NCBI RefSeq assembly: GCF_005155025.1
Contig: NZ_CP039731.1
Location: 1,116,001 to 1,180,000, forward strand
Reading direction: 5' to 3'
DNA length: 64,000 nt
Source: Aquitalea aquatilis
GTDB lineage: Bacteria; Pseudomonadota; Gammaproteobacteria; Burkholderiales; Chromobacteriaceae
The first letter of the stretch is position 1, and every line of letters begins with the position of its first letter. The notes beneath the pieces were generated by a model that saw nothing but the letters and a program-made list of their open reading frames with translations, had not been told where the DNA came from and made no database searches. Positions 1 to 64,000 of this stretch are shown here, in pieces. Position numbers and translations under genes: made by a program.

Positions 1-458
1 CCGGGCGACAGGCTTTGCGGCGTCATCTTGTGCTGAAAGGCCTCGATATGCGTCTCCAGCCCGGTGATCGGCCGCACGCTGTCTTCCACCAGTGCATCGC
101 GCTTGGGCACGATCATGAAACTGATGCCACCCGGACGCAGCACCCGCCCCCACTCCAGCCAGGCGGTAAAAATGTCCGGTACATGCTCCAGCACATGCGA
201 GCTGGCGATATAGTCCAGCTCGCCGTCGGCAAACGGCAGCGCGGTGGCCTCGGCCACCATGTCCACCTTGGCGACACCCTTGCCATAGCGCTGCTGCTCG
301 GCGGCATACACCTGGTAGTCGATCAGGTCGGGTTCTTCCAGGTAGTGCTGCCCATCACAGGGGGCCACGCTGATGCAGTCGGCCGGAGCCAGCGGATTAT
401 GCGCGCCCCGCCCCAGCTCCACACCCTTGCCCTGCAGCCATTGTTTGGCCAGCTCCAT
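1..458 (-). CDS. Class I SAM-dependent methyltransferase (C-terminus cut by window edge)
   Basis: The frame opens at the ATG at 458 and runs off the left edge after 152 codons. It begins MELAKQWLQGKGVELGRGAH, where VELGRG fits the glycine-rich SAM loop. It continues with DMVAEATALPFADGELDYI and SSHVLEHVPD, the usual signature of Methyltransf_11-type enzymes, then VLRPGGISFMIVPKRDA. An in-frame TAA just upstream fixes the start, and the GNAT gene stops only 6 nt before it, so the two are probably co-transcribed. The substrate cannot be told. Family assignment is firm; the missing part is everything left of base 1. Confidence 0.8.
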   Translation of the reverse strand, partial: MELAKQWLQGKGVELGRGAHNPLAPADCISVAPCDGQHYLEEPDLIDYQVYAAEQQRYGKGVAKVDMVAEATALPFADGELDYIASSHVLEHVPDIFTAWLEWGRVLRPGGISFMIVPKRDALVEDSVRPITGLETHIEAFQHKMTPQSLSP

Positions 459-464
459 AAGCGC

Positions 465-938
465 TTATCCTTGTGTGCAGTCCGGCGTGCTCACCGTTGC
501 TGCCAGTCGCTGATATACCTGTTGATCCAGCCGCTCCATCATGTACGCGGGCCGCGACAGGGCGGTGAAGCCAAATTGCGCATACAGGCCGTGTGCATCT
601 GCCGTGGCCAGCAGCATGCGCCGCAGCCCCTGCAAGCCCGGATGCTCCATGATGTACGCCAGCAATGCCTTGCTGATGCCGCGCCCGCGCCAGTCCGGCA
701 GCACGAACACATCGGCCAGATAGGCGAAAGTCGCCTGGTCGGTAATCATGCGGGCAAACCCCACCTGCTTGCCAGCAACATACACACCAAAGCACAGCGA
801 GCCGGCCAGCGAGCGCTCGAACACATCACGCGGCAAGCCGGCGGCCCAGTAGGACTGCTGGCTCAGATAGTGATAGATCATGTCCCGCTCCAGCCGGGCG
901 GGGTCACAGTCGAATTCCAGAGCAAGCGTGTCAGACAT
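465..938 (-). CDS. GNAT family N-acetyltransferase
   Basis: This is a 157-residue single-domain protein. The acetyl-CoA loop is visible as VLPDWRGRGISKALLAYIM (about residues 79-97), matching the Q/RxxGxG/A pattern, and is followed by the ending LYAQFGFTALSRP seen in small GNATs. The start MSDTLALEF was kept because it gives a normal N-terminus. It lies 35 nt after the M3 peptidase gene and 6 nt before the methyltransferase gene, all on the minus strand, so the three may form one operon. The acceptor substrate is unknown. Confidence 0.85.
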   Translation of the reverse strand: MSDTLALEFDCDPARLERDMIYHYLSQQSYWAAGLPRDVFERSLAGSLCFGVYVAGKQVGFARMITDQATFAYLADVFVLPDWRGRGISKALLAYIMEHPGLQGLRRMLLATADAHGLYAQFGFTALSRPAYMMERLDQQVYQRLAATVSTPDCTQG

Positions 939-973
939 GGCGGGGCCTCATGGTGGCAAGGGCAAACAGGATA

Positions 974-2842
974 TCAGGTGAGAGTGGCCGGATAGTGCGT
1001 CGCCACCCAGTGCTCGAACTGCCGACACATGGCGGCGTCACCCTGGCTGTTGTCGGCAATCAGTTCATCACCATGAACCAGACGGATACGGGCATCCAGA
1101 TCGGCAGCCGCCGGCTCGGGATAGCGGCGGCTGGCGGCAGCGGCCATCTGCTGGCGGGCATCGGCCCAGGCCTGCTCCACGCTGCGGTTGCACTCGTCCG
1201 CCAGATAGCGGGCATTGAACGGTTCACCAGTCAGGCTGCGCAAGGTGGCGTCGTGGCTGATGCTGTTACCTGGCCCCCAGTAATGCTGGGCCAGCGCCGG
1301 GCCAATGGCCGGGTTGTCGGTCAGATAGCCGTACTGGCGCAGGAAATATGCACGCGTCTGATACACCGCCATATTGGCCAGCAGATAGCCGTGATAGGAC
1401 GCCGCCGACTCCTGGTTCAGCAAATGCGGAATGGCCAATAACGGGCGCGGGCTGCAGGCAATGCCCAGAATGCGCTGCTCGCTGCTACGGGCCAGCTGCA
1501 ATACCTGTCCGGCGGTCAGTTGCTCATCCGGCAATTGGTAGAGCGCCGCCTCGAAATAGCCCACCAGCAGAATCATGCGCTCCATGAAAGCGCGGTAAGG
1601 CTGGCTGGCCTCGATGCCGGCGTGGATCAGCGCCTCCGGCATGGCCTCGCCCTGGCGGTTTTGCGCATAGCGCGCCAGCCAGTCGGCATCGCCCAGCAGG
1701 CTGTCGCAGAACATGGACTGGGTTTCGGCATAGGCCATGGAGGTCGGCGCAAATTCCTGCGAAAAGCAGGGGGAATTCTGGGTCACATTGGCAAAGTGCG
1801 CCGCGTGGCCGCCCTCGTGGAACAGGGTGTTGATGGCGCGGTCGCCGCTGCCCACCTGGTCGGGCGTGGCATCAGCGGTGAAATTGACATGGGCCGGCAC
1901 CCACTGGCCCTGCTCATCGACATAGCTGGGTTGCGGGCCATGGCAAAAGCCGTTCTGGTATTTGCCCTTGCGCTCGATCAGGTCCAGTTGCAGCAGCGCG
2001 CCGCGATACTGTATGCCCAGGCGGCGGAAGCTTTCCAGCCAGCGCTCCACCGCTTTGGTGAACGGCAGGTAAGGGTCCATCTGGCGGGTGACATCGCCGC
2101 TCATCTGGTGGCGCAGATTCCAGGCTTCCAGCGCATCGGCCCCCTTGTTACTGGCCAGCTGCTTGAGCGCGTTTTCGTTGACCAGGCGGGTGCGCTGCTC
2201 GAAATCATCCAGAATGACAAACAGCGCTTCTGGCGTCATCCGCTCGTTTTTCTGCACCTTGTAGTCGAAATAGTCGCGGTAACCCAGGGCACGGGCAAAG
2301 GCGTTGCGCTGGCGCACGATGTCCAGAAAGCCATTGTCCAGCACCCACTGTTCCAGCTGCAGCAAGGCGTCGTGCGAGCTTTTGCGGCAGGCTTCATCCG
2401 GATTGCTGCCCATATTGGTCACCAGCATGCTGAGTGTGGCGTCTTCCCACTGGCCGTGCTCGTTGCGGTGACGCAGGCTGTGCGACTGCCGGCGCGCAAA
2501 CAGCGCCGCCTCCATCTCGATCAGCCCGGCCATGCGCTGGTGGGCCTCATCATTGTCGATGATGTTGCTTTCAAACAGTGCCAGCCAGCCTTGCAGGCCA
2601 TGCAGCAAGCCAGCCTGCTCCGCATCGGGCGGCAAAGCCCGGGCAGCGGCCAGCATGGTGCGCGTCTGCTGCAGCCGCGCGGGGCTGGAGATGAAATCCT
2701 TGTAGGCGGTCTCGGCACGGCCAAAGCCGGCATGGTCGTCGGACATGCCCATGTAAGTGGACCAGAACAGCGCCTCCTTGGCGCGATGCACGGCCAGGTA
2801 TTCCTGATTCAGCTGACGGAAAAAATCGCGTGGGTGTTGCAT
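974..2842 (-). CDS. M3 family zinc oligopeptidase
   Basis: The 622-residue protein carries the zinc motif HEGGHAAHF near residue 342, preceded by GSGDRAINTLF and followed by EFAPTSMAYAETQSMF, which supplies the downstream glutamate ligand. This arrangement is that of M3/thimet-type peptidases, which cleave short peptides in the cytoplasm. I chose the ATG at 2842 (MQHPRDFFRQLNQEY) over an upstream start because AAGGAG sits 6-7 nt before it. No signal peptide is seen. The gene leads a minus-strand run with the GNAT and methyltransferase genes. The M3 subgroup cannot be resolved by eye. Confidence 0.85.
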   Translation of the reverse strand: MQHPRDFFRQLNQEYLAVHRAKEALFWSTYMGMSDDHAGFGRAETAYKDFISSPARLQQTRTMLAAARALPPDAEQAGLLHGLQGWLALFESNIIDNDEAHQRMAGLIEMEAALFARRQSHSLRHRNEHGQWEDATLSMLVTNMGSNPDEACRKSSHDALLQLEQWVLDNGFLDIVRQRNAFARALGYRDYFDYKVQKNERMTPEALFVILDDFEQRTRLVNENALKQLASNKGADALEAWNLRHQMSGDVTRQMDPYLPFTKAVERWLESFRRLGIQYRGALLQLDLIERKGKYQNGFCHGPQPSYVDEQGQWVPAHVNFTADATPDQVGSGDRAINTLFHEGGHAAHFANVTQNSPCFSQEFAPTSMAYAETQSMFCDSLLGDADWLARYAQNRQGEAMPEALIHAGIEASQPYRAFMERMILLVGYFEAALYQLPDEQLTAGQVLQLARSSEQRILGIACSPRPLLAIPHLLNQESAASYHGYLLANMAVYQTRAYFLRQYGYLTDNPAIGPALAQHYWGPGNSISHDATLRSLTGEPFNARYLADECNRSVEQAWADARQQMAAAASRRYPEPAAADLDARIRLVHGDELIADNSQGDAAMCRQFEHWVATHYPATLT

Positions 2843-2961
2843 GTTTCTCCTTTTACTTCGGCCTGTCACTGGCACTTCATGAGCGCCATCGCCGGCAAAC
2901 TGGCAGTTTCTGCCCGAACAACGCCAGGGTCAACGGCTATTGCTCCCCCGCTGCTGCCAGC

Positions 2962-2985
2962 AAAAAGCCCGGCATGGCCGGGCTT
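2962..2985 (-). terminator. Rho-independent terminator after rarD
   Basis: Read on the minus strand, AAGCCCGGC, loop CAT, then GCCGGGCTT forms a perfect 9-bp stem followed by a run of five T. It lies 25 nt beyond the rarD stop codon. Confidence 0.8.
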
Positions 2986-3010
2986 GCACGACGGGATGGT
3001 TGCATGACTT

Positions 3011-3928
3011 TCAGGCGGCGGCAGCGCTGCGCTTTTGCTGACGCATGGACAGCAGGCCGGCCGCCGAATACAGCAGCAAGGCCAGCCAGATCAGGCAGAA
3101 GCCCACCAGTTTGGCGCTGTCGAACGCCTCGCCGAACACCCACACCCCCAGCGCCAGCTGAATGGTGGGGCCGATGTACTGGATCAGGCCCACGGTGGCC
3201 AGCTTCAAGCGACGCGCGCCCGCAGCAAACAGCAGCAGCGGAATGGCGGTGACCACCCCGGCCCCCACCAGCAGCACATCGCTGCCAACCGACTCGTGCA
3301 GGAAGGCCGCCTGCCCCTGCCACTGGAACCACAGCAAAGCCGCCAGCGCCAGCGGTGCCATCAGGAAGGTTTCCAGCGCCAAGCCCTCCAGCGAGGCCAG
3401 CGGTGCTTTCTTGCGCAGCAAACCATACAGGCCAAAGGTGGCCGCCAGCGACAGCGCGATCAGCGGCACGGTGCCGCTAGTCCAGGTAATCCAGGCCACA
3501 CCGGCAGCCGCCAGCAACACGGCACTGCGCTGGATGGGGCTGAGCTTTTCCGCCAGAAACAGCCGCCCCAGCAACACATTGAACAGGGGATTGATGAAGT
3601 AGCCCAGGCTGGCCTCCACCACATGGCCGGCATTGACTGCCCAGATATAAATCAGCCAGTTAAGCGACAGCATCAGCGAGGACAGGCCAAAAATGGCCAG
3701 CTTTTGCGGCTGGCGCACCGCCTCGCCCAGCCAGGCCCAGTTGTGACGCACGGTAAGAATGCCGGCCACGAACACGGCAGACCAGACAATGCGATGGCAC
3801 AGGATCTGCAACGCAGGAATATGGTGCAAAGGCTTCCAGTACAGCGGAAACAGGCCCCAGATCAGGAAGGCAATAAAGGTAAACAGCACGCCGCGGGTGG
3901 CGTCCTGCCGGGACTGGGCGGAAGACAT
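3011..3928 (-). CDS. rarD: EamA-family transporter RarD
   Basis: This is a 305-residue inner-membrane protein with about ten hydrophobic segments. It opens MSSAQSRQDATRGVLFTFIA and continues LIWGLFPLYWKPL, closely matching the start of E. coli RarD, with ILCHRIVWS, GYFINPLFNVLLGRLFL and LIQYIGPTIQL in the family order. An upstream in-frame start at 3955 exists, but the one chosen aligns with the family. RarD proteins are drug/metabolite-type permeases linked to chloramphenicol sensitivity; the physiological substrate is unsettled. A single-gene unit ended by its own terminator. Confidence 0.9.
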   Translation of the reverse strand: MSSAQSRQDATRGVLFTFIAFLIWGLFPLYWKPLHHIPALQILCHRIVWSAVFVAGILTVRHNWAWLGEAVRQPQKLAIFGLSSLMLSLNWLIYIWAVNAGHVVEASLGYFINPLFNVLLGRLFLAEKLSPIQRSAVLLAAAGVAWITWTSGTVPLIALSLAATFGLYGLLRKKAPLASLEGLALETFLMAPLALAALLWFQWQGQAAFLHESVGSDVLLVGAGVVTAIPLLLFAAGARRLKLATVGLIQYIGPTIQLALGVWVFGEAFDSAKLVGFCLIWLALLLYSAAGLLSMRQQKRSAAAA

Positions 3929-3955
3929 GACAGACTCGATGCATAAGGTGTTCAA

Positions 3956-4326
3956 CGTAGCAGCTTAACGGCTTGGCGCACATGAAGAAACCACCGGCTC
4001 GATAACATGCTGTTCTGCCATGGAAACAATGCCGGCCAGCGGCCCTGCCCGCACATGCTGCACTGGCACAATCGCCGCACTGCCGGGGGCTGTACGTCAA
4101 GACCTTTGACGTTGACGTAAACGTAAGTTAGAGTCCGCCACATAGCAGCCACCCGCTGAGCCGAGGCATGGAGAATACCGCCCGGACACCGGGATTACGG
4201 CCTACAACATAAAGAAAGGCGTGCGTTTTCCAGCCGAGAAAACCCGCCACCGCCACAAGCGAGAACAAGCCGCAGGCCATGCCGGCCACCTTACCGGTCA
4301 GGACCCGCGCGGCAGGAGGAGAAACC
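3956..4326. other. Gene-free leader region between rarD and the indolepyruvate oxidoreductase
   Basis: No credible gene lies in these 371 bases. The left part is the divergent upstream region of rarD. The centre carries the repeated TTGACG/ACGTAA operator candidate at 4105-4128. The rest looks like a leader of roughly 190 nt ending in the strong Shine-Dalgarno AGGAGGAG just before the ATG at 4327. Confidence 0.6.
4105..4128 (+). promoter_or_regulatory. Candidate MerR-type (LiuR-like) operator and promoter
   Basis: The sequence TTTGACGTTGACGTAAACG and the following TAAGT contain two TTGACG hexamers (4106-4111 and 4112-4117) and an inverted TTGACGT/ACGTAAG pair. From memory, operators of LiuR-type MerR regulators of branched-chain amino acid catabolism look like TTGACGTNNACGTAA. 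TTAGAG at 4128-4133 could serve as a -10 element, 16 nt from the first TTGACG. Both the operator and the promoter are inferred; no MerR gene is present in the window. Confidence 0.45.
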
Positions 4327-7300
4327 ATGTCTATCCGTCATGTTGATCTGGAAGAAAAGTACAGCGCCGCCACCGGCCAGGTGCTGATGACCGGCATCCA
4401 GGCGCTGGTACGCCTGCCCATGCTGCAACAGGAGCTGGACCGTGCCGCCGGGCTGAACACCGCCGGCTATGTCACCGGCTACCGTGGTTCGCCCCTGGGC
4501 AATGTCGATCAGACCATGCAAAAGGCCGAGTCCTATCTCAAGGCACACAATGTGGTGTTCCACCCCGGCCTGAACGAAGACCTGGCCGCCACCGCCGTGT
4601 GGGGCACGCAGCAGGTGAATATGTTCGAGGGGGCCAAGTACGATGGCGTCTACGCCTTGTGGTATGGCAAGGGCCCCGGCGTGGACCGCTCCGGCGACGT
4701 GATCAAGCACGGCAATGTGGCCGGCACCAGCGCCAAGGGCGGTGTGCTGCTGGTGGCCGGTGACGACCACGCGGCCAAGTCCTCCACCTTTCCGCACCAG
4801 TCCGACCACATCCTCGCCGCCAGCATGATTCCGGTGCTGTCCCCTTCCGGGGTACAGGAAGTCATCGACTACGGCCTGCACGGCTGGGCGATGAGCCGCT
4901 ATTCCGGCTGCTGGGTATCGATCAAGGCCATTTCCGACACCATCGAAAGCTCGGCGGTGGTGGACATCTCCCCGGAACGCTTCAGCTTTGTCATTCCGCA
5001 GGACTTCCCCATTCCCGAAGGCGGCCTGTCCATCCGCTGGCCCGACCCGCCGCTGGTGCAGGAAAAACGCGTGCTGCATCACCGCCTGTATGCCGCCCTC
5101 GCTTATGCCCGCGCCAACAAGCTCAACCACATCACCCTGGATTCGCCCAAGCCACGGCTGGGCATCATCACCTGTGGCAAAAGCTATCTGGACGTGATGC
5201 AGGCACTGGACGACCTGGGCATCGACGAAGCCCTGGCAGCCGACATCGGCCTGCGCATCTTCAAGGTGGGCATGGTGTGGCCGCTGGAGCCGGAAGGCGT
5301 GCGCCAGTTTGCCGAAGGGCTGGATGAAATCCTGGTGGTGGAAGAAAAACGCCAGATCATCGAATACCAGCTCAAGGAACAGCTCTACAACTGGCGCGAC
5401 GACGTGCGGCCACGGGTGGTGGGCAAGTTTGCCGAAAAAGGCGAATGGGCACTGCCGCACGGCGACTGGCTGCTGCCGGCTGCCGGTGAGCTGACCCCGG
5501 CCATGATCGCCCGCGCCATTGCCAGCCGGCTGGCGCTGATCTTCGACAGCCCGGTGATTCACGACCGGCTGAAGTTCTACGACGAAAAAGAAGCCCAGCT
5601 GGTCCAGCCGCGCGAGGCCATTGCCCGCGTGCCCCATTACTGCTCCGGCTGTCCGCACAACACCAGCACCCGCGTGCCGGAAGGCAGCCGTGCCGTGGCC
5701 GGTATCGGCTGCCACTACATGGCGCACTGGATCGAAGGCGACAGCACCAAGACCTTCACCCAGATGGGCGGCGAGGGCATCACCTGGGTCGGCCAGGCCC
5801 CGTTCACCCACACCAAGCACATTTTCACCAATCTGGGCGATGGCACTTACTTCCACTCCGGTCTGCTAGCCATCCGCGCCGCGGTGGCCGCCGGGGTCAA
5901 CATCACCTACAAGATCCTGTACAACGATGCCGTGGCCATGACCGGCGGCCAGAATGTGGATGGCTATCTGGATGTGCCGATGATGACGCGCCAGCTGGCG
6001 GCCGAAGGGGTCAAGCGCATCGTCATCACCAGTGACGAGCCGGAAAAATACCAGGGCGTGCAGGGTCTGGCACCGGGAGTGGACGTGTTCCACCGCCGCG
6101 AACTGGACCGCCTGCAAAAAGAGCTGCGGGAAACCACAGGCACCACCATCCTGATTCACGACCAGACCTGCGCCGCCGAAAAACGCCGCCGCCGCAAACG
6201 CGGTGAATTCCCCGACCCGGCCAAGCGCGCCTTCATCAATGAAAAAGTGTGCGAAGGCTGTGGCGACTGCGGCAAAAAGTCCGGCTGCCTGTCGGTGCTG
6301 CCAGTGGAAACCCCACTGGGGCGCAAACGCAAGATCGACCAGTCCAGCTGCAACAAGGACTACTCCTGCGTGGAAGGCTTCTGCCCCAGCTTTGTTACCG
6401 TGGAAGGCGGCAAGCTGAAAAAGCAGAGCCCGGCGGCGGCCACGCTGGAAGCCATGCCCGCCCTGCCCGCACCGCAGATTCCGGCGCTGCATGAACCCTT
6501 CAGCATCATGATTACCGGCGTCGGCGGCACCGGCGTGGTCACCATCGGCCAGGTACTGGGCATGGCCGCCTATCTGGACCACAAGGGCGTCACCGTGCTG
6601 GACATGGCGGGTCTGGCGCAAAAGGGCGGCTCGGTGTGGTCGCACGTGCGCATTGCCGACAGCCAGCAGCAGCTGCACGCCGTGCGTATCGCCGCTGGCG
6701 ATGCCAACCTGGTGCTGGGCTGCGATCTGGTGGTCACCGCCGCCGAAGAAGCGCTGGCCAAGATGCGCGAAGGCTTCAGCCACGCCATCGTCAACAGTTA
6801 CGAATCGCCGACCAGCGCCTTCCTGAAAAACCCGGACGTGCGCTTCCCCAGCCGCGCCATGAAGGACGCAGTCATCGAATCGGTAGGCGCAGGCCGCTTC
6901 TGGGAAGTCAACGCCACCCGCCAGGCCACTGCGCTGATGGGCGATGCCATCGCCAGCAATATGTTCATGCTGGGTTATGCCTGGCAGAAGGGCTTGGTGC
7001 CGGTGAGCGAAGAGGCGCTGATGGAAGCCATCCGCCTGAATGGAGCCGCGGTCAAGTTCAACCAGCAGGCTTTTGTCTGGGGCCGCCATGCCGCTCATGA
7101 TCCGGCGCGGGTGGAAGCGCTGGTGAATCCTTCTTCGGTGGTGCAGTTCGTTCCACGTGAAACCGTGGATGGCGTGCTGCATCACCGTGCCAGGGAACTG
7201 GTGGCCTACCAGAACCAGGCGCTGGCCGAACGCTACAAGGCGCTGGTGGACCAGGTGGTGCGTGCCGAGCAGGCGGTGAATCCGGCCAGCAGCGCACTGG

Positions 7301-7803
7301 CGCTGGCGGTTGCCCGTGGCTACTTCCATCTGCTGGCCTACAAGGACGAATACGAAGTGGCCCGCCTGTATACCAATGGCGATTTCCTGCGCGAGCTGGC
7401 CAGCCAGTTCGAGGGCGATTACCAGCTGCGCTTCCATATCGGTGCCGGCTGGATCACCGGCCATCAGCCGAAAAAAGTAGCGTTCGGCCCCTGGCTGCTC
7501 AAGGGCATGAAGCTGCTGGCAAAGTTGCGCTTTTTGCGCGGCAGCGCGCTGGACCCGTTTGGCTGGCAGGCCGACCGCAAGCTGGAACGCCAGCTGATTG
7601 TCGAATTCGAACAACTGGTCAGCAGCGTGCTGGCCGGGCTGAATGCCGACAATCTGGCCACGGCAGTAGAGCTGGTCAAGGTATTCGAAGGCGTGCGCGG
7701 CTTTGGCTATATCAAGGAGGCCGCCTGGAAACAGGCTGGCGAACGGCAACAGGGCTTGCTGCAGCGTTTCCGCCAGGAGGCTGGCAAACGCAAGGTAGCC
7801 TGA
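4327..7803 (+). CDS. Indolepyruvate:ferredoxin oxidoreductase, fused single-chain form
   Basis: This 1158-residue enzyme oxidatively decarboxylates aryl-pyruvates from aromatic amino acid transamination to acyl-CoA, reducing ferredoxin. Visible parts in order are a pyruvate-binding N-terminus (VTGYRGSPLGNVDQ), a TPP-binding core with CSGCPHNTSTR and LGDGTYFHSG (about residue 503), a ferredoxin-like cysteine cluster near residues 640-680 (CEGCGDCGKKSGC and CNKDYSCVEGFCPSF), and an IorB-type domain from about residue 728 (ITGVGGTGVVTIGQVL), then a long C-terminal extension. In archaea IorA and IorB are separate chains. AGGAGGAG precedes the chosen ATG; the longer frame from 4279 lacks this. It is monocistronic, with a strong terminator after it. 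Confidence 0.92.
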   Translation: MSIRHVDLEEKYSAATGQVLMTGIQALVRLPMLQQELDRAAGLNTAGYVTGYRGSPLGNVDQTMQKAESYLKAHNVVFHPGLNEDLAATAVWGTQQVNMFEGAKYDGVYALWYGKGPGVDRSGDVIKHGNVAGTSAKGGVLLVAGDDHAAKSSTFPHQSDHILAASMIPVLSPSGVQEVIDYGLHGWAMSRYSGCWVSIKAISDTIESSAVVDISPERFSFVIPQDFPIPEGGLSIRWPDPPLVQEKRVLHHRLYAALAYARANKLNHITLDSPKPRLGIITCGKSYLDVMQALDDLGIDEALAADIGLRIFKVGMVWPLEPEGVRQFAEGLDEILVVEEKRQIIEYQLKEQLYNWRDDVRPRVVGKFAEKGEWALPHGDWLLPAAGELTPAMIARAIASRLALIFDSPVIHDRLKFYDEKEAQLVQPREAIARVPHYCSGCPHNTSTRVPEGSRAVAGIGCHYMAHWIEGDSTKTFTQMGGEGITWVGQAPFTHTKHIFTNLGDGTYFHSGLLAIRAAVAAGVNITYKILYNDAVAMTGGQNVDGYLDVPMMTRQLAAEGVKRIVITSDEPEKYQGVQGLAPGVDVFHRRELDRLQKELRETTGTTILIHDQTCAAEKRRRRKRGEFPDPAKRAFINEKVCEGCGDCGKKSGCLSVLPVETPLGRKRKIDQSSCNKDYSCVEGFCPSFVTVEGGKLKKQSPAAATLEAMPALPAPQIPALHEPFSIMITGVGGTGVVTIGQVLGMAAYLDHKGVTVLDMAGLAQKGGSVWSHVRIADSQQQLHAVRIAAGDANLVLGCDLVVTAAEEALAKMREGFSHAIVNSYESPTSAFLKNPDVRFPSRAMKDAVIESVGAGRFWEVNATRQATALMGDAIASNMFMLGYAWQKGLVPVSEEALMEAIRLNGAAVKFNQQAFVWGRHAAHDPARVEALVNPSSVVQFVPRETVDGVLHHRARELVAYQNQALAERYKALVDQVVRAEQAVNPASSALALAVARGYFHLLAYKDEYEVARLYTNGDFLRELASQFEGDYQLRFHIGAGWITGHQPKKVAFGPWLLKGMKLLAKLRFLRGSALDPFGWQADRKLERQLIVEFEQLVSSVLAGLNADNLATAVELVKVFEGVRGFGYIKEAAWKQAGERQQGLLQRFRQEAGKRKVA
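7150..7163. promoter_or_regulatory. Near-match to a parS (ParB) site inside the oxidoreductase gene
   Basis: GTTCCACGTGAAAC matches 13 of 14 positions of the parS core GTTTCACGTGAAAC. It lies in coding sequence, so it may be chance or a weak site. Confidence 0.25.
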
Positions 7804-7842
7804 TGGTTTTGTGAGTGTTGTAGCAGTAAAGAGGGTGGTTCA

Positions 7843-7874
7843 GGCGCGGATGATGTCATCCGCGCCCTTTTTTT
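7843..7874 (+). terminator. Rho-independent terminator
   Basis: GGCGCGGATGA and TCATCCGCGCC form an 11-bp perfect stem around TG, followed by eight T. It ends the oxidoreductase transcript 40 nt after the stop codon. Confidence 0.9.
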
Positions 7875-7928
7875 GATCAAAAAATCCCGCTTTCGGGGAA
7901 AACGCGCACCGTTTCAAGGCACAGCCTT

Positions 7929-8168
7929 TCACGACAGCATCAGGCTGAGGCGACGTGCCTCGTCCAGCGCCTGGTCAACACCGTTGTACTCGTCCTGCCA
8001 CACCCAGATGCCATGTACTGCATCCAGGGTTTCCACCAGCCACAGCCGGCCACTGCTGCCAAGCGCCACCTGGCGGGCACGCACCGGGCGGCGATAGTTG
8101 AACATCACGATTTCACTGGTTTTTTGCACAGCCGGGGTATGCTTGCGCGGGCTTGAAAAGAAGGGCAT
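7929..8168 (-). CDS. Small hypothetical protein
   Basis: This 79-residue frame begins MPFFSSPRKHTPAVQKTSEI with CAGGAGG upstream of the ATG, and ends LDEARRLSLMLS. It contains VRARQVALGSSGRLWLVETL and IWVWQDEYNGVDQAL. There is no signal peptide or membrane segment. I do not recognise the family. Convincing RBS placement and codon use like its neighbours support it being real. It is transcribed toward the oxidoreductase terminator and divergently from the NYN gene. Confidence 0.6.
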   Translation of the reverse strand: MPFFSSPRKHTPAVQKTSEIVMFNYRRPVRARQVALGSSGRLWLVETLDAVHGIWVWQDEYNGVDQALDEARRLSLMLS

Positions 8169-8315
8169 GGCGTAACCTCCTGTTGGGCGATATGCCAGGC
8201 AATACAGAGCAAGCGGCGTGCCAGCCGACACCATTCGATCAAAACCGGTGCGGTATTTTGACGCCAGCCGCCGCCGGGCTTAGCATGGCCGCATTCCCCA
8301 ACCGGAAGCAACTGC

Positions 8316-9212
8316 ATGGAAAACCGCAAACTCGCCGTCCTGATCGATGCCGACAACGCCCAGGCCAGCCTCACTGCCGAGCTGCTGGCCGAGGTGGCCA
8401 AATACGGCACGGCCATCGTCAAGCGCGCCTATGGCGACTGGACCACCACCCAGCTCAAGAGCTGGAAAGAGGTATTGCACAAGCACGCCATCCACCCCAT
8501 CCAGCAGTTTGCCTACACCAGCGGCAAGAACTCCACCGACTCGGCGCTGATCATCGACGCCATGGACCTGCTCTACACCGGCAATTTCGATGGATTCTGC
8601 CTGGTGTCATCCGACAGCGATTTCACCCGGCTGGCCACCCGCCTGCGTGAAGGCGGCCTGACCGTCATCGGCATCGGTGAAAAATCCAAAACACCGCGCC
8701 CCTTCATCGCGGCCTGCGACAAGTTTGTGTTTACCGAAATCCTGCGCCCGGAAAAGCCGCCGGAAGTTGCCAGCGGCAACGACAAGCCGCGTACCCGCAC
8801 CACCCGCCAGAGCAAGAGCAAGCCGGCCGTGGCCAAGGAAATCCACCCGCTGCAGGCCATGTTCACCTCGGCCATCGACGCCGTGGCAAGGGAAAGCGGC
8901 TGGGCCGAACTATCGGCGGTCGGCTCCTATATTGCCAAGAACGACCCCTCCTTCGACCCGCGCAATTACGGCCACTCGCGCCTGTCGCAAATGGTGAAGA
9001 AACTGGACTTCCTCAGCGTGCAGGAACAACGCAACGGCTCCAAGCTACACAGCGAAATCCGCATCAAGGACGGCGAGGTGGCCGAGCCGGCACCCGCCAC
9101 CCCAGGCCCAGCTGCACCGCTCAGCCAGCCGGAAAGCCCGCCGGCAGCAGCGGCGCCGCGCAAGAAACGCACCCCGCGCAAGAAAACCGAACCCGCCGGC
9201 AAAGCCGGCTGA
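8316..9212 (+). CDS. NYN domain (LabA/DUF88-type) protein with C-terminal OST-HTH/LOTUS domain
   Basis: The 298-residue protein has an N-terminal NYN/PIN-like nuclease fold. KLAVLIDADNAQ near residue 5 and FCLVSSDSDFTRLATRLRE near residue 95 supply the conserved acidic residues. A basic linker leads to an OST-HTH/LOTUS module at about residues 180-250 (LQAMFTSAIDAVARESGW through LSQMVKKLDFL). The tail is proline/alanine-rich and ends in lysine-arginine clusters (KKRTPRKKTEP). Such proteins are thought to cut or bind RNA; the bacterial substrate is unknown. It is a lone gene between a small hypothetical gene and a GNAT gene. Confidence 0.85.
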   Translation: MENRKLAVLIDADNAQASLTAELLAEVAKYGTAIVKRAYGDWTTTQLKSWKEVLHKHAIHPIQQFAYTSGKNSTDSALIIDAMDLLYTGNFDGFCLVSSDSDFTRLATRLREGGLTVIGIGEKSKTPRPFIAACDKFVFTEILRPEKPPEVASGNDKPRTRTTRQSKSKPAVAKEIHPLQAMFTSAIDAVARESGWAELSAVGSYIAKNDPSFDPRNYGHSRLSQMVKKLDFLSVQEQRNGSKLHSEIRIKDGEVAEPAPATPGPAAPLSQPESPPAAAAPRKKRTPRKKTEPAGKAG

Positions 9213-9281
9213 GCGGACGCTTCGATCCGCCCTGGCGCGTCCGGCAACGACGCGCCGGACTAGCTCATGACAGGAGAAAAC

Positions 9282-9794
9282 ATGCAGATACGTGATGCCA
9301 AGCTGGAAGATCTGGCCGTCATTCTGGATATCTACAACGAGGTGATTGCCACCTCCACCGCCATCTACAATGACGACCCGCTCAACCCCGGTGAATTTGC
9401 CATCTGGTTCCAGGACCGGCTGGCCGCCGGTTACCCGGTGCTGGTAGCCGAAGACCAGGGCGAAATCCTGGGCTTTTCCAGCTTCGGCGATTTCCGCCCG
9501 CGTCCGGGCTTTCGCTTTACCGTGGAACACAGCGTGCATCTGGCCGCCGCTGCGCGTGGCAAGGGCATAGGCAGCGCGCTGGTCAGTGCGCTATTCCCGC
9601 GCGCCGAGGCGCTGGGCAAGCACACCATGCTGGGCGCGGTAGATGCCGCCAACGAAGGCTCCATCCGCTTCCACGAAAAACTGGGCTTCATCAAGGTGGG
9701 CGTGCTGCCGCAAGTGGGCTTCAAGTTTGGCCGCTGGCTGGACCTGGTCTACATGCAGAAATTCATCAGCGGCCAGAGCGACGGCCCGGTGTAA
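9282..9794 (+). CDS. GNAT acetyltransferase, phosphinothricin/methionine-sulfoximine type
   Basis: This 170-residue enzyme opens MQIRDAKLEDLAVILDIYNE and contains VEHSVHLAAAARGKGIGSAL, the acetyl-CoA loop, then FHEKLGFIKVGVLPQVGFKF and LDLVYMQKF. This order is typical of the PAT/MddA group that acetylates phosphinothricin or methionine sulfoximine and sulfone. GGAGAAAAC before the ATG at 9282 decides the start over the upstream one at 9267. It faces pyrBI, with a block of hairpins between. Confidence 0.85.
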   Translation: MQIRDAKLEDLAVILDIYNEVIATSTAIYNDDPLNPGEFAIWFQDRLAAGYPVLVAEDQGEILGFSSFGDFRPRPGFRFTVEHSVHLAAAARGKGIGSALVSALFPRAEALGKHTMLGAVDAANEGSIRFHEKLGFIKVGVLPQVGFKFGRWLDLVYMQKFISGQSDGPV

Positions 9795-9810
9795 TTCGCA
9801 CAGGACATTG

Positions 9811-10038
9811 ATAAAAAAGAAAAACGCCGCAGTTTCCTGCGGCGTCAGGCTGTTGGCAATGTGATTTGCTACAACTCTACAGGACCCGGCAAAGCCGGGC
9901 CTCTCTATAAACATGTTGATCCGACAGCCTTCCCGTCTATTCCCCTTCCCCCCGCCCTTGCCCTGCAAGGGAGCCTCGCCTTCTTCAACGAAGGCGAGAA
10001 AAAGAAAAACGCCGCAGTTTCCTGCGGCGTTTTCTGTT
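9811..10038. terminator. Stacked hairpins between convergent GNAT and pyrI genes, with a duplicated terminator
   Basis: The stretch AAAACGCCGCAGTTTCCTGC followed by GGCGT occurs twice, with the stem ACGCCGCAG/CTGCGGCGT at 9824-9845 and 10009-10030. The second copy has A-runs on one side and TTTTC on the other, so it can work both ways. The first has A-runs only and would work for minus-strand transcripts. Between them are CCCGGC-AAA-GCCGGG (9885-9899) and CTCGCCTTC/GAAGGCGAG (9975-9998). No gene is seen here; a short 81-codon frame over it is not credible. Confidence 0.75.
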
Positions 10039-10102
10039 CTGCTACTGCGCTGTTAAAACAGCGTCCGTTCTTGAAGTTCTCTATTCTCTTCCTCTGTACG
10101 AC

Positions 10103-10561
10103 TTAGCGCACGACTGCAACAATATCCTTACTGAACACCTTTTCGCAATACTTGCATTTCATTTTGATGTCTTTGACCTGTGCCTTGACGAAGAAATGGC
10201 TCTTCACCGGCTCGGCATGCGAGATGCAATTGGAGTTGGGGCAGGCAAAAATGCCTTCGATGCTTTCCGGCAGTTCCAGCTTGTGCTTCTTCACCACTTC
10301 GAAATTATCGATGACATTGACCGTGGCCTTGGGGGCGAACAGGGCCAGCTCGTTGGCCTGCTCTTCAGTCAGGGCAACATTTTCCACCTTGATGATGTCC
10401 TTGGCGCCCATGTGGCGGGACGACAGGTTCAGCCCCACGGTAATGCGCTCGCCGGTTTCCGCCAGCTTGAACAGACGCAGGATGTTGACCCCCTGGCCAG
10501 CCGGGATGTGATCGATAACGGTGCCTTGTTTCAGGGCTTCAACGGTACGGGTGTATTGCAT
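10103..10561 (-). CDS. pyrI: Aspartate carbamoyltransferase regulatory subunit
   Basis: PyrI is the nucleotide-binding subunit that gives aspartate transcarbamylase its CTP/ATP control. The 152 residues match the E. coli protein throughout: [33 protein letters not shown], then the zinc domain with CPNSNC near residue 109 and CKYCEKVF near 138. It begins 18 nt after pyrB, so the two are one operon, and it ends at the duplicated terminator block. Confidence 0.97.
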
Positions 10562-10579
10562 GATGTTTCCTTCCCTGAT

Positions 10580-11500
10580 TTATACGGTTTCGTTCAGTAC
10601 CAGCGACAACAGCGCCTGACGGGCGTACACACCGTTCTTGGCCTGCTCGAAATAGTAGGCATGCGGTGTGGCATCCACATCCACGGTGATTTCATCCACC
10701 CGTGGCAGCGGGTGCAACACCTTCAGATTGGTACGGGCGGTCTTGAGCATGTCGGCGCGCAACACGAACTGGCCCTGGATTTTCTTGAACTCGGTTTCGT
10801 CAAAACGCTCACGCTGCACACGGGTCATGTACATGATGTCGATCAGCGGGATCACATCGTCCAGGCTGTCGACAATGGTGTATTCGATGCCCTTTTCGTC
10901 CAGCTCCTCGCAGATATAGTCCGGCATGGCCAGCTGCTCGGGTGCCACAAAATAGAAGCGCGCGCCAAACAGCGACAGCGCCTGGGTCAGCGAATGCACG
11001 GTGCGGCCGTATTTCAGGTCGCCGACAAAGGCGATGGTGAGGTTTTCCAGCGTACCTTGTGTTTCACGAATGGTGAACAGGTCGAGCAGGGTCTGCGTGG
11101 GATGCTGGTTGGAACCGTCACCGCCGTTGATCACCGGTACGCTGGAGAATTCGCTGGCCAGCCGCGCCGCGCCTTCCTTGGGGTGACGCATCACCACGGC
11201 ATCGGTGTAAGAGCTGATGATCTTGATCGAGTCAGCCAGGGTTTCGCCTTTTTTGGCGCTGGTATTGCCACCATCGGCAAAGCCGATGATGTCGCCACCC
11301 AGCCGCTGTACCGCAGTCTCGAACGACAGGCGGGTACGGGTGGACGGTTCAAAGAAACAGCTGCCCACCAGCTTGCCTTGCAACAGGTCATTGCGCGGCG
11401 TGCGTTTGAGCTTGCCCGCCGTTTCCACGACGAGCTCTAGCTCCTCGCGCGAAAAATCGGGGATGGAAATGATGTGTTTCCGATAGAGCGGGTTTGCCAT
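10580..11500 (-). CDS. pyrB: Aspartate carbamoyltransferase catalytic subunit
   Basis: This 306-residue enzyme makes carbamoyl-aspartate in de novo pyrimidine synthesis. It starts [20 protein letters not shown], nearly as in E. coli, and has the carbamoyl-phosphate loop [13 protein letters not shown], then [25 protein letters not shown] and HPLPRVDEI. The ATG at 11500 was chosen over 11518 by homology. A terminator-like hairpin lies 41-71 nt upstream, suggesting attenuation of pyrBI. Confidence 0.97.
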
Positions 11501-11540
11501 GATGGGGGGTCCTTGCATTCTGCGAATTATTTTTTACCCA

Positions 11541-11571
11541 TAAAAAAAAAGCCCCTGAGCAATCAGGAGCT
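11541..11571 (-). terminator. Candidate transcriptional attenuator of pyrBI
   Basis: In minus-strand RNA, AGCUCCUGA, loop UUGC, then UCAGGGGCU pairs completely (one G-U) and is followed by nine U. The plus-strand version has a C-A mismatch, so the element is built for the pyrB direction. A terminator so close before pyrB, ahead of the whole operon, recalls the E. coli pyrBI attenuator. Confidence 0.75.
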
Positions 11572-11794
11572 TTTTTTCTGGAATTTCCGGGGTTCGGGAA
11601 CAGTCCGGCCTCGCAGCAACGACACAACGCCACCGTGACAGGTGGTGCGGGCGCTAATGACAACAGCTGCAAATGGCGACAAGACGGCTCCTCCGAACAA
11701 ACCCCGAGATTCTAATGCCAAATCAGCGGCTTGATAAGAGCAGTGTCGCATTTTGCAAATTTCATGACACCAATACGGCAAGGCAGCGACACAT

Positions 11795-12400
11795 TCAGGT
11801 CGGCTGGCGCTGCCATAAACAGCGCAATCCCAGCCCTATCATCATCAAGCCGCTGGCCCGCTGCCCCCATACCGCCAGCCGTGACATGGAGCCGGCGGCG
11901 CAAAGCCGGCTTCCCAGCCACAGCAAGGCCATCAGATAACTCAGGTTCAGCAGACAGAACACCACGCCCAGTTGCAAAAAGCCCGGCAGGACCGCCTGCC
12001 CGACCGGCAGAAACTGCGGGAAGAAGGCCATGAAGAACACGATGGCCTTGGGATTACCCAGGGTCAGCAAGCAGGCGGAGTACAGTTGCCGCCGGCTGGC
12101 CGGGGTATCCGGTACAGGCGGTAGTGCCGCCTGACGCCAGCACTGGCAGCCCAAGTAGATCAGGTAAGCGGCACCACCCCAGCGCAACACGGCAAACAGC
12201 AGCGGATTGGCCGCCAGCAAGGCCGCGACACCCAGGGCCGACAACAGGATCAGCAGCATGTCACCCAGCAGCAAACCCGCCAGGGCCAGGCCAGCAGCAC
12301 GCCAGCCTTCGCGCTGAAATGCCCGCCATACACACAGTGTGCCGGCTCCGGGAGTCATCACCAGCAACAGTGCCGCGGGTAAAAAGGCAGACCACAACAT
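11795..12400 (-). CDS. LysE/RhtB family amino acid exporter
   Basis: The 201-residue inner-membrane protein opens with LPAALLLVMTPGAGTLCVWR, the P-G-P-like first helix of LysE/RhtB translocators, and has GGAAYLIYLGCQCWR, TLGNPKAIVFFMAFFPQFL and MIGLGLRCLWQRQ in the family order. About six membrane segments are expected. Substrates in the family are homoserine, threonine or other amino acids; which one applies here cannot be read. It is a lone gene downstream of the chemoreceptor terminator. Confidence 0.88.
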   Translation of the reverse strand: MLWSAFLPAALLLVMTPGAGTLCVWRAFQREGWRAAGLALAGLLLGDMLLILLSALGVAALLAANPLLFAVLRWGGAAYLIYLGCQCWRQAALPPVPDTPASRRQLYSACLLTLGNPKAIVFFMAFFPQFLPVGQAVLPGFLQLGVVFCLLNLSYLMALLWLGSRLCAAGSMSRLAVWGQRASGLMMIGLGLRCLWQRQPT

Positions 12401-12456
12401 GGCTACTCCTCACAATGCGCACGACATGTGTAGCCATTCTGCAGCAGCCAGACAGC

Positions 12457-12480
12457 AAAACGCCACCCCGCAGGGTGGCG
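12457..12480 (-). terminator. Terminator of the chemoreceptor gene
   Basis: On the minus strand CGCCACCC and GGGTGGCG pair around a four-base loop and are followed by TTTT, 25 nt after the chemoreceptor stop. Confidence 0.7.
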
Positions 12481-12504
12481 TGTGCCAGTACAGACAGGCC
12501 GGGT

Positions 12505-14580
12505 TTACAGCTTGAAATTGCTGACCAGGCTTTCCAGATTGGCCGATAGTTCGCGCAGCTGTGCCACCGAATCCGACACCTGCCGCACCACATGGCTATT
12601 GCTCTGCGCCATGGCGCTGATGCGCTCCACGTTCTGGGCGATTTCCTGGCTGGCCGTGGACTGTTCCCGGGTAGAGGCGGCAATGTCGACAATGCTGGCC
12701 ACCAGGCCCTGGCTGCGGCCCAGCACCGTATTCATCGCCTCGTTGGCTTCATCTGCCACCGCCACGCTCAGTGTCACCTGCTCGCGGCTGTTTCTCACGT
12801 CGTCCACCGCCTCGCGGGTTTCACTGCCGATGGCATTGACGATGCGGGTAATCTGCACCGTGGCCTCGGCGGTACGCCCGGCCAGATTGCGCACTTCGTC
12901 GGCTACCACGGCAAAGCCACGGCCCATTTCACCGGCACGGGCCGCCTCGATGGCCGCATTCAGCGCCAGCAGATTGGTCTGATCGGCAATGTCCTTGATC
13001 ACCCGCACAATGGTACTGACTTCTTCCGAGCGCTCGCCCAGGCCGTTCATCCGCTCGGCCAGCGCCTGCATGCTGCTGGTCATGCGCTGGATTTCAGCAG
13101 TGATGCGGTTGACCGTGGCCACGCTCTGCTCGGTCAGCTCGCCGGTTTCACGGGCGGTGATTTCGGCTTCCTGTGCGGTATCGGCGATGTGATGCACGCT
13201 CACCGTCACCTGCTCCACACCGGCCGCCGTGGCGCTGGCGGCATCAGACTGGCTGGCCGAAGCCTGCTGCACCTGGCTGGCGGAGTCGGCCAGGCTGGCG
13301 GCGGCAATGCTCACCTCGTGGCTTTGCTGGCGCACCTCGACAAACATGTCGCGCAGGCTGCCGATAAAGCGGTTGAAGGCATCGGCGGTGCGGCCGATTT
13401 CATCGCGATTGGCAATCTGCATGCGGACGGTGAGATCGCCACGGCCAGAGGCAAGCTGGTCCATGGTGTCGGCCAGCTGGTTGAGCGGCCGGGTCAGCGC
13501 GCGTACCACGGCCGTCAGCACCAGCAGAATCACCACCAGCGCCACCACGCCAATCAGGATGGCAGTCAGGCACTGCTTCTTGGCATCGGCGGTAATCGCC
13601 GCAGTCGGGATGGACACGCCCAGCGCCCAGAACTGGCCGGTATTGCCCACTTTCACCGGATGGAAGAAATGGGTGAAACCACCATCTTCATAGACGAAGT
13701 TTTCGCCTTTCTTGATCTGCTCCAGGTGTCCGGCCAGCGCGTCGTCCTTGGGCACCGGCTTGCCCAGCAGTTCCGATTTGGCCGTTACCACATACAGGCC
13801 ACCTTCGGACACCATGCGGATAAAGCCAGTTTCATACAGATGGATGGCACCAAAGCGTTTTTGCAGCTGGTCCAGCGCCACATCGGTGGCCGACACCCCC
13901 AGCATCTTGCCGGCAGCATCCTTGACGACCACCGCCAGCGAGCTTTCCAGAATCATCTTGCCCTGCACTTCGTAGGGATAGGGCTCGGTAATGGTGTCGC
14001 GAGCACGCTGCTTGGGCACGTAGTAGAAATCGCCCCAGCCGGATTTTTCATAATCGGGCTGATAACTTTCCGGGTGCTCCTTGAACTTGGGGAATTCCTT
14101 CACCCGGTCGGCCGACATCATCACGTCCATCTGCGCCTTGCCCTGGGCATTTTTGGTGATGTAGGGCTGGTAGCGGCCGGTAGGGTCATGCCGTGGCCAG
14201 TCCAGGCGGAAGCCGTTGTCATTGCCATCGAAGGCATTGGGTTCCCACAACATCCACAGGCCAACCGATTGCGGGGCATCGTCCAGCATCTGCTGGATCA
14301 TGTTGTCCGCCTGCTTGCGATCCAGCGGTGCAACGCGCTTGATGCCGAGAATGGCATCCGCCAGATGACGTGGCAGGGTGAATCCCTTGTCGAAATCGCT
14401 TTCTGCGTCTTTGGCATAACTGCTGGCCTGTTCAGACGCCAGCTTGTAACCCACATCGACTGCGGCAGTGTAGCTCTGCCAGGCAATCAGGCTGATCATC
14501 ACGGCAAAACCAACGGCAATCGCCGCTGCCGCTACCACGATGATGCGCGTACTCAGATGACCCCATTTTGCTGTCGCCAT
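12505..14580 (-). CDS. Methyl-accepting chemotaxis protein with periplasmic Cache sensor
   Basis: This is a 691-residue transmembrane receptor. A first membrane helix (residues about 13-34, [20 protein letters not shown]) is followed by a large periplasmic dCache-type region (to about 330, with [16 protein letters not shown]), a second helix near 336-361, a HAMP segment ([20 protein letters not shown]) and the cytoplasmic signalling hairpin with [19 protein letters not shown] and [12 protein letters not shown]. Double-Cache receptors of this type often sense amino acids, but the ligand is not readable. No C-terminal CheR pentapeptide is seen; it ends SNFKL. Confidence 0.93.
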
Positions 14581-14772
14581 GCATTTATCCCCCGATAAGC
14601 TGCTCTTTTAACTGTATGCCTAATATACGGCGTTTCAATACAAACTCTTTAATATATTGGGGTATACCCTCAACACTGGCGAGCAGAGCAAGCGCAATGC
14701 ATGAGCAAGCGCAAATACACCAGCAATGAAATTCGCTAATGTCATTCACATGAATACTTGGCTAGTCGGGCT

Positions 14773-15027
14773 TCAGGGCGCGGTTTTCTCTTCCAGCAGG
14801 GTCAGCCAGGCCAGGGCGTGACTGTTGCTTTCACCGCACATTTCGGCAGAAGGCTGCAGGCCAGAACACACCGCTGGCCGCTCTGGCCGGCCAAACAGCA
14901 GGCAAAGATTGTCAGCGCTGAGCTGAACGCAGCGCACCCCGGCCGGCTTGCCCTGTGGCATGCCCGGGATGGGAGAGGAAATGGAGGGCGCGATGCAACA
15001 CGCCGCGCAATGCAAACGGCAATCCAT
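14773..15027 (-). CDS. YkgJ family cysteine-cluster protein
   Basis: The 84-residue frame starts [20 protein letters not shown] and continues [35 protein letters not shown] and [15 protein letters not shown], very close to E. coli YkgJ. The CxxxCxxCC cluster defines the family, believed to bind zinc or iron; function is unproven. The ATG at 15027 was chosen by homology; an upstream frame adds 16 unlikely residues. It is divergent from the HD-GYP gene. Confidence 0.85.
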
Positions 15028-15207
15028 GGTGGGCTTTCTAGCGCGACCGGCAACAAGGGCCGGCCACCATATCACAAAGTATGCCGGCTACCGGCGCAGC
15101 TGACTCCCCTTTTCCTGCAGATAATTTACAATATCACTAACTGTTTTACTTTTTATCCCAGAGACCAGCGCCGCACCTTTTGCAGCCATCAAGTTAGAGC
15201 ACAAGCA

Positions 15208-16422
15208 ATGATCAAGTGCATCGATGTGTCCGATCTCAAGGTTGGCATGTACATTCACGACCTGAACTGCGACTGGATGTCGCATCCCTTCTTGCTGAAG
15301 CGCTTTCTGGTCAACGATGAAAGCGCCATTCACAAGATTGCCGATGCCGGTATCCACGAGGTGTATATCGACACCGACAAGGGCAAGGATGTCGCCCATG
15401 CGCCCACGGTCACCGAAGTAAAGCACAAGCTGGAACAGGAAATCATCGAGCTGGCCAGCCGGGAAGTCCCGGTGGAACGCCGGGTGGAAGCGGCGGCGGA
15501 ATTCGGCCGCGCCCAGCTGATCCACAATGAGGCCAACCTCATCGTGCGCGGCATTCTGCAGGATGTGCGGCTGGGCAAGCAGGTGGAACTGGAAATGGTG
15601 GAGCCATCCATCGAAAAGATGACCACGTCCATTCTGCGCAACGGCGGTGCCCTGCTGTCGCTGTGCCGCATCAAGGACAAGGACAACTACACCTTCCAGC
15701 ACTCGGTCAGCGTCGGCGCGCTGATGGTCAGCTTCTGTAACGCCATGAACATGAGCCGCGAGGTGATCCACCATGCCGGCATTGGCGGCATGCTGCACGA
15801 TATCGGCAAGATGAAGGTGCCGGACAGCATCCTCAACAAACCGGGCAAGCTGACCGAGCAGGAATTCGCCGTGATGAAATGCCATGTGGTGGAGAGCAAG
15901 CAGATTCTGCTGGCCACCAAGGGCATTTCCGATACCGCAGTCAAAGTGGCCGCCCAGCACCACGAGCGCCACGATGGCAGTGGTTATCCGGAAGGGCTGA
16001 AGGGTGAGGAAATCTCCCAGCTGGGACAGATGGCAGCCATCGTCGATGTCTACGATGCACTGACCTCCGACCGCTGCTATCACAAGGGCATGGCGCCCAC
16101 CGATGCCCTGCGCAAGATTTTCGAATGGTCGAAATTCCACTTCAATCCGGTGCTGGTGCAGGCCTTCATGCGCTGTATCGGCATCTATCCCATCGGCACA
16201 CTGGTACGGCTGGAAAGCGGCCGGCTGGGGGTGGTGATCGAGCAAAACGACAATAATCTGGTTTCGCCCAAGGTGAAGGTATTTTTCAGCAGCAAGAGCA
16301 ATACCTATATCCCGCCGGAAATCGTCGACCTATCGCGCAGCATGGGGGCTGGTGGCGGCGACAAGATCGTCAGCCACGAATCCCCCAGCAAATGGCGGAT
16401 GGATCCGCTGCGCTTTCTGTAA
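15208..16422 (+). CDS. HD-GYP domain protein (cyclic-di-GMP phosphodiesterase type)
   Basis: The 404-residue protein has an N-terminal DUF3391 module (IKCIDVSDLKVGMYIHDLNC) and an HD-GYP domain with the metal motif LHDIGKMKVPD near residue 195 and HHERHDGSGYPEG near residue 258. All signature residues are intact, so c-di-GMP hydrolysis is the likely activity. The open frame extends 150 codons upstream, but that part is out of line with the family and overlaps the divergent ykgJ-type gene, so I take the ATG at 15208. A hairpin terminator follows the stop. Confidence 0.9.
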   Translation: MIKCIDVSDLKVGMYIHDLNCDWMSHPFLLKRFLVNDESAIHKIADAGIHEVYIDTDKGKDVAHAPTVTEVKHKLEQEIIELASREVPVERRVEAAAEFGRAQLIHNEANLIVRGILQDVRLGKQVELEMVEPSIEKMTTSILRNGGALLSLCRIKDKDNYTFQHSVSVGALMVSFCNAMNMSREVIHHAGIGGMLHDIGKMKVPDSILNKPGKLTEQEFAVMKCHVVESKQILLATKGISDTAVKVAAQHHERHDGSGYPEGLKGEEISQLGQMAAIVDVYDALTSDRCYHKGMAPTDALRKIFEWSKFHFNPVLVQAFMRCIGIYPIGTLVRLESGRLGVVIEQNDNNLVSPKVKVFFSSKSNTYIPPEIVDLSRSMGAGGGDKIVSHESPSKWRMDPLRFL

Positions 16423-16425
16423 ACG

Positions 16426-16453
16426 ACAAAGCCCGCCAATGGCGGGCTTTGTC
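16426..16453. terminator. Bidirectional terminator between HD-GYP and mscS-type genes
   Basis: ACAAAGCCCGCC and GGCGGGCTTTGT form a long perfect stem around AAT, with T/A-rich arms at both sides, between two convergent stop codons. Confidence 0.85.
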
Positions 16454-16472
16454 TTGTCTGCGGCAAACCAGC

Positions 16473-17276
16473 TCAGCTCTGGCGCACCACCATAGCCTGT
16501 TCCGGTCCGGGAAAGCCGGCGGCAGCAAGGGTTTCGCGAATCAGCCGGTTGCTATCGAAATACACCTGCCAGTAGTGTTCCGGCTGGCAGCTGGGACGCA
16601 CCGCCAGTACCGGCCCCAGCGCAGTGAACTCCAGCAGTTCCACGCTGACTGCCGGCTCGGCCAGCACATTGGGAATGGCGGCAATCTTCTCGCGCAGCAG
16701 GCTGATGGCCAGGGCATGATCGGCACTGGCTGCCAGCTGGGCTTTCAGATCGACCCGGCGGTGACCGTTGGCGCTGTAGTTCTGGATGTTGTCGGAGAAA
16801 ATCTTGTTATTGCCGATCAATGTCATCACATTGTCCGGCGTATCAATAATGGTGGAGAACAGCCCCACTTCGCGCACGGTACCGCTGATGCCGGCCACGC
16901 TGACCACATCGCCCACCTTGAAGGGGCGCAGCACCACCAGGAAGATGCCGGCGGCAAAGTTGGCCAGCAAGCCGCTCCAAGCCAGACCGATGGCCACGCC
17001 GGCTGCACCGATGATGGCGGCAAAGCTGGCGGTTTGCACACCAAAGAAACCCAGCATGGCAATGACCAGCACCACGGTCAGGCTGACGGACAGGAAGGAA
17101 TGTGCATAGCGGCGCAACGTGGGATCGAGCTTTCTGGCCACCAGCTGCTCTTCCATCAGCCGCCCGGCCAGGGCGATGAACCAGCGCCCCACCACCCACA
17201 GCACAATGGCGGAAACGATATTGATACCGGCCTGGATTGCCAGATCCGCCCAGTGCGTCCAATTGATGTCAGTCAT
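16473..17276 (-). CDS. MscS family small-conductance mechanosensitive channel
   Basis: The 267-residue protein has three membrane segments (about residues 14-34, 60-80 and 88-115), of which the third is the pore helix GAAGVAIGLAWSGLLANFAA. The MscS beta domain follows with VVLRPFKVGDVVSVAGISG, VREVGLFSTII and GNNKIFSDNIQNYS. It would relieve turgor on osmotic downshock. Length is close to E. coli MscS. It lies 92 nt after the sirtuin stop on the same strand. Confidence 0.93.
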   Translation of the reverse strand: MTDINWTHWADLAIQAGINIVSAIVLWVVGRWFIALAGRLMEEQLVARKLDPTLRRYAHSFLSVSLTVVLVIAMLGFFGVQTASFAAIIGAAGVAIGLAWSGLLANFAAGIFLVVLRPFKVGDVVSVAGISGTVREVGLFSTIIDTPDNVMTLIGNNKIFSDNIQNYSANGHRRVDLKAQLAASADHALAISLLREKIAAIPNVLAEPAVSVELLEFTALGPVLAVRPSCQPEHYWQVYFDSNRLIRETLAAAGFPGPEQAMVVRQS

Positions 17277-17368
17277 GGTAATCCTATTTATTCAGTTGGT
17301 AGAAACCATTGAAAAATAGAATGTCCTTGGCAAAAAATCCAGCCAGCACGGTCCTGCCAGCAGCAGGC

Positions 17369-18103
17369 TCAGCCCAGCAAGCCCTGCAGCTGCTGGCAGG
17401 TATCGCCAATACCGGCCTCGATGCGGATATCGAATACCGCGTCCATACGGGTGGGCGTGTAATTGATCAGCGCCGTCGGCACGCCAGCGCGCGCCGCTTC
17501 CAGTGGAATCAGGTTGACCGGCGAGACCTCCAGCGAAGAGCCCAGCACCAGCAGCAAGTCCGCCGCCAGCGCCTGCTGGAAGGCCTGTTCGATCAAGGGA
17601 ACCGGCTCGCCGTACAACACCACGTCCGGCTTCAGCACATCCATGCAGTGGGTACACAGCGGCAGCACATGGTGATTGATATAGTCCAGCCCCTGTTGCC
17701 GGCCGCAGGCAGGACAACTGGCGCTGCGCAGCGTGCCATGCAGTTCCAGTACCTGGCGGCTGCCGGCCACGCCATGCAGGCCGTCGATATTCTGCGTCAG
17801 CACCGTGACCTGCGTGCCCGCAGCCTCCAGCCCGGCCAAAAAACGATGGCCGGCATTGGGCTGGTAATTACCCAGCAACTTGGTGTGGAACAGCTGCTTG
17901 AAGCTATGCCAGAACGCTTCAGGGTCGGCACGGAAATAATCGATGGACACCAGCTCTTCCAGCTGCATGCCCTGCTGCCACAGCCCCTTGGCCGAGCGAA
18001 AATCCGGAATGCCCGACTCGGTGCTCATGCCCGCACCACTCAATACCACGATATGACCAGCCTGCCTGATGGCGGCGGCCAGCCGCATAATATCCTGCTG
18101 CAT
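17369..18103 (-). CDS. Sir2 family NAD-dependent protein deacylase (sirtuin)
   Basis: This 244-residue enzyme carries the NAD pocket VLSGAGMSTESGIPDFRS near residues 20-37, TQNIDGLHGVAGS, the catalytic-loop ELHGTLRSA, two zinc pairs (CPAC and CTHC) and GSSLEVSPVNLIP. All catalytic motifs are intact. CAGGAGACAGCAG before the ATG at 18103 sets the start; the longer frame from 18184 has no support. It lies 93 nt after the MazG-like pyrophosphatase gene and before the MscS gene, all on the same strand. Confidence 0.92.
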   Translation of the reverse strand: MQQDIMRLAAAIRQAGHIVVLSGAGMSTESGIPDFRSAKGLWQQGMQLEELVSIDYFRADPEAFWHSFKQLFHTKLLGNYQPNAGHRFLAGLEAAGTQVTVLTQNIDGLHGVAGSRQVLELHGTLRSASCPACGRQQGLDYINHHVLPLCTHCMDVLKPDVVLYGEPVPLIEQAFQQALAADLLLVLGSSLEVSPVNLIPLEAARAGVPTALINYTPTRMDAVFDIRIEAGIGDTCQQLQGLLG

Positions 18104-18196
18104 CTGCTGTCTCCTGCACCTGCTTTTTATTGTTGCCAAGCTTAGTCGCGTGCCGCTGCCACTGGCAAAAATCCAGTGCAGCAAGCTTGCCCAACA

Positions 18197-18550
18197 TCAA
18201 GCCGATGGCGCACCGTTGACGGGTGCCGGATATTTGACGGCATTTTTCTGCAATTTGTCGCAGACAGCGGCATTGATATCCAGCTTCAGCACGCTAGCCA
18301 GCCGCACCAGATACAGCAGCACGTCGGCCACTTCTTCCTGCAGATGGGTAAAGCGTGCCGGGTCGTCTGCCAGCCGGGCGACTTCTTCATCGCTCAACCA
18401 TTGGAAGATTTCCGCCAGCTCGCCCACCTCGCCGGTCAAGGCCAGCATCAGGTTGCGTGGCGTATGAAAGCGCTGCCAGTCGCGTGCATCGGCAAACTGC
18501 TGCAAAGCGGCTTCCAGTGCGGTGGTTTCAATCAAGCGCCTATCGCTCAT
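18197..18550 (-). CDS. MazG-like nucleotide pyrophosphohydrolase
   Basis: The 117-residue all-helical protein has the MazG/dCTPase signature: FHTPRNLMLALTGEVGELAE and EEVADVLLYLVRLA supply the ExxE and ExxD magnesium ligands. It resembles dCTP pyrophosphatase 1, which cleans the nucleotide pool; substrate choice is inferred. A perfect parS site sits 22 nt upstream of its start codon, in the short gap before it. Confidence 0.88.
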   Translation of the reverse strand: MSDRRLIETTALEAALQQFADARDWQRFHTPRNLMLALTGEVGELAEIFQWLSDEEVARLADDPARFTHLQEEVADVLLYLVRLASVLKLDINAAVCDKLQKNAVKYPAPVNGAPSA

Positions 18551-18571
18551 CGCCGTTTCCTCCGGTGTGCG

Positions 18572-18585
18572 GTTTCACGTGAAAC
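18572..18585. promoter_or_regulatory. parS site (ParB binding)
   Basis: GTTTCACGTGAAAC is a perfect match to the core of the near-universal chromosomal parS, TGTTTCACGTGAAACA. It lies in the gap upstream of the MazG-like gene. Loading of ParB at such sites near oriC drives chromosome segregation. Confidence 0.85.
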
Positions 18586-18607
18586 CGCAGGACACATGCA
18601 AAACAAA

Positions 18608-18625
18608 ACGCCCGCAAGCGGGCGT
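18608..18625 (-). terminator. Terminator of the GST gene
   Basis: ACGCCCGC and GCGGGCGT pair around a two-base centre, with TTTTG on the minus-strand side, 26 nt after the GST stop. Confidence 0.75.
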
Positions 18626-18650
18626 CAGGCTATGGACAAGATCAGATGTC

Positions 18651-19262
18651 TCAGCGCAACAGACCTTCGTCCTGTAGCGCCGCCTGCACTGCCGGCAGCG
18701 CCTGCACCCGCGCCATGAAGGCGGAAATGGCCGGGAAATCATCCAGCGAACGGTGCACCATGTTCGCCCAGTTCAGGCAGGTAAACAGGTAGGCATCGGC
18801 CACGCTGAAATCCTCGCCCAGCAAATAGCGAGAGCTGGCCAGCTGTGCTTCCACGATGGCAAAGCGCGCGGTGAGCTTGTCCCAGGCGGCGTTTTTCACC
18901 TCGTCACTGCCAGGATAAAACAGCGGGGAAAAGCTCTTGTGTACCTCGGTGGCAATGTAGTTGAGCCACTCTTGCAAACGGTAGCGTGCCAGTGTGCCAT
19001 TGGCAGGGGCCAGCTTGCGCTCCGGCACCAGGTCGGCCAGGTACTGCACGATGGCCACGCCTTCGCTCAGCACCGTGCCATCTTCCAATTGCAGGGCCGG
19101 TACATAGTTTTTGGGGTTGATACTGCGGAACTCCACGCCGCTGGCAGTCACATGCGGTTGCACACGCAGATTGACCTTTTCCACGCTGAACGGCAGCCCT
19201 GCTGCATGCAGCACGATATGCGGCGACAGGGAGCAGGCTCCCGGCGAGTAGTAGAGTTTCAT
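18651..19262 (-). CDS. gst: Glutathione S-transferase, beta class
   Basis: The 203-residue protein starts MKLYYSPGACSLSPHIVLHA with the beta-class cysteine at residue 10. It has NPKNYVPALQLEDGTVLSEG for glutathione binding and FSVADAYLFTCLNWA in the helical C-terminal domain, as in E. coli GstA. It detoxifies electrophiles and binds hydrophobic compounds. I chose the ATG at 19262, 5 nt after GGAG; a GTG directly before it is the other option. It has its own terminator, so it is monocistronic. Confidence 0.93.
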   Translation of the reverse strand: MKLYYSPGACSLSPHIVLHAAGLPFSVEKVNLRVQPHVTASGVEFRSINPKNYVPALQLEDGTVLSEGVAIVQYLADLVPERKLAPANGTLARYRLQEWLNYIATEVHKSFSPLFYPGSDEVKNAAWDKLTARFAIVEAQLASSRYLLGEDFSVADAYLFTCLNWANMVHRSLDDFPAISAFMARVQALPAVQAALQDEGLLR

Positions 19263-19376
19263 CACATCTCCTGTGCGGAAAAACAGCGACTGCAGTACCC
19301 CGGCACCAGAGCAGCGCCGGATTCATCCTGATTAGCTGGGGCGACACCCTGACAATTTCAAGCCGGCAAGGCCGCT

Positions 19377-19664
19377 TCAGCCCTGTTTCGGCGAAAACAA
19401 CCGGGGGCGGCCGTCCTTGCCCGCCACCGTGGATGGGCTGGATGGGCGGGTTGTCATTTCAATGAACAGGGCCTCGACCTGGGCGCGTGCCCAGGGCGTG
19501 CGGCGCAGGAATACCAGGCTGGACTTGATGCTGGGGTCCTGGTTGAAACAGCGGATGGCAATGCGCCGGCCCAGCTCGGGCCAGCCAAAACGCTCTACCA
19601 GCGCCAGCAGGATCTTTTCCAGCGTCATGCCGTGCAGCGGGTCATTGGGCGGTGTGTCGCTCAT
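19377..19664 (-). CDS. VF530 family (DUF2132) small DNA-binding protein
   Basis: The 95-residue protein begins [20 protein letters not shown] and has [36 protein letters not shown] and VEALFIE, the full VF530 pattern. The family is known from a structure and annotated as DNA-binding; its role is unclear. An upstream ATG at 19673 would add MIR. The longer frame to 19781 is not supported. Confidence 0.85.
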
Positions 19665-19880
19665 GCGAATCATCCTGTTGATAAGCGCCGGGAACACCGC
19701 CGCAGGGAAAAACGAGGCAGTGTAGCCCCAGCCCGGACAAACAACCAGCCGTCTGATTACGCGCAACACCGGGCAAGGCATTCATCATTGCTAACATTTG
19801 CCTGCCCTCCCGCAATACTTGGCTGACATCTGCAGCAGATACTGCATTCATCCACTTTCACCTGCACAAGGAAAAGCACC

Positions 19881-20378
19881 ATGAAACTGATCAAATCGCT
19901 GTTGATTGTCGGCCTGCTGGGTAGCGCGGCTGCCACCACCGTTCACGCCATGGGCAAGGGTGATTGTGCCATGGGCGGCGATGACATGAAGCAACACATG
20001 TGGCAGATGGACCCGGCCAAGCGCGAAGCCATGATGGAAAAGCACCTGCAAATGCTGCATGACAAGCTGAAGATCCAGCCGGCGCAAGAGTCGGCCTGGA
20101 AAACCTATATTGCCGCCATCAAGCCGCTGCCACCCCAGGCCCAGGCTCCGGTAAAACCGGACGCCAAGCTGCCGGAACAGCTGGATGGCCATCTGAAAAT
20201 GATGCAGCAGCATCTGGACATGATGCAGAAACACGTTGCCGCGACCAAGGCGCTGTACCAGCAACTGACACCGGAGCAGCAAAAGCAGTTTGATCAGGAA
20301 GGCCAGCGCATGCACGCCGGCATGCAACACCGCATGCCCCACCCGCGCCAGGCTTCCGCCCCGCTGCCGAAAAACTGA
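19881..20378 (+). CDS. Spy/CpxP family periplasmic protein
   Basis: This is a 165-residue exported protein: the signal peptide MKLIKSLLIVGLLGSAAATT ends near VHA (residue 23). The mature part is helical and rich in methionine, histidine and glutamine (KQHMWQMDPAKREAMMEKHL) and ends with an LTxxQ motif, LTPEQQKQF, as in Spy and CpxP. Those are periplasmic chaperones or envelope-stress regulators. The many Met and His residues may allow metal binding. It leads three exported-protein genes with gaps of 76 and 16 nt. Confidence 0.85.
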   Translation: MKLIKSLLIVGLLGSAAATTVHAMGKGDCAMGGDDMKQHMWQMDPAKREAMMEKHLQMLHDKLKIQPAQESAWKTYIAAIKPLPPQAQAPVKPDAKLPEQLDGHLKMMQQHLDMMQKHVAATKALYQQLTPEQQKQFDQEGQRMHAGMQHRMPHPRQASAPLPKN

Positions 20379-20454
20379 GCCTGACATCTGCAGCCATCAC
20401 CCCGCAGCACCACCGGCCATGCCGGTGGCCGTGCGGTGAGAGTAGGAAAGCACC

Positions 20455-20877
20455 ATGAACTCTCTGACACGCTTCGCCGGCCTTGCTGCGCTCGCCGGCA
20501 CGATGCTGGCGGCTGCCCCTGCCGCTCAGGCACACCGTGGCGTTTACTATGGGCCACCGCATTTTGCACACTGGCACGATGGTTACTGGAACCATGGCTA
20601 CTACCGTGGCCGGCTGGGCTGGTGGTGGATCTCCGGTGGTGCCTGGTACTGGTATAGCGCTCCGGTCTACCCCTATCCCGACCCCTACCTTCCCCCCGTG
20701 GTGGTCAACACGCCAGCCATACCTGAGGTGCCGGCAACGCCGCCACCGCCAGCCGAAGTGGCCAGCCCGGCTCCGGCCCAGGTCTGGTACTACTGCAAGG
20801 CGGCCAAGCAGTACTACCCCTATGTCAGTGAATGTCCCGGTGGCTGGAAAACCGTGCCGGCACAGCCACCCCGATAA
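20455..20877 (+). CDS. Exported tyrosine/tryptophan/proline-rich protein
   Basis: The 140-residue protein has a signal peptide (MNSLTRFAGLAALAGTMLAA, cleavage near AQA, residue 26). The mature N-terminus is packed with aromatics and histidine (HWHDGYWNHGYYRGRLGWWW), the middle is proline-rich, and the C-terminus has a two-cysteine pattern, WYYC near residue 112 and ECPGGWKTV near 127. That C-terminal pattern recurs in small exported betaproteobacterial proteins of unknown function, to my memory. It lies between the Spy-like gene and the lipoprotein gene. Confidence 0.75.
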   Translation: MNSLTRFAGLAALAGTMLAAAPAAQAHRGVYYGPPHFAHWHDGYWNHGYYRGRLGWWWISGGAWYWYSAPVYPYPDPYLPPVVVNTPAIPEVPATPPPPAEVASPAPAQVWYYCKAAKQYYPYVSECPGGWKTVPAQPPR

Positions 20878-20893
20878 GCCAGGACGCACCATC

Positions 20894-21352
20894 ATGAACA
20901 AACTGTTGTGGTTACCACTGGCTGCCATCGGCCTGAGCGCATGCAGCACCGTACCACTCGGCCCCACCGTGGCGGTGATGCCGGCAGCGGGCAAACCGTT
21001 CGAGGTATTTGCCCAGGAAGAACAGCAATGTCGCCAGTATGCTGAAGCCAACAGTGGCGGCAGCAGTGCTGATGCCTCCAGCAATGCCATGGCTGGCAAT
21101 ATGGCACTGGGTACGGTGGTTGGCGCCGCAGCAGGTGCCTTGATGGGCGGCCATCATGGAGCCGGCGTCGGGGCTGGCGTGGGACTGATTGCCGGTACGG
21201 CTACCGGCAGCGGCGAGGCGGGCTACAGCGGGCGCGATGCCCAGTACCGCTACAATATTGCCTATGAGCAATGCATGTATGCCAAGGGTAATCAGTTACC
21301 TGACCAGCAGCGCTACAGCGCGCCTTACTATCCGCCACCGCGCCTGCCGTAA
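20894..21352 (+). CDS. Glycine-zipper lipoprotein
   Basis: This 152-residue lipoprotein has the lipobox LSAC at residues 14-17 (MNKLLWLPLAAIGLSACSTV). It contains a glycine-zipper stretch (GTVVGAAAGALMGGHHGAGV and GAGVGLIAGTATGSG) and ends in a tyrosine/proline-rich tail, YSAPYYPPPRLP. Glycine-zipper lipoproteins of this size sit in the outer membrane; function is unknown. It starts 16 nt after the preceding gene, so it is co-transcribed. The ATG was chosen for the lipobox; the frame extends far upstream without meaning. Confidence 0.82.
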   Translation: MNKLLWLPLAAIGLSACSTVPLGPTVAVMPAAGKPFEVFAQEEQQCRQYAEANSGGSSADASSNAMAGNMALGTVVGAAAGALMGGHHGAGVGAGVGLIAGTATGSGEAGYSGRDAQYRYNIAYEQCMYAKGNQLPDQQRYSAPYYPPPRLP

Positions 21353-21370
21353 TCCGCTGGCAAATGACAA

Positions 21371-21399
21371 AGGGGCTGGTCTGAAAGACCAGCCCCTCT
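21371..21399. terminator. Terminator between the lipoprotein and DMT transporter genes
   Basis: AGGGGCTGGTCT and AGACCAGCCCCT form a perfect 12-bp stem around GAA between convergent genes. The T-run is short, so part of its strength is in the stem. Confidence 0.75.
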
Positions 21400-21428
21400 T
21401 AATGTATGTGACGACCGGGCTCAGCGCA

Positions 21429-21893
21429 TCAGCGGCCAAACCACTTGTCGCCAAAATTCACCAGCAGCACACCCACCACCACCAATGCCGCCCCCGCCAG
21501 TCGTGGCAGATTGACCTCGCGCAGCGGCATGGACAGCCAGCCGAAACGGTCGAATAACAGCGACGTGCACACCTGGCCGGCGATGATCAGCGACAGCATG
21601 GTTGCCACTCCCAGTCGCGGTGCCAGCAAGGTGGTACCGAACACAAAAAACGCACCCAACAAACCACCCAGAAACATCCACCACTCGCCACGCGCCAGTT
21701 GGCTAAGGCCGCTGAACTTCTGCCCGCTGCACACCGCCAGCAGGATCAGGCTGAGGGTTCCCACGGCAAAGGAAATCATTGCCGCCAACACGGTACTGCC
21801 ATCCAGCAGCAGCTTGAGCTGATTATTGATCGCTGCCTGCAGCGGCACCACCACGCCGATGGCAAAGGCCATCAGGGCAAGAACTGAATTCAT
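21429..21893 (-). CDS. DMT family transporter, DUF606 (YdcZ) type
   Basis: The 154-residue protein is almost wholly membrane: about five helices starting LALMAFAIGVVVPLQAAINN, a pattern (xGxxxPxQxxxN) shared by DUF606 proteins, and ending LAGAALVVVGVLLVNFGDKW. These are half-length drug/metabolite transporters that work as dimers. Substrate unknown. Convergent with the lipoprotein gene; 53 nt upstream of the YkgJ-type stop on the same strand. Confidence 0.85.
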   Translation of the reverse strand: MNSVLALMAFAIGVVVPLQAAINNQLKLLLDGSTVLAAMISFAVGTLSLILLAVCSGQKFSGLSQLARGEWWMFLGGLLGAFFVFGTTLLAPRLGVATMLSLIIAGQVCTSLLFDRFGWLSMPLREVNLPRLAGAALVVVGVLLVNFGDKWFGR

Positions 21894-21946
21894 CTTTGTC
21901 TTTCGCTAGGCATTGTCAGCGGTGGCACTTGCAACCGCTGCCGGCT

Positions 21947-22363
21947 TCAGCCAGTCAGCTTGACCGCCACCACCGGGCGGGCGGCCTTGGGGTTGCGGGT
22001 GTAGGCGCAAAAACCAGGCTTGGGGCCGATCTTGGGGTGGTTGCGGCAGGTGTTAGGGCGCTGCTCATAGATGGTACACAGCCGGGTTTGCTGATCGAGG
22101 TAGTGGCAATCACCATTGGCGCGGCGCATCAGGGTAAAGATGCCGTGCTTGAAATTGAAATGCTGGATCACCCGCTGCTTTTCCAGCCGCTTGGCGATGT
22201 TCTTGATCGGCTCTTCCAGCTCGAACTCGTCCACCACCCCCATGCGCACCAGATCGGGCAGGCGTACTTCCACCGGCATGGAACAGCAGCTGCCCATGCA
22301 GTCGCTGCACAGGCCGTTCTTGTATTTGATCCAGGTTTCCAGTCGTTCGATATCCGCCATCAT
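21947..22363 (-). CDS. YkgJ family cysteine-cluster protein, paired with rlhA
   Basis: The 138-residue protein has the CxxCxxxCC-type cluster CSDCMGSCCSMPVEV near residue 19, then CHYLDQQTRLCTIYEQRPNT and CRNHPKIGPKPGFC, in total the cysteine set of the YkgJ family. It probably binds a metal ion or cluster. It starts only 7 nt after the rlhA stop, with AAGG upstream, so it is translationally linked to that rRNA hydroxylase gene; a role in supplying or protecting iron is a guess. Confidence 0.83.
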   Translation of the reverse strand: MMADIERLETWIKYKNGLCSDCMGSCCSMPVEVRLPDLVRMGVVDEFELEEPIKNIAKRLEKQRVIQHFNFKHGIFTLMRRANGDCHYLDQQTRLCTIYEQRPNTCRNHPKIGPKPGFCAYTRNPKAARPVVAVKLTG

Positions 22364-22370
22364 TGCTGCC

Positions 22371-24347
22371 TTATTGCGGACGTTGCTTGAAGAAAGTCAT
22401 CGGCGCGGTGTAGGGAATCTCGCTGGGCGCCGGTGCTTTCAGGATGTGCTTTTTCATCTTGCCCATCACATGCATTTCACAGGGGCGGCATTCAAACTTG
22501 AGGGTGTAGGTTTCGTTGCCGGACTTGAGCGTCATCGGTTCGGCGCGCACCTGGCCCATCACCCCCTTCACGCCCTTGGCCTGCTTGGGACACAGGTTGT
22601 AGGAAAAGCGCAGGCAGTGCTTGGTAATCATCAGGCTGACTTCACCCTCTTCCTGATGCGCTTCATAAGCGGCCTCGATCACCTCCACCCCGTGCTTGCG
22701 ATAGAACTGCCAGGCCAGCTGGTTGTAGACATTGGCCAGATAGCTCAGCGTCTTTTCCGGATATGCCACTGGCGGCTCCACGGCAGCCTTGCGCTGCGGC
22801 CTTAGCCAACCGGCCAGCCGGGCCTGTTCCAGCTGTTCGATGGCCTCGCGGCGCAGAGCGTTGATGGCGGATGCCGGCACAAACCACGGCTGGCTCAGCT
22901 GCAAGCTCACGTCGTGGGCGACAAACATGGTATTGCCCAGCTTGGCCAGGCTGTCACGCAGGCCCGCCTCGGCCTTGGCGGCATCCTTGGCCGGCTCCAG
23001 CGCCAGTTGAGCGACCGTGGTGGCGCTACAACCATCCTCATCGCTCACCGTCAGTTGCAGGCCATCAGCCTGTTCGCTCAGCGTCAGCCATACACCAATC
23101 TTGCGTTCGGCCGACTTTTTCAGCAGCGCCAGCTCCCAAGCGTGGTCGCGGTTACGACACAGGTCGGTGCCAGGTTTCAGGCCTTGCAGCAAAACCGGAT
23201 CGTTAGGCTGGCAGCGCCACAGCAGATGGCCGCCGGGCACATGGCCGATCTGCTTGACGGTGTTGAGCTGCATGCCGACGACTTCACGCTTTTTCATGAA
23301 GTTGATGCCGTCGCCATTGCTCATGGTTTCCGGGGTGGCAATCTCCAGCCAGTCCGGCCCTACCTTGTGCACCACGCCCAGCCCCACACCAACAAACTTG
23401 GGCGAATCGAAAGCGCCAATGTCGATCTTGCGACCGGTGGCAAAGTAATCGGTGCTGCCACGGTGGAAGGTCTTGTCCGGGTCCGGTGCAAAGAATATTT
23501 CGCAGCTGCCGCTGGAGGCCGCTGCCAGTTCCGGACGACGCTCGATGATTTCGTCCAGCAGCAGGCGATAGTGAGCGGTGATGTTTTTCACATAGCTCAC
23601 ATCCTTGTAGCGCCCCTCGATCTTGAGCGAACGCACGCCGGCGTCCAGCAGCGCTTCCAGGTTATTGCTCTGGTTATTGTCCTTCATCGACAGCAAATGC
23701 TTGTCGAAGGCCACCACGCCACCGTCCTTGTCGGTCAGGGTATAGGGCAGACGACAGGCCTGTGAGCAATCGCCACGGTTGGCGCTGCGGCCGGTATCGG
23801 CATGGCTGATGAAGCACTGGCCAGAGAAGGCCACGCACAAGGCACCATGAATGAAATATTCGATGGTGGCCGCATCGCCCACGCGGGCGGCAATGCGCTT
23901 GATCTCGGGAATGGTCAGCTCGCGTGCCAGCACCAGTTGCGACAGGCCGGCATCGGCCAGAAAGCGCGCCTTGTCGGCATCGCGGATATCACACTGGGTG
24001 GAGGCATGGAGTTCGATGGGCGGCAAATCCATCTGCAAAATACCCATGTCCTGCACGATCAGCGCATCCACGCCGGCGTCGTACAGCTGCCAGATCAGCT
24101 TGCGTGCGGCTTCCAGCTCGGCGTCATGCAGGATGGTATTGAGCGTGGCAAAGATGCGCGCATGGTAGCGGTGGGCAAACTGGGTCAGGCTGGCGATGTC
24201 TTCGAGGCTGTTGCTGGCATTGTGCCGCGCACCAAAGCTGGGGCCGCCGATATACACCGCATCCGCACCATGCAGGATGGCTTCACGGCCGATCTCGGCG
24301 GTTTTGGCGGGCGATAACAGCTCGATCTGGTGCGACAACAGACTCAT
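22371..24347 (-). CDS. rlhA: U32-family 23S rRNA 5-hydroxycytidine synthase RlhA
   Basis: The 658-residue length fits RlhA (E. coli 653) and not the shorter TrhP (about 450). It starts HQIELLSPAKTAEIGREAIL and carries GADAVYIGGPSFGARHNA, HASTQCDIRDADKARFL, the cysteine-rich FSGQCFISHADTGRSANRGD followed by CSQACRLPY, SMKDNNQ and SLKIEGRYKD. In E. coli RlhA hydroxylates C2501 of 23S rRNA and needs iron-sulfur cluster genes. The three-part layout with a C-terminal extension (CLRFSYNLCPKQAKGVKGV) agrees. An operon with the YkgJ-type gene downstream. Confidence 0.9.
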   Translation of the reverse strand: MSLLSHQIELLSPAKTAEIGREAILHGADAVYIGGPSFGARHNASNSLEDIASLTQFAHRYHARIFATLNTILHDAELEAARKLIWQLYDAGVDALIVQDMGILQMDLPPIELHASTQCDIRDADKARFLADAGLSQLVLARELTIPEIKRIAARVGDAATIEYFIHGALCVAFSGQCFISHADTGRSANRGDCSQACRLPYTLTDKDGGVVAFDKHLLSMKDNNQSNNLEALLDAGVRSLKIEGRYKDVSYVKNITAHYRLLLDEIIERRPELAAASSGSCEIFFAPDPDKTFHRGSTDYFATGRKIDIGAFDSPKFVGVGLGVVHKVGPDWLEIATPETMSNGDGINFMKKREVVGMQLNTVKQIGHVPGGHLLWRCQPNDPVLLQGLKPGTDLCRNRDHAWELALLKKSAERKIGVWLTLSEQADGLQLTVSDEDGCSATTVAQLALEPAKDAAKAEAGLRDSLAKLGNTMFVAHDVSLQLSQPWFVPASAINALRREAIEQLEQARLAGWLRPQRKAAVEPPVAYPEKTLSYLANVYNQLAWQFYRKHGVEVIEAAYEAHQEEGEVSLMITKHCLRFSYNLCPKQAKGVKGVMGQVRAEPMTLKSGNETYTLKFECRPCEMHVMGKMKKHILKAPAPSEIPYTAPMTFFKQRPQ

Positions 24348-24536
24348 GACGATTCCTGACTTGAAAAAAGGGCTTTCCCGCTGGTGGGCAGTACGACGGG
24401 AAGGGGCGGAATTATAACGTAATCAGTGGCTTATAGATAGCCGCCACATAAAACCCCGCGCCATCGGGCTACGCTGTCAGCCATCCGTTTTCCCTGACCT
24501 CAGTGGACCGCCCCTGCGCACGCCGCGCATGACAAA

Positions 24537-24572
24537 AAACACGGGCAGTTGCCCAAAGCACTGCCCGTGTTT
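24537..24572 (-). terminator. Terminator of the DUF2789 gene
   Basis: AAACACGGGCAGT and ACTGCCCGTGTTT form a perfect 13-bp stem with a ten-base loop, and TTTTTTG follows on the minus strand, 19 nt after the stop. Confidence 0.85.
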
Positions 24573-24590
24573 ACGCATGCCTGCCTGAGA

Positions 24591-24824
24591 CTATTTCTGG
24601 CTCAGCAACACCGCCAGTTCATCCACCGCCTCGGCCCATTCCGCGTCACAGGCCAGCGCCTGACGCAGAAAGTCTGCCTGAGAGACACTCCAGAACGGCG
24701 CATCGGCCAGCGCCTGTTCCGGCTCCAGCCAGTGACGTGCCAGAAACACTTTTATTGCCGTGACATCATTGTCCAGACCAAGCTGGGCAAACAGCTGCTC
24801 CAGCTGATGCTTGCCAGTATCCAT
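24591..24824 (-). CDS. DUF2789 domain protein
   Basis: The 77-residue protein MDTGKHQLEQLFAQLGLDND with FLARHWLEPEQALADAPFW and DAEWAEAVDELAVLL matches the DUF2789 family over its whole length. No function is known. The ATG at 24824 was chosen by homology; the upstream extension overlaps the divergent region and is not family-like. Monocistronic, with its own terminator. Confidence 0.85.
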   Translation of the reverse strand: MDTGKHQLEQLFAQLGLDNDVTAIKVFLARHWLEPEQALADAPFWSVSQADFLRQALACDAEWAEAVDELAVLLSQK

Positions 24825-24946
24825 CGTTATTTTTCCTCTTGCTCCTGATGCAGTACTGCAGGATGGCGCGGAACGGAACACAGCGCAATCGACAAGCGCA
24901 GTGGCTTTGCTATAGTCATCTGTCCTGTCTCATGTCTGCCCACACC

Positions 24947-26176
24947 ATGACCCAGCATCTCAGCCTGCAACAAGCCCGCCTGCTGCATCTGGCCGCTCAG
25001 GGACTACTGGCTCCGCCACGGCGCAAGGCGGGCCCGGCCGACGTGATGACCGCCATTCGCCGCATGGCGCTGTTGCAGATCGACACCATCAGCGTGGTGG
25101 CGCGCAGCCCCTATCTGGTGTTGTACAGCCGGCTGGGCCATTACGACCCGGCCTGGCTGGATGCTGCGCTCGCCAGTGGCCAGCTGTTCGAATACTGGGC
25201 ACACGAAGCCTGCTTCGTGCCGCAGGAAGACTACCGCCTGCTGCGCCATCGCATGCTGGACCCGGCCCAGATGGGCTGGAAATACCCGCAACGCTGGCTG
25301 GAACAACACCAGGATGCGGTCAACACAATACTGGAACATGTCAGGCAACACGGCCCGGTACGCTCGGCGGATTTCAAGCGCAGCGCCGGCAAGGGTGACG
25401 GCTGGTGGGACTGGAAGCCGGAAAAGCGCCATCTGGAAGTGCTGTTCACCCTGGGCCAGCTGATGGTGAAGGAGCGGCGCAGCTTTCAACGCGTCTACGA
25501 TGTGGCCGAAAGAGTCAGGCCGGATTGGGACGACGCACGCGATCTGCCCAGCCTGGAAGCAGCGCAGCGCGATATGGTGCGCCACAGCTGCCGTGCGCTG
25601 GGCGTGGTCAAGGCCGGCTGGGTGGCCGATTACTACCGGCTGCGCCGGGGCAAGTACGATGCTTTGCTACACCAGCTGGCCGATGCCGGCGAGCTGATTC
25701 CGGCCCGGATCGAGGGCTGGCAGCATGATGTGTTTGTCCATCACAGCCTGCAGGCAGAATTGGTGCTGGCTGCCGAAGACAAGCTCAAATCCGGCCACAG
25801 CACCGCCCTGTCGCCCTTCGACCCGGTGGTATGGGACCGCAAGCGTGCCAGCGAACTGTTCGGCTTTGATTACCGCATCGAATGCTACACCCCGGCCGCC
25901 AAGCGCCAGTTCGGCTATTTCGTGCTGCCGCTGCTCAGCCGTGGCCGGCTGGTAGGGCGCATGGACGCCAAAGCCCATCGCCAGCAGGGTGTTTTTGAAA
26001 TCAAGGCGCTGTATCTGGAAGCAGGCATTCAGCCCACTCAGCAGCTGTGCCGCGATCTGGCCGCCATGTTGGGCAAACTGGCCGCCTGGCATGGCACGCC
26101 GCGTATTCAGCTGCAGCAGGGTCCCGCCGCACTGGCGGCCGCCCTTCAGGCAGCTGAGAACCAGCTGACAAGATAG
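24947..26176 (+). CDS. ycaQ: YcaQ/AlkZ-type crosslink-repair DNA glycosylase
   Basis: The 409-residue protein aligns along its whole length with E. coli YcaQ, which unhooks interstrand crosslinks. Its catalytic motif appears as LLQIDTISVVARSPYLVLYS near residues 43-62, then YWAHEACFVPQEDYRLLRHR, RLRRGKYDALLHQL, LSPFDPVVWDRKRASELFGF and FVLPLLSRGRLVGRMDAKAH. These form tandem winged helices. No clear RBS is seen; the ATG at 24947 aligns with the family, while 24932 would add five residues. Lone gene. Confidence 0.9.
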   Translation: MTQHLSLQQARLLHLAAQGLLAPPRRKAGPADVMTAIRRMALLQIDTISVVARSPYLVLYSRLGHYDPAWLDAALASGQLFEYWAHEACFVPQEDYRLLRHRMLDPAQMGWKYPQRWLEQHQDAVNTILEHVRQHGPVRSADFKRSAGKGDGWWDWKPEKRHLEVLFTLGQLMVKERRSFQRVYDVAERVRPDWDDARDLPSLEAAQRDMVRHSCRALGVVKAGWVADYYRLRRGKYDALLHQLADAGELIPARIEGWQHDVFVHHSLQAELVLAAEDKLKSGHSTALSPFDPVVWDRKRASELFGFDYRIECYTPAAKRQFGYFVLPLLSRGRLVGRMDAKAHRQQGVFEIKALYLEAGIQPTQQLCRDLAAMLGKLAAWHGTPRIQLQQGPAALAAALQAAENQLTR

Positions 26177-26233
26177 CTTGGCCACTTTGAACAAGGAGGC
26201 GCAAGGCAGCTGCAGGGGTTTTGTTGACGGCGC

Positions 26234-26548
26234 TTAACCCAGCAACACTTCGCTGTACTGGATCTGCGGCGTGATATCGGTGTAATTGGCGATATCACCC
26301 TGCAGCTCTTCCGCTATCGGCATGAACGCCGCCAAAAATGTCTCGACCGACTCAAACTGCAGCTGGCACTGCGCGGTGAACTGCGGCATGGTGCCCGGCT
26401 GGCTGCCGCTGATGCCCTTCTCCACCCGCATGTCGAGCAAGGCCGGAGCCAGCAGTTTGCTGGCCAGCGGCATGTGCTGTTGCAGGTAGTAGTCGAAATC
26501 GAAACGGGCAGTAGCGCTATACGGATAGAGAATGCTGACGTTGATCAT
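26234..26548 (-). CDS. EthD family protein
   Basis: The 104-residue ferredoxin-like-fold protein starts MINVSILYPYSATARFDFDY and has YLQQHMPLASKLLAPALLDM, then FTAQCQLQFESVETFLAAF and SEVLLG, the EthD pattern. Such small proteins serve in degradation pathways or as dimeric barrels of unclear role. AAGGAT lies upstream of the chosen ATG. It starts 59 nt after the GNAT stop on the same strand. Confidence 0.82.
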   Translation of the reverse strand: MINVSILYPYSATARFDFDYYLQQHMPLASKLLAPALLDMRVEKGISGSQPGTMPQFTAQCQLQFESVETFLAAFMPIAEELQGDIANYTDITPQIQYSEVLLG

Positions 26549-26607
26549 GACCATATCCTTGGTGGTGAGGGCATCAGCATAATCGCATCGCCGCCCGCAC
26601 TCCAGCT

Positions 26608-27060
26608 TCAAGCGACCTGCTTGCGGTACTGGATAAAGCCCAGATTGTCTGCCAGCCGGTCGTACAGCTGGCGCGCCGGGGCGTTGCTTTCATGGGTGAG
26701 CCAGTACACCCGGCTACAGCCGGCTGTCTTGGCATAGGCATACACCTGCTCGATCAAGGCCCGCCCGGCACCGGTACCGCGTATTTCCGGTTGCACGAAC
26801 AGATCCTGCAGATAACAGTAATTGCCCGGCGTCCAGCTGCTGCGATGCAACACCGTATGTACCAGCCCCACCGCCTGCTCACCCTGCCAGGCCAGCCAGG
26901 CCTGCATCGGCTCGGCCGGGTCGAGAAAACGCTGCCAGGTGATGGCGGTATCCGCCTCGCTCTGGCTGCTGTGATAGAAATCCAGATAGCCCTGCCACAA
27001 GGGCAGCCAGGCGGCAAAATCAGTGGCGGCAAGCGGGCGGATGGATACGGCGTGGCTCAT
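26608..27060 (-). CDS. GNAT family N-acetyltransferase
   Basis: The 150-residue enzyme has DLFVQPEIRGTGAGRALIEQ as its acetyl-CoA loop and VYWLTHESNAPARQLYDRLA near the C-terminus, the usual GNAT end. GGAGAACGCC precedes the ATG at 27060. The upstream gap of 168 bases to the NCS1 stop contains two perfect DnaA boxes. Acceptor unknown. Confidence 0.85.
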   Translation of the reverse strand: MSHAVSIRPLAATDFAAWLPLWQGYLDFYHSSQSEADTAITWQRFLDPAEPMQAWLAWQGEQAVGLVHTVLHRSSWTPGNYCYLQDLFVQPEIRGTGAGRALIEQVYAYAKTAGCSRVYWLTHESNAPARQLYDRLADNLGFIQYRKQVA

Positions 27061-27070
27061 GGCGTTCTCC

Positions 27071-27203
27071 TGTGGATAAGCCCTCATGCTGCCCGGCTTA
27101 TGGCCCCATGGGCAGAGCCAATGCCAGTCAACACAATGGAACCACTATCAGCAAAGTCCCAGGCTTTACCCACAGGAGTATTGCAACAGCAAACTTATCC
27201 ACA
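27071..27203. promoter_or_regulatory. Small cluster of DnaA boxes
   Basis: Perfect boxes TGTGGATAA (27071-27079) and TTATCCACA (27195-27203) flank a one-mismatch box TTACCCACA (27166-27174). CTCCTGTGGATAAGCC and GGCTTTACCCACAGGAG also form an imperfect inverted repeat over them. They sit in the gap upstream of the GNAT gene. Confidence 0.5.
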
Positions 27204-27228
27204 AGAGAAGCCGCAACCATCCCCAGCC

Positions 27229-28764
27229 TCAGTGGCATGCCGGGACAGAAATCTTCTCACCGTCCACATCGATAAATGGACCACGACGATCAGCAATCAA
27301 GAAATAGATCATGCCGCCAAGCCCGGCCGCCATGAACCAGGAAAAGTCTCTGAACACAGCAAACAAGGGCAAGAAGGTGAGCCCAAGAGCCAGCCCGCCA
27401 GAGATCATCAGCGCAATGATCGCCCTGGGATTACTGCCTGCCATATAGTGGTATTCGCTCTGTGCATCATCTGAATACAAGGCAGGTATATTGATTTTCT
27501 GCTTTCTGATTATCCAGTAATCAATCATGATGATGCCGAATAGTGGCCCCAGCAATGCTCCTAATCCCCCCAGAAAAATCGGAATGACCAGGGGTGAGTT
27601 ATAAAGATTCCATGGCAGGATAAGCAGCCCAATCAAAGCAGATAAAATGGCAGCTTTGCGAAAATTCATGTACTTCGGCATCAGGTTTGTCAATGCATAG
27701 GTTGGTGCCACAAAATTGGCCATCAAATTCACACCGACTGTCAGTATCAGTAGCGAAAGCGTGGCAAGCACCAACAAAAAGGTATTCGGAATCATCGCGA
27801 CAATATCTGCCGGCGACGCAATGATATGGCCATCAATATGGTATTGCCCACCAGTAAGCACCACGACAATTCCACCAAAAAGCAACATATTGATTGGAAT
27901 ACCCCAGAAATTTCCCCAGAAAATGGAATTCCTGGATTGCGCAGCTCGAGTGAAGTCGCAGAAATTAAGAATGAAAGTACCGTAAACACTTACCCACAGG
28001 GCCGCAGCACCAAGAATTTTTATCCACATGTCAGTGCCACTCAGTGCATGACTCATTTCCCAGGCAATGGAAAACTTGGCACGCACCAGAATCCAGCCTG
28101 CGAGCGCGCTAAAAGTCATCAAGATCACAGGCCCGGCAATGGCTTCATACTTGCGAATCATTTCCATGCCATAGCTGACAATTACCAGCTGTATGGCCCA
28201 CAGTAGCAGGAAAGTAGCCCAACCCAATGAAGACAGCCCAAGCAGGTTATCTGTCTGAAAAGACTTAAGTGCCGGGTAAATGGCAATCAGTGCCAATTGT
28301 AAGACAAGAGATGCCAGGTAAGTCTGAATACCAAACCATGCAATGGCAACGGCCCCACGCAATAAGGCAGGAATCTGCGCACCACGCGTGCCAAAAGCAA
28401 TACGGCTCATCACAGGAAAGGGAATACCTGTCTTTTCACCCATATACCCGGACAGGTTAAGCAGCAAGAACAGGAATACTGCTCCAAATCCAAAGGCCAA
28501 TAATATCTGCCAGCCACCCAGACCCAATGAAAACAGGCCAATTGCGAATGCATAATTCCCCAGGTTATGCACATCATTGGCCCATAGTGCAAAAATACTG
28601 TAAGCACTCCATTGCCTGCCATTTTTATTTGTTGGTGCTAAATCAGCATTATAAAGCCGTGAACTCAGCCCAGATTGGCCATCTAAATAATTGGTAACTG
28701 GCTGATCAGCAGGTGTTGCTGCCGGCAAATTGCCAGAATCTTCAATATAATCGGTTTGCCGCAT
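27229..28764 (-). CDS. NCS1 family nucleobase/hydantoin-type cation symporter
   Basis: The 511-residue permease has about twelve helices. NCS1 hallmarks are SAYSIFALWANDVHNLGNYA, GEKTGIPFPVMSRIAFGTRG, AWFGIQTYLAS, NFCDFTRAAQSRN and ADIVAMIPNTFLLVLA. Family members carry uracil, cytosine, allantoin, hydantoins or thiamine precursors. Its place beside thiC could hint at a pyrimidine precursor, but no TPP element precedes it. Base composition is clearly lower in GC (about 47%) than its neighbours, pointing to recent transfer. GGAGAAAATAGC sets the ATG at 28764. Confidence 0.88.
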   Translation of the reverse strand: MRQTDYIEDSGNLPAATPADQPVTNYLDGQSGLSSRLYNADLAPTNKNGRQWSAYSIFALWANDVHNLGNYAFAIGLFSLGLGGWQILLAFGFGAVFLFLLLNLSGYMGEKTGIPFPVMSRIAFGTRGAQIPALLRGAVAIAWFGIQTYLASLVLQLALIAIYPALKSFQTDNLLGLSSLGWATFLLLWAIQLVIVSYGMEMIRKYEAIAGPVILMTFSALAGWILVRAKFSIAWEMSHALSGTDMWIKILGAAALWVSVYGTFILNFCDFTRAAQSRNSIFWGNFWGIPINMLLFGGIVVVLTGGQYHIDGHIIASPADIVAMIPNTFLLVLATLSLLILTVGVNLMANFVAPTYALTNLMPKYMNFRKAAILSALIGLLILPWNLYNSPLVIPIFLGGLGALLGPLFGIIMIDYWIIRKQKINIPALYSDDAQSEYHYMAGSNPRAIIALMISGGLALGLTFLPLFAVFRDFSWFMAAGLGGMIYFLIADRRGPFIDVDGEKISVPACH

Positions 28765-29043
28765 GCTATTTTCTCCCTGTCCGGATGTAAATAAACCGTT
28801 GCAACAAGAGATACCGGAAAATAAATTACGCATGACCTGCAATGACTGCCCACTCGCTTCCTATCAGGATAATCAGCTTTATACTGCAAGACAGCATTGA
28901 TCTCTCCGCAACAACTGTTCTGGTGCAGGCGGATGATGGCATTAAATGGCAATAATATGTCCTGAACTTATTGCCGGAATAAATAACTGAATTCCACAAT
29001 CATCAATATCTGCATGCATAATCCAAAACAATGTTGCAGACCC
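28765..29043. other. AT-rich gap upstream of the NCS1 permease
   Basis: No gene is seen. The DNA is AT-rich like the permease gene and probably holds its promoter. I find no riboswitch-like motif in it. Confidence 0.5.
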
Positions 29044-29079
29044 AAAAAAACCGCCTGCACAAAAGTGACAGACGGTTTT
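29044..29079 (-). terminator. Terminator of thiC
   Basis: On the minus strand AAAACCGTCTG and CAGGCGGTTTT pair (one G-U in RNA) around an 11-base loop, followed by a T-run, 20 nt after the thiC stop. Confidence 0.8.
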
Positions 29080-29098
29080 GACTTCAGCTTCAGTTAGA

Positions 29099-31224
<2,126 letters not shown>

Positions 31225-31350
31225 CGATGCTGTGAAGGTAAGGTAAATGTGGGATAATCGCAAGTTATCGTCATGACACGCTGCCTATTGAAGTCAGGTT
31301 TTCCGCAATGCGGCACACCCGCTTTGGCAGCCAGCCTTCGGAGTAAGCTG

Positions 31351-32010
31351 ATGGATTTTGAAAATGCCCGTTTCAACATGGTCGAGCAGCAGATTCGTCC
31401 GTGGGACGTACTTGACCCGAAAATTCTGGACCTGCTGTTTCACGTGAAACGCGAAGACTTCGTTGCTGACGACAAGCGCCAGCTGGCCTTTGTCGACACC
31501 GAACTGCCGCTGCCGCACGGTGGCAAGATGCTGCAGCCCAAGCTGGAAGCCCGTCTGGCGCAGGACGTCGCTGTCGAGGCACAAGACAAGGTACTGGAAA
31601 TCGGTACTGGTGCTGGCTATCTGACCGCCTTGCTGGCCAAGCTGGGCCGCCATGTATATAGCGTTGAGATTAATGCCGCCACGCGCGAAACCGCAGCTGC
31701 CAACCTGAAAAAAGCCGGTATCGGCAATGTCACCCTGGTGGAAGGCAATGGTCTGGACGGCCTGCAGCAGCAAGCTCCGTTCGATGTCATCGTGGTGGGT
31801 GGTTCGCTGCCGGTGGTGCCGGAAAGCCTGAAATCCCAGCTGGCCGTAGGTGGCCGCATGATCGTGGTGGTGGGTGACCTGCCGGTGATGAGCTGCAAGC
31901 TGATCAAGCGCGTGGGCGAATCATCCTTCAGCGAAACCAATCTGTTTGAAACCTGTATTTCCCGTCTGGCCAAGGCAGAAGCCATCGAGCCGGAACGCTT
32001 CGTTTTCTGA
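31351..32010 (+). CDS. pcm: Protein-L-isoaspartate O-methyltransferase family protein
   Basis: The 219-residue protein starts MDFENARFNMVEQQIRPWDV and has LPLPHGGKMLQPKLEARLAQ, the SAM loop VLEIGTGAGYLTALLAKLG, VYSVEINAATRETAA and FDVIVVGGSLPVVPESLKSQ. Pcm-type enzymes methylate damaged isoaspartyl residues, although this short betaproteobacterial type may act otherwise. CGGAGTAAGCTG precedes the ATG. The codons for FHVKR hold a perfect parS site. It shares the stop/start TGATG with the rhodanese gene. Confidence 0.88.
   Translation: MDFENARFNMVEQQIRPWDVLDPKILDLLFHVKREDFVADDKRQLAFVDTELPLPHGGKMLQPKLEARLAQDVAVEAQDKVLEIGTGAGYLTALLAKLGRHVYSVEINAATRETAAANLKKAGIGNVTLVEGNGLDGLQQQAPFDVIVVGGSLPVVPESLKSQLAVGGRMIVVVGDLPVMSCKLIKRVGESSFSETNLFETCISRLAKAEAIEPERFVF
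31437..31450. promoter_or_regulatory. parS site (ParB binding) inside pcm
   Basis: GTTTCACGTGAAAC, with TG before it as in the full TGTTTCACGTGAAACA consensus (15 of 16), lies within the pcm coding sequence, as chromosomal parS sites often do. Confidence 0.88.
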
Positions 32011-32336
32011 TGCTCAGGGAAATCACTGCCAGCGATCTGGCGGCATGGCTGGCCGATACCGGCAAGGAACAGCCGCTGCTGCTGGACGTAAGGGAAGATT
32101 GGGAAGTTCAGCTGGCCAGCATTGCCGGTTCGCTGCACATTCCGATGAACCTGATTCCGCTGCGCATGAGCGAGCTGCCGGATGACCGGACCATCGTCAC
32201 CGTCTGCCATCATGGTGTACGCAGCTATCAGGTTGGCCTGTACCTGGCCAATGCCGGTTTCGAACAGGTGCTGAGCCTGCGTGGTGGTGTGGAAGCCTGG
32301 GCCTGTGATGTAGATCCGGCCATGGCCCATTATTGA
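32010..32336 (+). CDS. Single-domain rhodanese-like protein
   Basis: The 108-residue protein has LLLDVREDWEVQLASIAGSL, the GlpE-like start of the fold, and the active loop VCHHGVRSYQVGLYL with its catalytic cysteine near residue 68, then LSLRGGVEAWA. It likely moves sulfane sulfur. It overlaps pcm by one base (TGATG), so it is translationally coupled to it. A terminator follows within 75 nt. Confidence 0.9.
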   Translation: MLREITASDLAAWLADTGKEQPLLLDVREDWEVQLASIAGSLHIPMNLIPLRMSELPDDRTIVTVCHHGVRSYQVGLYLANAGFEQVLSLRGGVEAWACDVDPAMAHY

Positions 32337-32378
32337 GATCAGCAGCCCCTCCCTGCCGCCAAGCCGTACCCTGACAAG

Positions 32379-32409
32379 GCCATTCCCTCGCGGAATGGCT
32401 TTTGTTTTG
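32379..32409 (+). terminator. Terminator of the pcm-rhodanese operon
   Basis: GCCATTCC and GGAATGGC form an 8-bp stem with a CTCGC loop, followed by TTTTGTTTTG. Confidence 0.85.
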
Positions 32410-32438
32410 CAACTTGTCCCTGCTGCTTTCGTCCAAAA

Positions 32439-33200
32439 ATGCAGCAAAACCAACCCGATACGGTATCTGTCTTGAGCCTTAGTCAACTCCAATACCTTGC
32501 TCCTGCCCTGGCCCCGGTGCATCCGGCCTGGGAGGATGTACTGAAATTACCTGCCGTCTTTGCCCGTCTGGTACAGATCGATCAGCAGCTGGGCCAGCAA
32601 GCCGCCCAAGGCAAAACCCTGTTTCCGCCACGCGCCGACATCTTCAGTGCCCTGCGCACCATGGCACCCGCCGACATCAAGGTGGTGATCCTGGGCCAGG
32701 ACCCGTATCACGGTCAGGGCGAAGCCATGGGCTTGTCTTTCTCTGTACCTCCGGGCGTGCGTATCCCGCCCAGCCTGCGCAATATCTACAAGGAACTGGT
32801 AGCTGACCTGGGCGGTGGCATGCCAGCCAGCGGCGATCTTTCGCACTGGGCCGAACAGGGCGTGCTGCTGCTGAACAGCGTGCTGACGGTGGAAATGGAC
32901 AAGGCCGGCAGTCATGGCAAGCTGGGCTGGCAACAGGTCAGCGACGCGCTGATTGATGCCGTCAACCAGAAAAATCCCGGCTGCGTCTTCCTGCTGTGGG
33001 GCAACTGGGCACAGACCAAGGCCGAGCGCATCGACACCAGCCGTCACCTGGTGCTGACTGCCGCCCATCCCTCCCCCCTGTCAGCCAGCCGCGGCTTTCA
33101 CGGCTGCCGCCATTTTTCCCAGGTGAATGCCTGGTTGGCCGCACATGGCCGCGGCACCATCCACTGGATGCCGGCCGCCAGCCAGAACAGCCTGTTCTGA
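32439..33200 (+). CDS. ung: Uracil-DNA glycosylase, family 1
   Basis: This 253-residue base-excision enzyme removes uracil from DNA. The water-activating loop VVILGQDPYHGQGEAMGLSF (near residues 81-100), LLNSVLTVEMDKAGSHGKLG, VFLLWGNWAQTK and the minor-groove loop HPSPLSASRGFHGCRHFS (near 210) are intact. The N-terminus has about 25 residues before the core; the ATG at 32439 is the first available start. Lone gene after the rhodanese terminator. Confidence 0.96.
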   Translation: MQQNQPDTVSVLSLSQLQYLAPALAPVHPAWEDVLKLPAVFARLVQIDQQLGQQAAQGKTLFPPRADIFSALRTMAPADIKVVILGQDPYHGQGEAMGLSFSVPPGVRIPPSLRNIYKELVADLGGGMPASGDLSHWAEQGVLLLNSVLTVEMDKAGSHGKLGWQQVSDALIDAVNQKNPGCVFLLWGNWAQTKAERIDTSRHLVLTAAHPSPLSASRGFHGCRHFSQVNAWLAAHGRGTIHWMPAASQNSLF

Positions 33201-33312
33201 GCTGTAGCAAAACCGGGGTTGCTGCGGCAGCCCCGGCCGGCAAAACCCTGCTTTTCAGCACAGCCGCATTGCCCTAAGCTAACAGGGGTTATCTTCCCGC
33301 CTCTCCCGCATC

Positions 33313-34632
33313 GTGGATATTTTCTTTCTGCTAGTTCTAATTATTCTGAATGGCGTCTTTGCCATGTCGGAAATTGCCATCGTGTCTTCACGCAAGATAC
33401 GGCTGCAACAATGGGCTGAAGAAGGCCGTCGTGGCGCACGCTCTGCCCTGCGGCTGGCGGAAGAACCCACCCGCTTCCTGTCCACCGTACAGATCGGCAT
33501 CACCAGCATCAGCATTTTTTCCGGGGTGTATGGCGAAGCCGCCTTGTCCGATCATCTGCGCGACTGGCTGGAGCTGAACCTGCCGCAACTGCATGCCTAT
33601 AACAAACCCTTGTCCGTTGCGCTGATGGTGGCAGCCATCACCATGTTGTCGCTGATCTTCGGCGAACTGGTGCCCAAACGGCTGGCCATGCTCAATCCGG
33701 AAGGCATCGCCAGTACCCTGGCACCGCCCATGTTGCTGCTGTCACGTGCTGCGGCACCGCTGGTACGCATGCTGTCGCGCCTGACCGATACCCTGTTGCG
33801 GCTGATTGGTGCGCGCAAGAGCAGCGAGCCATCGATTACCGAAGAAGAAATCCGCGTGCTGATGGAACAGGGTGCGGATGAAGGCGTGTTCGACCGTGCC
33901 GAACAGGAACTGGTGGAAAACATTTTCCGGCTGGATGACCGCAAGGTGGCGGCAGTGATGACCCCGCGCAAGGACATCATTTCGATTGATATCGAAGACC
34001 AGCAGCACGACAACCGGCAGTTGCTGATCTCGCACGGCTACAGCCGTTTTCCGGTGTGCAAGGGTGGCATGGAGCATGTGCTGGGCATTCTGGACACCAA
34101 GCGCATGCTGGACCGGGTGCTGGCCGGCCAGAGCGTGGATTTCATCGCCGACCTGGAGATCCCGCTATACATCCCGGCCACGGTCAGCCTGATGCAGCTG
34201 ATGGAACAGTTCAAGCTGGCGCGCACCCATCTGGCGCTGGTGGTGGACGAGTATGGAGAACTGGAAGGCCTGGTGACCATGAACGACGTGCTGGAAACCG
34301 TGGTGGGCGACCTGCCGTCCACTCACGCCATCGGTGAAGAAGACGACATCGTACGGCGCGAGGATGGCAGCTATCTGCTGGATGGCATGGTGACGCTGGA
34401 TGCCTTCCGCCAGTATTTCGATGTCGATTCCGCATTGCCGGGTGAAGACACCGGCAATATCCACACCCTGGGCGGCGTGATGATGTATCAGCTGGGCCGG
34501 GTACCGGCGGTAACCGACCGTTTCGACTGGCAGGGCTTCAGCTTCGAAGTGGTGGACATGGACAAGACCCGGGTGGACAAGATCATGCTGTGCCGGCTGC
34601 CCTCCAGCCGGCTCGAGCATAACGACAACTAA
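33313..34632 (+). CDS. CNNM/HlyC-CorC family membrane protein with CBS domains
   Basis: The 439-residue protein has an N-terminal DUF21 membrane domain (FFLLVLIILNGVFAMSEIAI, then two to three more helices up to about residue 150), a CBS pair (VMTPRKDIISIDIED near 215; LVVDEYGELEGLVTMNDVLE near 310) and a C-terminal CorC_HlyC domain. Such proteins are tied to magnesium or cobalt homeostasis. The start is a GTG with no clear RBS; it fits the family N-terminus. The stop codon TAA coincides with the edge of a MITE-like repeat. Confidence 0.9.
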   Translation: MDIFFLLVLIILNGVFAMSEIAIVSSRKIRLQQWAEEGRRGARSALRLAEEPTRFLSTVQIGITSISIFSGVYGEAALSDHLRDWLELNLPQLHAYNKPLSVALMVAAITMLSLIFGELVPKRLAMLNPEGIASTLAPPMLLLSRAAAPLVRMLSRLTDTLLRLIGARKSSEPSITEEEIRVLMEQGADEGVFDRAEQELVENIFRLDDRKVAAVMTPRKDIISIDIEDQQHDNRQLLISHGYSRFPVCKGGMEHVLGILDTKRMLDRVLAGQSVDFIADLEIPLYIPATVSLMQLMEQFKLARTHLALVVDEYGELEGLVTMNDVLETVVGDLPSTHAIGEEDDIVRREDGSYLLDGMVTLDAFRQYFDVDSALPGEDTGNIHTLGGVMMYQLGRVPAVTDRFDWQGFSFEVVDMDKTRVDKIMLCRLPSSRLEHNDN

Positions 34633-34725
34633 GAGCGGTTAACCGCCTCCTGGCCCTACCCTTGTACTGTCTGCGGCAGCGCACCTTGCCCCAGGTACCT
34701 TACGCAATGTTTTAGCCGCGCTAAG
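34629..34725 (+). repeat. MITE-like element, family A, copy 1
   Basis: Ends CTAAGAGCGGTTAA and TTTTAGCCGCGCTAAG are inverted repeats. The middle TACCCTTGTACTGTC and CCTTGCCCCAGG is shared with the copy at 49311-49408. About 97 bases, no coding capacity. It touches the stop of the CNNM gene and lies just beyond the antiporter stop. Confidence 0.7.
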
Positions 34726-34737
34726 CCAGCCCTTGCG

Positions 34738-35952
34738 TCAGCTGTCCAGCGCCTGCTGCTGGCGCTGGCGATAGCGTTCGGTCCAGACAAACAGCAGCGG
34801 ATTGATCAGGATGGACAGAATGGCACCGGCCAGAATCAGCGAATGGCAGTGCTCGCCCATCAGGCCCAAGGTAATGCCCAAGCCGGCCAGAATGAAGGAA
34901 AATTCGCCGATCTGCGCCAAACTGGCGGCAATGGTCAGCGCAGTGGCCGGGCTGCGGCCAAACAGGCGCACAATGCCATAAGCCCCCAGCGACTTGCCCA
35001 CCACGATGATCAACAACGTGCCCAGCACTTCCCAGAAGTTATGCAACAAGACCGAGGGATTGAGCAGCATGCCGACCGACACGAAAAACAGCACGGAAAA
35101 GGCATCACGCAGCGGCAGCGATTCTTCCGCCGCGCGGTGGCTGAGCGGTGACTCGGCCAGCACCATGCCGGCAAAGAAGGCCCCCAGCGCAAACGACACA
35201 TCAAACAGCAAGGACGCCCCGTAAGCCACCCCCAGCGCCGTGGACAGCACCGCCAGCCGGAACAGCTCGCGGCTGCCGGTATACACGATGCGCTCCAGCA
35301 TCCACGGAATGAACCTGCGGCCAAACACCAGCATCAGCGCCACAAAAGCCGCCACCTTGCCCAGCGTCAGCACGATGGTCCATAGCACCGCGCTACCGCT
35401 GATGGCGGTGGCTGCGCCCTTGCCACCCAGCACCCCGGCAAAGATGGGCAGCAACACCAGGGTCAGCACCATCACCAGGTCTTCCACCACCAGCCAGCCG
35501 ATGGCGATCTTGCCATCATCAGTCTGTTCCAGATTCTTTTCCTGCAAGGCCTTGAGCAAGACCACGGTACTGGCGGTGGACAAGGCCAGCCCGAACACCA
35601 CGCCCTCGCCCAGCGGCCAGCCCAAGAGCTGCGACATGCCCATCCCCAGCACCGTGGCCAGCAGAATCTGGCCGATGGCCCCCGGCAAGGCAATGGCCTT
35701 GACCGACAGCAAATCGCGTACCGAAAAATGCAGGCCAACGCCGAACATCAGCAGGATGACACCCATCTCCGCCAGTTGCGGTGCAATCTGGCCGTCGGCG
35801 GTAAAACCGGGCGTAAACGGACCGGCCACGATGCCGGCACACAGATAGCCGATCAGCGGCGGCAGGCGCAGGCGAAAAGCCAGCGTTCCCAGGATGAAAG
35901 CAAACACCAGACTGCCGACAATGGTGGCAATCAGGGGCGAATGATGAAGCAT
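34738..35952 (-). CDS. CPA2 family cation:proton antiporter, YbaL-like membrane part without RCK domain
   Basis: The 404-residue protein is the twelve-helix Na/H-exchanger domain. It tracks E. coli YbaL closely: MLHHSPLIATIVGSLVFAFI, LIGYLCAGIVAGPFTPGF, GVILLMFGVGLHFSVRDLL, STASTVVLLKALQEKNL and SFALGAFFAGMVLAESPLSH. YbaL goes on for some 150 residues with a TrkA-N/RCK ligand-binding domain; here the frame stops at QQALDS, 13 nt from a MITE-like repeat. CCGGAGG precedes the ATG at 35952. It may be a naturally short CPA2 protein or a truncated one. Confidence 0.88.
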   Translation of the reverse strand: MLHHSPLIATIVGSLVFAFILGTLAFRLRLPPLIGYLCAGIVAGPFTPGFTADGQIAPQLAEMGVILLMFGVGLHFSVRDLLSVKAIALPGAIGQILLATVLGMGMSQLLGWPLGEGVVFGLALSTASTVVLLKALQEKNLEQTDDGKIAIGWLVVEDLVMVLTLVLLPIFAGVLGGKGAATAISGSAVLWTIVLTLGKVAAFVALMLVFGRRFIPWMLERIVYTGSRELFRLAVLSTALGVAYGASLLFDVSFALGAFFAGMVLAESPLSHRAAEESLPLRDAFSVLFFVSVGMLLNPSVLLHNFWEVLGTLLIIVVGKSLGAYGIVRLFGRSPATALTIAASLAQIGEFSFILAGLGITLGLMGEHCHSLILAGAILSILINPLLFVWTERYRQRQQQALDS

Positions 35953-36363
35953 GGCGCAGCCCTCCGGCAAAGTCTTGATGCAATGACTGATAGTAAAAAA
36001 GTCGATGTAGTTCCGCTTAATATTGAGTTTTTCATTAAAAAACACAAATAATTAATAATGCATAAAAATGCACAGCTGCCGGCAAGCCTGCCACCGCAAA
36101 TTCAGACATGAATTCATCAGCTTGAACACAACGGCGGGCAATCCACTGCACCAGGCGCGGCAGGCTGCAAAAAAATATGCCAAGCAACATGACCGCAGCT
36201 CATGCTGAATGGCATGCGCACGGCACTGCCTGCGGAATGTATGGCTACGCGGTTTGCAGGAGCGCAAGCACGGCGTATTCTCTGCCGACAGCGGCAGCTG
36301 CCCGCGGAAAATGGTTTCCATGCAGCCGGAATCAAGCCTCATCACCCTGCCCCTGGAGTCGCC
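35953..36363. other. Gene-free gap between divergent antiporter and exported-protein genes
   Basis: Bases 35990-36075 are very AT-rich, including runs such as AATAATTAATAATGC, and probably hold the antiporter promoter. The rest shows no gene, repeat or hairpin that I can support; frames crossing it are shadows. Confidence 0.5.
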
Positions 36364-37038
36364 ATGGCCCGTGCTTTTTCCCTGTTGCCCATCCTGCTGC
36401 TCGCTCAGCCCTGTCTGGCCGAGGAAGCGGTGCGCAGCATGACACTCAGCCTGGCTGGCACGGTCTACCAGACCAGCGCCGGCAGCGGGTCCCGCCTGCA
36501 GCCGAATATCGATCTGCGCCACGATACGCCCTATGGCAGCCTGTTCTTGCAGCAGGGCGAGGCCGGTGTCGGCCTGCCGGCTCCGGGTGGCTGGGTATCG
36601 CTGGCGGCCGCCAATGAAAGCCAGTGGGAACTGGGGGCCAATTCCAGCCACTGGATGGGTGTGGCGCGCTACGGGCTGGATCTGCCGCAGGATGGTTCAC
36701 TCTCCATCGGCTATGCCGACCGGCTGGGCCATGCCAGCCCCGGCAGCCTGTTGCTGCTCAATCTGGACATCACCCTGGGCCATTGGCAGAACCAGCGCAT
36801 CAGCCTGCTGGGCTGGGGCAGCCTGGCCGATAAACAGCGCGCCAGCAGTCTGGGACATCAGGCCAATGACAGCGGACGGCATCTTGAGCAAAGCAATCTG
36901 CTGCTGATGCTCAACCACCCCTTCAACCCGCGCTGGTCAGTGGATGTCGGTGCTGGTTCACGCTGGATGGCCGATCAGCAATCCCAGCACACGGCCGGCT
37001 GGCAGGCGGTGTTCAGTCTCAATGCCAAACTGTACTGA
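36364..37038 (+). CDS. Exported protein, probably outer-membrane beta-barrel
   Basis: The 224-residue protein has a signal peptide (MARAFSLLPILLLAQPCLAE, cleavage near residue 19). The mature part alternates polar and hydrophobic residues in short strands (MTLSLAGTVYQTSAGSGSRL, VARYGLDLPQDGSLSIGYAD) and ends FSLNAKLY, an aromatic C-terminus as in outer-membrane barrels. CTGGAG lies before the ATG. The family is not one I recognise; it could be distantly MipA/OmpV-like. Lone gene. Confidence 0.65.
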   Translation: MARAFSLLPILLLAQPCLAEEAVRSMTLSLAGTVYQTSAGSGSRLQPNIDLRHDTPYGSLFLQQGEAGVGLPAPGGWVSLAAANESQWELGANSSHWMGVARYGLDLPQDGSLSIGYADRLGHASPGSLLLLNLDITLGHWQNQRISLLGWGSLADKQRASSLGHQANDSGRHLEQSNLLLMLNHPFNPRWSVDVGAGSRWMADQQSQHTAGWQAVFSLNAKLY

Positions 37039-37051
37039 GAGCCCTCGGCCA

Positions 37052-37549
37052 CTACAGACGCCGGCCGCACACGCTAGTACGGCGCGAACCACTCCAGCGC
37101 CGTTCGCTATCCGGATAACTGCCCAGCTCGGCCAAACCCGCCTTGCGCATCATCCCGGCCGAGCCGGCATTTTCCTGATGGCGGTCGGCACACAGCCAGC
37201 CACAGCCCTGTTCACGCAAGGCCGCACACACCGCCAGCAATAGCCGGCTGCCCAGGCCCTGCCCGGCACAGTCGCGGCTGATCACCGCCTCGATCAAAAA
37301 AGCCGCCTGCGCTGGCGCGATATCGGCCGGGCGGTACTGCGGATAAGGGTCGTCGCAGACAAACAGCATGGCACCCACCAGCTTGCCCTGCTGTTCTGCC
37401 AGCAAGCCCTGCACATGGCCTGCCGCCAATTGCTGCAGCGTCGCAGCCACGCCATCAGCCGGCAAATAATTCCAGTCATTCGGCCCGTCGTTCAGTATCA
37501 GTTGCTGGAGCGCGGCCACATCCGCGCCAAGTGCCGGGCGTATCTGCAT
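37052..37549 (-). CDS. GNAT family N-acetyltransferase
   Basis: The 165-residue protein starts MQIRPALGADVAALQQLILN and has FLIEAVISRDCAGQGLGSRL as acetyl-CoA loop, then CADRHQENAGSAGMMRKAGL. The C-terminal tail is arginine-rich (SERRWSGSRRTSVCGRRL). It is convergent with the exported-protein gene, 13 nt apart. Substrate unknown. Confidence 0.8.
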   Translation of the reverse strand: MQIRPALGADVAALQQLILNDGPNDWNYLPADGVAATLQQLAAGHVQGLLAEQQGKLVGAMLFVCDDPYPQYRPADIAPAQAAFLIEAVISRDCAGQGLGSRLLLAVCAALREQGCGWLCADRHQENAGSAGMMRKAGLAELGSYPDSERRWSGSRRTSVCGRRL

Positions 37550-37713
37550 ATCAGTACCTGTCATCCGCGATTGAAAAAACCGAGCTGGCCAGAACAGGCC
37601 CGTAAACCGCCCGCCACGCTGCGCCAGCCATCCTGACCAACCGGTATGGCAAAAACGCGCCAGCAGCGCGCCACGCCGCCTCTATGCGGCAGCAAGTGGC
37701 CAGATCATGGCCT

Positions 37714-38691
37714 TTAGCACTGGTGATAGCCGCGATACCAGTCAACAAAGGCCTGCATGCCGGTCTGCAATGGTGTGTCCGGGGAAAAGCCCACGGCAGC
37801 GCGCAGCCGGCTGGTATCGGCATAGGTCACCGGCACATCGCCATCCTGCATCGGGTAGTACTCCTTCACCGCTTCACGACCGCAGGCAGCTTCGATGCTG
37901 TGGATGAAATCCATAAGCGCCACCGGATTGTGATTGCCGATATTGAACAGGGCATAGGGCGGCTGGCCCTTGCCTGCCCTTGGCACATGCTGCATCACCC
38001 GCACCACGCCTTCGACAATATCGTCGATGTAGGTGAAATCGCGTTGCATCTGGCCGTGGTTGAACACCTTGATCGGCCGGCCTTGCAAGATGGCCTCGGT
38101 AAACAGCCACGGAGCCATGTCCGGTCGGCCCCACGGGCCATACACGGTGAAAAAGCGCAGGCCGGTACAAGGCAGGTCATACAGGTGGGCATAGCTGTGC
38201 GCCATCACCTCGTTGGCTTTCTTGGTGGCGGCATAAAAGCTCACCGGCGCATCCACCCGGTCGTCCTCGGCAAACGGCACCTTGGCATTCTGGCCGTACA
38301 CGCTGCTGGAGCTGGCATACACCAGGTGCTTCACCGCGTGACGACGGCAGGCTTCCAGCACATTGGTCATGCCCAAGAGATTGCTCTGGGCGTAGACATG
38401 CGGATTGTCGATGGAATAGCGCACGCCGGCCTGCGCTGCCAGATGAATCACGTAATCGAAGCTTTCCGCCACACACAGCGCGTTCAGCGCCGTCCAGTCA
38501 GCCAGGTCCAGTTGCACGAAGCGAAAGCCGTCACGGCCCTCCAGCGTGGCAAGGCGGGCCTGTTTCAGGCTCACCGGGTAGTAATCATTCAGATTATCCA
38601 CCCCCACGACCTCGATTCCCGCTTGTTGCAACAGGCGTTCGGCCACGGCTCTTCCAATGAAACCGGCCACACCGGTCAGCAGAATCTTCAT
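37714..38691 (-). CDS. NAD-dependent epimerase, UDP-glucuronate 4-epimerase-like
   Basis: This 325-residue short-chain dehydrogenase has the NAD loop LLTGVAGFIGRAVAERL, VVGVDNLNDYYPVSLKQARL, HLAAQAGVRYSIDNPHVYAQ, the YxxxK catalytic site in FYAATKKANEVMAHSYAHLY and RFFTVYGPWGRPDMAPWLF, as in UDP-glucuronate 4-epimerases. The product would be UDP-galacturonate for surface sugars. Start and the preceding glycosyltransferase stop overlap as ATGA, so the two are coupled. Confidence 0.88.
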   Translation of the reverse strand: MKILLTGVAGFIGRAVAERLLQQAGIEVVGVDNLNDYYPVSLKQARLATLEGRDGFRFVQLDLADWTALNALCVAESFDYVIHLAAQAGVRYSIDNPHVYAQSNLLGMTNVLEACRRHAVKHLVYASSSSVYGQNAKVPFAEDDRVDAPVSFYAATKKANEVMAHSYAHLYDLPCTGLRFFTVYGPWGRPDMAPWLFTEAILQGRPIKVFNHGQMQRDFTYIDDIVEGVVRVMQHVPRAGKGQPPYALFNIGNHNPVALMDFIHSIEAACGREAVKEYYPMQDGDVPVTYADTSRLRAAVGFSPDTPLQTGMQAFVDWYRGYHQC

Positions 38692-39455
38692 TTCCTGTTT
38701 CCCTGCCTTCCCAAACGATACAGCTCGTTGAGCTTGGCGTATTTGATATAGCTGTTGAAGCAGCCAATGCTGATGTGGACAAGACCGGGCAAACCGTCCT
38801 GAAAACCACGTCGCACCAGGTAAAACTTGGCAAAGCGCAGCAGCGGACTGAACACCAGCTTGGCCCATCCCGCCTTTTTCCCGCGTTTATACAGCAATTC
38901 GGCTTGCAGGCTGGTGTAGCGGTTCTGCTTGCTCAGATACAGCGCAATGTCCTCACCCGACTCGTGCATCAGGTCGCCGGAGAGTTTTTCCACAGGGCTG
39001 TCGGTCTGCACGTACTCGTGTACCAGGTCGTCCGACCAGCGTGCCTGGCGCCGATCAAACAAGCGCAGGCTCCAGTCCGGATAGCCTTCGCCATGCTTGA
39101 GAAAACGACCCATGAAACGGTTGCTGCGGGCAAAACGGTAAGCAGCTGCCTGTGGATTGTTCAGTATCTGTTTGATTTGCAATACCAATTCTGGCGATGG
39201 CCATTCGTCTGCATCCAGACACAACACCCAGTCATGACTGGCGGCAGCGACAGCAAATTGCTTCTGCGGACCGAATCCCAGCCAGTCCTGGTGGATAACT
39301 TTTGCCTTATAGGCAGAAGCTATCGCCACGGTTTCATCCGTACTTCCCGAATCCACCACCACGATTTCATCAGCCCACTGAATGCTCGCCAGTGTTTTTT
39401 CCAGCTGCAGAGCGGCATTTTTGGTGATGAGCACAACGCTGAGCGGTTCTCGCAT
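38688..39455 (-). CDS. Family 2 glycosyltransferase, WaaE/LgtF type
   Basis: The 255-residue GT2 enzyme has PLSVVLITKNAALQLEKTLA, DEIVVVDSGSTDETVAIA, the metal motif LCLDADEWPSPELV and HGEGYPDWSLRLFDRRQARW, followed by a hydrophobic C-terminal helix region. This matches WaaE/KdtX-type enzymes that add glucose to heptose I of the lipooligosaccharide core. It fits the divergent waaC-waaA genes. It heads the operon with the epimerase gene. Confidence 0.85.
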   Translation of the reverse strand: MREPLSVVLITKNAALQLEKTLASIQWADEIVVVDSGSTDETVAIASAYKAKVIHQDWLGFGPQKQFAVAAASHDWVLCLDADEWPSPELVLQIKQILNNPQAAAYRFARSNRFMGRFLKHGEGYPDWSLRLFDRRQARWSDDLVHEYVQTDSPVEKLSGDLMHESGEDIALYLSKQNRYTSLQAELLYKRGKKAGWAKLVFSPLLRFAKFYLVRRGFQDGLPGLVHISIGCFNSYIKYAKLNELYRLGRQGNRK

Positions 39456-39499
39456 CTTTTCTTGTTATTCCCATATGTATATGGAAGAAACTAGTAGAA

Positions 39500-39954
39500 G
39501 AGGCCCACTTGTTGTGGATAAGTCCTTATTTACCAGTTTATTCAATGATTTATTGCAGATTGAAAGTTGTTGGTCAGCGCATGACTGAAGACATGATCCT
39601 TTGTGGATAACTTTGGCAGTGTGCTGCAGACCGGGTTTATCCACATGCTGTCAGTGACTTGACCAAGCCGGTCTGTGAATACGCATTTCTGTCGTGTCCT
39701 GATTAGTTATCTTAAGCCCAATTTTATTATGAAGAGACTAATGAGAGCAGCGCTTTTCTGTTGATAACCCTGAAAAACCGTTATCTGTTCAGTAGCTTGC
39801 CCTGTTGATGGCACTGGGATTAATCGGGTGGTGGGAGGGCTGGCAGATTGTGGATAAATATGGCCGAAATTATTCACAGCTGCTTATCCACAAATGCTGC
39901 CTGTGGATTTTACGTGGTTAACCACAGCGACGCTCGGTTACAATGCGCGCCATG
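39500..39954. other. DnaA-box-rich AT-rich gap: candidate replication origin
   Basis: No gene is seen. Six boxes match TTATNCACA: 39513-39521, 39602-39610, 39637-39645, 39849-39857, 39870-39878 and 39884-39892. One-mismatch boxes are TGTGAATAC (39674-39682) and TGTTGATAA (39759-39767); a further perfect box lies at 39995-40003 in waaC. AT-rich tracts that could unwind lie at 39519-39563 and 39705-39749 (each a little over 70% AT). It separates divergent gene groups. An origin is inferred; dnaA is not here, so a DnaA-titration locus remains possible. Confidence 0.55.
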
Positions 39955-40914
39955 ATGAACGTACTGATCGTGCGTACCTCGTCGATGGGCGACCTTATCC
40001 ACACCTGGCCTGCCATTACCGAGCTGAAAACGCACTACCCCAACCTTCGTATCAGCTGGCTGGCCGAGGAAAACTTCGCTGACATCGCCCGTTTGCACCC
40101 GGCGGTGGATGAAGTCATTACCCTGGCCTGGCGGCGCTGGCGCAAAAACCTGCTGTCCGCGGCCACCTGGGCAGAAATCAAGGCCATGCGGGGCAAGCTG
40201 CGTGCCACCCGCTGGGAGCTGGTGGTGGATTGCCAGGGACTGCTGAAAAGTGCGCTGCCGGCCAAGCTAAGCTGCGCCCCGCTGACCGGTTACGACCGCC
40301 AGAGCATTCGCGAACCGCTGGCCTGCCTGCTGTATGACAAGGCCCATCGTGTCGACTGGTCGCTGTCAGCGGTCGAGCGCTGTCGCTTGCTGTTGTCCAA
40401 GGTATTTGGCTACCAGACGCAAGGCAGCCCGCAATTTGGCGTTCCAGCGGCGCTGCGGCCGGACTGGCTGCCGGCAGGTCAATACGCCGTGCTGCTGCAT
40501 GCCACCAGCCGCGCTTCCAAGGAATGGCCGGAGCCAGACTGGATTGCGCTGGGTAAGCAGCTGGTGTCCCAGCACGGCCTGCAGCTGATCATTCCCTGGG
40601 GCAATGCCGCAGAACAGCAGCGGGCAGAACGGCTGGCGGCTGCCATGCCGCAAGCGGTGGTGGCACCGCGCATGAATCTGGTGGAAGCCTGTGGCGTGCT
40701 GGGCCATGCCCGTGCTGTCATCGGCGTGGATACCGGGCTGTGCCATCTGGCCAATGCGCTGAATGTGCCGCTGGTGGCCATTTATACCGATACCGACCCG
40801 AGCAAGACCGGCGTGGTGGAAACCCCCTGGGCCACCAATCTGGGCGGCATCGGCCAATGCCCGACGGTGGATGAGGTGATGCAGGCCCTGCTGGCGCGCA
40901 AGGACATGGCATGA
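39955..40914 (+). CDS. waaC: Lipooligosaccharide heptosyltransferase I
   Basis: The 319-residue GT9 enzyme adds the first heptose to Kdo of the inner core. It opens MNVLIVRTSSMGDLIHTWPA, has WWELVVDCQGLLKSAL-like ELVVDCQGLLKSALPAKL, YAVLLHATSRASKEWPEPDW and AVIGVDTGLCHLANALNVPL with TDTDPSKTG, as in WaaC. An ATG at 39952 is an alternative start. It overlaps waaA as ATGA. A DnaA box lies within codons 14-17. Confidence 0.93.
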   Translation: MNVLIVRTSSMGDLIHTWPAITELKTHYPNLRISWLAEENFADIARLHPAVDEVITLAWRRWRKNLLSAATWAEIKAMRGKLRATRWELVVDCQGLLKSALPAKLSCAPLTGYDRQSIREPLACLLYDKAHRVDWSLSAVERCRLLLSKVFGYQTQGSPQFGVPAALRPDWLPAGQYAVLLHATSRASKEWPEPDWIALGKQLVSQHGLQLIIPWGNAAEQQRAERLAAAMPQAVVAPRMNLVEACGVLGHARAVIGVDTGLCHLANALNVPLVAIYTDTDPSKTGVVETPWATNLGGIGQCPTVDEVMQALLARKDMA

Positions 40915-42170
40915 ATTGGCGGCGCGGGCTGTACTCGCTGTTGTGGTGGGCGGCCACGCCGCTGATCCGCCGCTATCTTAAAAAACGGGCGCGCAAGGCG
41001 CCTGCCTATCTGCAGCACTGGGACGAGCGTTTTGGTGCTGCCCGCACGCCACGAGCCACCGGTGCCATCTGGATTCATGCCGTTTCTGTTGGTGAAACCC
41101 GCGCCGCCCTGCCCTTGATTCAGGCACTGCGCCAGCAATGGCCGGATGCACCGCTGCTGCTGACGCAGATGACACCTACCGGCCGCGATACCGCGCGCCA
41201 GCTCTACCCGGATGCCGAAGTACGTTATCTGCCTTACGACTACCCCGGTGCGGTGCGCGATTTTCTGGCCTGCTGGCAGCCGCGCTTTGGCGTACTGATG
41301 GAAACCGAAATCTGGCCGAATCTGCTGCATGCGGCACAGCGGCAAGGGGTGCCGCTGTTTCTGGCCAATGCCCGGTTGTCGGAAAAATCGCTGCGCGGCT
41401 ATCAGCGCATTCAGGGCTTGATTGTGCCGGCCCTGCGCAGTTTGACTGCCATTGCCGCACAAAGTCCGCAAGATGCCGAACGTTTGCAGCAGTTGGGTGC
41501 AGTTGACCCGCAAGTCTGTGGCAATACCAAATACGATTTCACCCCGCCAGCCGCCATGGCCGAACTGGCAGCGCAGTTTCGGCAGCGCATCGGCCAGCGC
41601 CCGGTGTTCATTTGCGCCAGTACCCGCGACGGTGAAGAAACGCTGATCCTGCAGGCCTGGCAACAGGCGAATGTCAGCAATACCCTACTGCTGCTGGTGC
41701 CGCGCCACCCCGAGCGCTTCGCCGCCGTGGCCATGCAGGCAGAGAGCATGGGCTTTGCCGTGCAGCGGCGCAGCGACAACGCGTCGATTGCTGCCGACAC
41801 CAGCGTGTGGCTGGGCGACAGCATGGGCGAGCTGTTTGCCTACTATGGTTGTGCCGAAGTGGCTTTTGTCGGCGGCAGCCTGCTGCCGCTGGGCGGGCAG
41901 AACCTGATCGAGCCGGCCAGCCTGGGCCTGCCGGTATTGTTTGGCCCGTCCATGTTCAATTTTGCCGAGGCCAGTAAATTGGCCTTGGAGGCAGGCGCTG
42001 CCTTGCAAGTGGCCGATGCCGGACAGCTGGTGGCACAGGCCCTCGGCCTGTTGCAGGATGGTGTGCGTCGTCAGCAGATGAGCATGGCGGCGCAGGCCTT
42101 TACCGCCGCCCACCGTGGGGCCAGCCAGCGCATCCTGGCCTTGTTGCAGCGCCATCTGCAGCCGTCTTGA
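40911..42170 (+). CDS. waaA: Kdo transferase
   Basis: This 419-residue membrane-anchored GT-B enzyme transfers Kdo to lipid A precursor. After a short N-terminal membrane segment (YSLLWWAATPLIRRYLKKRA) come IWIHAVSVGETRAALPLI, MTPTGRDTARQLYPDAEVRY, METEIWPNLLHAAQRQGVPL, VFICASTRDGEE and AFVGGSLLPLGGQNLIEPA. All family landmarks are present. Coupled to waaC by a 4-base overlap. No clear terminator follows. Confidence 0.95.
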   Translation: MNWRRGLYSLLWWAATPLIRRYLKKRARKAPAYLQHWDERFGAARTPRATGAIWIHAVSVGETRAALPLIQALRQQWPDAPLLLTQMTPTGRDTARQLYPDAEVRYLPYDYPGAVRDFLACWQPRFGVLMETEIWPNLLHAAQRQGVPLFLANARLSEKSLRGYQRIQGLIVPALRSLTAIAAQSPQDAERLQQLGAVDPQVCGNTKYDFTPPAAMAELAAQFRQRIGQRPVFICASTRDGEETLILQAWQQANVSNTLLLLVPRHPERFAAVAMQAESMGFAVQRRSDNASIAADTSVWLGDSMGELFAYYGCAEVAFVGGSLLPLGGQNLIEPASLGLPVLFGPSMFNFAEASKLALEAGAALQVADAGQLVAQALGLLQDGVRRQQMSMAAQAFTAAHRGASQRILALLQRHLQPS

Positions 42171-42278
42171 CGCCGCTGACATCAAGCTGCTGTGCTGTTG
42201 TCATCCCGCCACGTGATGCAATGTTTTTCCTGTTTTGCATCAAGATTCGACCCATTCCGCGAATAGTGCTTTGCCATT

Positions 42279-42296
42279 TTTATACATATGTATAAA
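42279..42296. promoter_or_regulatory. Perfect 18-bp palindrome: operator of the TetR-efflux operon
   Basis: TTTATACATATGTATAAA reads the same on both strands and ends 8 bases before the TetR start codon. Its TATAAA-like ends could also form the -10 element. Autoregulation by the adjacent TetR protein is inferred. Confidence 0.75.
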
Positions 42297-42304
42297 TTGA
42301 TGGC

Positions 42305-42940
42305 ATGAACAGCGAACCCGCCCTGCATCCCACCCGCTCCCTGCTGCTGCAACACGGCTTGCAACTGATGCGCGAACACGGCCTGCGTCAGCTGACCGTG
42401 CGCGGTTTGTGCCAGCAGGCCGGGGTCAATACCGGCAGCTTTGTCTATCACTTTGGCAGCCGCCAGCAATTTGCCGCCGAATTGCTCGAGCACTGGTATG
42501 GGCCGCTCTACCAGCAATTGCAGGCAGTGCAGCAGCAAGAAGGCGCAGCGCTCAGCCGCTTGTCTGCCATGCTGTTGCAACTGATGGATTTCCTGCGCGA
42601 ACAGCGCGGCCTCATCAGCCAGTTGCTGCTGGACGCCGGCTCCGGCGAAGCCGCCGTGCTGGCATTCATTCGCAATCTGGCACCGCGTCATCCGCAGCTG
42701 CTGCTGCAATGTCTGAGCGAAGCACAACAGGCCGGCCAGCTAGGCGTGGCTCCGCCCTTGCATCAGCTGATGTTTTTGATGTCGGCACTGGGTTTTCCGG
42801 TATTGCTGCAGCAACTGGGCAATGGCAAAGCCATGCTGCCGGACATGCTGCAAAAAGCGCTGGCCAGCTATGCGCTGGAACCGGCTCATCTGCAACAGCG
42901 ATTGAACTGGGCGCTCAAGGGCCTCAGTTGTCAGGAGTGA
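42305..42940 (+). CDS. TetR/AcrR family transcriptional regulator
   Basis: The 211-residue protein has the N-terminal helix-turn-helix QLTVRGLCQQAGVNTGSFVY followed by HFGSRQQFAAELLEHWY, the canonical TetR DNA-binding segment at about residues 28-60, and a helical ligand domain rich in leucine and glutamine. It likely represses the five efflux genes behind it, which start 5 nt after its stop, through the palindrome in front. Inducer unknown. Confidence 0.9.
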   Translation: MNSEPALHPTRSLLLQHGLQLMREHGLRQLTVRGLCQQAGVNTGSFVYHFGSRQQFAAELLEHWYGPLYQQLQAVQQQEGAALSRLSAMLLQLMDFLREQRGLISQLLLDAGSGEAAVLAFIRNLAPRHPQLLLQCLSEAQQAGQLGVAPPLHQLMFLMSALGFPVLLQQLGNGKAMLPDMLQKALASYALEPAHLQQRLNWALKGLSCQE

Positions 42941-42945
42941 TTCAC

Positions 42946-43920
42946 ATGAACAAGCGCCTATTGTTTGGCATTGCCGTCTTGCTGCTGGCTGGTGGTGGCT
43001 ATGTGTGGTGGCAGCATCAGCAGGCAGCTGATGAGCTGGTGTTGTCCGGCAATGTGGATATCCGCGAGGTAAACCTGTCTTTCCGCGTGGGTGGCCGGCT
43101 GCAGCAATTGCAGGTGGACGAAGGCGCGCAGATCAAGGCCGGACAAGTGCTGGGCCGGCTGGATGATGCGCCGCAGCGCAATGCCGTGGCCGATGCCGCA
43201 GCGGCACTGGCCGCACTCCAGGCCAGACAATCGCTGATGCATCAGGGTTACCGCAGCGAGGACGTGGCACAGGCGCGCGCCGCGCTGGATGCCCGCCAGG
43301 CGGTGCTGACCGACGCCAGTGCCGCCTGGCAGCGCCAGCAGGAACTGGCCGGCAGTGGCGCCGCTGCGGTCAAGGCACTGGATGCTGCCCGCTCTGCTCA
43401 TGATCAGGCGCAGGCGCAATACCAGGCGGCGCAGCAGCAGTATCAGGCACTGAGCAAGGGCTACCGGCCGCAGGAAGTGGCCGAGGTGGACGCCAATGTC
43501 CAACGCGCCCAGGCGCAGCTGGCGGCTGCCCGCCTGCAACTGGCCGATACCGTACTCGCAGCCCCGGCTGATGGCATCATCCTCACCCGTGCGGTGGAGC
43601 CGGGCAGCATGCTGGCTGCCGGCAGCAGCGTGCTGACCTTGTCCTTAAGCAAACCGGTATGGGTGCGTGCCTATGTGGCCGAGCCACAACTTGGCCAGGC
43701 CCAGCCGGGACGCAAGGTATGGATTTACCGCGATGGGCGCAGCCAGCCTTATGCCGCAGTGGTGGGCTTTGTCTCACCCACGGCGGAATTCACCCCCAAG
43801 AATGTGGAAACCGCCGACCTGCGCACCGCCCAGGTCTACCGGCTGCGGCTGATTGTCAGCCAGCCGGATGCCGCCCTGCGTCAGGGCATGCCGGTGACGG
43901 TCAAGCTGGCCCGGCCATGA
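42946..43920 (+). CDS. HlyD-type membrane fusion protein
   Basis: The 324-residue periplasmic adaptor has one N-terminal anchor (LLFGIAVLLLAGGGYVWWQ), the lipoyl half LVLSGNVDIREVNLSFRVGG, a long alanine/glutamine-rich coiled coil (about residues 75-190) and LADTVLAAPADGIILTRAVE with beta-barrel residues after. It resembles YbhG of the YbhGFSR efflux pump. GTCAGGAG precedes the ATG. It overlaps the ATPase gene by 4 bases (ATGA). Confidence 0.9.
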   Translation: MNKRLLFGIAVLLLAGGGYVWWQHQQAADELVLSGNVDIREVNLSFRVGGRLQQLQVDEGAQIKAGQVLGRLDDAPQRNAVADAAAALAALQARQSLMHQGYRSEDVAQARAALDARQAVLTDASAAWQRQQELAGSGAAAVKALDAARSAHDQAQAQYQAAQQQYQALSKGYRPQEVAEVDANVQRAQAQLAAARLQLADTVLAAPADGIILTRAVEPGSMLAAGSSVLTLSLSKPVWVRAYVAEPQLGQAQPGRKVWIYRDGRSQPYAAVVGFVSPTAEFTPKNVETADLRTAQVYRLRLIVSQPDAALRQGMPVTVKLARP

Positions 43921-45668
43921 CTGCCACCGAGGACACCATTGCCATCCGCCTGCAGGCAGTCAGCCACGCCTTTGCCGGGCGGCCGGCGCTGTGCGAGCTG
44001 AGTGCGGACATCCGCCGTGGCGTGATTACCGGGCTGGTCGGGCCGGATGGTGCCGGCAAAACCACCCTGCTGCGGCTGATGGCCGGCTTGCTCAAGGCCA
44101 GCGCCGGCAGCATCCGGGTAGAAGGGCTGGACCCGGTCAGCGCTGGCGATGCCTTGCGCCTGCAACTGGGCTATATGCCGCAGAAATTCGGCCTGTACGA
44201 AGACCTCACCGTGCTGGAAAACCTCACGCTATATGCCGATTTGCGTGGCGTCACCGGCCAGGCCAGGACGGACAGTTTTGAACGCCTGCTGGACTTTACC
44301 GATCTGGCCCGCTTTACCGACCGGCTGGCCGGCAAGCTGTCCGGCGGCATGAAACAGAAGCTGGGCCTGGCCTGCACCCTGCTGGGCTCGCCGCGCATTT
44401 TGTTGCTGGACGAACCCTGCGTGGGCGTCGATCCCATTTCGCGCCGCGAGCTGTGGCGCATGGTCAGCAGTCTGGCCGATGGCGGCATGGCGGTGCTGTG
44501 GAGCACCTCCTATCTGGACGAGGCCGAGCTGTGCGACCAGGTATTGCTGATGCATGAAGGCCGCCTGCAATACAGCGGCAGCCCGCAAAGCCTGATGGAC
44601 AGCATGCAGGGGCGTAGCATGTTGTTGCAGAACATTGTCGGCAACCGACGGCAGGTGCTGCAGCGTGCGCTGCGCAGCCCTGCGGTAATCGACGGCGCAC
44701 TGCAAGGCCATGCGGTGCGGCTGGTATTGCGCGAGGCCGGCAAGCTGCCGGATCTCACCCATCTGGACGCCGGGCCGCAAGCCTGCCTGCAAGCGGTCAA
44801 ACCGCGGCTGGAAGATGCCTTCATCGACTTGCTGGGTGGCGGGCCCGGTGGCGATTCACCGCTGACCGAGCACATGCCGCCCGCGCGATTGCCGGCTGGT
44901 GTGGATGCCGAAGCCGTCATCGTGGCCCAGCAGCTCACCCGCCGCTTTGGTGATTTTGTCGCCACCGATCATGTGGATTTCCGCATCCGCCGTGGCGAAA
45001 TATTCGGCCTGCTCGGCCCCAATGGCGCGGGTAAATCCACCACCTTCAAGATGATGTGCGGCCTGTTGCCGGTCAGCAGCGGCGAGGCACGGGTGATGGG
45101 GCTGGACCTGAAAAAATCCGCCAGCCAGGCGCGGCAGCAAATCGGCTATATGGCGCAGAAATTCGCCCTGTACGGCAATCTGAGCGTGGCACAGAACCTG
45201 GCGTTTTTTGCCGGCATCTATGGCCTGTCCGGTGCGCGTCAGCGCGCGGCGGTGGCCGATATGGTGCGGGTGTTCGGCCTGCAGCCTTTTCTTGCCATGA
45301 ATGCCGGCGAATTGCCGCTGGGTTTCAAGCAGCGGCTGGCGCTGTCCTGCGCGCTGATGCACCAGCCGCCACTGTTGTTTCTGGATGAACCCACTTCCGG
45401 GGTGGACCCGGTCAGCCGGCGCGAATTCTGGAGCCATATCAACGGCCTGGTCGACAAGGGGGTAACGGTGATGGTGACCACCCATTTCATGGACGAAGCC
45501 GAATACTGTGATCGCATTGGCCTGGTATACCGTGGGCGGATGATCGCTGCTGGCACGCCGGACGCCCTCAAGGCCATGGTGGCCAGTGCTGAACTGCCCG
45601 ACCCCAGCATGGAAGACGCCTTCATTGCGCTGGTGGAGCGCGACGACCGGCAGCGGGAGGCCCCATGA
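43917..45668 (+). CDS. ABC transporter ATP-binding protein with two nucleotide-binding domains
   Basis: This 583-residue YbhF-like protein has Walker A motifs VGPDGAGKTTLLRLMA (near residue 40) and LGPNGAGKSTTFKMMCG (near 367). The first domain has LSGGMKQKLGLACTLLGSPR and LLLDEPCVGVDPISR. The second has a degenerate signature, LPLGFKQRLALSCALMHQPP, with LFLDEPTSGVDPVSR, as is usual for this family. It powers the two permeases behind it. Overlaps of 4 bases at each end show strict translational coupling. Confidence 0.93.
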   Translation: MTATEDTIAIRLQAVSHAFAGRPALCELSADIRRGVITGLVGPDGAGKTTLLRLMAGLLKASAGSIRVEGLDPVSAGDALRLQLGYMPQKFGLYEDLTVLENLTLYADLRGVTGQARTDSFERLLDFTDLARFTDRLAGKLSGGMKQKLGLACTLLGSPRILLLDEPCVGVDPISRRELWRMVSSLADGGMAVLWSTSYLDEAELCDQVLLMHEGRLQYSGSPQSLMDSMQGRSMLLQNIVGNRRQVLQRALRSPAVIDGALQGHAVRLVLREAGKLPDLTHLDAGPQACLQAVKPRLEDAFIDLLGGGPGGDSPLTEHMPPARLPAGVDAEAVIVAQQLTRRFGDFVATDHVDFRIRRGEIFGLLGPNGAGKSTTFKMMCGLLPVSSGEARVMGLDLKKSASQARQQIGYMAQKFALYGNLSVAQNLAFFAGIYGLSGARQRAAVADMVRVFGLQPFLAMNAGELPLGFKQRLALSCALMHQPPLLFLDEPTSGVDPVSRREFWSHINGLVDKGVTVMVTTHFMDEAEYCDRIGLVYRGRMIAAGTPDALKAMVASAELPDPSMEDAFIALVERDDRQREAP

Positions 45669-46789
45669 GCCTCAGCCTGCGCCGGCTTGCCGCGCTGTGC
45701 CGCAAGGAAAGCTACCAGATCGTGCGCGACCCCAGCAGCATCCTGATTGCCTTTGTGCTGCCGGTGTTGCTGCTGTTCATCTACGGCTATGGCATCAATC
45801 TGGATGCCAACCGGGTGCGCCTCGGCATCGTGCAGCAGGATGGCGGCGTGGAAGCCAGCCGTTTTGTCCAGACGCTACAAGCCTCGCCCTATATAGCCGC
45901 CAGCCTGTCGGCTTCCGAAGCAGCCATGCGCCAGCAGCTGCAGCTGGGCAGCGTGCGCGGGGTGGTGATCCTGCGCAGCGATTTTTCCGCCAAGGTCAGG
46001 CAAGGTCAGGGGGCGGCTGCCATCCAGCTCTTGACCGACGGGGCCGAGCCCAATACCGCCAATTTTGTCGCCAGCTATGTGCAGGGCGTGTGGCAGCTGT
46101 GGCAGGCCCAGCGCCAGCCAGGCCAGGCTGCCCCTGCCGGGCTGACGCTGCAGGCACGCTACTGGTTCAACCCCACCACGGTCAGCCGCAACTATCTGGT
46201 GCCCGGCTCGATTTCGGTGATCATGACCATCATCGGTGCCCTGCTCACCTCGCTGGTGGTGGCGCGCGAATGGGAGCGCGGCACCATGGAAGCGCTGCTG
46301 TCCACCCCGGTCACTCGCAGCGAGCTGCTGCTGTCCAAGATCATTCCCTACTACCTGCTGGGCATGGCGGCGATGAGCATGTGCGTGCTGGTGGCCACGC
46401 TGGTGATGGGCGTGCCGCTGCGCGGTTCGCTGTGGGTGTTGTTTGTGGTCACCAGCCTGTTTCTGGGCAGTGCGCTGGGGCTGGGCCTGCTGTTGTCCAC
46501 CACCACGCGCAATCAGTTCATTGCCGCGCAGTTTGCGCTGACGGCGGCCTTTCTGCCGGCCATCATGCTGTCCGGTTTCGTGTTTGAAATCCGCAGCATG
46601 CCGCTGGCGGTGCAGGCGGTGACTTATCTGATTCCGGCGCGCTATTTCGTCAGCGCCTTGCAGACACTATTCCAGGCTGGTGAAATCTGGCCGGTCTTGC
46701 TGATCAACCTGCTGTTTCTGCTGCTGTCCGCCGCCTTCTGGCTGGGGCTGACCGCCTGGCGGACGCCGCGCCGACTGGATGGCAACTGA
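45665..46789 (+). CDS. ABC-2 type permease, YbhS-like
   Basis: The 374-residue protein has one N-terminal membrane helix (ILIAFVLPVLLLFIYGYGIN), a periplasmic loop of about 150 residues and five C-terminal helices, with ARYWFNPTTVSRNYLVPGSI, VAREWERGTMEALLSTPVTR and LPAIMLSGFVFEIRSMPLAV. This is the ABC2 permease pattern of YbhS/YhhJ. It shares one base with the next gene (TGATG) and 4 with the ATPase gene. Confidence 0.92.
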   Translation: MSLSLRRLAALCRKESYQIVRDPSSILIAFVLPVLLLFIYGYGINLDANRVRLGIVQQDGGVEASRFVQTLQASPYIAASLSASEAAMRQQLQLGSVRGVVILRSDFSAKVRQGQGAAAIQLLTDGAEPNTANFVASYVQGVWQLWQAQRQPGQAAPAGLTLQARYWFNPTTVSRNYLVPGSISVIMTIIGALLTSLVVAREWERGTMEALLSTPVTRSELLLSKIIPYYLLGMAAMSMCVLVATLVMGVPLRGSLWVLFVVTSLFLGSALGLGLLLSTTTRNQFIAAQFALTAAFLPAIMLSGFVFEIRSMPLAVQAVTYLIPARYFVSALQTLFQAGEIWPVLLINLLFLLLSAAFWLGLTAWRTPRRLDGN

Positions 46790-47889
46790 TGATGTGGCAA
46801 CGGCTGTTCACCCTGATCCGCAAGGAAATGCAGGCGCTGCTGCGCACTCCGCAAAGCCGCCGCCTGCTGATTGCGCCGGTATTGCTGCAGCTGCTGCTGT
46901 TTCCCTTTGCCGCCACGCTGGAAGTGAAAAACAGCACGCTGGCGGTGTTCAACCAGGATGGCGGTGCCGCTTCCATCGAGCTGGTACAGCGGCTGGCGGC
47001 CACCCAGGCCTTTCCACAAGTGCTGATGCTGCACAGCCAGCAAGAAATGCAGCAGGTGATAGACCGCCAGCAGGCCTTGCTGGCCATCAGCCTGCCGCAG
47101 GATCTGTCGCGCAAGCTGGCGGCCGGCCAGAGCGTGGCTGCCCAGGCCATCATCGACGGCCGGCGCAGCAATAGCGCGCAAATCGCCTATGGCTATGCGC
47201 TGCAGGTGATCCAGCAGTTTGCCGCCGAGCGCCGCCATCAGGCTCCGGCGGCCAGGCTGGTGGTGCAGAACCTGTACAACCCCAATCTGGAATACCGCTG
47301 GTTTGTGCTGCCCAGCCTGGTGGCCATCATCACCACCATCGGCTGCCTGATGGTGACGGCGCTGTCGCTGGCGCGCGAACGCGAGGAAGGCACTTTCGAA
47401 CAATTGCTGGTGTCGCCGCTGACAGCGGGCTACATCATGGCCGGCAAGGCCCTGCCCGGCATGCTGGTGGCGCTGGTGCAAGGCTGCATCATCGCGGCCG
47501 CTGCGGTGTGGGTTTACCAGGTTCCGTTTGCCGGTACGGTGTGGCTGCTGATGCTGTCCATGCTGTGCTACGGCCTGTCGCTGGTGGGCTTCGGCCTGCT
47601 GATTTCTGCGGTCAGCAATAATCAGCAGCAGGCCTTCATGGGTTCGTTTGCCTTCATGTCGCCCGCCGTCATCCTGTCCGGCTACATGGCCCCGGTGGAA
47701 AACATGCCCTTGCCGCTGCGGCTGGTCAGCGCGGTGGACCCGCTCAGCCACTTCATCATCATCGTCAAGGGGATATTCCTGAAAGGCTATGGCTTTGCCG
47801 AAGCCTGGCCGCAGCTGTGGCCACTACTGGCGATTGCCGCCAGCACGCTGGCACTGGCCTATCTGATGTTCTTGCGCAGGAGTCACTGA
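46789..47889 (+). CDS. ABC-2 type permease, YbhR-like
   Basis: The 366-residue partner permease has the same layout: an N-terminal helix (LLIAPVLLQLLLFPFAATLE), an outer loop with NQDGGAASIELVQRL and LYNPNLEYRWFVLPSLVAII, then ALSLAREREEGTFEQLLVSP and SPAVILSGYMAPVENMPLPL among five helices. With the YbhS-like subunit it would form the heterodimeric channel. Its stop overlaps the start of the outer-membrane gene by one base. Confidence 0.92.
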   Translation: MMWQRLFTLIRKEMQALLRTPQSRRLLIAPVLLQLLLFPFAATLEVKNSTLAVFNQDGGAASIELVQRLAATQAFPQVLMLHSQQEMQQVIDRQQALLAISLPQDLSRKLAAGQSVAAQAIIDGRRSNSAQIAYGYALQVIQQFAAERRHQAPAARLVVQNLYNPNLEYRWFVLPSLVAIITTIGCLMVTALSLAREREEGTFEQLLVSPLTAGYIMAGKALPGMLVALVQGCIIAAAAVWVYQVPFAGTVWLLMLSMLCYGLSLVGFGLLISAVSNNQQQAFMGSFAFMSPAVILSGYMAPVENMPLPLRLVSAVDPLSHFIIIVKGIFLKGYGFAEAWPQLWPLLAIAASTLALAYLMFLRRSH

Positions 47890-49301
47890 TGTCATCTCGC
47901 CAGCGGATTTTTCTTTTCTTGGCCAGCGCGGCGCTGAGCGCCTGCGCGGTGGGGCCGGATTACCAGCCACCGGCCAGCAGCCTGCCTGCGCAGTTTCATT
48001 TCCAGCCGGCCGCTGCGGCCAGCCAACCGGTGCAGCAGCAGTGGTGGACGGTGTTTGACGATGCCGCCCTCAGCCAGCTGGTGGAGCAGGCGCTGCAGGC
48101 CAATCTGGATCTGGCCCAGGCCGAGGCAAGGGTGCGCCAGGCCCGCGCCAGCCTGGGTCAGGTGGAGAGCGCGCTGTGGCCGCAACTGAGTGCCGGCGCG
48201 CGCAGCGGCCGTGACCAGTTCAGCCGCAACAGTGAAAACTTTGCCAATATCCCGTTGGCCAATCCCAAAACCGGTTTCAACGACTATCGCCTGGGGCTGG
48301 ATGCCAGCTGGGAAATCGACCTGTTCGGCCACACTGCGCGCAGTCGCGAAGCCGCCAGCGCCCGGCTGGACAGCCTGCAGCAACAGCAAGCGGATATCGC
48401 CCTGCGGGTGGCGGCCGAGGTGGCGCGCAATGTGATCGACTATCGCGGTTGGTCGGCACGCCAGCGCAATGCCCAGACCCAGCTGGCGGCTGCACAGGAC
48501 ACCTTGCGTCTGACCCGCTTGTTGCGGCACAGCGGCGAGGTGTCCGACAGCGAACTGAACCAGGCCGCTGCCAGCGTGGCCAGCCTGCAAGCCACGCTGC
48601 CGCCCTTGCAGACGGCGCAGGGTGTGGCGCTGAGCGCCTTGAGCGTGTTGCTGGATCAGCCACTGGCCACGGTGGAAGCCCGACTGGCCGGCGAGCTGCC
48701 GATACCCGCCGTGCTGGCGCAGCCACCTATCGGCTTGCCGGGAGACTTGCTGCGCCGCCGGCCCGACATTCGCCAGGCCGAGCGCGAACTGGCGGCGGCC
48801 ACGGCGGACATCGGTGTGGCGGTGGCCGAGCAATATCCCAGGCTGGTGCTGGTGGGCAGCGGTGGCTGGGATTCCATCCACGAGGGCAAGCTGACTGCCG
48901 CCGCCAGCCGCTTCTGGAATGTCGGCCCGCAACTGAGCCTGCCCCTGTTGAATGGTGGCCGGCTGAAAAACCAGGTCAGTAGCCGTGAAGCAGCCCGCGA
49001 TGCCGCCGTGGCGGCTTATCGCCAGCGAGTGCTGGGCGCACTGGCCGATACCGAAACCGCGCTATTGCGTTACCAGCAGGAGGGGCAGCGTCAGCAAGCC
49101 TTGCACAGCAGCCTGCAACTGGCCGGCCGCCAGCTGGACATCGCGCGGCAGCGCTTGCAGGTGGGGGAAGCGGCCCAGACTGAAGTGCTGGGGCAAAGCC
49201 AGCAACTGGCGCTGGTCAGGGAGCAATGGCTGGCATCGCAGCAGGCGCAGGCGGAAAATCTGGTGGCCTTGTTCAAGGCCTTGGGCGGGGACGTGAAATG
49301 A
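47889..49301 (+). CDS. NodT family outer-membrane efflux lipoprotein (TolC-like)
   Basis: The 470-residue protein has a lipobox (LASAALSACAVGPDYQPP), then QWWTVFDDAALSQLVEQALQ, ANLDLAQAEARVRQARASLG, LDASWEIDLFGHTARSREAA and LLRRRPDIRQAERELAAATA, the landmarks of OprM/NodT-type factors. Its presence at the end of the operon makes the pump self-contained: ATPase, two permeases, adaptor and outer-membrane exit. Followed directly by MITE-like repeats. Confidence 0.93.
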   Translation: MSSRQRIFLFLASAALSACAVGPDYQPPASSLPAQFHFQPAAAASQPVQQQWWTVFDDAALSQLVEQALQANLDLAQAEARVRQARASLGQVESALWPQLSAGARSGRDQFSRNSENFANIPLANPKTGFNDYRLGLDASWEIDLFGHTARSREAASARLDSLQQQQADIALRVAAEVARNVIDYRGWSARQRNAQTQLAAAQDTLRLTRLLRHSGEVSDSELNQAAASVASLQATLPPLQTAQGVALSALSVLLDQPLATVEARLAGELPIPAVLAQPPIGLPGDLLRRRPDIRQAERELAAATADIGVAVAEQYPRLVLVGSGGWDSIHEGKLTAAASRFWNVGPQLSLPLLNGGRLKNQVSSREAARDAAVAAYRQRVLGALADTETALLRYQQEGQRQQALHSSLQLAGRQLDIARQRLQVGEAAQTEVLGQSQQLALVREQWLASQQAQAENLVALFKALGGDVK

Positions 49302-49310
49302 ATTTGCCGG

Positions 49311-49408
49311 CGTAGCGCCGCTAACAAAAACCCGCCGTACCCTATGTACTGTCGGCGTCGGCGCGCCTTGCCCCAGGGACGCTACGCTATTTTGTTAGCT
49401 GCTCTTAG
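49311..49408 (+). repeat. MITE-like element, family A, copy 2
   Basis: Left end AGCGCCGCTAACAAAA and right end TTTTGTTAGCTGCTCT are inverted repeats. The middle has TACCCTATGTACTGTC and CCTTGCCCCAGGGAC, shared with copy 1 at 34629. 98 bases, non-coding, just after the efflux operon. Its right end overlaps the left end of the family B element. Confidence 0.72.
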
Positions 49409-49572
49409 AGCCTGTTCAAAGTCTCGCGAGCTAGAGTGAGACAAGGCGAAAACGACTGGAAATGAAGTGGGGAAGCGGAGTTTACATAAAGTAAATGAGC
49501 ATTCTGCAGGTGTTTTTAACGCGGTATCACCCCATTTCGACTAAATCCAGCAGACTATGAACAGGTTCTTAG
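49404..49572. mobile_element. MITE-like element, family B
   Basis: Terminal inverted repeats CTTAGAGCCTGTTCAAAGTC and GACTATGAACAGGTTCTTAG match at about 18 of 21 positions (49404-49424 and 49552-49572). The 169-base element has no gene. It looks like a non-autonomous transposon; no transposase of its type is in the window. Confidence 0.7.
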
Positions 49573-49624
49573 TACCGGGAGAAGGCTGGTGCGGCCAGGC
49601 AGCCACACCAGCAAGGCAAGTCGA

Positions 49625-50074
49625 TCAGGCGGCTACACAGGCGGCACGGCGGTAGTAATTGTCGTAAGGGCCGTCGGCCTGCAGCACAAAGTTCTGGCGC
49701 TGGTAAAAGGCATTGGCCCGGCTGCCCTTGAGCACCTCCACCTGTACCGGCAGGCCCAGCTCGTCGGCCTCGGCCAGCAAGGCCTGCAATACCTGGCTGC
49801 CCAGGCCACGGCCATGCCAGGCCGGTTGCAGGTAGAACTGGTCGATCAGCAGGCCATCCTCGGCCGGTTTGAGCGAGACACAGCCCACGCGGCGTCCCTC
49901 CACCACGATGTGGCGACAGTATGCCGGCTGGAACTGTTCGGTAAAGCGCTGGCGTGCCCGCACCGGGTCGTAGCGGCCCAATGCCTCCAGACTGACCCGC
50001 AAGGCGCGCAGGCGCAGCGCCAGCAATTCGTCAAAATCAGCGGCACAGGCCGGCGCAAAGTGAAAGGCTGTCAT
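49625..50074 (-). CDS. GNAT family N-acetyltransferase
   Basis: The 149-residue protein has FYLQPAWHGRGLGSQVLQAL as its acetyl-CoA loop and ANAFYQRQNFVLQADGPYDN, a common GNAT end. GGAG lies 5 nt before the ATG at 50074; a GTG two codons upstream is also open. It is flanked by a family B element downstream and a remnant end of the same family upstream, so it may sit in a repeat-prone spot. Confidence 0.83.
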   Translation of the reverse strand: MTAFHFAPACAADFDELLALRLRALRVSLEALGRYDPVRARQRFTEQFQPAYCRHIVVEGRRVGCVSLKPAEDGLLIDQFYLQPAWHGRGLGSQVLQALLAEADELGLPVQVEVLKGSRANAFYQRQNFVLQADGPYDNYYRRAACVAA

Positions 50075-50139
50075 GCTCACTCCTGGCTGCCGGACGTGCC
50101 GGCGTAGTCTGCAAGGTTGGGGGAATGCGGGGGTGCTTG

Positions 50140-50152
50140 TTAGAACCTGTTC
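50140..50152. repeat. Solitary family B inverted-repeat end
   Basis: TTAGAACCTGTTC equals the reverse complement of the right end of the family B element at 49552-49572. No partner end is seen nearby; it is probably a remnant. Confidence 0.45.
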
Positions 50153-50166
50153 CTGGTCTGCTGCGC

Positions 50167-50781
50167 TTAGTCGAACAGCGCCGCCATCTGGCGCGCAGCG
50201 GCGGCGGGGTCGGCAGCATCGAACAGGCCACCGATCACGGCGATGGCGCTGGCACCTGCTGCCACCACCTCGGCAGCGTTGTCCGGGGTGATGCCACCAA
50301 TGGCCACGCTGGGCAGGCCCAGCTTTTTCGCCTCGGCAAACAGCGATAGCGGCGCGGCCACGGCATGGGGCTTGGTGCGCGAGGGGTAGACGGCACCAAA
50401 GGCGATATAGCTGGCACCGTCGCGGGCGGCTTGTTCGGCCAGGGCGATGTCGTTGTAGCAGGACACACCGATGATGGCGTTTTTTCCCAATACGGCGCGG
50501 GCATCGGCCACCGAGCCATCAGTCTTGCCCAGATGCACGCCATCGGCTTCCACCGCACGGGCCAGGGTGACATCGTCGTTGATCAGGAACAGCACCTGGC
50601 GGCTCTTGCACAGGCTGGCCAGCAAGCTGGCCTGGCGCAGGCGGCGCACGGTGTTGTCGCTCTTGTTGCGGTATTGCAGGATGGCCACGCCGTTGTCCAG
50701 CACGCGGCTGACCTTGGCCAGCAGTTGCTCGCTGTCATCCGCCTCCGGCGATACCGCATACAAGCCCTTAATCACTGTCAC
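50167..50781 (-). CDS. thiE: Thiamine phosphate synthase
   Basis: The 204-residue TIM barrel joins HMP-PP and thiazole phosphate. It has GVAILQYRNKSDNTVRRLRQ, FLINDDVTLARAVEADGVHL, GKTDGSVADARAVLG, YIAFGAVYPSRTKPHAVAAP and SVAIGGITPDNAAEVVAAGA, as in ThiE. The start is a GTG at 50781 (a second GTG follows two codons on), overlapping the thiD end by 14 bases, so thiD and thiE are coupled. Confidence 0.94.
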   Translation of the reverse strand: MTVIKGLYAVSPEADDSEQLLAKVSRVLDNGVAILQYRNKSDNTVRRLRQASLLASLCKSRQVLFLINDDVTLARAVEADGVHLGKTDGSVADARAVLGKNAIIGVSCYNDIALAEQAARDGASYIAFGAVYPSRTKPHAVAAPLSLFAEAKKLGLPSVAIGGITPDNAAEVVAAGASAIAVIGGLFDAADPAAAARQMAALFD

Positions 50782-51607
50782 CCTCTGCTCCTTCGTCTTC
50801 GCGGGCCCAGAACATCCGGTCCGGGATGTATTGGCCCATGCCTGGGCGGAAACCCGCCACCAGGCTTTGATAGGTATATTCCTGTGCTTCGCGTACCGCC
50901 TCGGGCAGCATCAGCCCGGTGGCCAGCATGCCGGCAATGGCCGATGCCAGGGTGCAACCGGAGCCGTGGTAGCTGGCGGGCAGCCGCTCCCAGCGGTCGG
51001 CGCGTACGATGCCGTTGGGACTGTACAGACTGTTTATGACTTCTTTGGTATTTTCATGCGTGCCGGTAATCAGCACATGCGGGCAGCCCAGCGCCAGCAG
51101 ACGCTTGGCGCATTCGTCCAGGCTCAGTTCTTCGTCTTCGTCCGGGTCGTTCATCGCCAGCCGGCGGGCTTCCATGCTGTTGGGAGTGATGATGGACACC
51201 TGCGGAATCAACAGGTCGCGCATGGCGGCAATCAGGTCGTCGTCGGCCAGTTCGTGGCCGCCGCCGCTGCGCAGCACCGGGTCCAGCACCACGGGCACAT
51301 CCGGATAGTCGGCAATCAGCTGCGCCACCACGGCGACGTTTTCCACGCTGCCCAGCATGCCGATCTTGAACACCAGCACCGGAATGTCTTCCAGCAGGAA
51401 GCGCGCCTGGTCGTTGACCAGGTCGGAATCCAGCACCATGAAGTCATCCACGCCCACGGTATCCTGTACGGTGATGGCGGTAATGACCGACAAGGGATGG
51501 CAGCCCAGGCTGGCCAGGGTGAGGATGTCGGCCTGGATGCCGGCACCGCCGGAGGGATCGGAGCCGGCCAGGGTCAGTACGGCGGGCGGGGGGGGCAATG
51601 TGGACAA
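50768..51607 (-). CDS. thiD: HMP/HMP-P kinase
   Basis: This ribokinase-fold enzyme phosphorylates hydroxymethylpyrimidine twice for thiamine synthesis. It shows AVLTLAGSDPSGGAGIQADI, HPLSVITAITVQDTVGVDDF, VVLDPVLRSGGGHEL and SYHGSGCTLASAIAGMLATG (catalytic region). I take the TTG at 51607, 8 nt after AAAGAGG, giving 279 residues; the frame is open to another TTG at 51643. No ATG is available near. It is divergent from rubredoxin and has no riboswitch in the 73-bp gap. Confidence 0.92.
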   Translation of the reverse strand: MSTLPPPPAVLTLAGSDPSGGAGIQADILTLASLGCHPLSVITAITVQDTVGVDDFMVLDSDLVNDQARFLLEDIPVLVFKIGMLGSVENVAVVAQLIADYPDVPVVLDPVLRSGGGHELADDDLIAAMRDLLIPQVSIITPNSMEARRLAMNDPDEDEELSLDECAKRLLALGCPHVLITGTHENTKEVINSLYSPNGIVRADRWERLPASYHGSGCTLASAIAGMLATGLMLPEAVREAQEYTYQSLVAGFRPGMGQYIPDRMFWAREDEGAEGDSD

Positions 51608-51680
51608 GGCGGTAACCTCTTTGGTCAGATCGTGCAGCAGCAATTAGAATGACTATTTTAACCGAGCTTGGGATAAACGT

Positions 51681-51845
51681 ATGCGCACATGGATGTGTCT
51701 GATCTGCGGTTTCATCTACGACGAAGAAGCCGGGCGACCGGAAGACGGCATCGCGCCGGGAACGCCGTGGGAAGATGTTCCGCCCAACTGGACCTGTCCC
51801 GATTGTGATGCCCGCAAGGACGATTTCGAAATGGTGGAAATCTAA
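51681..51845 (+). CDS. Rubredoxin
   Basis: This 54-residue protein starts MRTWMCLICGFIYDEEAGRP and has PNWTCPDCDARKDDFEMVEI at the end. The two CxxC pairs (CLIC near residue 6, CPDC near 39) hold one iron, and the spacing and aromatic core residues are those of rubredoxins. It would carry single electrons in the cytoplasm, for example to an alkane hydroxylase or in defence against oxygen species; the partner is not in the window. Divergent from thiD; the M48 gene follows 58 nt later. Confidence 0.95.
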   Translation: MRTWMCLICGFIYDEEAGRPEDGIAPGTPWEDVPPNWTCPDCDARKDDFEMVEI

Positions 51846-51903
51846 CCTGGCCGGCAGCAGTGCATCATCATCATGGCTTGCAGGCCGTGGCAAGGAATGT
51901 GGC

Positions 51904-52722
51904 ATGAAACAAGTTTGCAGAAAAGTCTTTTCCCATACGGTGCTATTGCTGGCGCTGGCCGGCTGTGCCCAGGTCAACACCACCAATAGTGGCGCGGTGG
52001 GCATTAATCGCAGCCAGAACATGTGGCTGAGCGCGCAGGAGGTGGAGCAGTCCTCGGCCAAATCCTATGCCGGGCAGCTCAGCCAGGCACGTGGGGCCGG
52101 CAAGCTCAATACCGACAAGGCGCTCACGGCAAGGGTCCGGCGCGTGGCGCAACGGCTGATCGCCCAGACCCCGGTGTTCCGCCCGGATGCCGCCCGCTGG
52201 AAGTGGGAGGTCAATGTGGCGCAGACGCAGGAGCTGAATGCCTATGCCATGGCGGGGGGCAAGATCATGGTGTATTCCGGCCTGGTGACGCGCTTGCAGC
52301 TGACGGATGACGAAATGTCAGCAGTCATCGGCCATGAAATTGCCCATGCGCTGCGCGAACACAGCCGGGAAACCATGAGCCAGGCCTATGCCCAGCAGAT
52401 GGGCCTGTCGGTGGTGGGCGCGGTGGCCGGGCTGAACCAGAGCCAGCTCAATCTGGCCGGCATGGCGGCGGATGTTGCCCTGAGCAAGCCGCACAGCCGC
52501 ACCATGGAGTCGGAAGCCGACATCATCGGTCTGGAGCTGATGGCGCGTGCCGGCTACAACCCCAATGCCGCGGTGAATGTGTGGAAAAAAATGATGAGCG
52601 CTGGCGGTGGCAGCGGGCCGGAGTTCCTCTCCACCCACCCGTCCGGGCCCACGCGCATCAGCGATTTGCAGGCACATATCCCGCAAGTCATGCCGCTTTA
52701 TCAGCAGGCCAAGCGTGGCTGA
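51904..52722 (+). CDS. M48 family metallopeptidase lipoprotein
   Basis: The 272-residue protein has a lipobox ending at C21 (LLLALAGC), and the zinc motif GHEIAHALREH near residues 143-153 with ESEADIIGLELMARAGY supplying the third ligand near 204. It resembles LoiP/YcaL-type envelope proteases that degrade misfolded outer-membrane proteins. Single-domain, without TPR repeats, so not BepA. A perfect parS site begins 4 bases after its stop codon. Confidence 0.9.
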   Translation: MKQVCRKVFSHTVLLLALAGCAQVNTTNSGAVGINRSQNMWLSAQEVEQSSAKSYAGQLSQARGAGKLNTDKALTARVRRVAQRLIAQTPVFRPDAARWKWEVNVAQTQELNAYAMAGGKIMVYSGLVTRLQLTDDEMSAVIGHEIAHALREHSRETMSQAYAQQMGLSVVGAVAGLNQSQLNLAGMAADVALSKPHSRTMESEADIIGLELMARAGYNPNAAVNVWKKMMSAGGGSGPEFLSTHPSGPTRISDLQAHIPQVMPLYQQAKRG

Positions 52723-52726
52723 TGCC

Positions 52727-52740
52727 GTTTCACGTGAAAC
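52727..52740. promoter_or_regulatory. parS site (ParB binding)
   Basis: GTTTCACGTGAAAC followed by A matches 15 of 16 bases of TGTTTCACGTGAAACA. It lies in the 61-base gap between the M48 and hemJ genes. Confidence 0.87.
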
Positions 52741-52783
52741 AGGCCGCGCAGCCTGCATGCAACGAAGTCTGAACGGAGTCTGA

Positions 52784-53200
52784 ATGGCGTATCTCTATCT
52801 CAAGGCCTTCCACATCATCTTTGTCACCTCGTGGTTTGCCGGCTTGTTTTACCTGCCGCGCATCTTCGTCAACCTGGCCATGGCTGCGCCGGGGGCGGAA
52901 TACGACCGCCTGCTGCTGATGGCACGCAAGCTGTACCGCTTCATGACGCCGCTGGCGGTGCTGGCCCTGGTGCTGGGCATGTGGCTGTGGCAGGGCTTTG
53001 GCATTGGCGGCGGCTGGCTGCATGCCAAGCTCACCCTGGTGGCGCTGCTGATTGCCTACCACCTGTACTGCGGCAAGCTGTATCGCGACTTTGTCGCTGC
53101 GGCCAATCGCCACAGCCATGTCTGGTACCGCTATTTCAATGAAATCCCGGTGCTGGCCTTGTGCGCGGTGGTGATTCTGGTGGTGGTGAAACCGTTTTGA
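52784..53200 (+). CDS. hemJ: Protoporphyrinogen oxidase HemJ (UPF0093)
   Basis: The 138-residue membrane protein has four helices and the conserved HemJ residues in LKAFHIIFVTSWFAGLFYLP, RKLYRFMTPLAVLALVLGMW, WLHAKLTLVALLIAYHLYCG and RYFNEIPVLALCAVVILVV (His in helix 1, Arg and Lys later). HemJ performs the penultimate step of heme synthesis. It lies 704 bases from hemL, another heme gene, with a CYTH gene between. Confidence 0.88.
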   Translation: MAYLYLKAFHIIFVTSWFAGLFYLPRIFVNLAMAAPGAEYDRLLLMARKLYRFMTPLAVLALVLGMWLWQGFGIGGGWLHAKLTLVALLIAYHLYCGKLYRDFVAAANRHSHVWYRYFNEIPVLALCAVVILVVVKPF

Positions 53201-53288
53201 AGCCGTTTTGATGTTGGCGCGGCGCGTGGCGCGGCGCTGAGCTTATGAATGAATGCAGGGCCGAGCGCCCTGAACGGGAAACAACAGC

Positions 53289-53759
53289 ATGGGACTGGAA
53301 ATCGAACGCCGCTTTGTCATTACCAACAATGACTGGCGTGGCCTCGCCGCAGGCGTGCAATACCGCCAGGGTTATCTGTCGGTGGAAAAGGAACGCACCG
53401 TGCGCGTGCGCATTGTCGGCGATCAGGCCTGGCTCACCCTCAAGGGCAATATCAGCGACATCAGCCGCCATGAATTCGAATACGCCATCCCGCTGGCCGA
53501 TGCCCAGACCATCATGGACGCCATGTGCCCGATGGTGGTGGACAAGCTGCGCCACCGTATCGAGTTTGGCGGCTATGTCTGGGAAGTCGACGAGTTTTTC
53601 GGCGAGAATGCCGGGCTGGTGTTGGCCGAAATCGAGCTGCCAGCCGAAGATACGCCGTTTGAAAAACCGCACTGGGTCGGCGCGGAAGTGACACAGGACG
53701 GCCGCTATACCAATGCCTATCTGTCCAAGAACCCTTACACCAGCTGGGCGCAGCAGTGA
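53289..53759 (+). CDS. CYTH domain triphosphate tunnel metalloenzyme
   Basis: The 156-residue protein starts MGLEIERRFVITNNDWRGLA, where the ExExK signature reads E-I-E-R-R, with arginine in place of lysine. It continues YRQGYLSVEKERTVRVRI, AWLTLKGNISDISRHEFEYA and VDEFFGENAGLVLAEIELPA, giving the acidic and basic pairs lining the tunnel. Small proteins of this sort hydrolyse tripolyphosphate or related substrates. Lone domain; 88 nt after hemJ. Confidence 0.87.
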   Translation: MGLEIERRFVITNNDWRGLAAGVQYRQGYLSVEKERTVRVRIVGDQAWLTLKGNISDISRHEFEYAIPLADAQTIMDAMCPMVVDKLRHRIEFGGYVWEVDEFFGENAGLVLAEIELPAEDTPFEKPHWVGAEVTQDGRYTNAYLSKNPYTSWAQQ

Positions 53760-53904
53760 AATGCCAACACCGGCCGGCCCGGCTGTGGAAAAATAACGCT
53801 TTTGCCTGCATGGATTAACTGTGGTCCATGACCTGCCGCGCCGGCAAACCCGATTCAGGCAGCAAACCACACGGTTTGCGCCCTACCCGTCATAAGGAAA
53901 CAGC

Positions 53905-55182
53905 ATGTCCCGCAATCTCGAACTGTTTGAACGTGGCAAGAAAACCATCCCCGGCGGCGTCAATTCGCCGGTACGCGCCTTCGGCTCGGTAGGCGGCACG
54001 CCGCGTTTCGTCAAAAAGGCCCTGGGTGCACACTTCTGGGATGCCGACGACAAGCAGTACATCGACTACATCGGCTCCTGGGGCCCGGCCATCGTCGGCC
54101 ATGCCCACCCCACCGTGATCAAGGCGGTACAGGATGCCGCCGTGGACGGCCTGTCCTTTGGCGCGCCCACCGAAGCCGAACTGGATATCGCCGAAGAAAT
54201 CTGCAAGCTGCTGCCCTCGGTGGAGCAAGTGCGCCTGGTATCTTCCGGCACCGAAGCCACCATGAGCGCCATCCGTCTGGCGCGTGGCTTTACCGGCCGT
54301 GACGCCATCGTCAAGTTCGAAGGCTGCTACCACGGCCACTCCGACAGCCTGCTGGTCAAGGCCGGTTCCGGTCTGCTGACCTTTGGCAACCCCTCTTCCG
54401 GTGGCGTGCCGGCCGACTTCACCAAGCACACCCTGGTGCTGGAGTACAACAACGTCGAGCAGCTGGAACGCACCTTCCAGGAAATCGGCGACCAGATCGC
54501 CTGCGTCATCCTGGAGCCGATTGCCGGCAATATGAACCTGATCAAGCCGTCGGCCGAATTCGTGCAAACCCTGCGCGCGCTCACCGAAAAACACGGCACG
54601 GTGCTGATCTACGACGAAGTGATGACCGGTTTCCGTGTTGATCTGGGCTGCGCCCAGGCGCTGCACGGCATCAAGCCCGACCTGACCACGCTGGGCAAGG
54701 TGATTGGCGGCGGCATGCCGCTGGCGGCCTTTGGTGGCCGCGCCGACATCATGGGCTGCATCTCGCCGCTGGGTAATGTCTACCAGGCGGGCACCCTGTC
54801 CGGCAACCCGGTGGCTGTGGCTGCCGGCCTGACCACGCTCAAGCTGATCCAGGAACCGGGCTTCCACGCCACCCTCAGCCGTCGCACCGCCCGCTTGGCC
54901 CAAGGCCTGGCCGAAGCGGCCAAAGAAGCCGGTGTGCCGATGGCCACCGACAGCGTGGGCGGCATGTTCGGCATCTATTTCTGCGATGCCGTGCCTAGCA
55001 GCTATGCCGAGGTGACCGCTTCCGACCGCGCCCGCTTCAACCGCTTCTTCCACGCCATGCTGGAAGAAGGCGTGTACCTGGCCCCGTCGGCCTACGAGGC
55101 CGGTTTCGTCTCCATTGCCCATACCGACGAAATCATCGAGCAGACCATCGCCGCCGCCCGCCGCGCCCTGGCCCGCATCTGA
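53905..55182 (+). CDS. hemL: Glutamate-1-semialdehyde 2,1-aminomutase
   Basis: The 425-residue PLP enzyme makes 5-aminolevulinate in the C5 heme route. It has [78 protein letters not shown] and the PLP lysine in [17 protein letters not shown], followed by [17 protein letters not shown]. Full length, monocistronic, with a terminator downstream. Confidence 0.97.
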
Positions 55183-55207
55183 GCGGCTGACCTTGTAGCT
55201 TGACCGG

Positions 55208-55233
55208 ACAGCCGCCTGCGGGCGGCTGTTTTC
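55208..55233 (+). terminator. Terminator of hemL
   Basis: ACAGCCGCC and GGCGGCTGT pair around TGCG and are followed by TTTTC, 25 nt after the stop. Confidence 0.85.
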
Positions 55234-55346
55234 ATTTCCCGGCCACATGGCCCCATGCTTCACCCGTGGTCAGATACCGCCATCACCACTGCTGCCTGCC
55301 GACAGCTGAGGCACAATAGCGGGCTGTGCCATCTTGTTATCACCCC

Positions 55347-58085
55347 ATGAATCCCATCCCCTCCCAGCGCCTGGCCTGGCGCATTCTGGCCAATGAAGCC
55401 GGCATCCGTCTTACCCCCTGCCTGCAGCAGCAGAGCGAGTCCGGCTGGAGCCGGGGCCGGGTGCTGCCGCTGGGGCGCTTGCTGGATCAGGCCGACCAGT
55501 GGGACTGGCTGAGCGCGCAGGACCGGCTGGTGATAGTCCAGCTTGAGCGCACCCATCAGCTGGCGGATGGCAGCAGTCTGGCCGAGCTGGAGGGCGAAGC
55601 CGCCCTGCCCCTGCTGCTGGGCCATCCCGCCTTGTTCCGGGAAGACGCGCCGGATCAGCCGCTCACGCTGGAAGCCGGGCAGATCAGCCTGCTGATGCAG
55701 CGCCAGCAGCAGCAATTGCTGTTGCAGTTAAGTCCGCCGGGTATCGCCGCCTGTCAGCACTGTTTGTGGCAGCACAGCGGCGCCAATAGCCTGCTGGTGT
55801 ACTGGCCGGGGCCGGAGATTCGCCAGCTGGCAGCCTTGCTTGGTCACAGCCTGACCGTGCCACTGGCGGCGCGCAAAAAACTGCTGGAGGCCATTGGCGA
55901 CATGGTGCCGTGGCTGCCGATCGAGCTGGTGGATGCCGACTATGGCGATGACCTGCCCACCTGCCCGGCCGATAGCCGGCTGTTTGCCGTGCTGGTGCCG
56001 CTGCCGGAAGGCTTGCGCCTGCAACTGCGCTGCCGGGTGGCCGAGCATGCCGCCTGGTATCCGCCGGGGCGCGGACCATGGCAGCAGGTGGCGCTGGAAC
56101 AGGGCCGGCCCATTCAGTTTCAACGCCAGTTGCAGCAGGAGAAACAGGCGGTGCAGCGGTTGCTGCAGGATTGCCCGGCACTGGCGGCGGCCCGGCCCGA
56201 CCCTGACGGGGTGCTGGAATGGCTGCTGGCCGATCATGGCCAGGCGCTGGGCATTGTCGAACAGCTGCAAGCCATCGCCCCGTTGCGGCTGGAGTGCGTC
56301 TGGCCGCAAGGCCAGCGCCTGCGCATCCAGAGCAAGGCCGGCCTGCCCCAACTGCGGCTGAAGGTGCAGCGCAAGCATGGCTGGCTGGAAGTGACCGGCG
56401 AAGTACAGGTGGACGAAGACCGTGTGCTGCAGCTGCGTCAGCTGCTGGAGGTGCTGGCCAATCAGCCCGGCCAGTATCTGCGCCTGTCCGAGCAGGACTG
56501 GCTGGCCTTGTCCGACAGCCTGGCCGCCCGGCTGCAACAGCTGGCGCTGCTGGCCGACCACGCGGTGTCCGGCGGCCTGCGGCTGAGTCTGCTCAGCGCG
56601 CCCGCGCTGGCCGCACTGGGTGAGCAGATCGGCAGCTTTGCCGGCGATGCCGACTGGCAGCAGCGGCTGGCGGCTTGGGACAGCCTGCGCGACTATGCCC
56701 CGCAAGTGCCGGCCAGCTTGCAGGCCAACTTGCGGCCCTATCAGTTGCAAGGCTTTGCCTGGCTGGCGCGGCTGGCGCATATCGGGGCCGGGGCCTGCCT
56801 GGCCGACGACATGGGGCTGGGCAAGACGGTGCAGACGCTGGCGCTGCTGCTGGACCGTGCCCATCTCGGGCCGCAGCTGGTGGTGGCCCCCACCTCGGTG
56901 GCGCTCAACTGGCTGGCCGAGGCCGCCCGCTTCGCTCCCAGCCTGCGCTTGCGCCCTTATCAACAGCAGCGGGACTTATCCACAGTCGGACCGCAGGATC
57001 TGGTGATTGCCAGCTACGGCCTGCTGCAATTGCAGGGCGAACAATTTGCCGCCGTGCACTGGGCCAGCGTGGTGCTGGACGAGGCGCAGGCCATCAAAAA
57101 TGCCAGCACCAAACGCGCCCAGGCCGCGCAAAGCCTGCGGGCGGATTTCCGCCTGGCCGCCAGTGGCACGCCGGTGGAAAACCATCTGGGCGAGCTGTGG
57201 AGCCTGTTCCGCTTCGTCACTCCCGGCCTGCTGGGTAATGAGGAGCGCTTCCAGCAGCGCTTTGTCCAGCCGATTGCCGAGGGGGATGAAGAGGCCCGCG
57301 CCGCGCTCAAGGCCATGATCCAGCCCTATCTCTTGCGCCGTACCAAGGCGCAGGTGCTGACCGAGCTGCCGCCGCGCACCGACATCACCCGCCGCATTCC
57401 CCTGTCCGAGCAGGAGCTGCACGTGTACGAGGCCATGCGCCAGCAGGCGCTGCAAAAACTGGCCGAGGTCGACAGCCAGGACAAGAAGACCATGCAGGTG
57501 CTGGCCGAGCTGACCCGGCTGCGGCGTTTCTGCTGCCACCCGGCGCTGCTGCAGCCGGACACCGCCCTGCCCGCCAGCAAGTTTGCCGTGTTCTGCCAAC
57601 TGCTGGGCGAGCTGCTGGACAACGGCCACAAGGCGCTGGTGTTCAGCCAGTTTGTCGATCATCTTGCACTGGCGCGGCAATGGCTGGATGAGCAAGGCAT
57701 TGCCTACCAGTACCTGGACGGTGCCACGCCCGGCAAGCAGCGCAAGGCGCGCATGGATGCCTTCCAGGCTGGCGAGGGCGATGTCTTCCTGATCAGCCTG
57801 AAAGCCGGTGGCACCGGCCTCAACCTGACCGCGGCCGACTATGTGATCCACCTGGACCCGTGGTGGAATCCGGCGGTGGAAGACCAGGCCAGCGACCGTG
57901 CCTACCGCATGGGCCAGCAGCGGCCGGTGACGGTGTACCGGCTGGTGGCGGAAAACACCATCGAAGAAAAAATCGTCGCCCTGCATGCAGAAAAACGCGC
58001 GCTGGCCGACAGCCTGCTGGAAGGCGGCGACATGGCGGCCCAGCTGGATGGCGCCGCTCTACTGGCCTTGTTGCAGGACTACTGA
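55347..58085 (+). CDS. SNF2 family DEAD/DEAH-box helicase
   Basis: The 912-residue protein has a 470-residue N-terminal region of unknown role and a full SNF2 motor: CLADDMGLGKTVQTLALLLD (Walker A, near 488), VLDEAQAIKNASTKRAQAA (Walker B, near 576), LAASGTPVENHLGELWSLFR, PYLLRRTKAQVLTELPPRTD, ALVFSQFVDHLALARQWLDE, FLISLKAGGTGLNLTAADYV and ASDRAYRMGQQRPVTVYRLV. It probably remodels protein-DNA complexes. Start ATG at 55347; a GTG at 55326 is also open. No methylase or other phage-defence partner is beside it. Confidence 0.93.
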   Translation: MNPIPSQRLAWRILANEAGIRLTPCLQQQSESGWSRGRVLPLGRLLDQADQWDWLSAQDRLVIVQLERTHQLADGSSLAELEGEAALPLLLGHPALFREDAPDQPLTLEAGQISLLMQRQQQQLLLQLSPPGIAACQHCLWQHSGANSLLVYWPGPEIRQLAALLGHSLTVPLAARKKLLEAIGDMVPWLPIELVDADYGDDLPTCPADSRLFAVLVPLPEGLRLQLRCRVAEHAAWYPPGRGPWQQVALEQGRPIQFQRQLQQEKQAVQRLLQDCPALAAARPDPDGVLEWLLADHGQALGIVEQLQAIAPLRLECVWPQGQRLRIQSKAGLPQLRLKVQRKHGWLEVTGEVQVDEDRVLQLRQLLEVLANQPGQYLRLSEQDWLALSDSLAARLQQLALLADHAVSGGLRLSLLSAPALAALGEQIGSFAGDADWQQRLAAWDSLRDYAPQVPASLQANLRPYQLQGFAWLARLAHIGAGACLADDMGLGKTVQTLALLLDRAHLGPQLVVAPTSVALNWLAEAARFAPSLRLRPYQQQRDLSTVGPQDLVIASYGLLQLQGEQFAAVHWASVVLDEAQAIKNASTKRAQAAQSLRADFRLAASGTPVENHLGELWSLFRFVTPGLLGNEERFQQRFVQPIAEGDEEARAALKAMIQPYLLRRTKAQVLTELPPRTDITRRIPLSEQELHVYEAMRQQALQKLAEVDSQDKKTMQVLAELTRLRRFCCHPALLQPDTALPASKFAVFCQLLGELLDNGHKALVFSQFVDHLALARQWLDEQGIAYQYLDGATPGKQRKARMDAFQAGEGDVFLISLKAGGTGLNLTAADYVIHLDPWWNPAVEDQASDRAYRMGQQRPVTVYRLVAENTIEEKIVALHAEKRALADSLLEGGDMAAQLDGAALLALLQDY

Positions 58086-58146
58086 CGCTTGTTTTGCTCA
58101 ACATCCTATGTGAATATCCAAATTCGTATCTATTTGGAATAATAAA

Positions 58147-58605
58147 ATGTTGAGTAGATTATTGCTTGCCAGCGTATTGGCGGCGCTGGCCGGATCGGCC
58201 TTGGCCGATTCGCTGACCAATACCGCGTCTGAGAAAATTTCGGTAGGTGCCGTGTCGGTGGTGGCCGCGCCGGTGGTCAGCATCGCCGGCAGTGCCACCG
58301 GACGCGGCGAATCGGTCTTGGGGCCGGTGCTGGCGGTGACCGGCAGTGGCTATGTGATTGTTGGCCTGGTTGAAGGCTCGGGCGATGTCATCAAGTTGAC
58401 GCTGGAGTCGGTGCAGGGTGGGGCCAAATTATTGGTGGAATTGTCGCGCAGCACGGTCAAGGCTTCCGGCGCGGCCATCGGCAGTGCGGTACAGGTCACC
58501 GCCACGGCCAGCGGTACCTTGCTGGTGGTGTCTGGCAAGGTGCTGGCCTTTATCCCCAACAAGCTGGGCGAAGCCCTACTGGAGCATAGCCGTGTCCCGT
58601 CGTGA
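58147..58605 (+). CDS. Exported hypothetical protein preceding the DUF2145 gene
   Basis: The 152-residue protein has a signal peptide (MLSRLLLASVLAALAGSALA) and a mature part made of valine/glycine/serine-rich repeats (VSVVAAPVVSIAGSATGRGE, LAVTGSGYVIVGLVEGSGDV, LVELSRSTVKASGAAIGSAV). I do not recognise a family. Its last 14 bases overlap the start of the DUF2145 gene, so the two are translated together and likely act together in the envelope. Confidence 0.75.
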   Translation: MLSRLLLASVLAALAGSALADSLTNTASEKISVGAVSVVAAPVVSIAGSATGRGESVLGPVLAVTGSGYVIVGLVEGSGDVIKLTLESVQGGAKLLVELSRSTVKASGAAIGSAVQVTATASGTLLVVSGKVLAFIPNKLGEALLEHSRVPS

Positions 58606-59410
58606 AACTTGCTTGAAATGGCTGCTGGTAGCGGCATGCTGCCTGCCTTTGCTGGCCCATGCCGGCCAGGCATGTGAAGAAAAACCGCTGACGCCGGAAA
58701 CCTTCCGGCTGGCCATGCAGACTGCCGAACAGTTGCAGACCAAGCTCAATGAGGTGGACAGCAATGTGGTGGTGGTGGGGCGCATGGGGCAGGACCTGTC
58801 AAAATACGGCCTGCGCTATACGCATTTTGGCATCATGTTCCGTCCGGAAACCGGCGGGCGCTGGCGCGTGGCACACTTGCTGAACGAGTGCGGCACCGAT
58901 CGTTCTGACTTGTGGTACGAGGGGCTGGGCAATTTCTTCCTCGACGATATGTTCCGCTTCGATGCGGTGCTGCTGGTCCCGCCGCCCGCAGTCGTTGAGC
59001 GCCTGTTGCCGCAGCTGCGTGCCGGCCGTCCTTTGCGTACCCTGCACACGACTCGCTACAACATGGTGGCCTATCCCTTCTCCACTCGCTACGAAAATTC
59101 CAATACCTGGGTACTGGAAACACTGGCCGCTGCTTCCACGACCGAAACACGCATCAACAGCCGTGAGCAGGCGCAGATGTGGCTGAAGCTGAACGGATAT
59201 CAGCCAAGTGAAATGAATATCGGCCCGATGACCCGACTGGGTGGCCGCATGTTCAAGGCCAATGTGGCATTTGACGATCATCCTAACGAATTGCGTTATA
59301 ACGACCGCATCCAGACGGTTTCGGTGGATTCCATCATCCACTTTTTCGATGAACGCAATGAAGGCTGGAAAATCATCGAGCTGCCCGGCCCGCAAGCGCG
59401 CCGCTTCTGA
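58592..59410 (+). CDS. DUF2145 domain exported protein
   Basis: The 272-residue protein matches DUF2145: LRYTHFGIMFRPETGGRWRV, HLLNECGTDRSDLWYEGLGN, FFLDDMFRFDAVLLVPPPA, YNMVAYPFSTRYENSNTWVL and FDDHPNELRYNDRIQTVSVD. His, Cys and Asn residues are reminiscent of NlpC/P60-like folds, but that is a guess. The start is a GTG at 58592, with GGAG 7-8 nt before it, giving a signal peptide (MSRRETCLKWLLVAACCLPL, cleavage near AHA). It is coupled to the preceding exported-protein gene. Confidence 0.82.
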   Translation: MSRRETCLKWLLVAACCLPLLAHAGQACEEKPLTPETFRLAMQTAEQLQTKLNEVDSNVVVVGRMGQDLSKYGLRYTHFGIMFRPETGGRWRVAHLLNECGTDRSDLWYEGLGNFFLDDMFRFDAVLLVPPPAVVERLLPQLRAGRPLRTLHTTRYNMVAYPFSTRYENSNTWVLETLAAASTTETRINSREQAQMWLKLNGYQPSEMNIGPMTRLGGRMFKANVAFDDHPNELRYNDRIQTVSVDSIIHFFDERNEGWKIIELPGPQARRF

Positions 59411-59425
59411 GCCTGCCCTACTGCC

Positions 59426-59794
59426 TTAGTGGCTGAACTGCTGTAACAGCCGCTTGCGCAGTTCGGCAATGCCGCTGCCCACGGCAGAGGACAGCTGGCT
59501 GTAGCGGGATGGCCCCACCGCCAACGCCTCGCGCGCGGCATCGAACTGGCCCTGGTTGATCAGTTCGGCCACGCGCGCGGCTTCCAGATGGAATTGGCGG
59601 TGGTTTTCCACCAGCTGTACAAACACGCTGGTGTGGCCGCAATTGACCCGGCCCTCGCCCTCTAGCCAGCGGCCCAGCTCGCAGCCACAACAGTCGCCAA
59701 TCTGCGCGGCATCCAGCTGCCTGCCCTCCAGCATGGCCGTGCGTAGTTCCAGCTTCAATTCGAAATGCAGCAGCAGGGCATCTTCTAGATTCAT
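59426..59794 (-). CDS. Stand-alone CZB (chemoreceptor zinc-binding) domain protein
   Basis: The 122-residue helical protein has the CZB pattern: a first His in HFELKLELRTAMLEG near residue 10, Cys in CGCELGRWLEGEG near residue 37, and His in ENHRQFHLEAARVAELI near 65-69. CZB domains bind zinc and usually sit at the C-terminus of chemoreceptors or diguanylate cyclases; here the domain is alone. It is convergent with the DUF2145 gene, 15 nt apart. Confidence 0.82.
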   Translation of the reverse strand: MNLEDALLLHFELKLELRTAMLEGRQLDAAQIGDCCGCELGRWLEGEGRVNCGHTSVFVQLVENHRQFHLEAARVAELINQGQFDAAREALAVGPSRYSQLSSAVGSGIAELRKRLLQQFSH

Positions 59795-59881
59795 GCCTAT
59801 TTCCCCGACGACACTTCTCCCGAGTTCTTACTATAGCCAGCCACTGCTGGCGTGATGGGAATTGTCATGCGGCAAGCCACC

Positions 59882-60147
59882 AGGGCCTGTTAACACTATG
59901 TTTTCTGCGGCGCAGGCCCTGAAAGCTTGTCAATGCAAGGCGGAGGGTGCCGCGCTTGGTGGCCCCAAGCGCAAATCCGACAACGCGGCAGTGGCAAGCT
60001 GGTCGGGCCTGCCCTGTGGGGCGGATGTTGAGCGGCGCACTGCCTTGTCAAACCGCGCTGGCAGGGAATGCCCTGCCAGCGCAGTTTTTCGTGCATTGCA
60101 TCCCCTCAACATCCGCCGCCGTGAAAAAAATAGCGTTAACAGGCCCT
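59882..60147. mobile_element. MITE-like element, family C
   Basis: The 266-base element has ends AGGGCCTGTTAACACTAT (59882-59899) and ATAGCGTTAACAGGCCCT (60130-60147), matching at 17 of 18 positions as inverted repeats. Inside are the inverted pair GCGGATGTTGAG/CTCAACATCCGC and a perfect 12-bp hairpin GCGCTGGCAGGG/CCCTGCCAGCGC (60055-60082) followed by AGTTTTTC, which is terminator-like. A 95-codon frame inside is not credible. The right end supplies part of the stop codon of the regulator beside it. Confidence 0.75.
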
Positions 60148-60859
60148 AGCTGCGGTGCCAGGACTGATGGGTGGTCTGGGCCAGCTGCCGGCGATTGGCC
60201 TCGCCGGCCTGCGCGGCCTGCAAAAAGCCATCCAGGGAAATGTGTGGCGGCCAGGCGGCCGTGACCGGCTGCCATTGTTGCAGACGGTCGATGCGGAAAT
60301 GACGATAGTCCTGGCGCAGCAGACACCAGGCCGCCAGCGTCCAGCGATTGCCCCAGAAAAACAGGCCCAGTGGCAATACGCAACGCTGGCTGGCGTGGCC
60401 TAGTTCATCCTGATAGTCGATGGCCAGCGCCTGGCCGGCCAGTATCGCCTCGCGCAATGGTGCCAGCCGCTCGCAGGGATAGTCGTGATGCTGCGGCACA
60501 AACAGTGGTGCCGGCGTCAGCCCGGCCGAGCCCAGCACCGCGTGAATCTTGGCCAGTGCGCCGGCTGCTGCGCTGGCGGTGGCCGGGTCGGTCCAGCCGG
60601 CCAGCATGCGCGCGCCCACTTCCAGTGCCGCCAGTTCCGCAGCAGAAAAGCTCAATGGCGGCGGGCTAAAGCCCTGTTCCAGCCAGTAGCCCTCCCCCGC
60701 CTCGCCATTGACTGGCGCACCACTGCCGAGCAAGTCGGCCATGTCGCGGTAGACCGTGCGTACCGACACTTCCAGCCAGGCGGCCAGCTGGGCTGCCGTG
60801 GTGCGGCGGCGGCCGCGCAGCAGGTGGAGGATTTGCAGTAGACGGTCGGCACGGCGCAT
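60146..60859 (-). CDS. YafY-type transcriptional regulator with WYL domain
   Basis: The 237-residue protein has an N-terminal DeoR-like helix-turn-helix (ADRLLQILHLLRGRRRTTAA, LEVSVRTVYRDMADLLGSGA) and a WYL domain (LAIDYQDELGHASQRCVLPL, GLFFWGNRWTLAAWCLLRQD with FRIDRLQQW). WYL proteins sense nucleic acids or nucleotides. The TAG stop at 60148-60146 falls at the boundary of the family C element, so the C-terminus (QTTHQSWHRS) may have been reset by that insertion. It lies 15 nt after a VOC gene on the same strand. Confidence 0.87.
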   Translation of the reverse strand: MRRADRLLQILHLLRGRRRTTAAQLAAWLEVSVRTVYRDMADLLGSGAPVNGEAGEGYWLEQGFSPPPLSFSAAELAALEVGARMLAGWTDPATASAAAGALAKIHAVLGSAGLTPAPLFVPQHHDYPCERLAPLREAILAGQALAIDYQDELGHASQRCVLPLGLFFWGNRWTLAAWCLLRQDYRHFRIDRLQQWQPVTAAWPPHISLDGFLQAAQAGEANRRQLAQTTHQSWHRS

Positions 60860-60874
60860 GCTGCGGGTCCTGCT

Positions 60875-61267
60875 TTAGTGCGGCAGCGGGCTGCACAACT
60901 CCAGCAGCATGCCGTCCGGGCAGCGCAGGAAGGACACGGTCTGGCCCCAGGGTTTGACCTGCGGCGCAGCCAGCTCGCTGGTACCGGCAGCCAGTGCCGC
61001 CTGATGCGCCGCTGTCACATCATCGGTAGCCAGGGCGATTTCCACACCCAGCGGCTGCACGCCATCATCGGCAAAGCGAAAGCCCTCTGGATGATTGCTC
61101 AGGGCCAGTGCCTTGCTGGCAAAGGACAGGGTGGTGTCGCCGGTGTCCAGCTCGCCATAGTCACCTTCCGGTGTGAGAAAGCGCCGGGAAAAGCCGAATG
61201 CCTCTTCAAAAAAGGCCAGCGAGCTGGCGACATCGGCCACATAAACAATGGTGTAGGCAAATTTCAT
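60875..61267 (-). CDS. VOC superfamily glyoxalase-like protein
   Basis: The 130-residue protein starts MKFAYTIVYVADVASSLAFF and has EAFGFSRRFLTPEGDYGELD, GVEIALATDDVTAAHQAALA and GQTVSFLRCPDGMLLELCSP, the paired beta-alpha-beta-beta-beta units of the VOC fold. It may be a dioxygenase, lyase or resistance protein; metal ligands are not all clear. It overlaps the HhH gene as ATGA and precedes the WYL regulator by 15 nt. Confidence 0.85.
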   Translation of the reverse strand: MKFAYTIVYVADVASSLAFFEEAFGFSRRFLTPEGDYGELDTGDTTLSFASKALALSNHPEGFRFADDGVQPLGVEIALATDDVTAAHQAALAAGTSELAAPQVKPWGQTVSFLRCPDGMLLELCSPLPH

Positions 61268-61530
61268 CCTGCTTCCTTTCCTGATGCGCTGCGGGCTGGC
61301 TGTTCCCGTGCCAGTGCGATGACGCTGGCGATGGCCTGCCGTGCCTGCGGGCTGTTATGCCAGCAGCTAGAGCCAAGTGCTTGCGCCACCTGCCAGGTGA
61401 TGTCGGCGGCTTCCTGGCCAGCCAGTTGGCTCAGGCTGCTAAAGCCGATTTGTTCCAGCCGGGTGATGACTGTGGGGCCAACCCCTTTGAGTGCCAGCAG
61501 TTGCTGGCGTTCCTGTGCGGAAAACGGCAT
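61264..61530 (-). CDS. Helix-hairpin-helix protein (Cdd1/pathogenicity-locus type)
   Basis: The 88-residue protein MPFSAQERQQLLALKGVGPT, VITRLEQIGFSSLSQLAGQE and AADITWQVAQALGSSCWHNS matches small HhH proteins annotated as Cdd1. The hairpin LKGVGPTVITRLEQIG should bind DNA backbone. GGAG precedes the ATG at 61530. It starts a three-gene minus-strand operon: HhH, VOC, WYL regulator. Confidence 0.82.
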   Translation of the reverse strand: MPFSAQERQQLLALKGVGPTVITRLEQIGFSSLSQLAGQEAADITWQVAQALGSSCWHNSPQARQAIASVIALAREQPARSASGKEAG

Positions 61531-61624
61531 GGAGCGGCTCCGGTGGTGCTGGCCGGCAAGTGGCGTGTGGCGACTGCCAGCCAAGCTGGAATGAGCATGA
61601 TATCCGCTAGCGGACTTGTCCGCT

Positions 61625-61978
61625 TCAGGGCTGCAGATGCAGGCCGATGCTATTGCCTTCGCTATCTTCTATCAGTGCGATATCGCCATTGCCGTCTTCC
61701 AGCGTGGTGATGGGCAGCAGCACCTTGCCGCCAGCGGTTTTTACCCGCTGCAGCGTGGCAGCCAGATCCGGCCCGCCATCCAAGTAGATTTGACAACCCT
61801 GACCACCGGCCGGCAGGCGCGGGCTGGCCATGATGCAGCCGGAGCTGTCGGGAAACACGGCGATGCGATCAGTCATGCAGTCTTCCTGCTTCAGTTGCAG
61901 CTGCAATACCTGCTGATAAAAGGCAACGGCGCGGTCAAAGTTGGCGGCGGGGATTTCAAACCAGTGAATCAGCGACAT
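61625..61978 (-). CDS. VOC superfamily protein
   Basis: The 117-residue protein MSLIHWFEIPAANFDRAVAF, YQQVLQLQLKQEDCM, IMASPRLPAGGQGCQIYLDG and GNGDIALIEDSEGNSIGLHL has the usual ending EDSEGNxIGLH of the YcgK/PhnB-like VOC group. Function unknown. It is 94 nt upstream of the HhH gene on the same strand and could belong to the same operon. Confidence 0.86.
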   Translation of the reverse strand: MSLIHWFEIPAANFDRAVAFYQQVLQLQLKQEDCMTDRIAVFPDSSGCIMASPRLPAGGQGCQIYLDGGPDLAATLQRVKTAGGKVLLPITTLEDGNGDIALIEDSEGNSIGLHLQP

Positions 61979-62149
61979 GGATGGCTCCGAAAAGGGCTAC
62001 GGCGGGGTTGCCGTGTTCACAGCATGCGCGCCCCCTGCTGACAGCATATTGTCAGTAGCTGGTGGCATGGTGGGCTATGGATGCAAAAAAACCACCGGTC
62101 GGCAAACGCGGTGGTTGGTGGTGCTGCCCGGAGCCTGTCTGATCCGCTG

Positions 62150-62223
62150 CTTGGAGCGGCTAACAAAAGCGCAGCATCCCCAGAGCAAGGAGCTGCAACA
62201 GGGTATTTGTTAGCCGTGCCTAG
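62150..62223 (-). repeat. MITE-like element, family A, copy 3 (shortened, reversed)
   Basis: Ends CTTGGAGCGGCTAACAAAA and TTTGTTAGCCGTGCCTAG are inverted repeats of the family A type. The middle, read in reverse, has TACCCTG and CCTTGCTCTGGGGATGC, related to copies at 34629 and 49311. It touches the stop codon of the aminotransferase gene. Confidence 0.6.
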
Positions 62224-63320
62224 TCCAGCTGACCGGCCAGGGCGGCCAGCACACGGGCGCTGGTGGCCTGCGGGTGGGCGGTGATGCGCAGCATGTGGCG
62301 CACTGCCGGGTGTTGCGGACGGTGGATGGCAATGCCGCATTGCAAGAGATGGCGCTGGATGGCCTCGGCCTGCAGCGCATCCGGGTAGGCCACACAGACA
62401 AAATTGGTGTGCGAGGGCAGCGGCGTCAGGCCCTGATCGTACAAGGCATGGCTCAGGTGATGACGCAGGGTGATGGTTTGCGCCACCAGCTTGCGCGAGT
62501 AGTCCGGGTCATCCAGCACGATTTGCGCGGCGGCCTGGGCAATGCTGGACAGCGCATATTGCGGACGGATCTGGTCGGCCTTGGCGATGATGTCGGCACT
62601 GGCGATGGCATAGCCCACGCGCAGCCCGGCCAGCGCATAGGCCTTGGACAGGGTGCGCAGGCGCAGGGTGTGCGGCAGGATGCCCGTGGGCGGCGCATCG
62701 GCGGCATCAGTACAGAAATCGACATAGGCCTCGTCCAGCAGCAGCAGGGTATGCGGCGGCAGCGCGGCGCGCAGGGTACGGATGTCTTCGGCCTGCCAGT
62801 AATGGCCGGTGGGATTGTCCGGATTGGCCAGATACAGCACCGAGGCATGCTCGGCACGGGCCACTTCGGCCAGCCGCGCCAGATCCGGCCGCATGTGCTG
62901 GCCGCGCTGGCAATAGGGCACTTCCAGCACGCGCGCACCCACGCCTTCGGCAAAGTAGCGGAAGCTCGGATAGGTACCAGCGGTGGTGACCACGGCATCG
63001 CCCGGGTTACAGGTCAGGCGCAATGCCAGCAGGATCAGGCTGTCGGCCCCGGTATCGAACAGCACTTCAGCCGCACTTACGCCATTGAGTTTTGCTGCCC
63101 GCTCACGCAAGGCATGGGCATAGGGGTCGGGATACAGCCTGGCCATTTCCGCCAGCGCCTTGCCCAGTTCGCCGGCCAGTGGCGATACCGGATCCGGCAG
63201 GCTCTCGTTGGAGCCGATGCGGGTCTTGATGCGGTGCCCCAGCGCCGTTTCCAGCTTCACGATGCCGGGAAAGGGATTGACGATGGTGTGGTGTTCGAGA
63301 TGGCGGGCAAAACGGGTCAT
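62220..63320 (-). CDS. Histidinol-phosphate aminotransferase-like class I/II aminotransferase
   Basis: The 366-residue PLP enzyme shows KTRIGSNESLPDPVSPLAGE, LYPDPYAHALRERAAKLNGV, DTGADSLILLALRLTCNPGD, YLANPDNPTGHYWQ, LLLDEAYVDFCTD and the lysine in RTLSKAYALAGLRVGYAIAS near residue 225. It is of HisC type but no other his gene is near, so it may act on another substrate such as phenylalanine or threonine phosphate. The ATG at 63320 gives the family N-terminus. Its TAG stop is shared with the end of a MITE-like repeat. Confidence 0.87.
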   Translation of the reverse strand: MTRFARHLEHHTIVNPFPGIVKLETALGHRIKTRIGSNESLPDPVSPLAGELGKALAEMARLYPDPYAHALRERAAKLNGVSAAEVLFDTGADSLILLALRLTCNPGDAVVTTAGTYPSFRYFAEGVGARVLEVPYCQRGQHMRPDLARLAEVARAEHASVLYLANPDNPTGHYWQAEDIRTLRAALPPHTLLLLDEAYVDFCTDAADAPPTGILPHTLRLRTLSKAYALAGLRVGYAIASADIIAKADQIRPQYALSSIAQAAAQIVLDDPDYSRKLVAQTITLRHHLSHALYDQGLTPLPSHTNFVCVAYPDALQAEAIQRHLLQCGIAIHRPQHPAVRHMLRITAHPQATSARVLAALAGQLD

Positions 63321-63499
63321 GGCGGCTTTCGTCCTTGCAGCAGAACATTCTAGATGGCGACGGGGCGGCGACAAATCAGCAGATCAGCTAACGATAGCAT
63401 CCCGCAGGATAAGGCAGCCAAGACCGGCGGCACGGCAGTGTAGCGCTGGCGTGGGCCGGCGCTGCTGTGCCAGGGGTAAAAACCGGTAAAGGGGGCCGC

Positions 63500-63643
63500 T
63501 CAAGGGGCTGGTCTGGCCTCTGCCGCCGGTGCCGAGGCATGGCTGCGGGTTGGGTCCGGCTTGGGAAGATACAGGTTGCCTTTATAGCCACAGGCAGTCA
63601 CGACAAGGCTCAGGGCAAGGCAGGTCAGCATGGTTCGCAGCAT
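63500..63643 (-). CDS. lptM: Small lipoprotein LptM
   Basis: This 47-residue lipoprotein starts MLRTMLTCLALSLVVTACGY with lipobox VTAC and the LptM motif CGYKGNLYLPK, followed by a proline/alanine tail. LptM (formerly YifL) helps the LptD/E translocon mature. In E. coli it also lies divergent from cyaY. The upstream ATG at 63682 would add an unlikely N-terminus. dapF and lysA, often next, are absent; an aminotransferase follows 180 bases away. Confidence 0.88.
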   Translation of the reverse strand: MLRTMLTCLALSLVVTACGYKGNLYLPKPDPTRSHASAPAAEARPAP

Positions 63644-63705
63644 AAAAAGCAGTCCGGTGTGGCAAAATCCCGAGTCTAGCACACGCGATTCAAGGAAGAG
63701 ACGAC

Positions 63706-64000
63706 ATGAACGAGAGCGAATTTCTGGATGTGACCGACCGCATTTTCAGCCGGATCGAAGATGCCATCGACGATGCCGGCGTGGATGCCGACTTTGTCAG
63801 CAATGGCAATGTGCTGGAAATCGAATTCGACGACGGCGGCAAGATCGTGGTCAATCGCCATGCCGCCAATCAGGAACTATGGATCGCAGCCAAGAGCGGC
63901 GGCTACCACTTTGCCTTCAAGGATGGCCAGTGGCTGGCGGCACGTGACGGTGCCGAGTTCTTCAGCACGCTGAAAACAGCCATCGCCCAGGCTTGTGGCG
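63706..64000 (+). CDS. cyaY: Iron-sulfur assembly protein CyaY (frataxin), cut by window edge
   Basis: 98 codons are visible: MNESEFLDVTDRIFSRIEDA, the acidic patch VSNGNVLEIEFDDGGKIVVN, RHAANQELWIAAKSGGYHFA and DGAEFFSTLKTAIAQACG. This is the frataxin fold, which binds iron and tunes cluster assembly on IscS. Only a few C-terminal residues should be missing. AAGGAAG lies 9 nt before the ATG. Divergent from lptM. Confidence 0.95.
   Translation, partial: MNESEFLDVTDRIFSRIEDAIDDAGVDADFVSNGNVLEIEFDDGGKIVVNRHAANQELWIAAKSGGYHFAFKDGQWLAARDGAEFFSTLKTAIAQACG

Follow-up and report, generated by a model that had tools for sequence, protein, structure and literature searches.

A probable chromosomal replication origin beside waaC, 131 kb from dnaA, in Aquitalea

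The origin-like gap and its neighbourhood

The window analysed here, a stretch of 64 kb (bases 1116001–1180000) from a closed chromosome of 4,359,891 bp (referred to as G000), very probably carries the chromosomal replication origin (oriC) at window positions 39457–40003, beside waaC. A preliminary description of this DNA had already read the site as a candidate origin away from dnaA, and that reading is supported by the density of DnaA boxes, the position of the GC-skew minimum in the home genus, the conservation of the boxes among relatives and the geometry of parS-like and dif-like sites. The left edge of the interval should move to about 39457; the AT-rich tract at 39457–39500 fell just outside the interval given before.

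The gap between the flanking open reading frames spans 39456–39942 (1155456–1155942 of the chromosome). It is free of genes, as had been described, and is 487 bp long in the list of reading frames. Its GC content is 43.1%, compared with 61.1% for the whole window. The two neighbours diverge, with a glycosyltransferase-like gene on the minus strand and waaC followed by waaA (NF004386, above the cut-off) on the plus strand. The nearest named relatives of this waaC are those of Aquitalea species, with 96% identity to A. aquatica. The dnaA gene lies at 1286942–1288309 of the same chromosome (TIGR00362, 1.8e-176) and is followed by dnaN and gyrB in an intact cluster that is 131 kb from the gap, so the gap adjoins neither dnaA nor dnaN.

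DnaA boxes, AT-rich tracts and DnaA-trios

The features of the site are collected in Table 1. Six exact TTATNCACA boxes are located in the gap and a seventh inside waaC, in agreement with the preliminary count, whereas the boxes with one mismatch number three (39674, 39759 and 39918) and not two. The claim that the boxes exceed chance holds as well: the window contains 12 exact boxes, against a mean of 0.70 and a maximum of 3 in 100 shuffled sequences. On the whole chromosome there are 60, compared with 27 for a reversed control pattern; seven of the 60 fall within 491 bp (39513–40003), and no other place on the chromosome is equally dense. Among the 500-bp windows of the 380 kb scanned in this region, the gap ranks first, with 7 exact boxes and 10 with at most one mismatch; the runner-up has only 2 and 4, respectively. 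The cluster at waaC is likewise the top 500-bp window of the near-origin stretches in all six genomes scanned.

Table 1. Features of the putative origin and its surroundings (window positions unless a genome is named)
Feature	Position	Strand	Remarks
Glycosyltransferase-like gene, flanking	38688..39455	-	best NCBIfam match TIGR04283; all matches below cut-off
AT-rich tract with DnaA-trio-like motif	39457..39500	.	29.5% GC; predicted unwinding site
DnaA-trio-like motif AAC TAG TAG AAG	39489-39500	+	conserved
DnaA box B1 TTATCCACA	39513..39521	-	exact; 12-base spacer to trio tract
IHF-like site, weak	39540..39552	+	one mismatch; 33 such matches in the 64-kb window
DnaA box B2 TTATCCACA	39602..39610	-	exact match
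DnaA box B3 TTATCCACA	39637..39645	+	exact match
Second AT-rich tract	39700..39745	.	28.3% GC; alternative unwinding site (predicted)
One-mismatch box B4 TTATCAACA	39759..39767	-	exact TTATCCACA at the equivalent place in several Chromobacterium
DnaA box B5 TTATCCACA	39849..39857	-	exact match
DnaA box B6 TTATTCACA	39870..39878	+	exact match
DnaA box B7 TTATCCACA	39884..39892	+	exact match
One-mismatch box TTAACCACA	39918..39926	+	perhaps overlaps the waaC -35 region, as judged by eye
waaC, lipopolysaccharide heptosyltransferase I	39943..40914	+	TIGR02193, 1.7e-114
DnaA box TTATCCACA	39995..40003	+	inside the waaC reading frame
parS-like site, left of the putative origin	31436..31451	.	one mismatch; G000:C1:1147436
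parS-like site, right of the putative origin	52726..52741	.	one mismatch; G000:C1:1168726
Same-strand box pairs, window	27166-27203; 27990-28028		
Same-strand box pairs, G028:C1	138185, 180929, 206649, 208977, 246327, 265924		
Same-strand box pairs, other genomes	G002:C1 4353899; G004:C1 4238010		

Three AT-rich tracts of 28–30% GC are present (39457–39500, 39516–39560 and 39700–39745), one more than had been reported. Judged by nearest-neighbour energies, each of the three lies within the least stable 0.08–0.11% of the 40-mers of the window: 39703–39742 is the least stable 40-mer of the gap (rank 0.08%), and 39457–39496 belongs to the least stable 0.11%. DNA that is predicted from its sequence to melt easily is found beside a DnaA box.

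In an alignment of 20 sequences, the trio-like motif beside B1 is conserved as strongly as the boxes themselves, the mean frequency of the major base being 0.96 for 39484–39500 and 0.67 for the other non-box columns of the gap. By a strict trio rule, the run at B1 is 2.45 compared with 0.91 in shuffled sequences, and B1 is the sole box among seven to be enriched (B7, 0.95 versus 0.70). By the looser NAN rule, a run of at least three occurs at B1 in 11 of the 20 sequences (shuffles, 0.34), the trios being shortened in many relatives, and likewise at B7 in 11 of 20 (shuffles, 0.24); hence B1 is set apart by the strict rule only. A second trio module beside the box at 39759 had been picked out by eye. 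Its NAN mean of 1.85 does not exceed that of shuffles (2.46), and 39700–39745 is therefore kept only as an AT-rich tract. Part of the IHF-like pattern is retained in the alignment, but this site, one of 33 such matches in the window, is too weak to carry weight, and not every oriC has an IHF site. A TACAAT just before the waaC start is conserved.

GC skew and the parS-like and dif-like sites

GC skew was computed on stretches of chromosome. In the 380 kb from 1.00 to 1.38 Mb of G000, the cumulative skew reaches its minimum at 1155390 (window position 39390), only 66 bp from the gap. Blocks of 10 kb sampled elsewhere on the same chromosome show negative skew between base 1 and 0.82 Mb and again between 3.4 and 4.2 Mb; between 1.4 and 3.2 Mb the skew is positive, save for one block near zero. 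Because any divergent gene pair gives a skew minimum locally, the agreement at the level of single bases is partly expected, and the change of sign over tens of kilobases is the stronger evidence. Two other closed genomes of the genus likewise have their minimum within 160 bp of the gap (G002, minimum at 4341098 and gap beginning at 4341257; G004, minimum at 4248452 and first box at 4248582). G004 also shows a local reversal of about 40 kb (4340–4380 kb) just before dnaA, which is far shallower than the main minimum. Within the home genus, therefore, the stretches scanned place the minimum at the gap and not at dnaA, as the preliminary reading had required.

Across the family the agreement is partial. 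In G028, which belongs to another genus (g2), the minimum at 238322 is about 1.5 kb from the boxes at 236334–236834. The minimum of G059 is separated by 13 kb from the box cluster and by 61 kb from dnaA. For G033, a distant member of the family, it falls at 1236828, at a distance of 13 kb from dnaA and of 88 kb from the box cluster; the curve there is flat and weak, and this ambiguous result counts against an origin at the cluster in G033. Altogether, the large-scale skew minimum lies within 2 kb of the cluster in four of the six genomes, G000 included.

Sites resembling parS and dif, both searched for with consensus sequences, occupy positions that agree with a putative origin at the gap. Fourteen parS-like sites (2 exact and 12 with one mismatch) were found in G000, G002 and G004, which are close relatives and not independent; all are within 110 kb of the gap, they lie on both sides of it, and the reversed control pattern gave none. 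The dif-like site of each of these genomes (one mismatch) is 31, 22 and 40 kb, respectively, from the point opposite the gap, and 164, 85 and 100 kb when measured for dnaA. A second, poorer match to dif in G000, at 3992845, has two mismatches, and a further parS-like palindrome, also with two mismatches, is present at 18571–18586 of the window.

Conservation among relatives

The preliminary description had made its reading depend on the boxes being kept in related genomes. Six or seven exact boxes are kept in all ten genomes of the genus, the window's own included, with nearly constant spacing, and their number varies across the family. Among 26 loci from named organisms, 20 have three to seven exact boxes from about −450 to +60 of waaC; these come from Aquitalea, Chromobacterium and Paludibacterium, with one labelled Xenophilus, and several of the Aquitalea loci duplicate genus genomes already counted and are not additional evidence. 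The other six, from other groups, have no exact box in this interval. A DNA match to the gap was obtained in 60 of 61 family genomes, representing 10 of 10 genera, with a query that ended in 108 bp of waaC, and some of the matches lie mainly in that part. The best matches of G033 and G034 are weak and of this kind, each with a second, weaker match in the gap. The sole miss, G046, is a draft that is 84% complete. When the query contained only 18 bp of waaC coding DNA, 13 of 13 family members were matched in a sample of 399 genomes from the order; two matches outside the family, of 25 and 29 bases, were taken as chance.

Conservation within the gap is concentrated on the boxes. In the alignment of 20 sequences, which joins the window with 19 named loci (all 26 except L133, from a second C. 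haemolyticum, and L142–L146 and L150, which have no cluster), 73% of the 63 box columns are invariant, compared with 13% of the 375 other columns of the gap. A second alignment consisted of 10 of the 25 loci L239–L263 together with three named loci.

A second family, f51, has boxes at the same place: five of its six loci carry at least five exact boxes before waaC, and in the remaining one (G289) two are found within 500 bp. In one member (G152, locus L252), nine exact boxes lie within 400 bp upstream of waaC, several of them 11–12 bp apart, an origin-like array that is denser than that of Aquitalea. No box cluster was found upstream of waaC at the 31 loci examined from other families, which represent a small fraction of the 356 genomes matched by waaC: 29 of these loci lack exact boxes, and the other two have just one each, some 0.5 kb upstream.

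The distance from the gap to dnaA is 74–296 kb in the 13 family genomes in which both lie on one contig without a wrap across base 1; G022 and G041 were left out because of such a wrap, and in G044 dnaA was found in two pieces, below the cut-off. At least three closed relatives are numbered from dnaA (G028:C1:266, G038:C1:22 and G041:C1:22), which means that their base 1 is not the putative waaC-side origin; the origin-like gap is some 235 kb away from dnaA in G028 and some 145 kb away in G038.

Alternative explanations

Does replication start at dnaA, as in many bacteria, with the gap being a secondary DnaA site? The intact dnaA‒dnaN‒gyrB cluster would fit such an arrangement, as would the skew minimum of G033, which is nearer to dnaA. 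However, each of the six genomes has only a single box (at most one mismatch) within 600 bp of the dnaA start. The skew of G000 is positive from the gap to beyond dnaA, local reversals aside, and in G028, where dnaA is at base 266, the cumulative skew nevertheless keeps falling as far as 238 kb. We consider an origin at dnaA very improbable on these grounds. An equally slim chance is given to a datA-like titration site, that is, a box cluster with an IHF site that lowers DnaA activity while the origin is elsewhere. This was the main alternative considered before, and it would fit a group of boxes remote from dnaA that includes a weak IHF-like site. Against it stand the skew minimum within 2 kb of the cluster in four of six genomes, the conserved trio-like tract beside the left box, and the fact that no equally dense cluster of exact boxes occurs on G000 or in the stretches scanned of the other five genomes.

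It might also be imagined that the gap does no more than place the promoters of waaC and of the divergent glycosyltransferase-like gene under DnaA control, given that one box is inside waaC and that the waaC promoter may be overlapped by a box variant. A promoter would not need seven strong boxes spread over 0.5 kb together with a trio-like tract and a skew minimum, and this explanation is scarcely credible. An origin beside waaC is by far the preferred reading.

Comparison with known origins

The oriC of E. coli, located at gidA‒mioC away from dnaA, contains an AT-rich unwinding element, a strong box TGTGGATAA, an IHF-type site and further boxes, together with many GATC sites. The waaC-side gap resembles it in being away from dnaA and in the order of AT-rich element, box, a weak candidate IHF site and further boxes. 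Unlike E. coli oriC, it has waaC as a neighbour, contains only 2 GATC sites in 39441–40010, and has boxes also beyond a second AT-rich tract.

The origins of Caulobacter and Wolbachia, on the hemE side, are kept across their lineage beside a metabolic gene and not beside dnaA (PMC1914354). The waaC site shares with them a lineage-wide fixed place beside a metabolic gene; the neighbours are different ones, and those origins have CtrA sites. B1, with its 12-base spacer, trio run and AT-rich tract, is similar to the basal unwinding system of Bacillus subtilis, for which a box‒spacer‒trio rule with a spacer limit of 16 is described (PMC8287927); in contrast to that system, no tandem box pair is seen at B1. 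For Laribacter hongkongensis, Ori-Finder predicted, at the corresponding locus or another, an oriC that likewise has several DnaA boxes, eight in number (PMC3135505). In 342 of 568 chromosomes of a survey, oriC adjoins dnaA near the skew switch, and dnaN, hemE, gidA and hemB are other neighbours (PMC2275245). Origins away from dnaA are thus well known; a waaC address common to two families is the point not met in the literature listed. Among the titles and abstract openings listed for Chromobacterium, Aquitalea, Chromobacteriaceae or waaC, none mentions an oriC at waaC; subscription papers, supplements and DoriC are outside this scope, and oriC databases may list a waaC-side origin for relatives.

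Proposed mechanism and consequences

We propose that DnaA would bind the seven strong boxes and several weaker ones, extend from B1 along the trio-like tract and melt the AT-rich DNA at 39457–39500, with 39700–39745 as an alternative or second melting site. Helicase would then be loaded, and two forks would leave, one via the glycosyltransferase-like gene and the other via waaC. The flanking parS-like sites, if bound by ParB, could let ParAB part the new origins. The conserved TACAAT and the box variant near the likely −35 region suggest, on sequence grounds, that transcription of waaC may be linked to the state of the origin.

How did the two loci come apart? It is possible, though we hold it to be rather doubtful, that in the ancestor of f51 and Chromobacteriaceae oriC parted from the dnaA cluster and stayed at the waaC promoter while dnaA drifted to 74–296 kb away, with spare box pairs 29–30 bp apart buffering DnaA. 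If this were true, control of the origin here would be by origin-proximal titration and not by adjacency to dnaA. If the origin is beside waaC, placing it at dnaA would introduce an error of about 0.07–0.3 Mb into analyses of replication strand, growth rate or gene position in this family. The family would also provide a clean lineage in which to study the separation of an origin from dnaA and its persistence next to a single envelope gene.

Box groups elsewhere

Same-strand box pairs 29–30 bp apart recur near the origin-like gap, with ten in 1.70 Mb of six genomes; G028 accounts for six of them, and G059 and G033 have none. No such pair was found in 680 kb of far stretches, a poor control in that 20 of the 34 stretches are from G000. 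These pairs are possible DnaA titration sites. The next densest place on G000 after the gap is a small cluster of three exact boxes in 198 bp at 1431854–1432051 (L002), and among the matches listed, two boxes with the same spacing as in this cluster occur at G001:C12:189296–189365. A convergent pair of exact boxes is present at G000:C1:3960936–3960971, with the same spacing in G001 and G002 among the matches listed, and it could be a datA- or DARS-like site.
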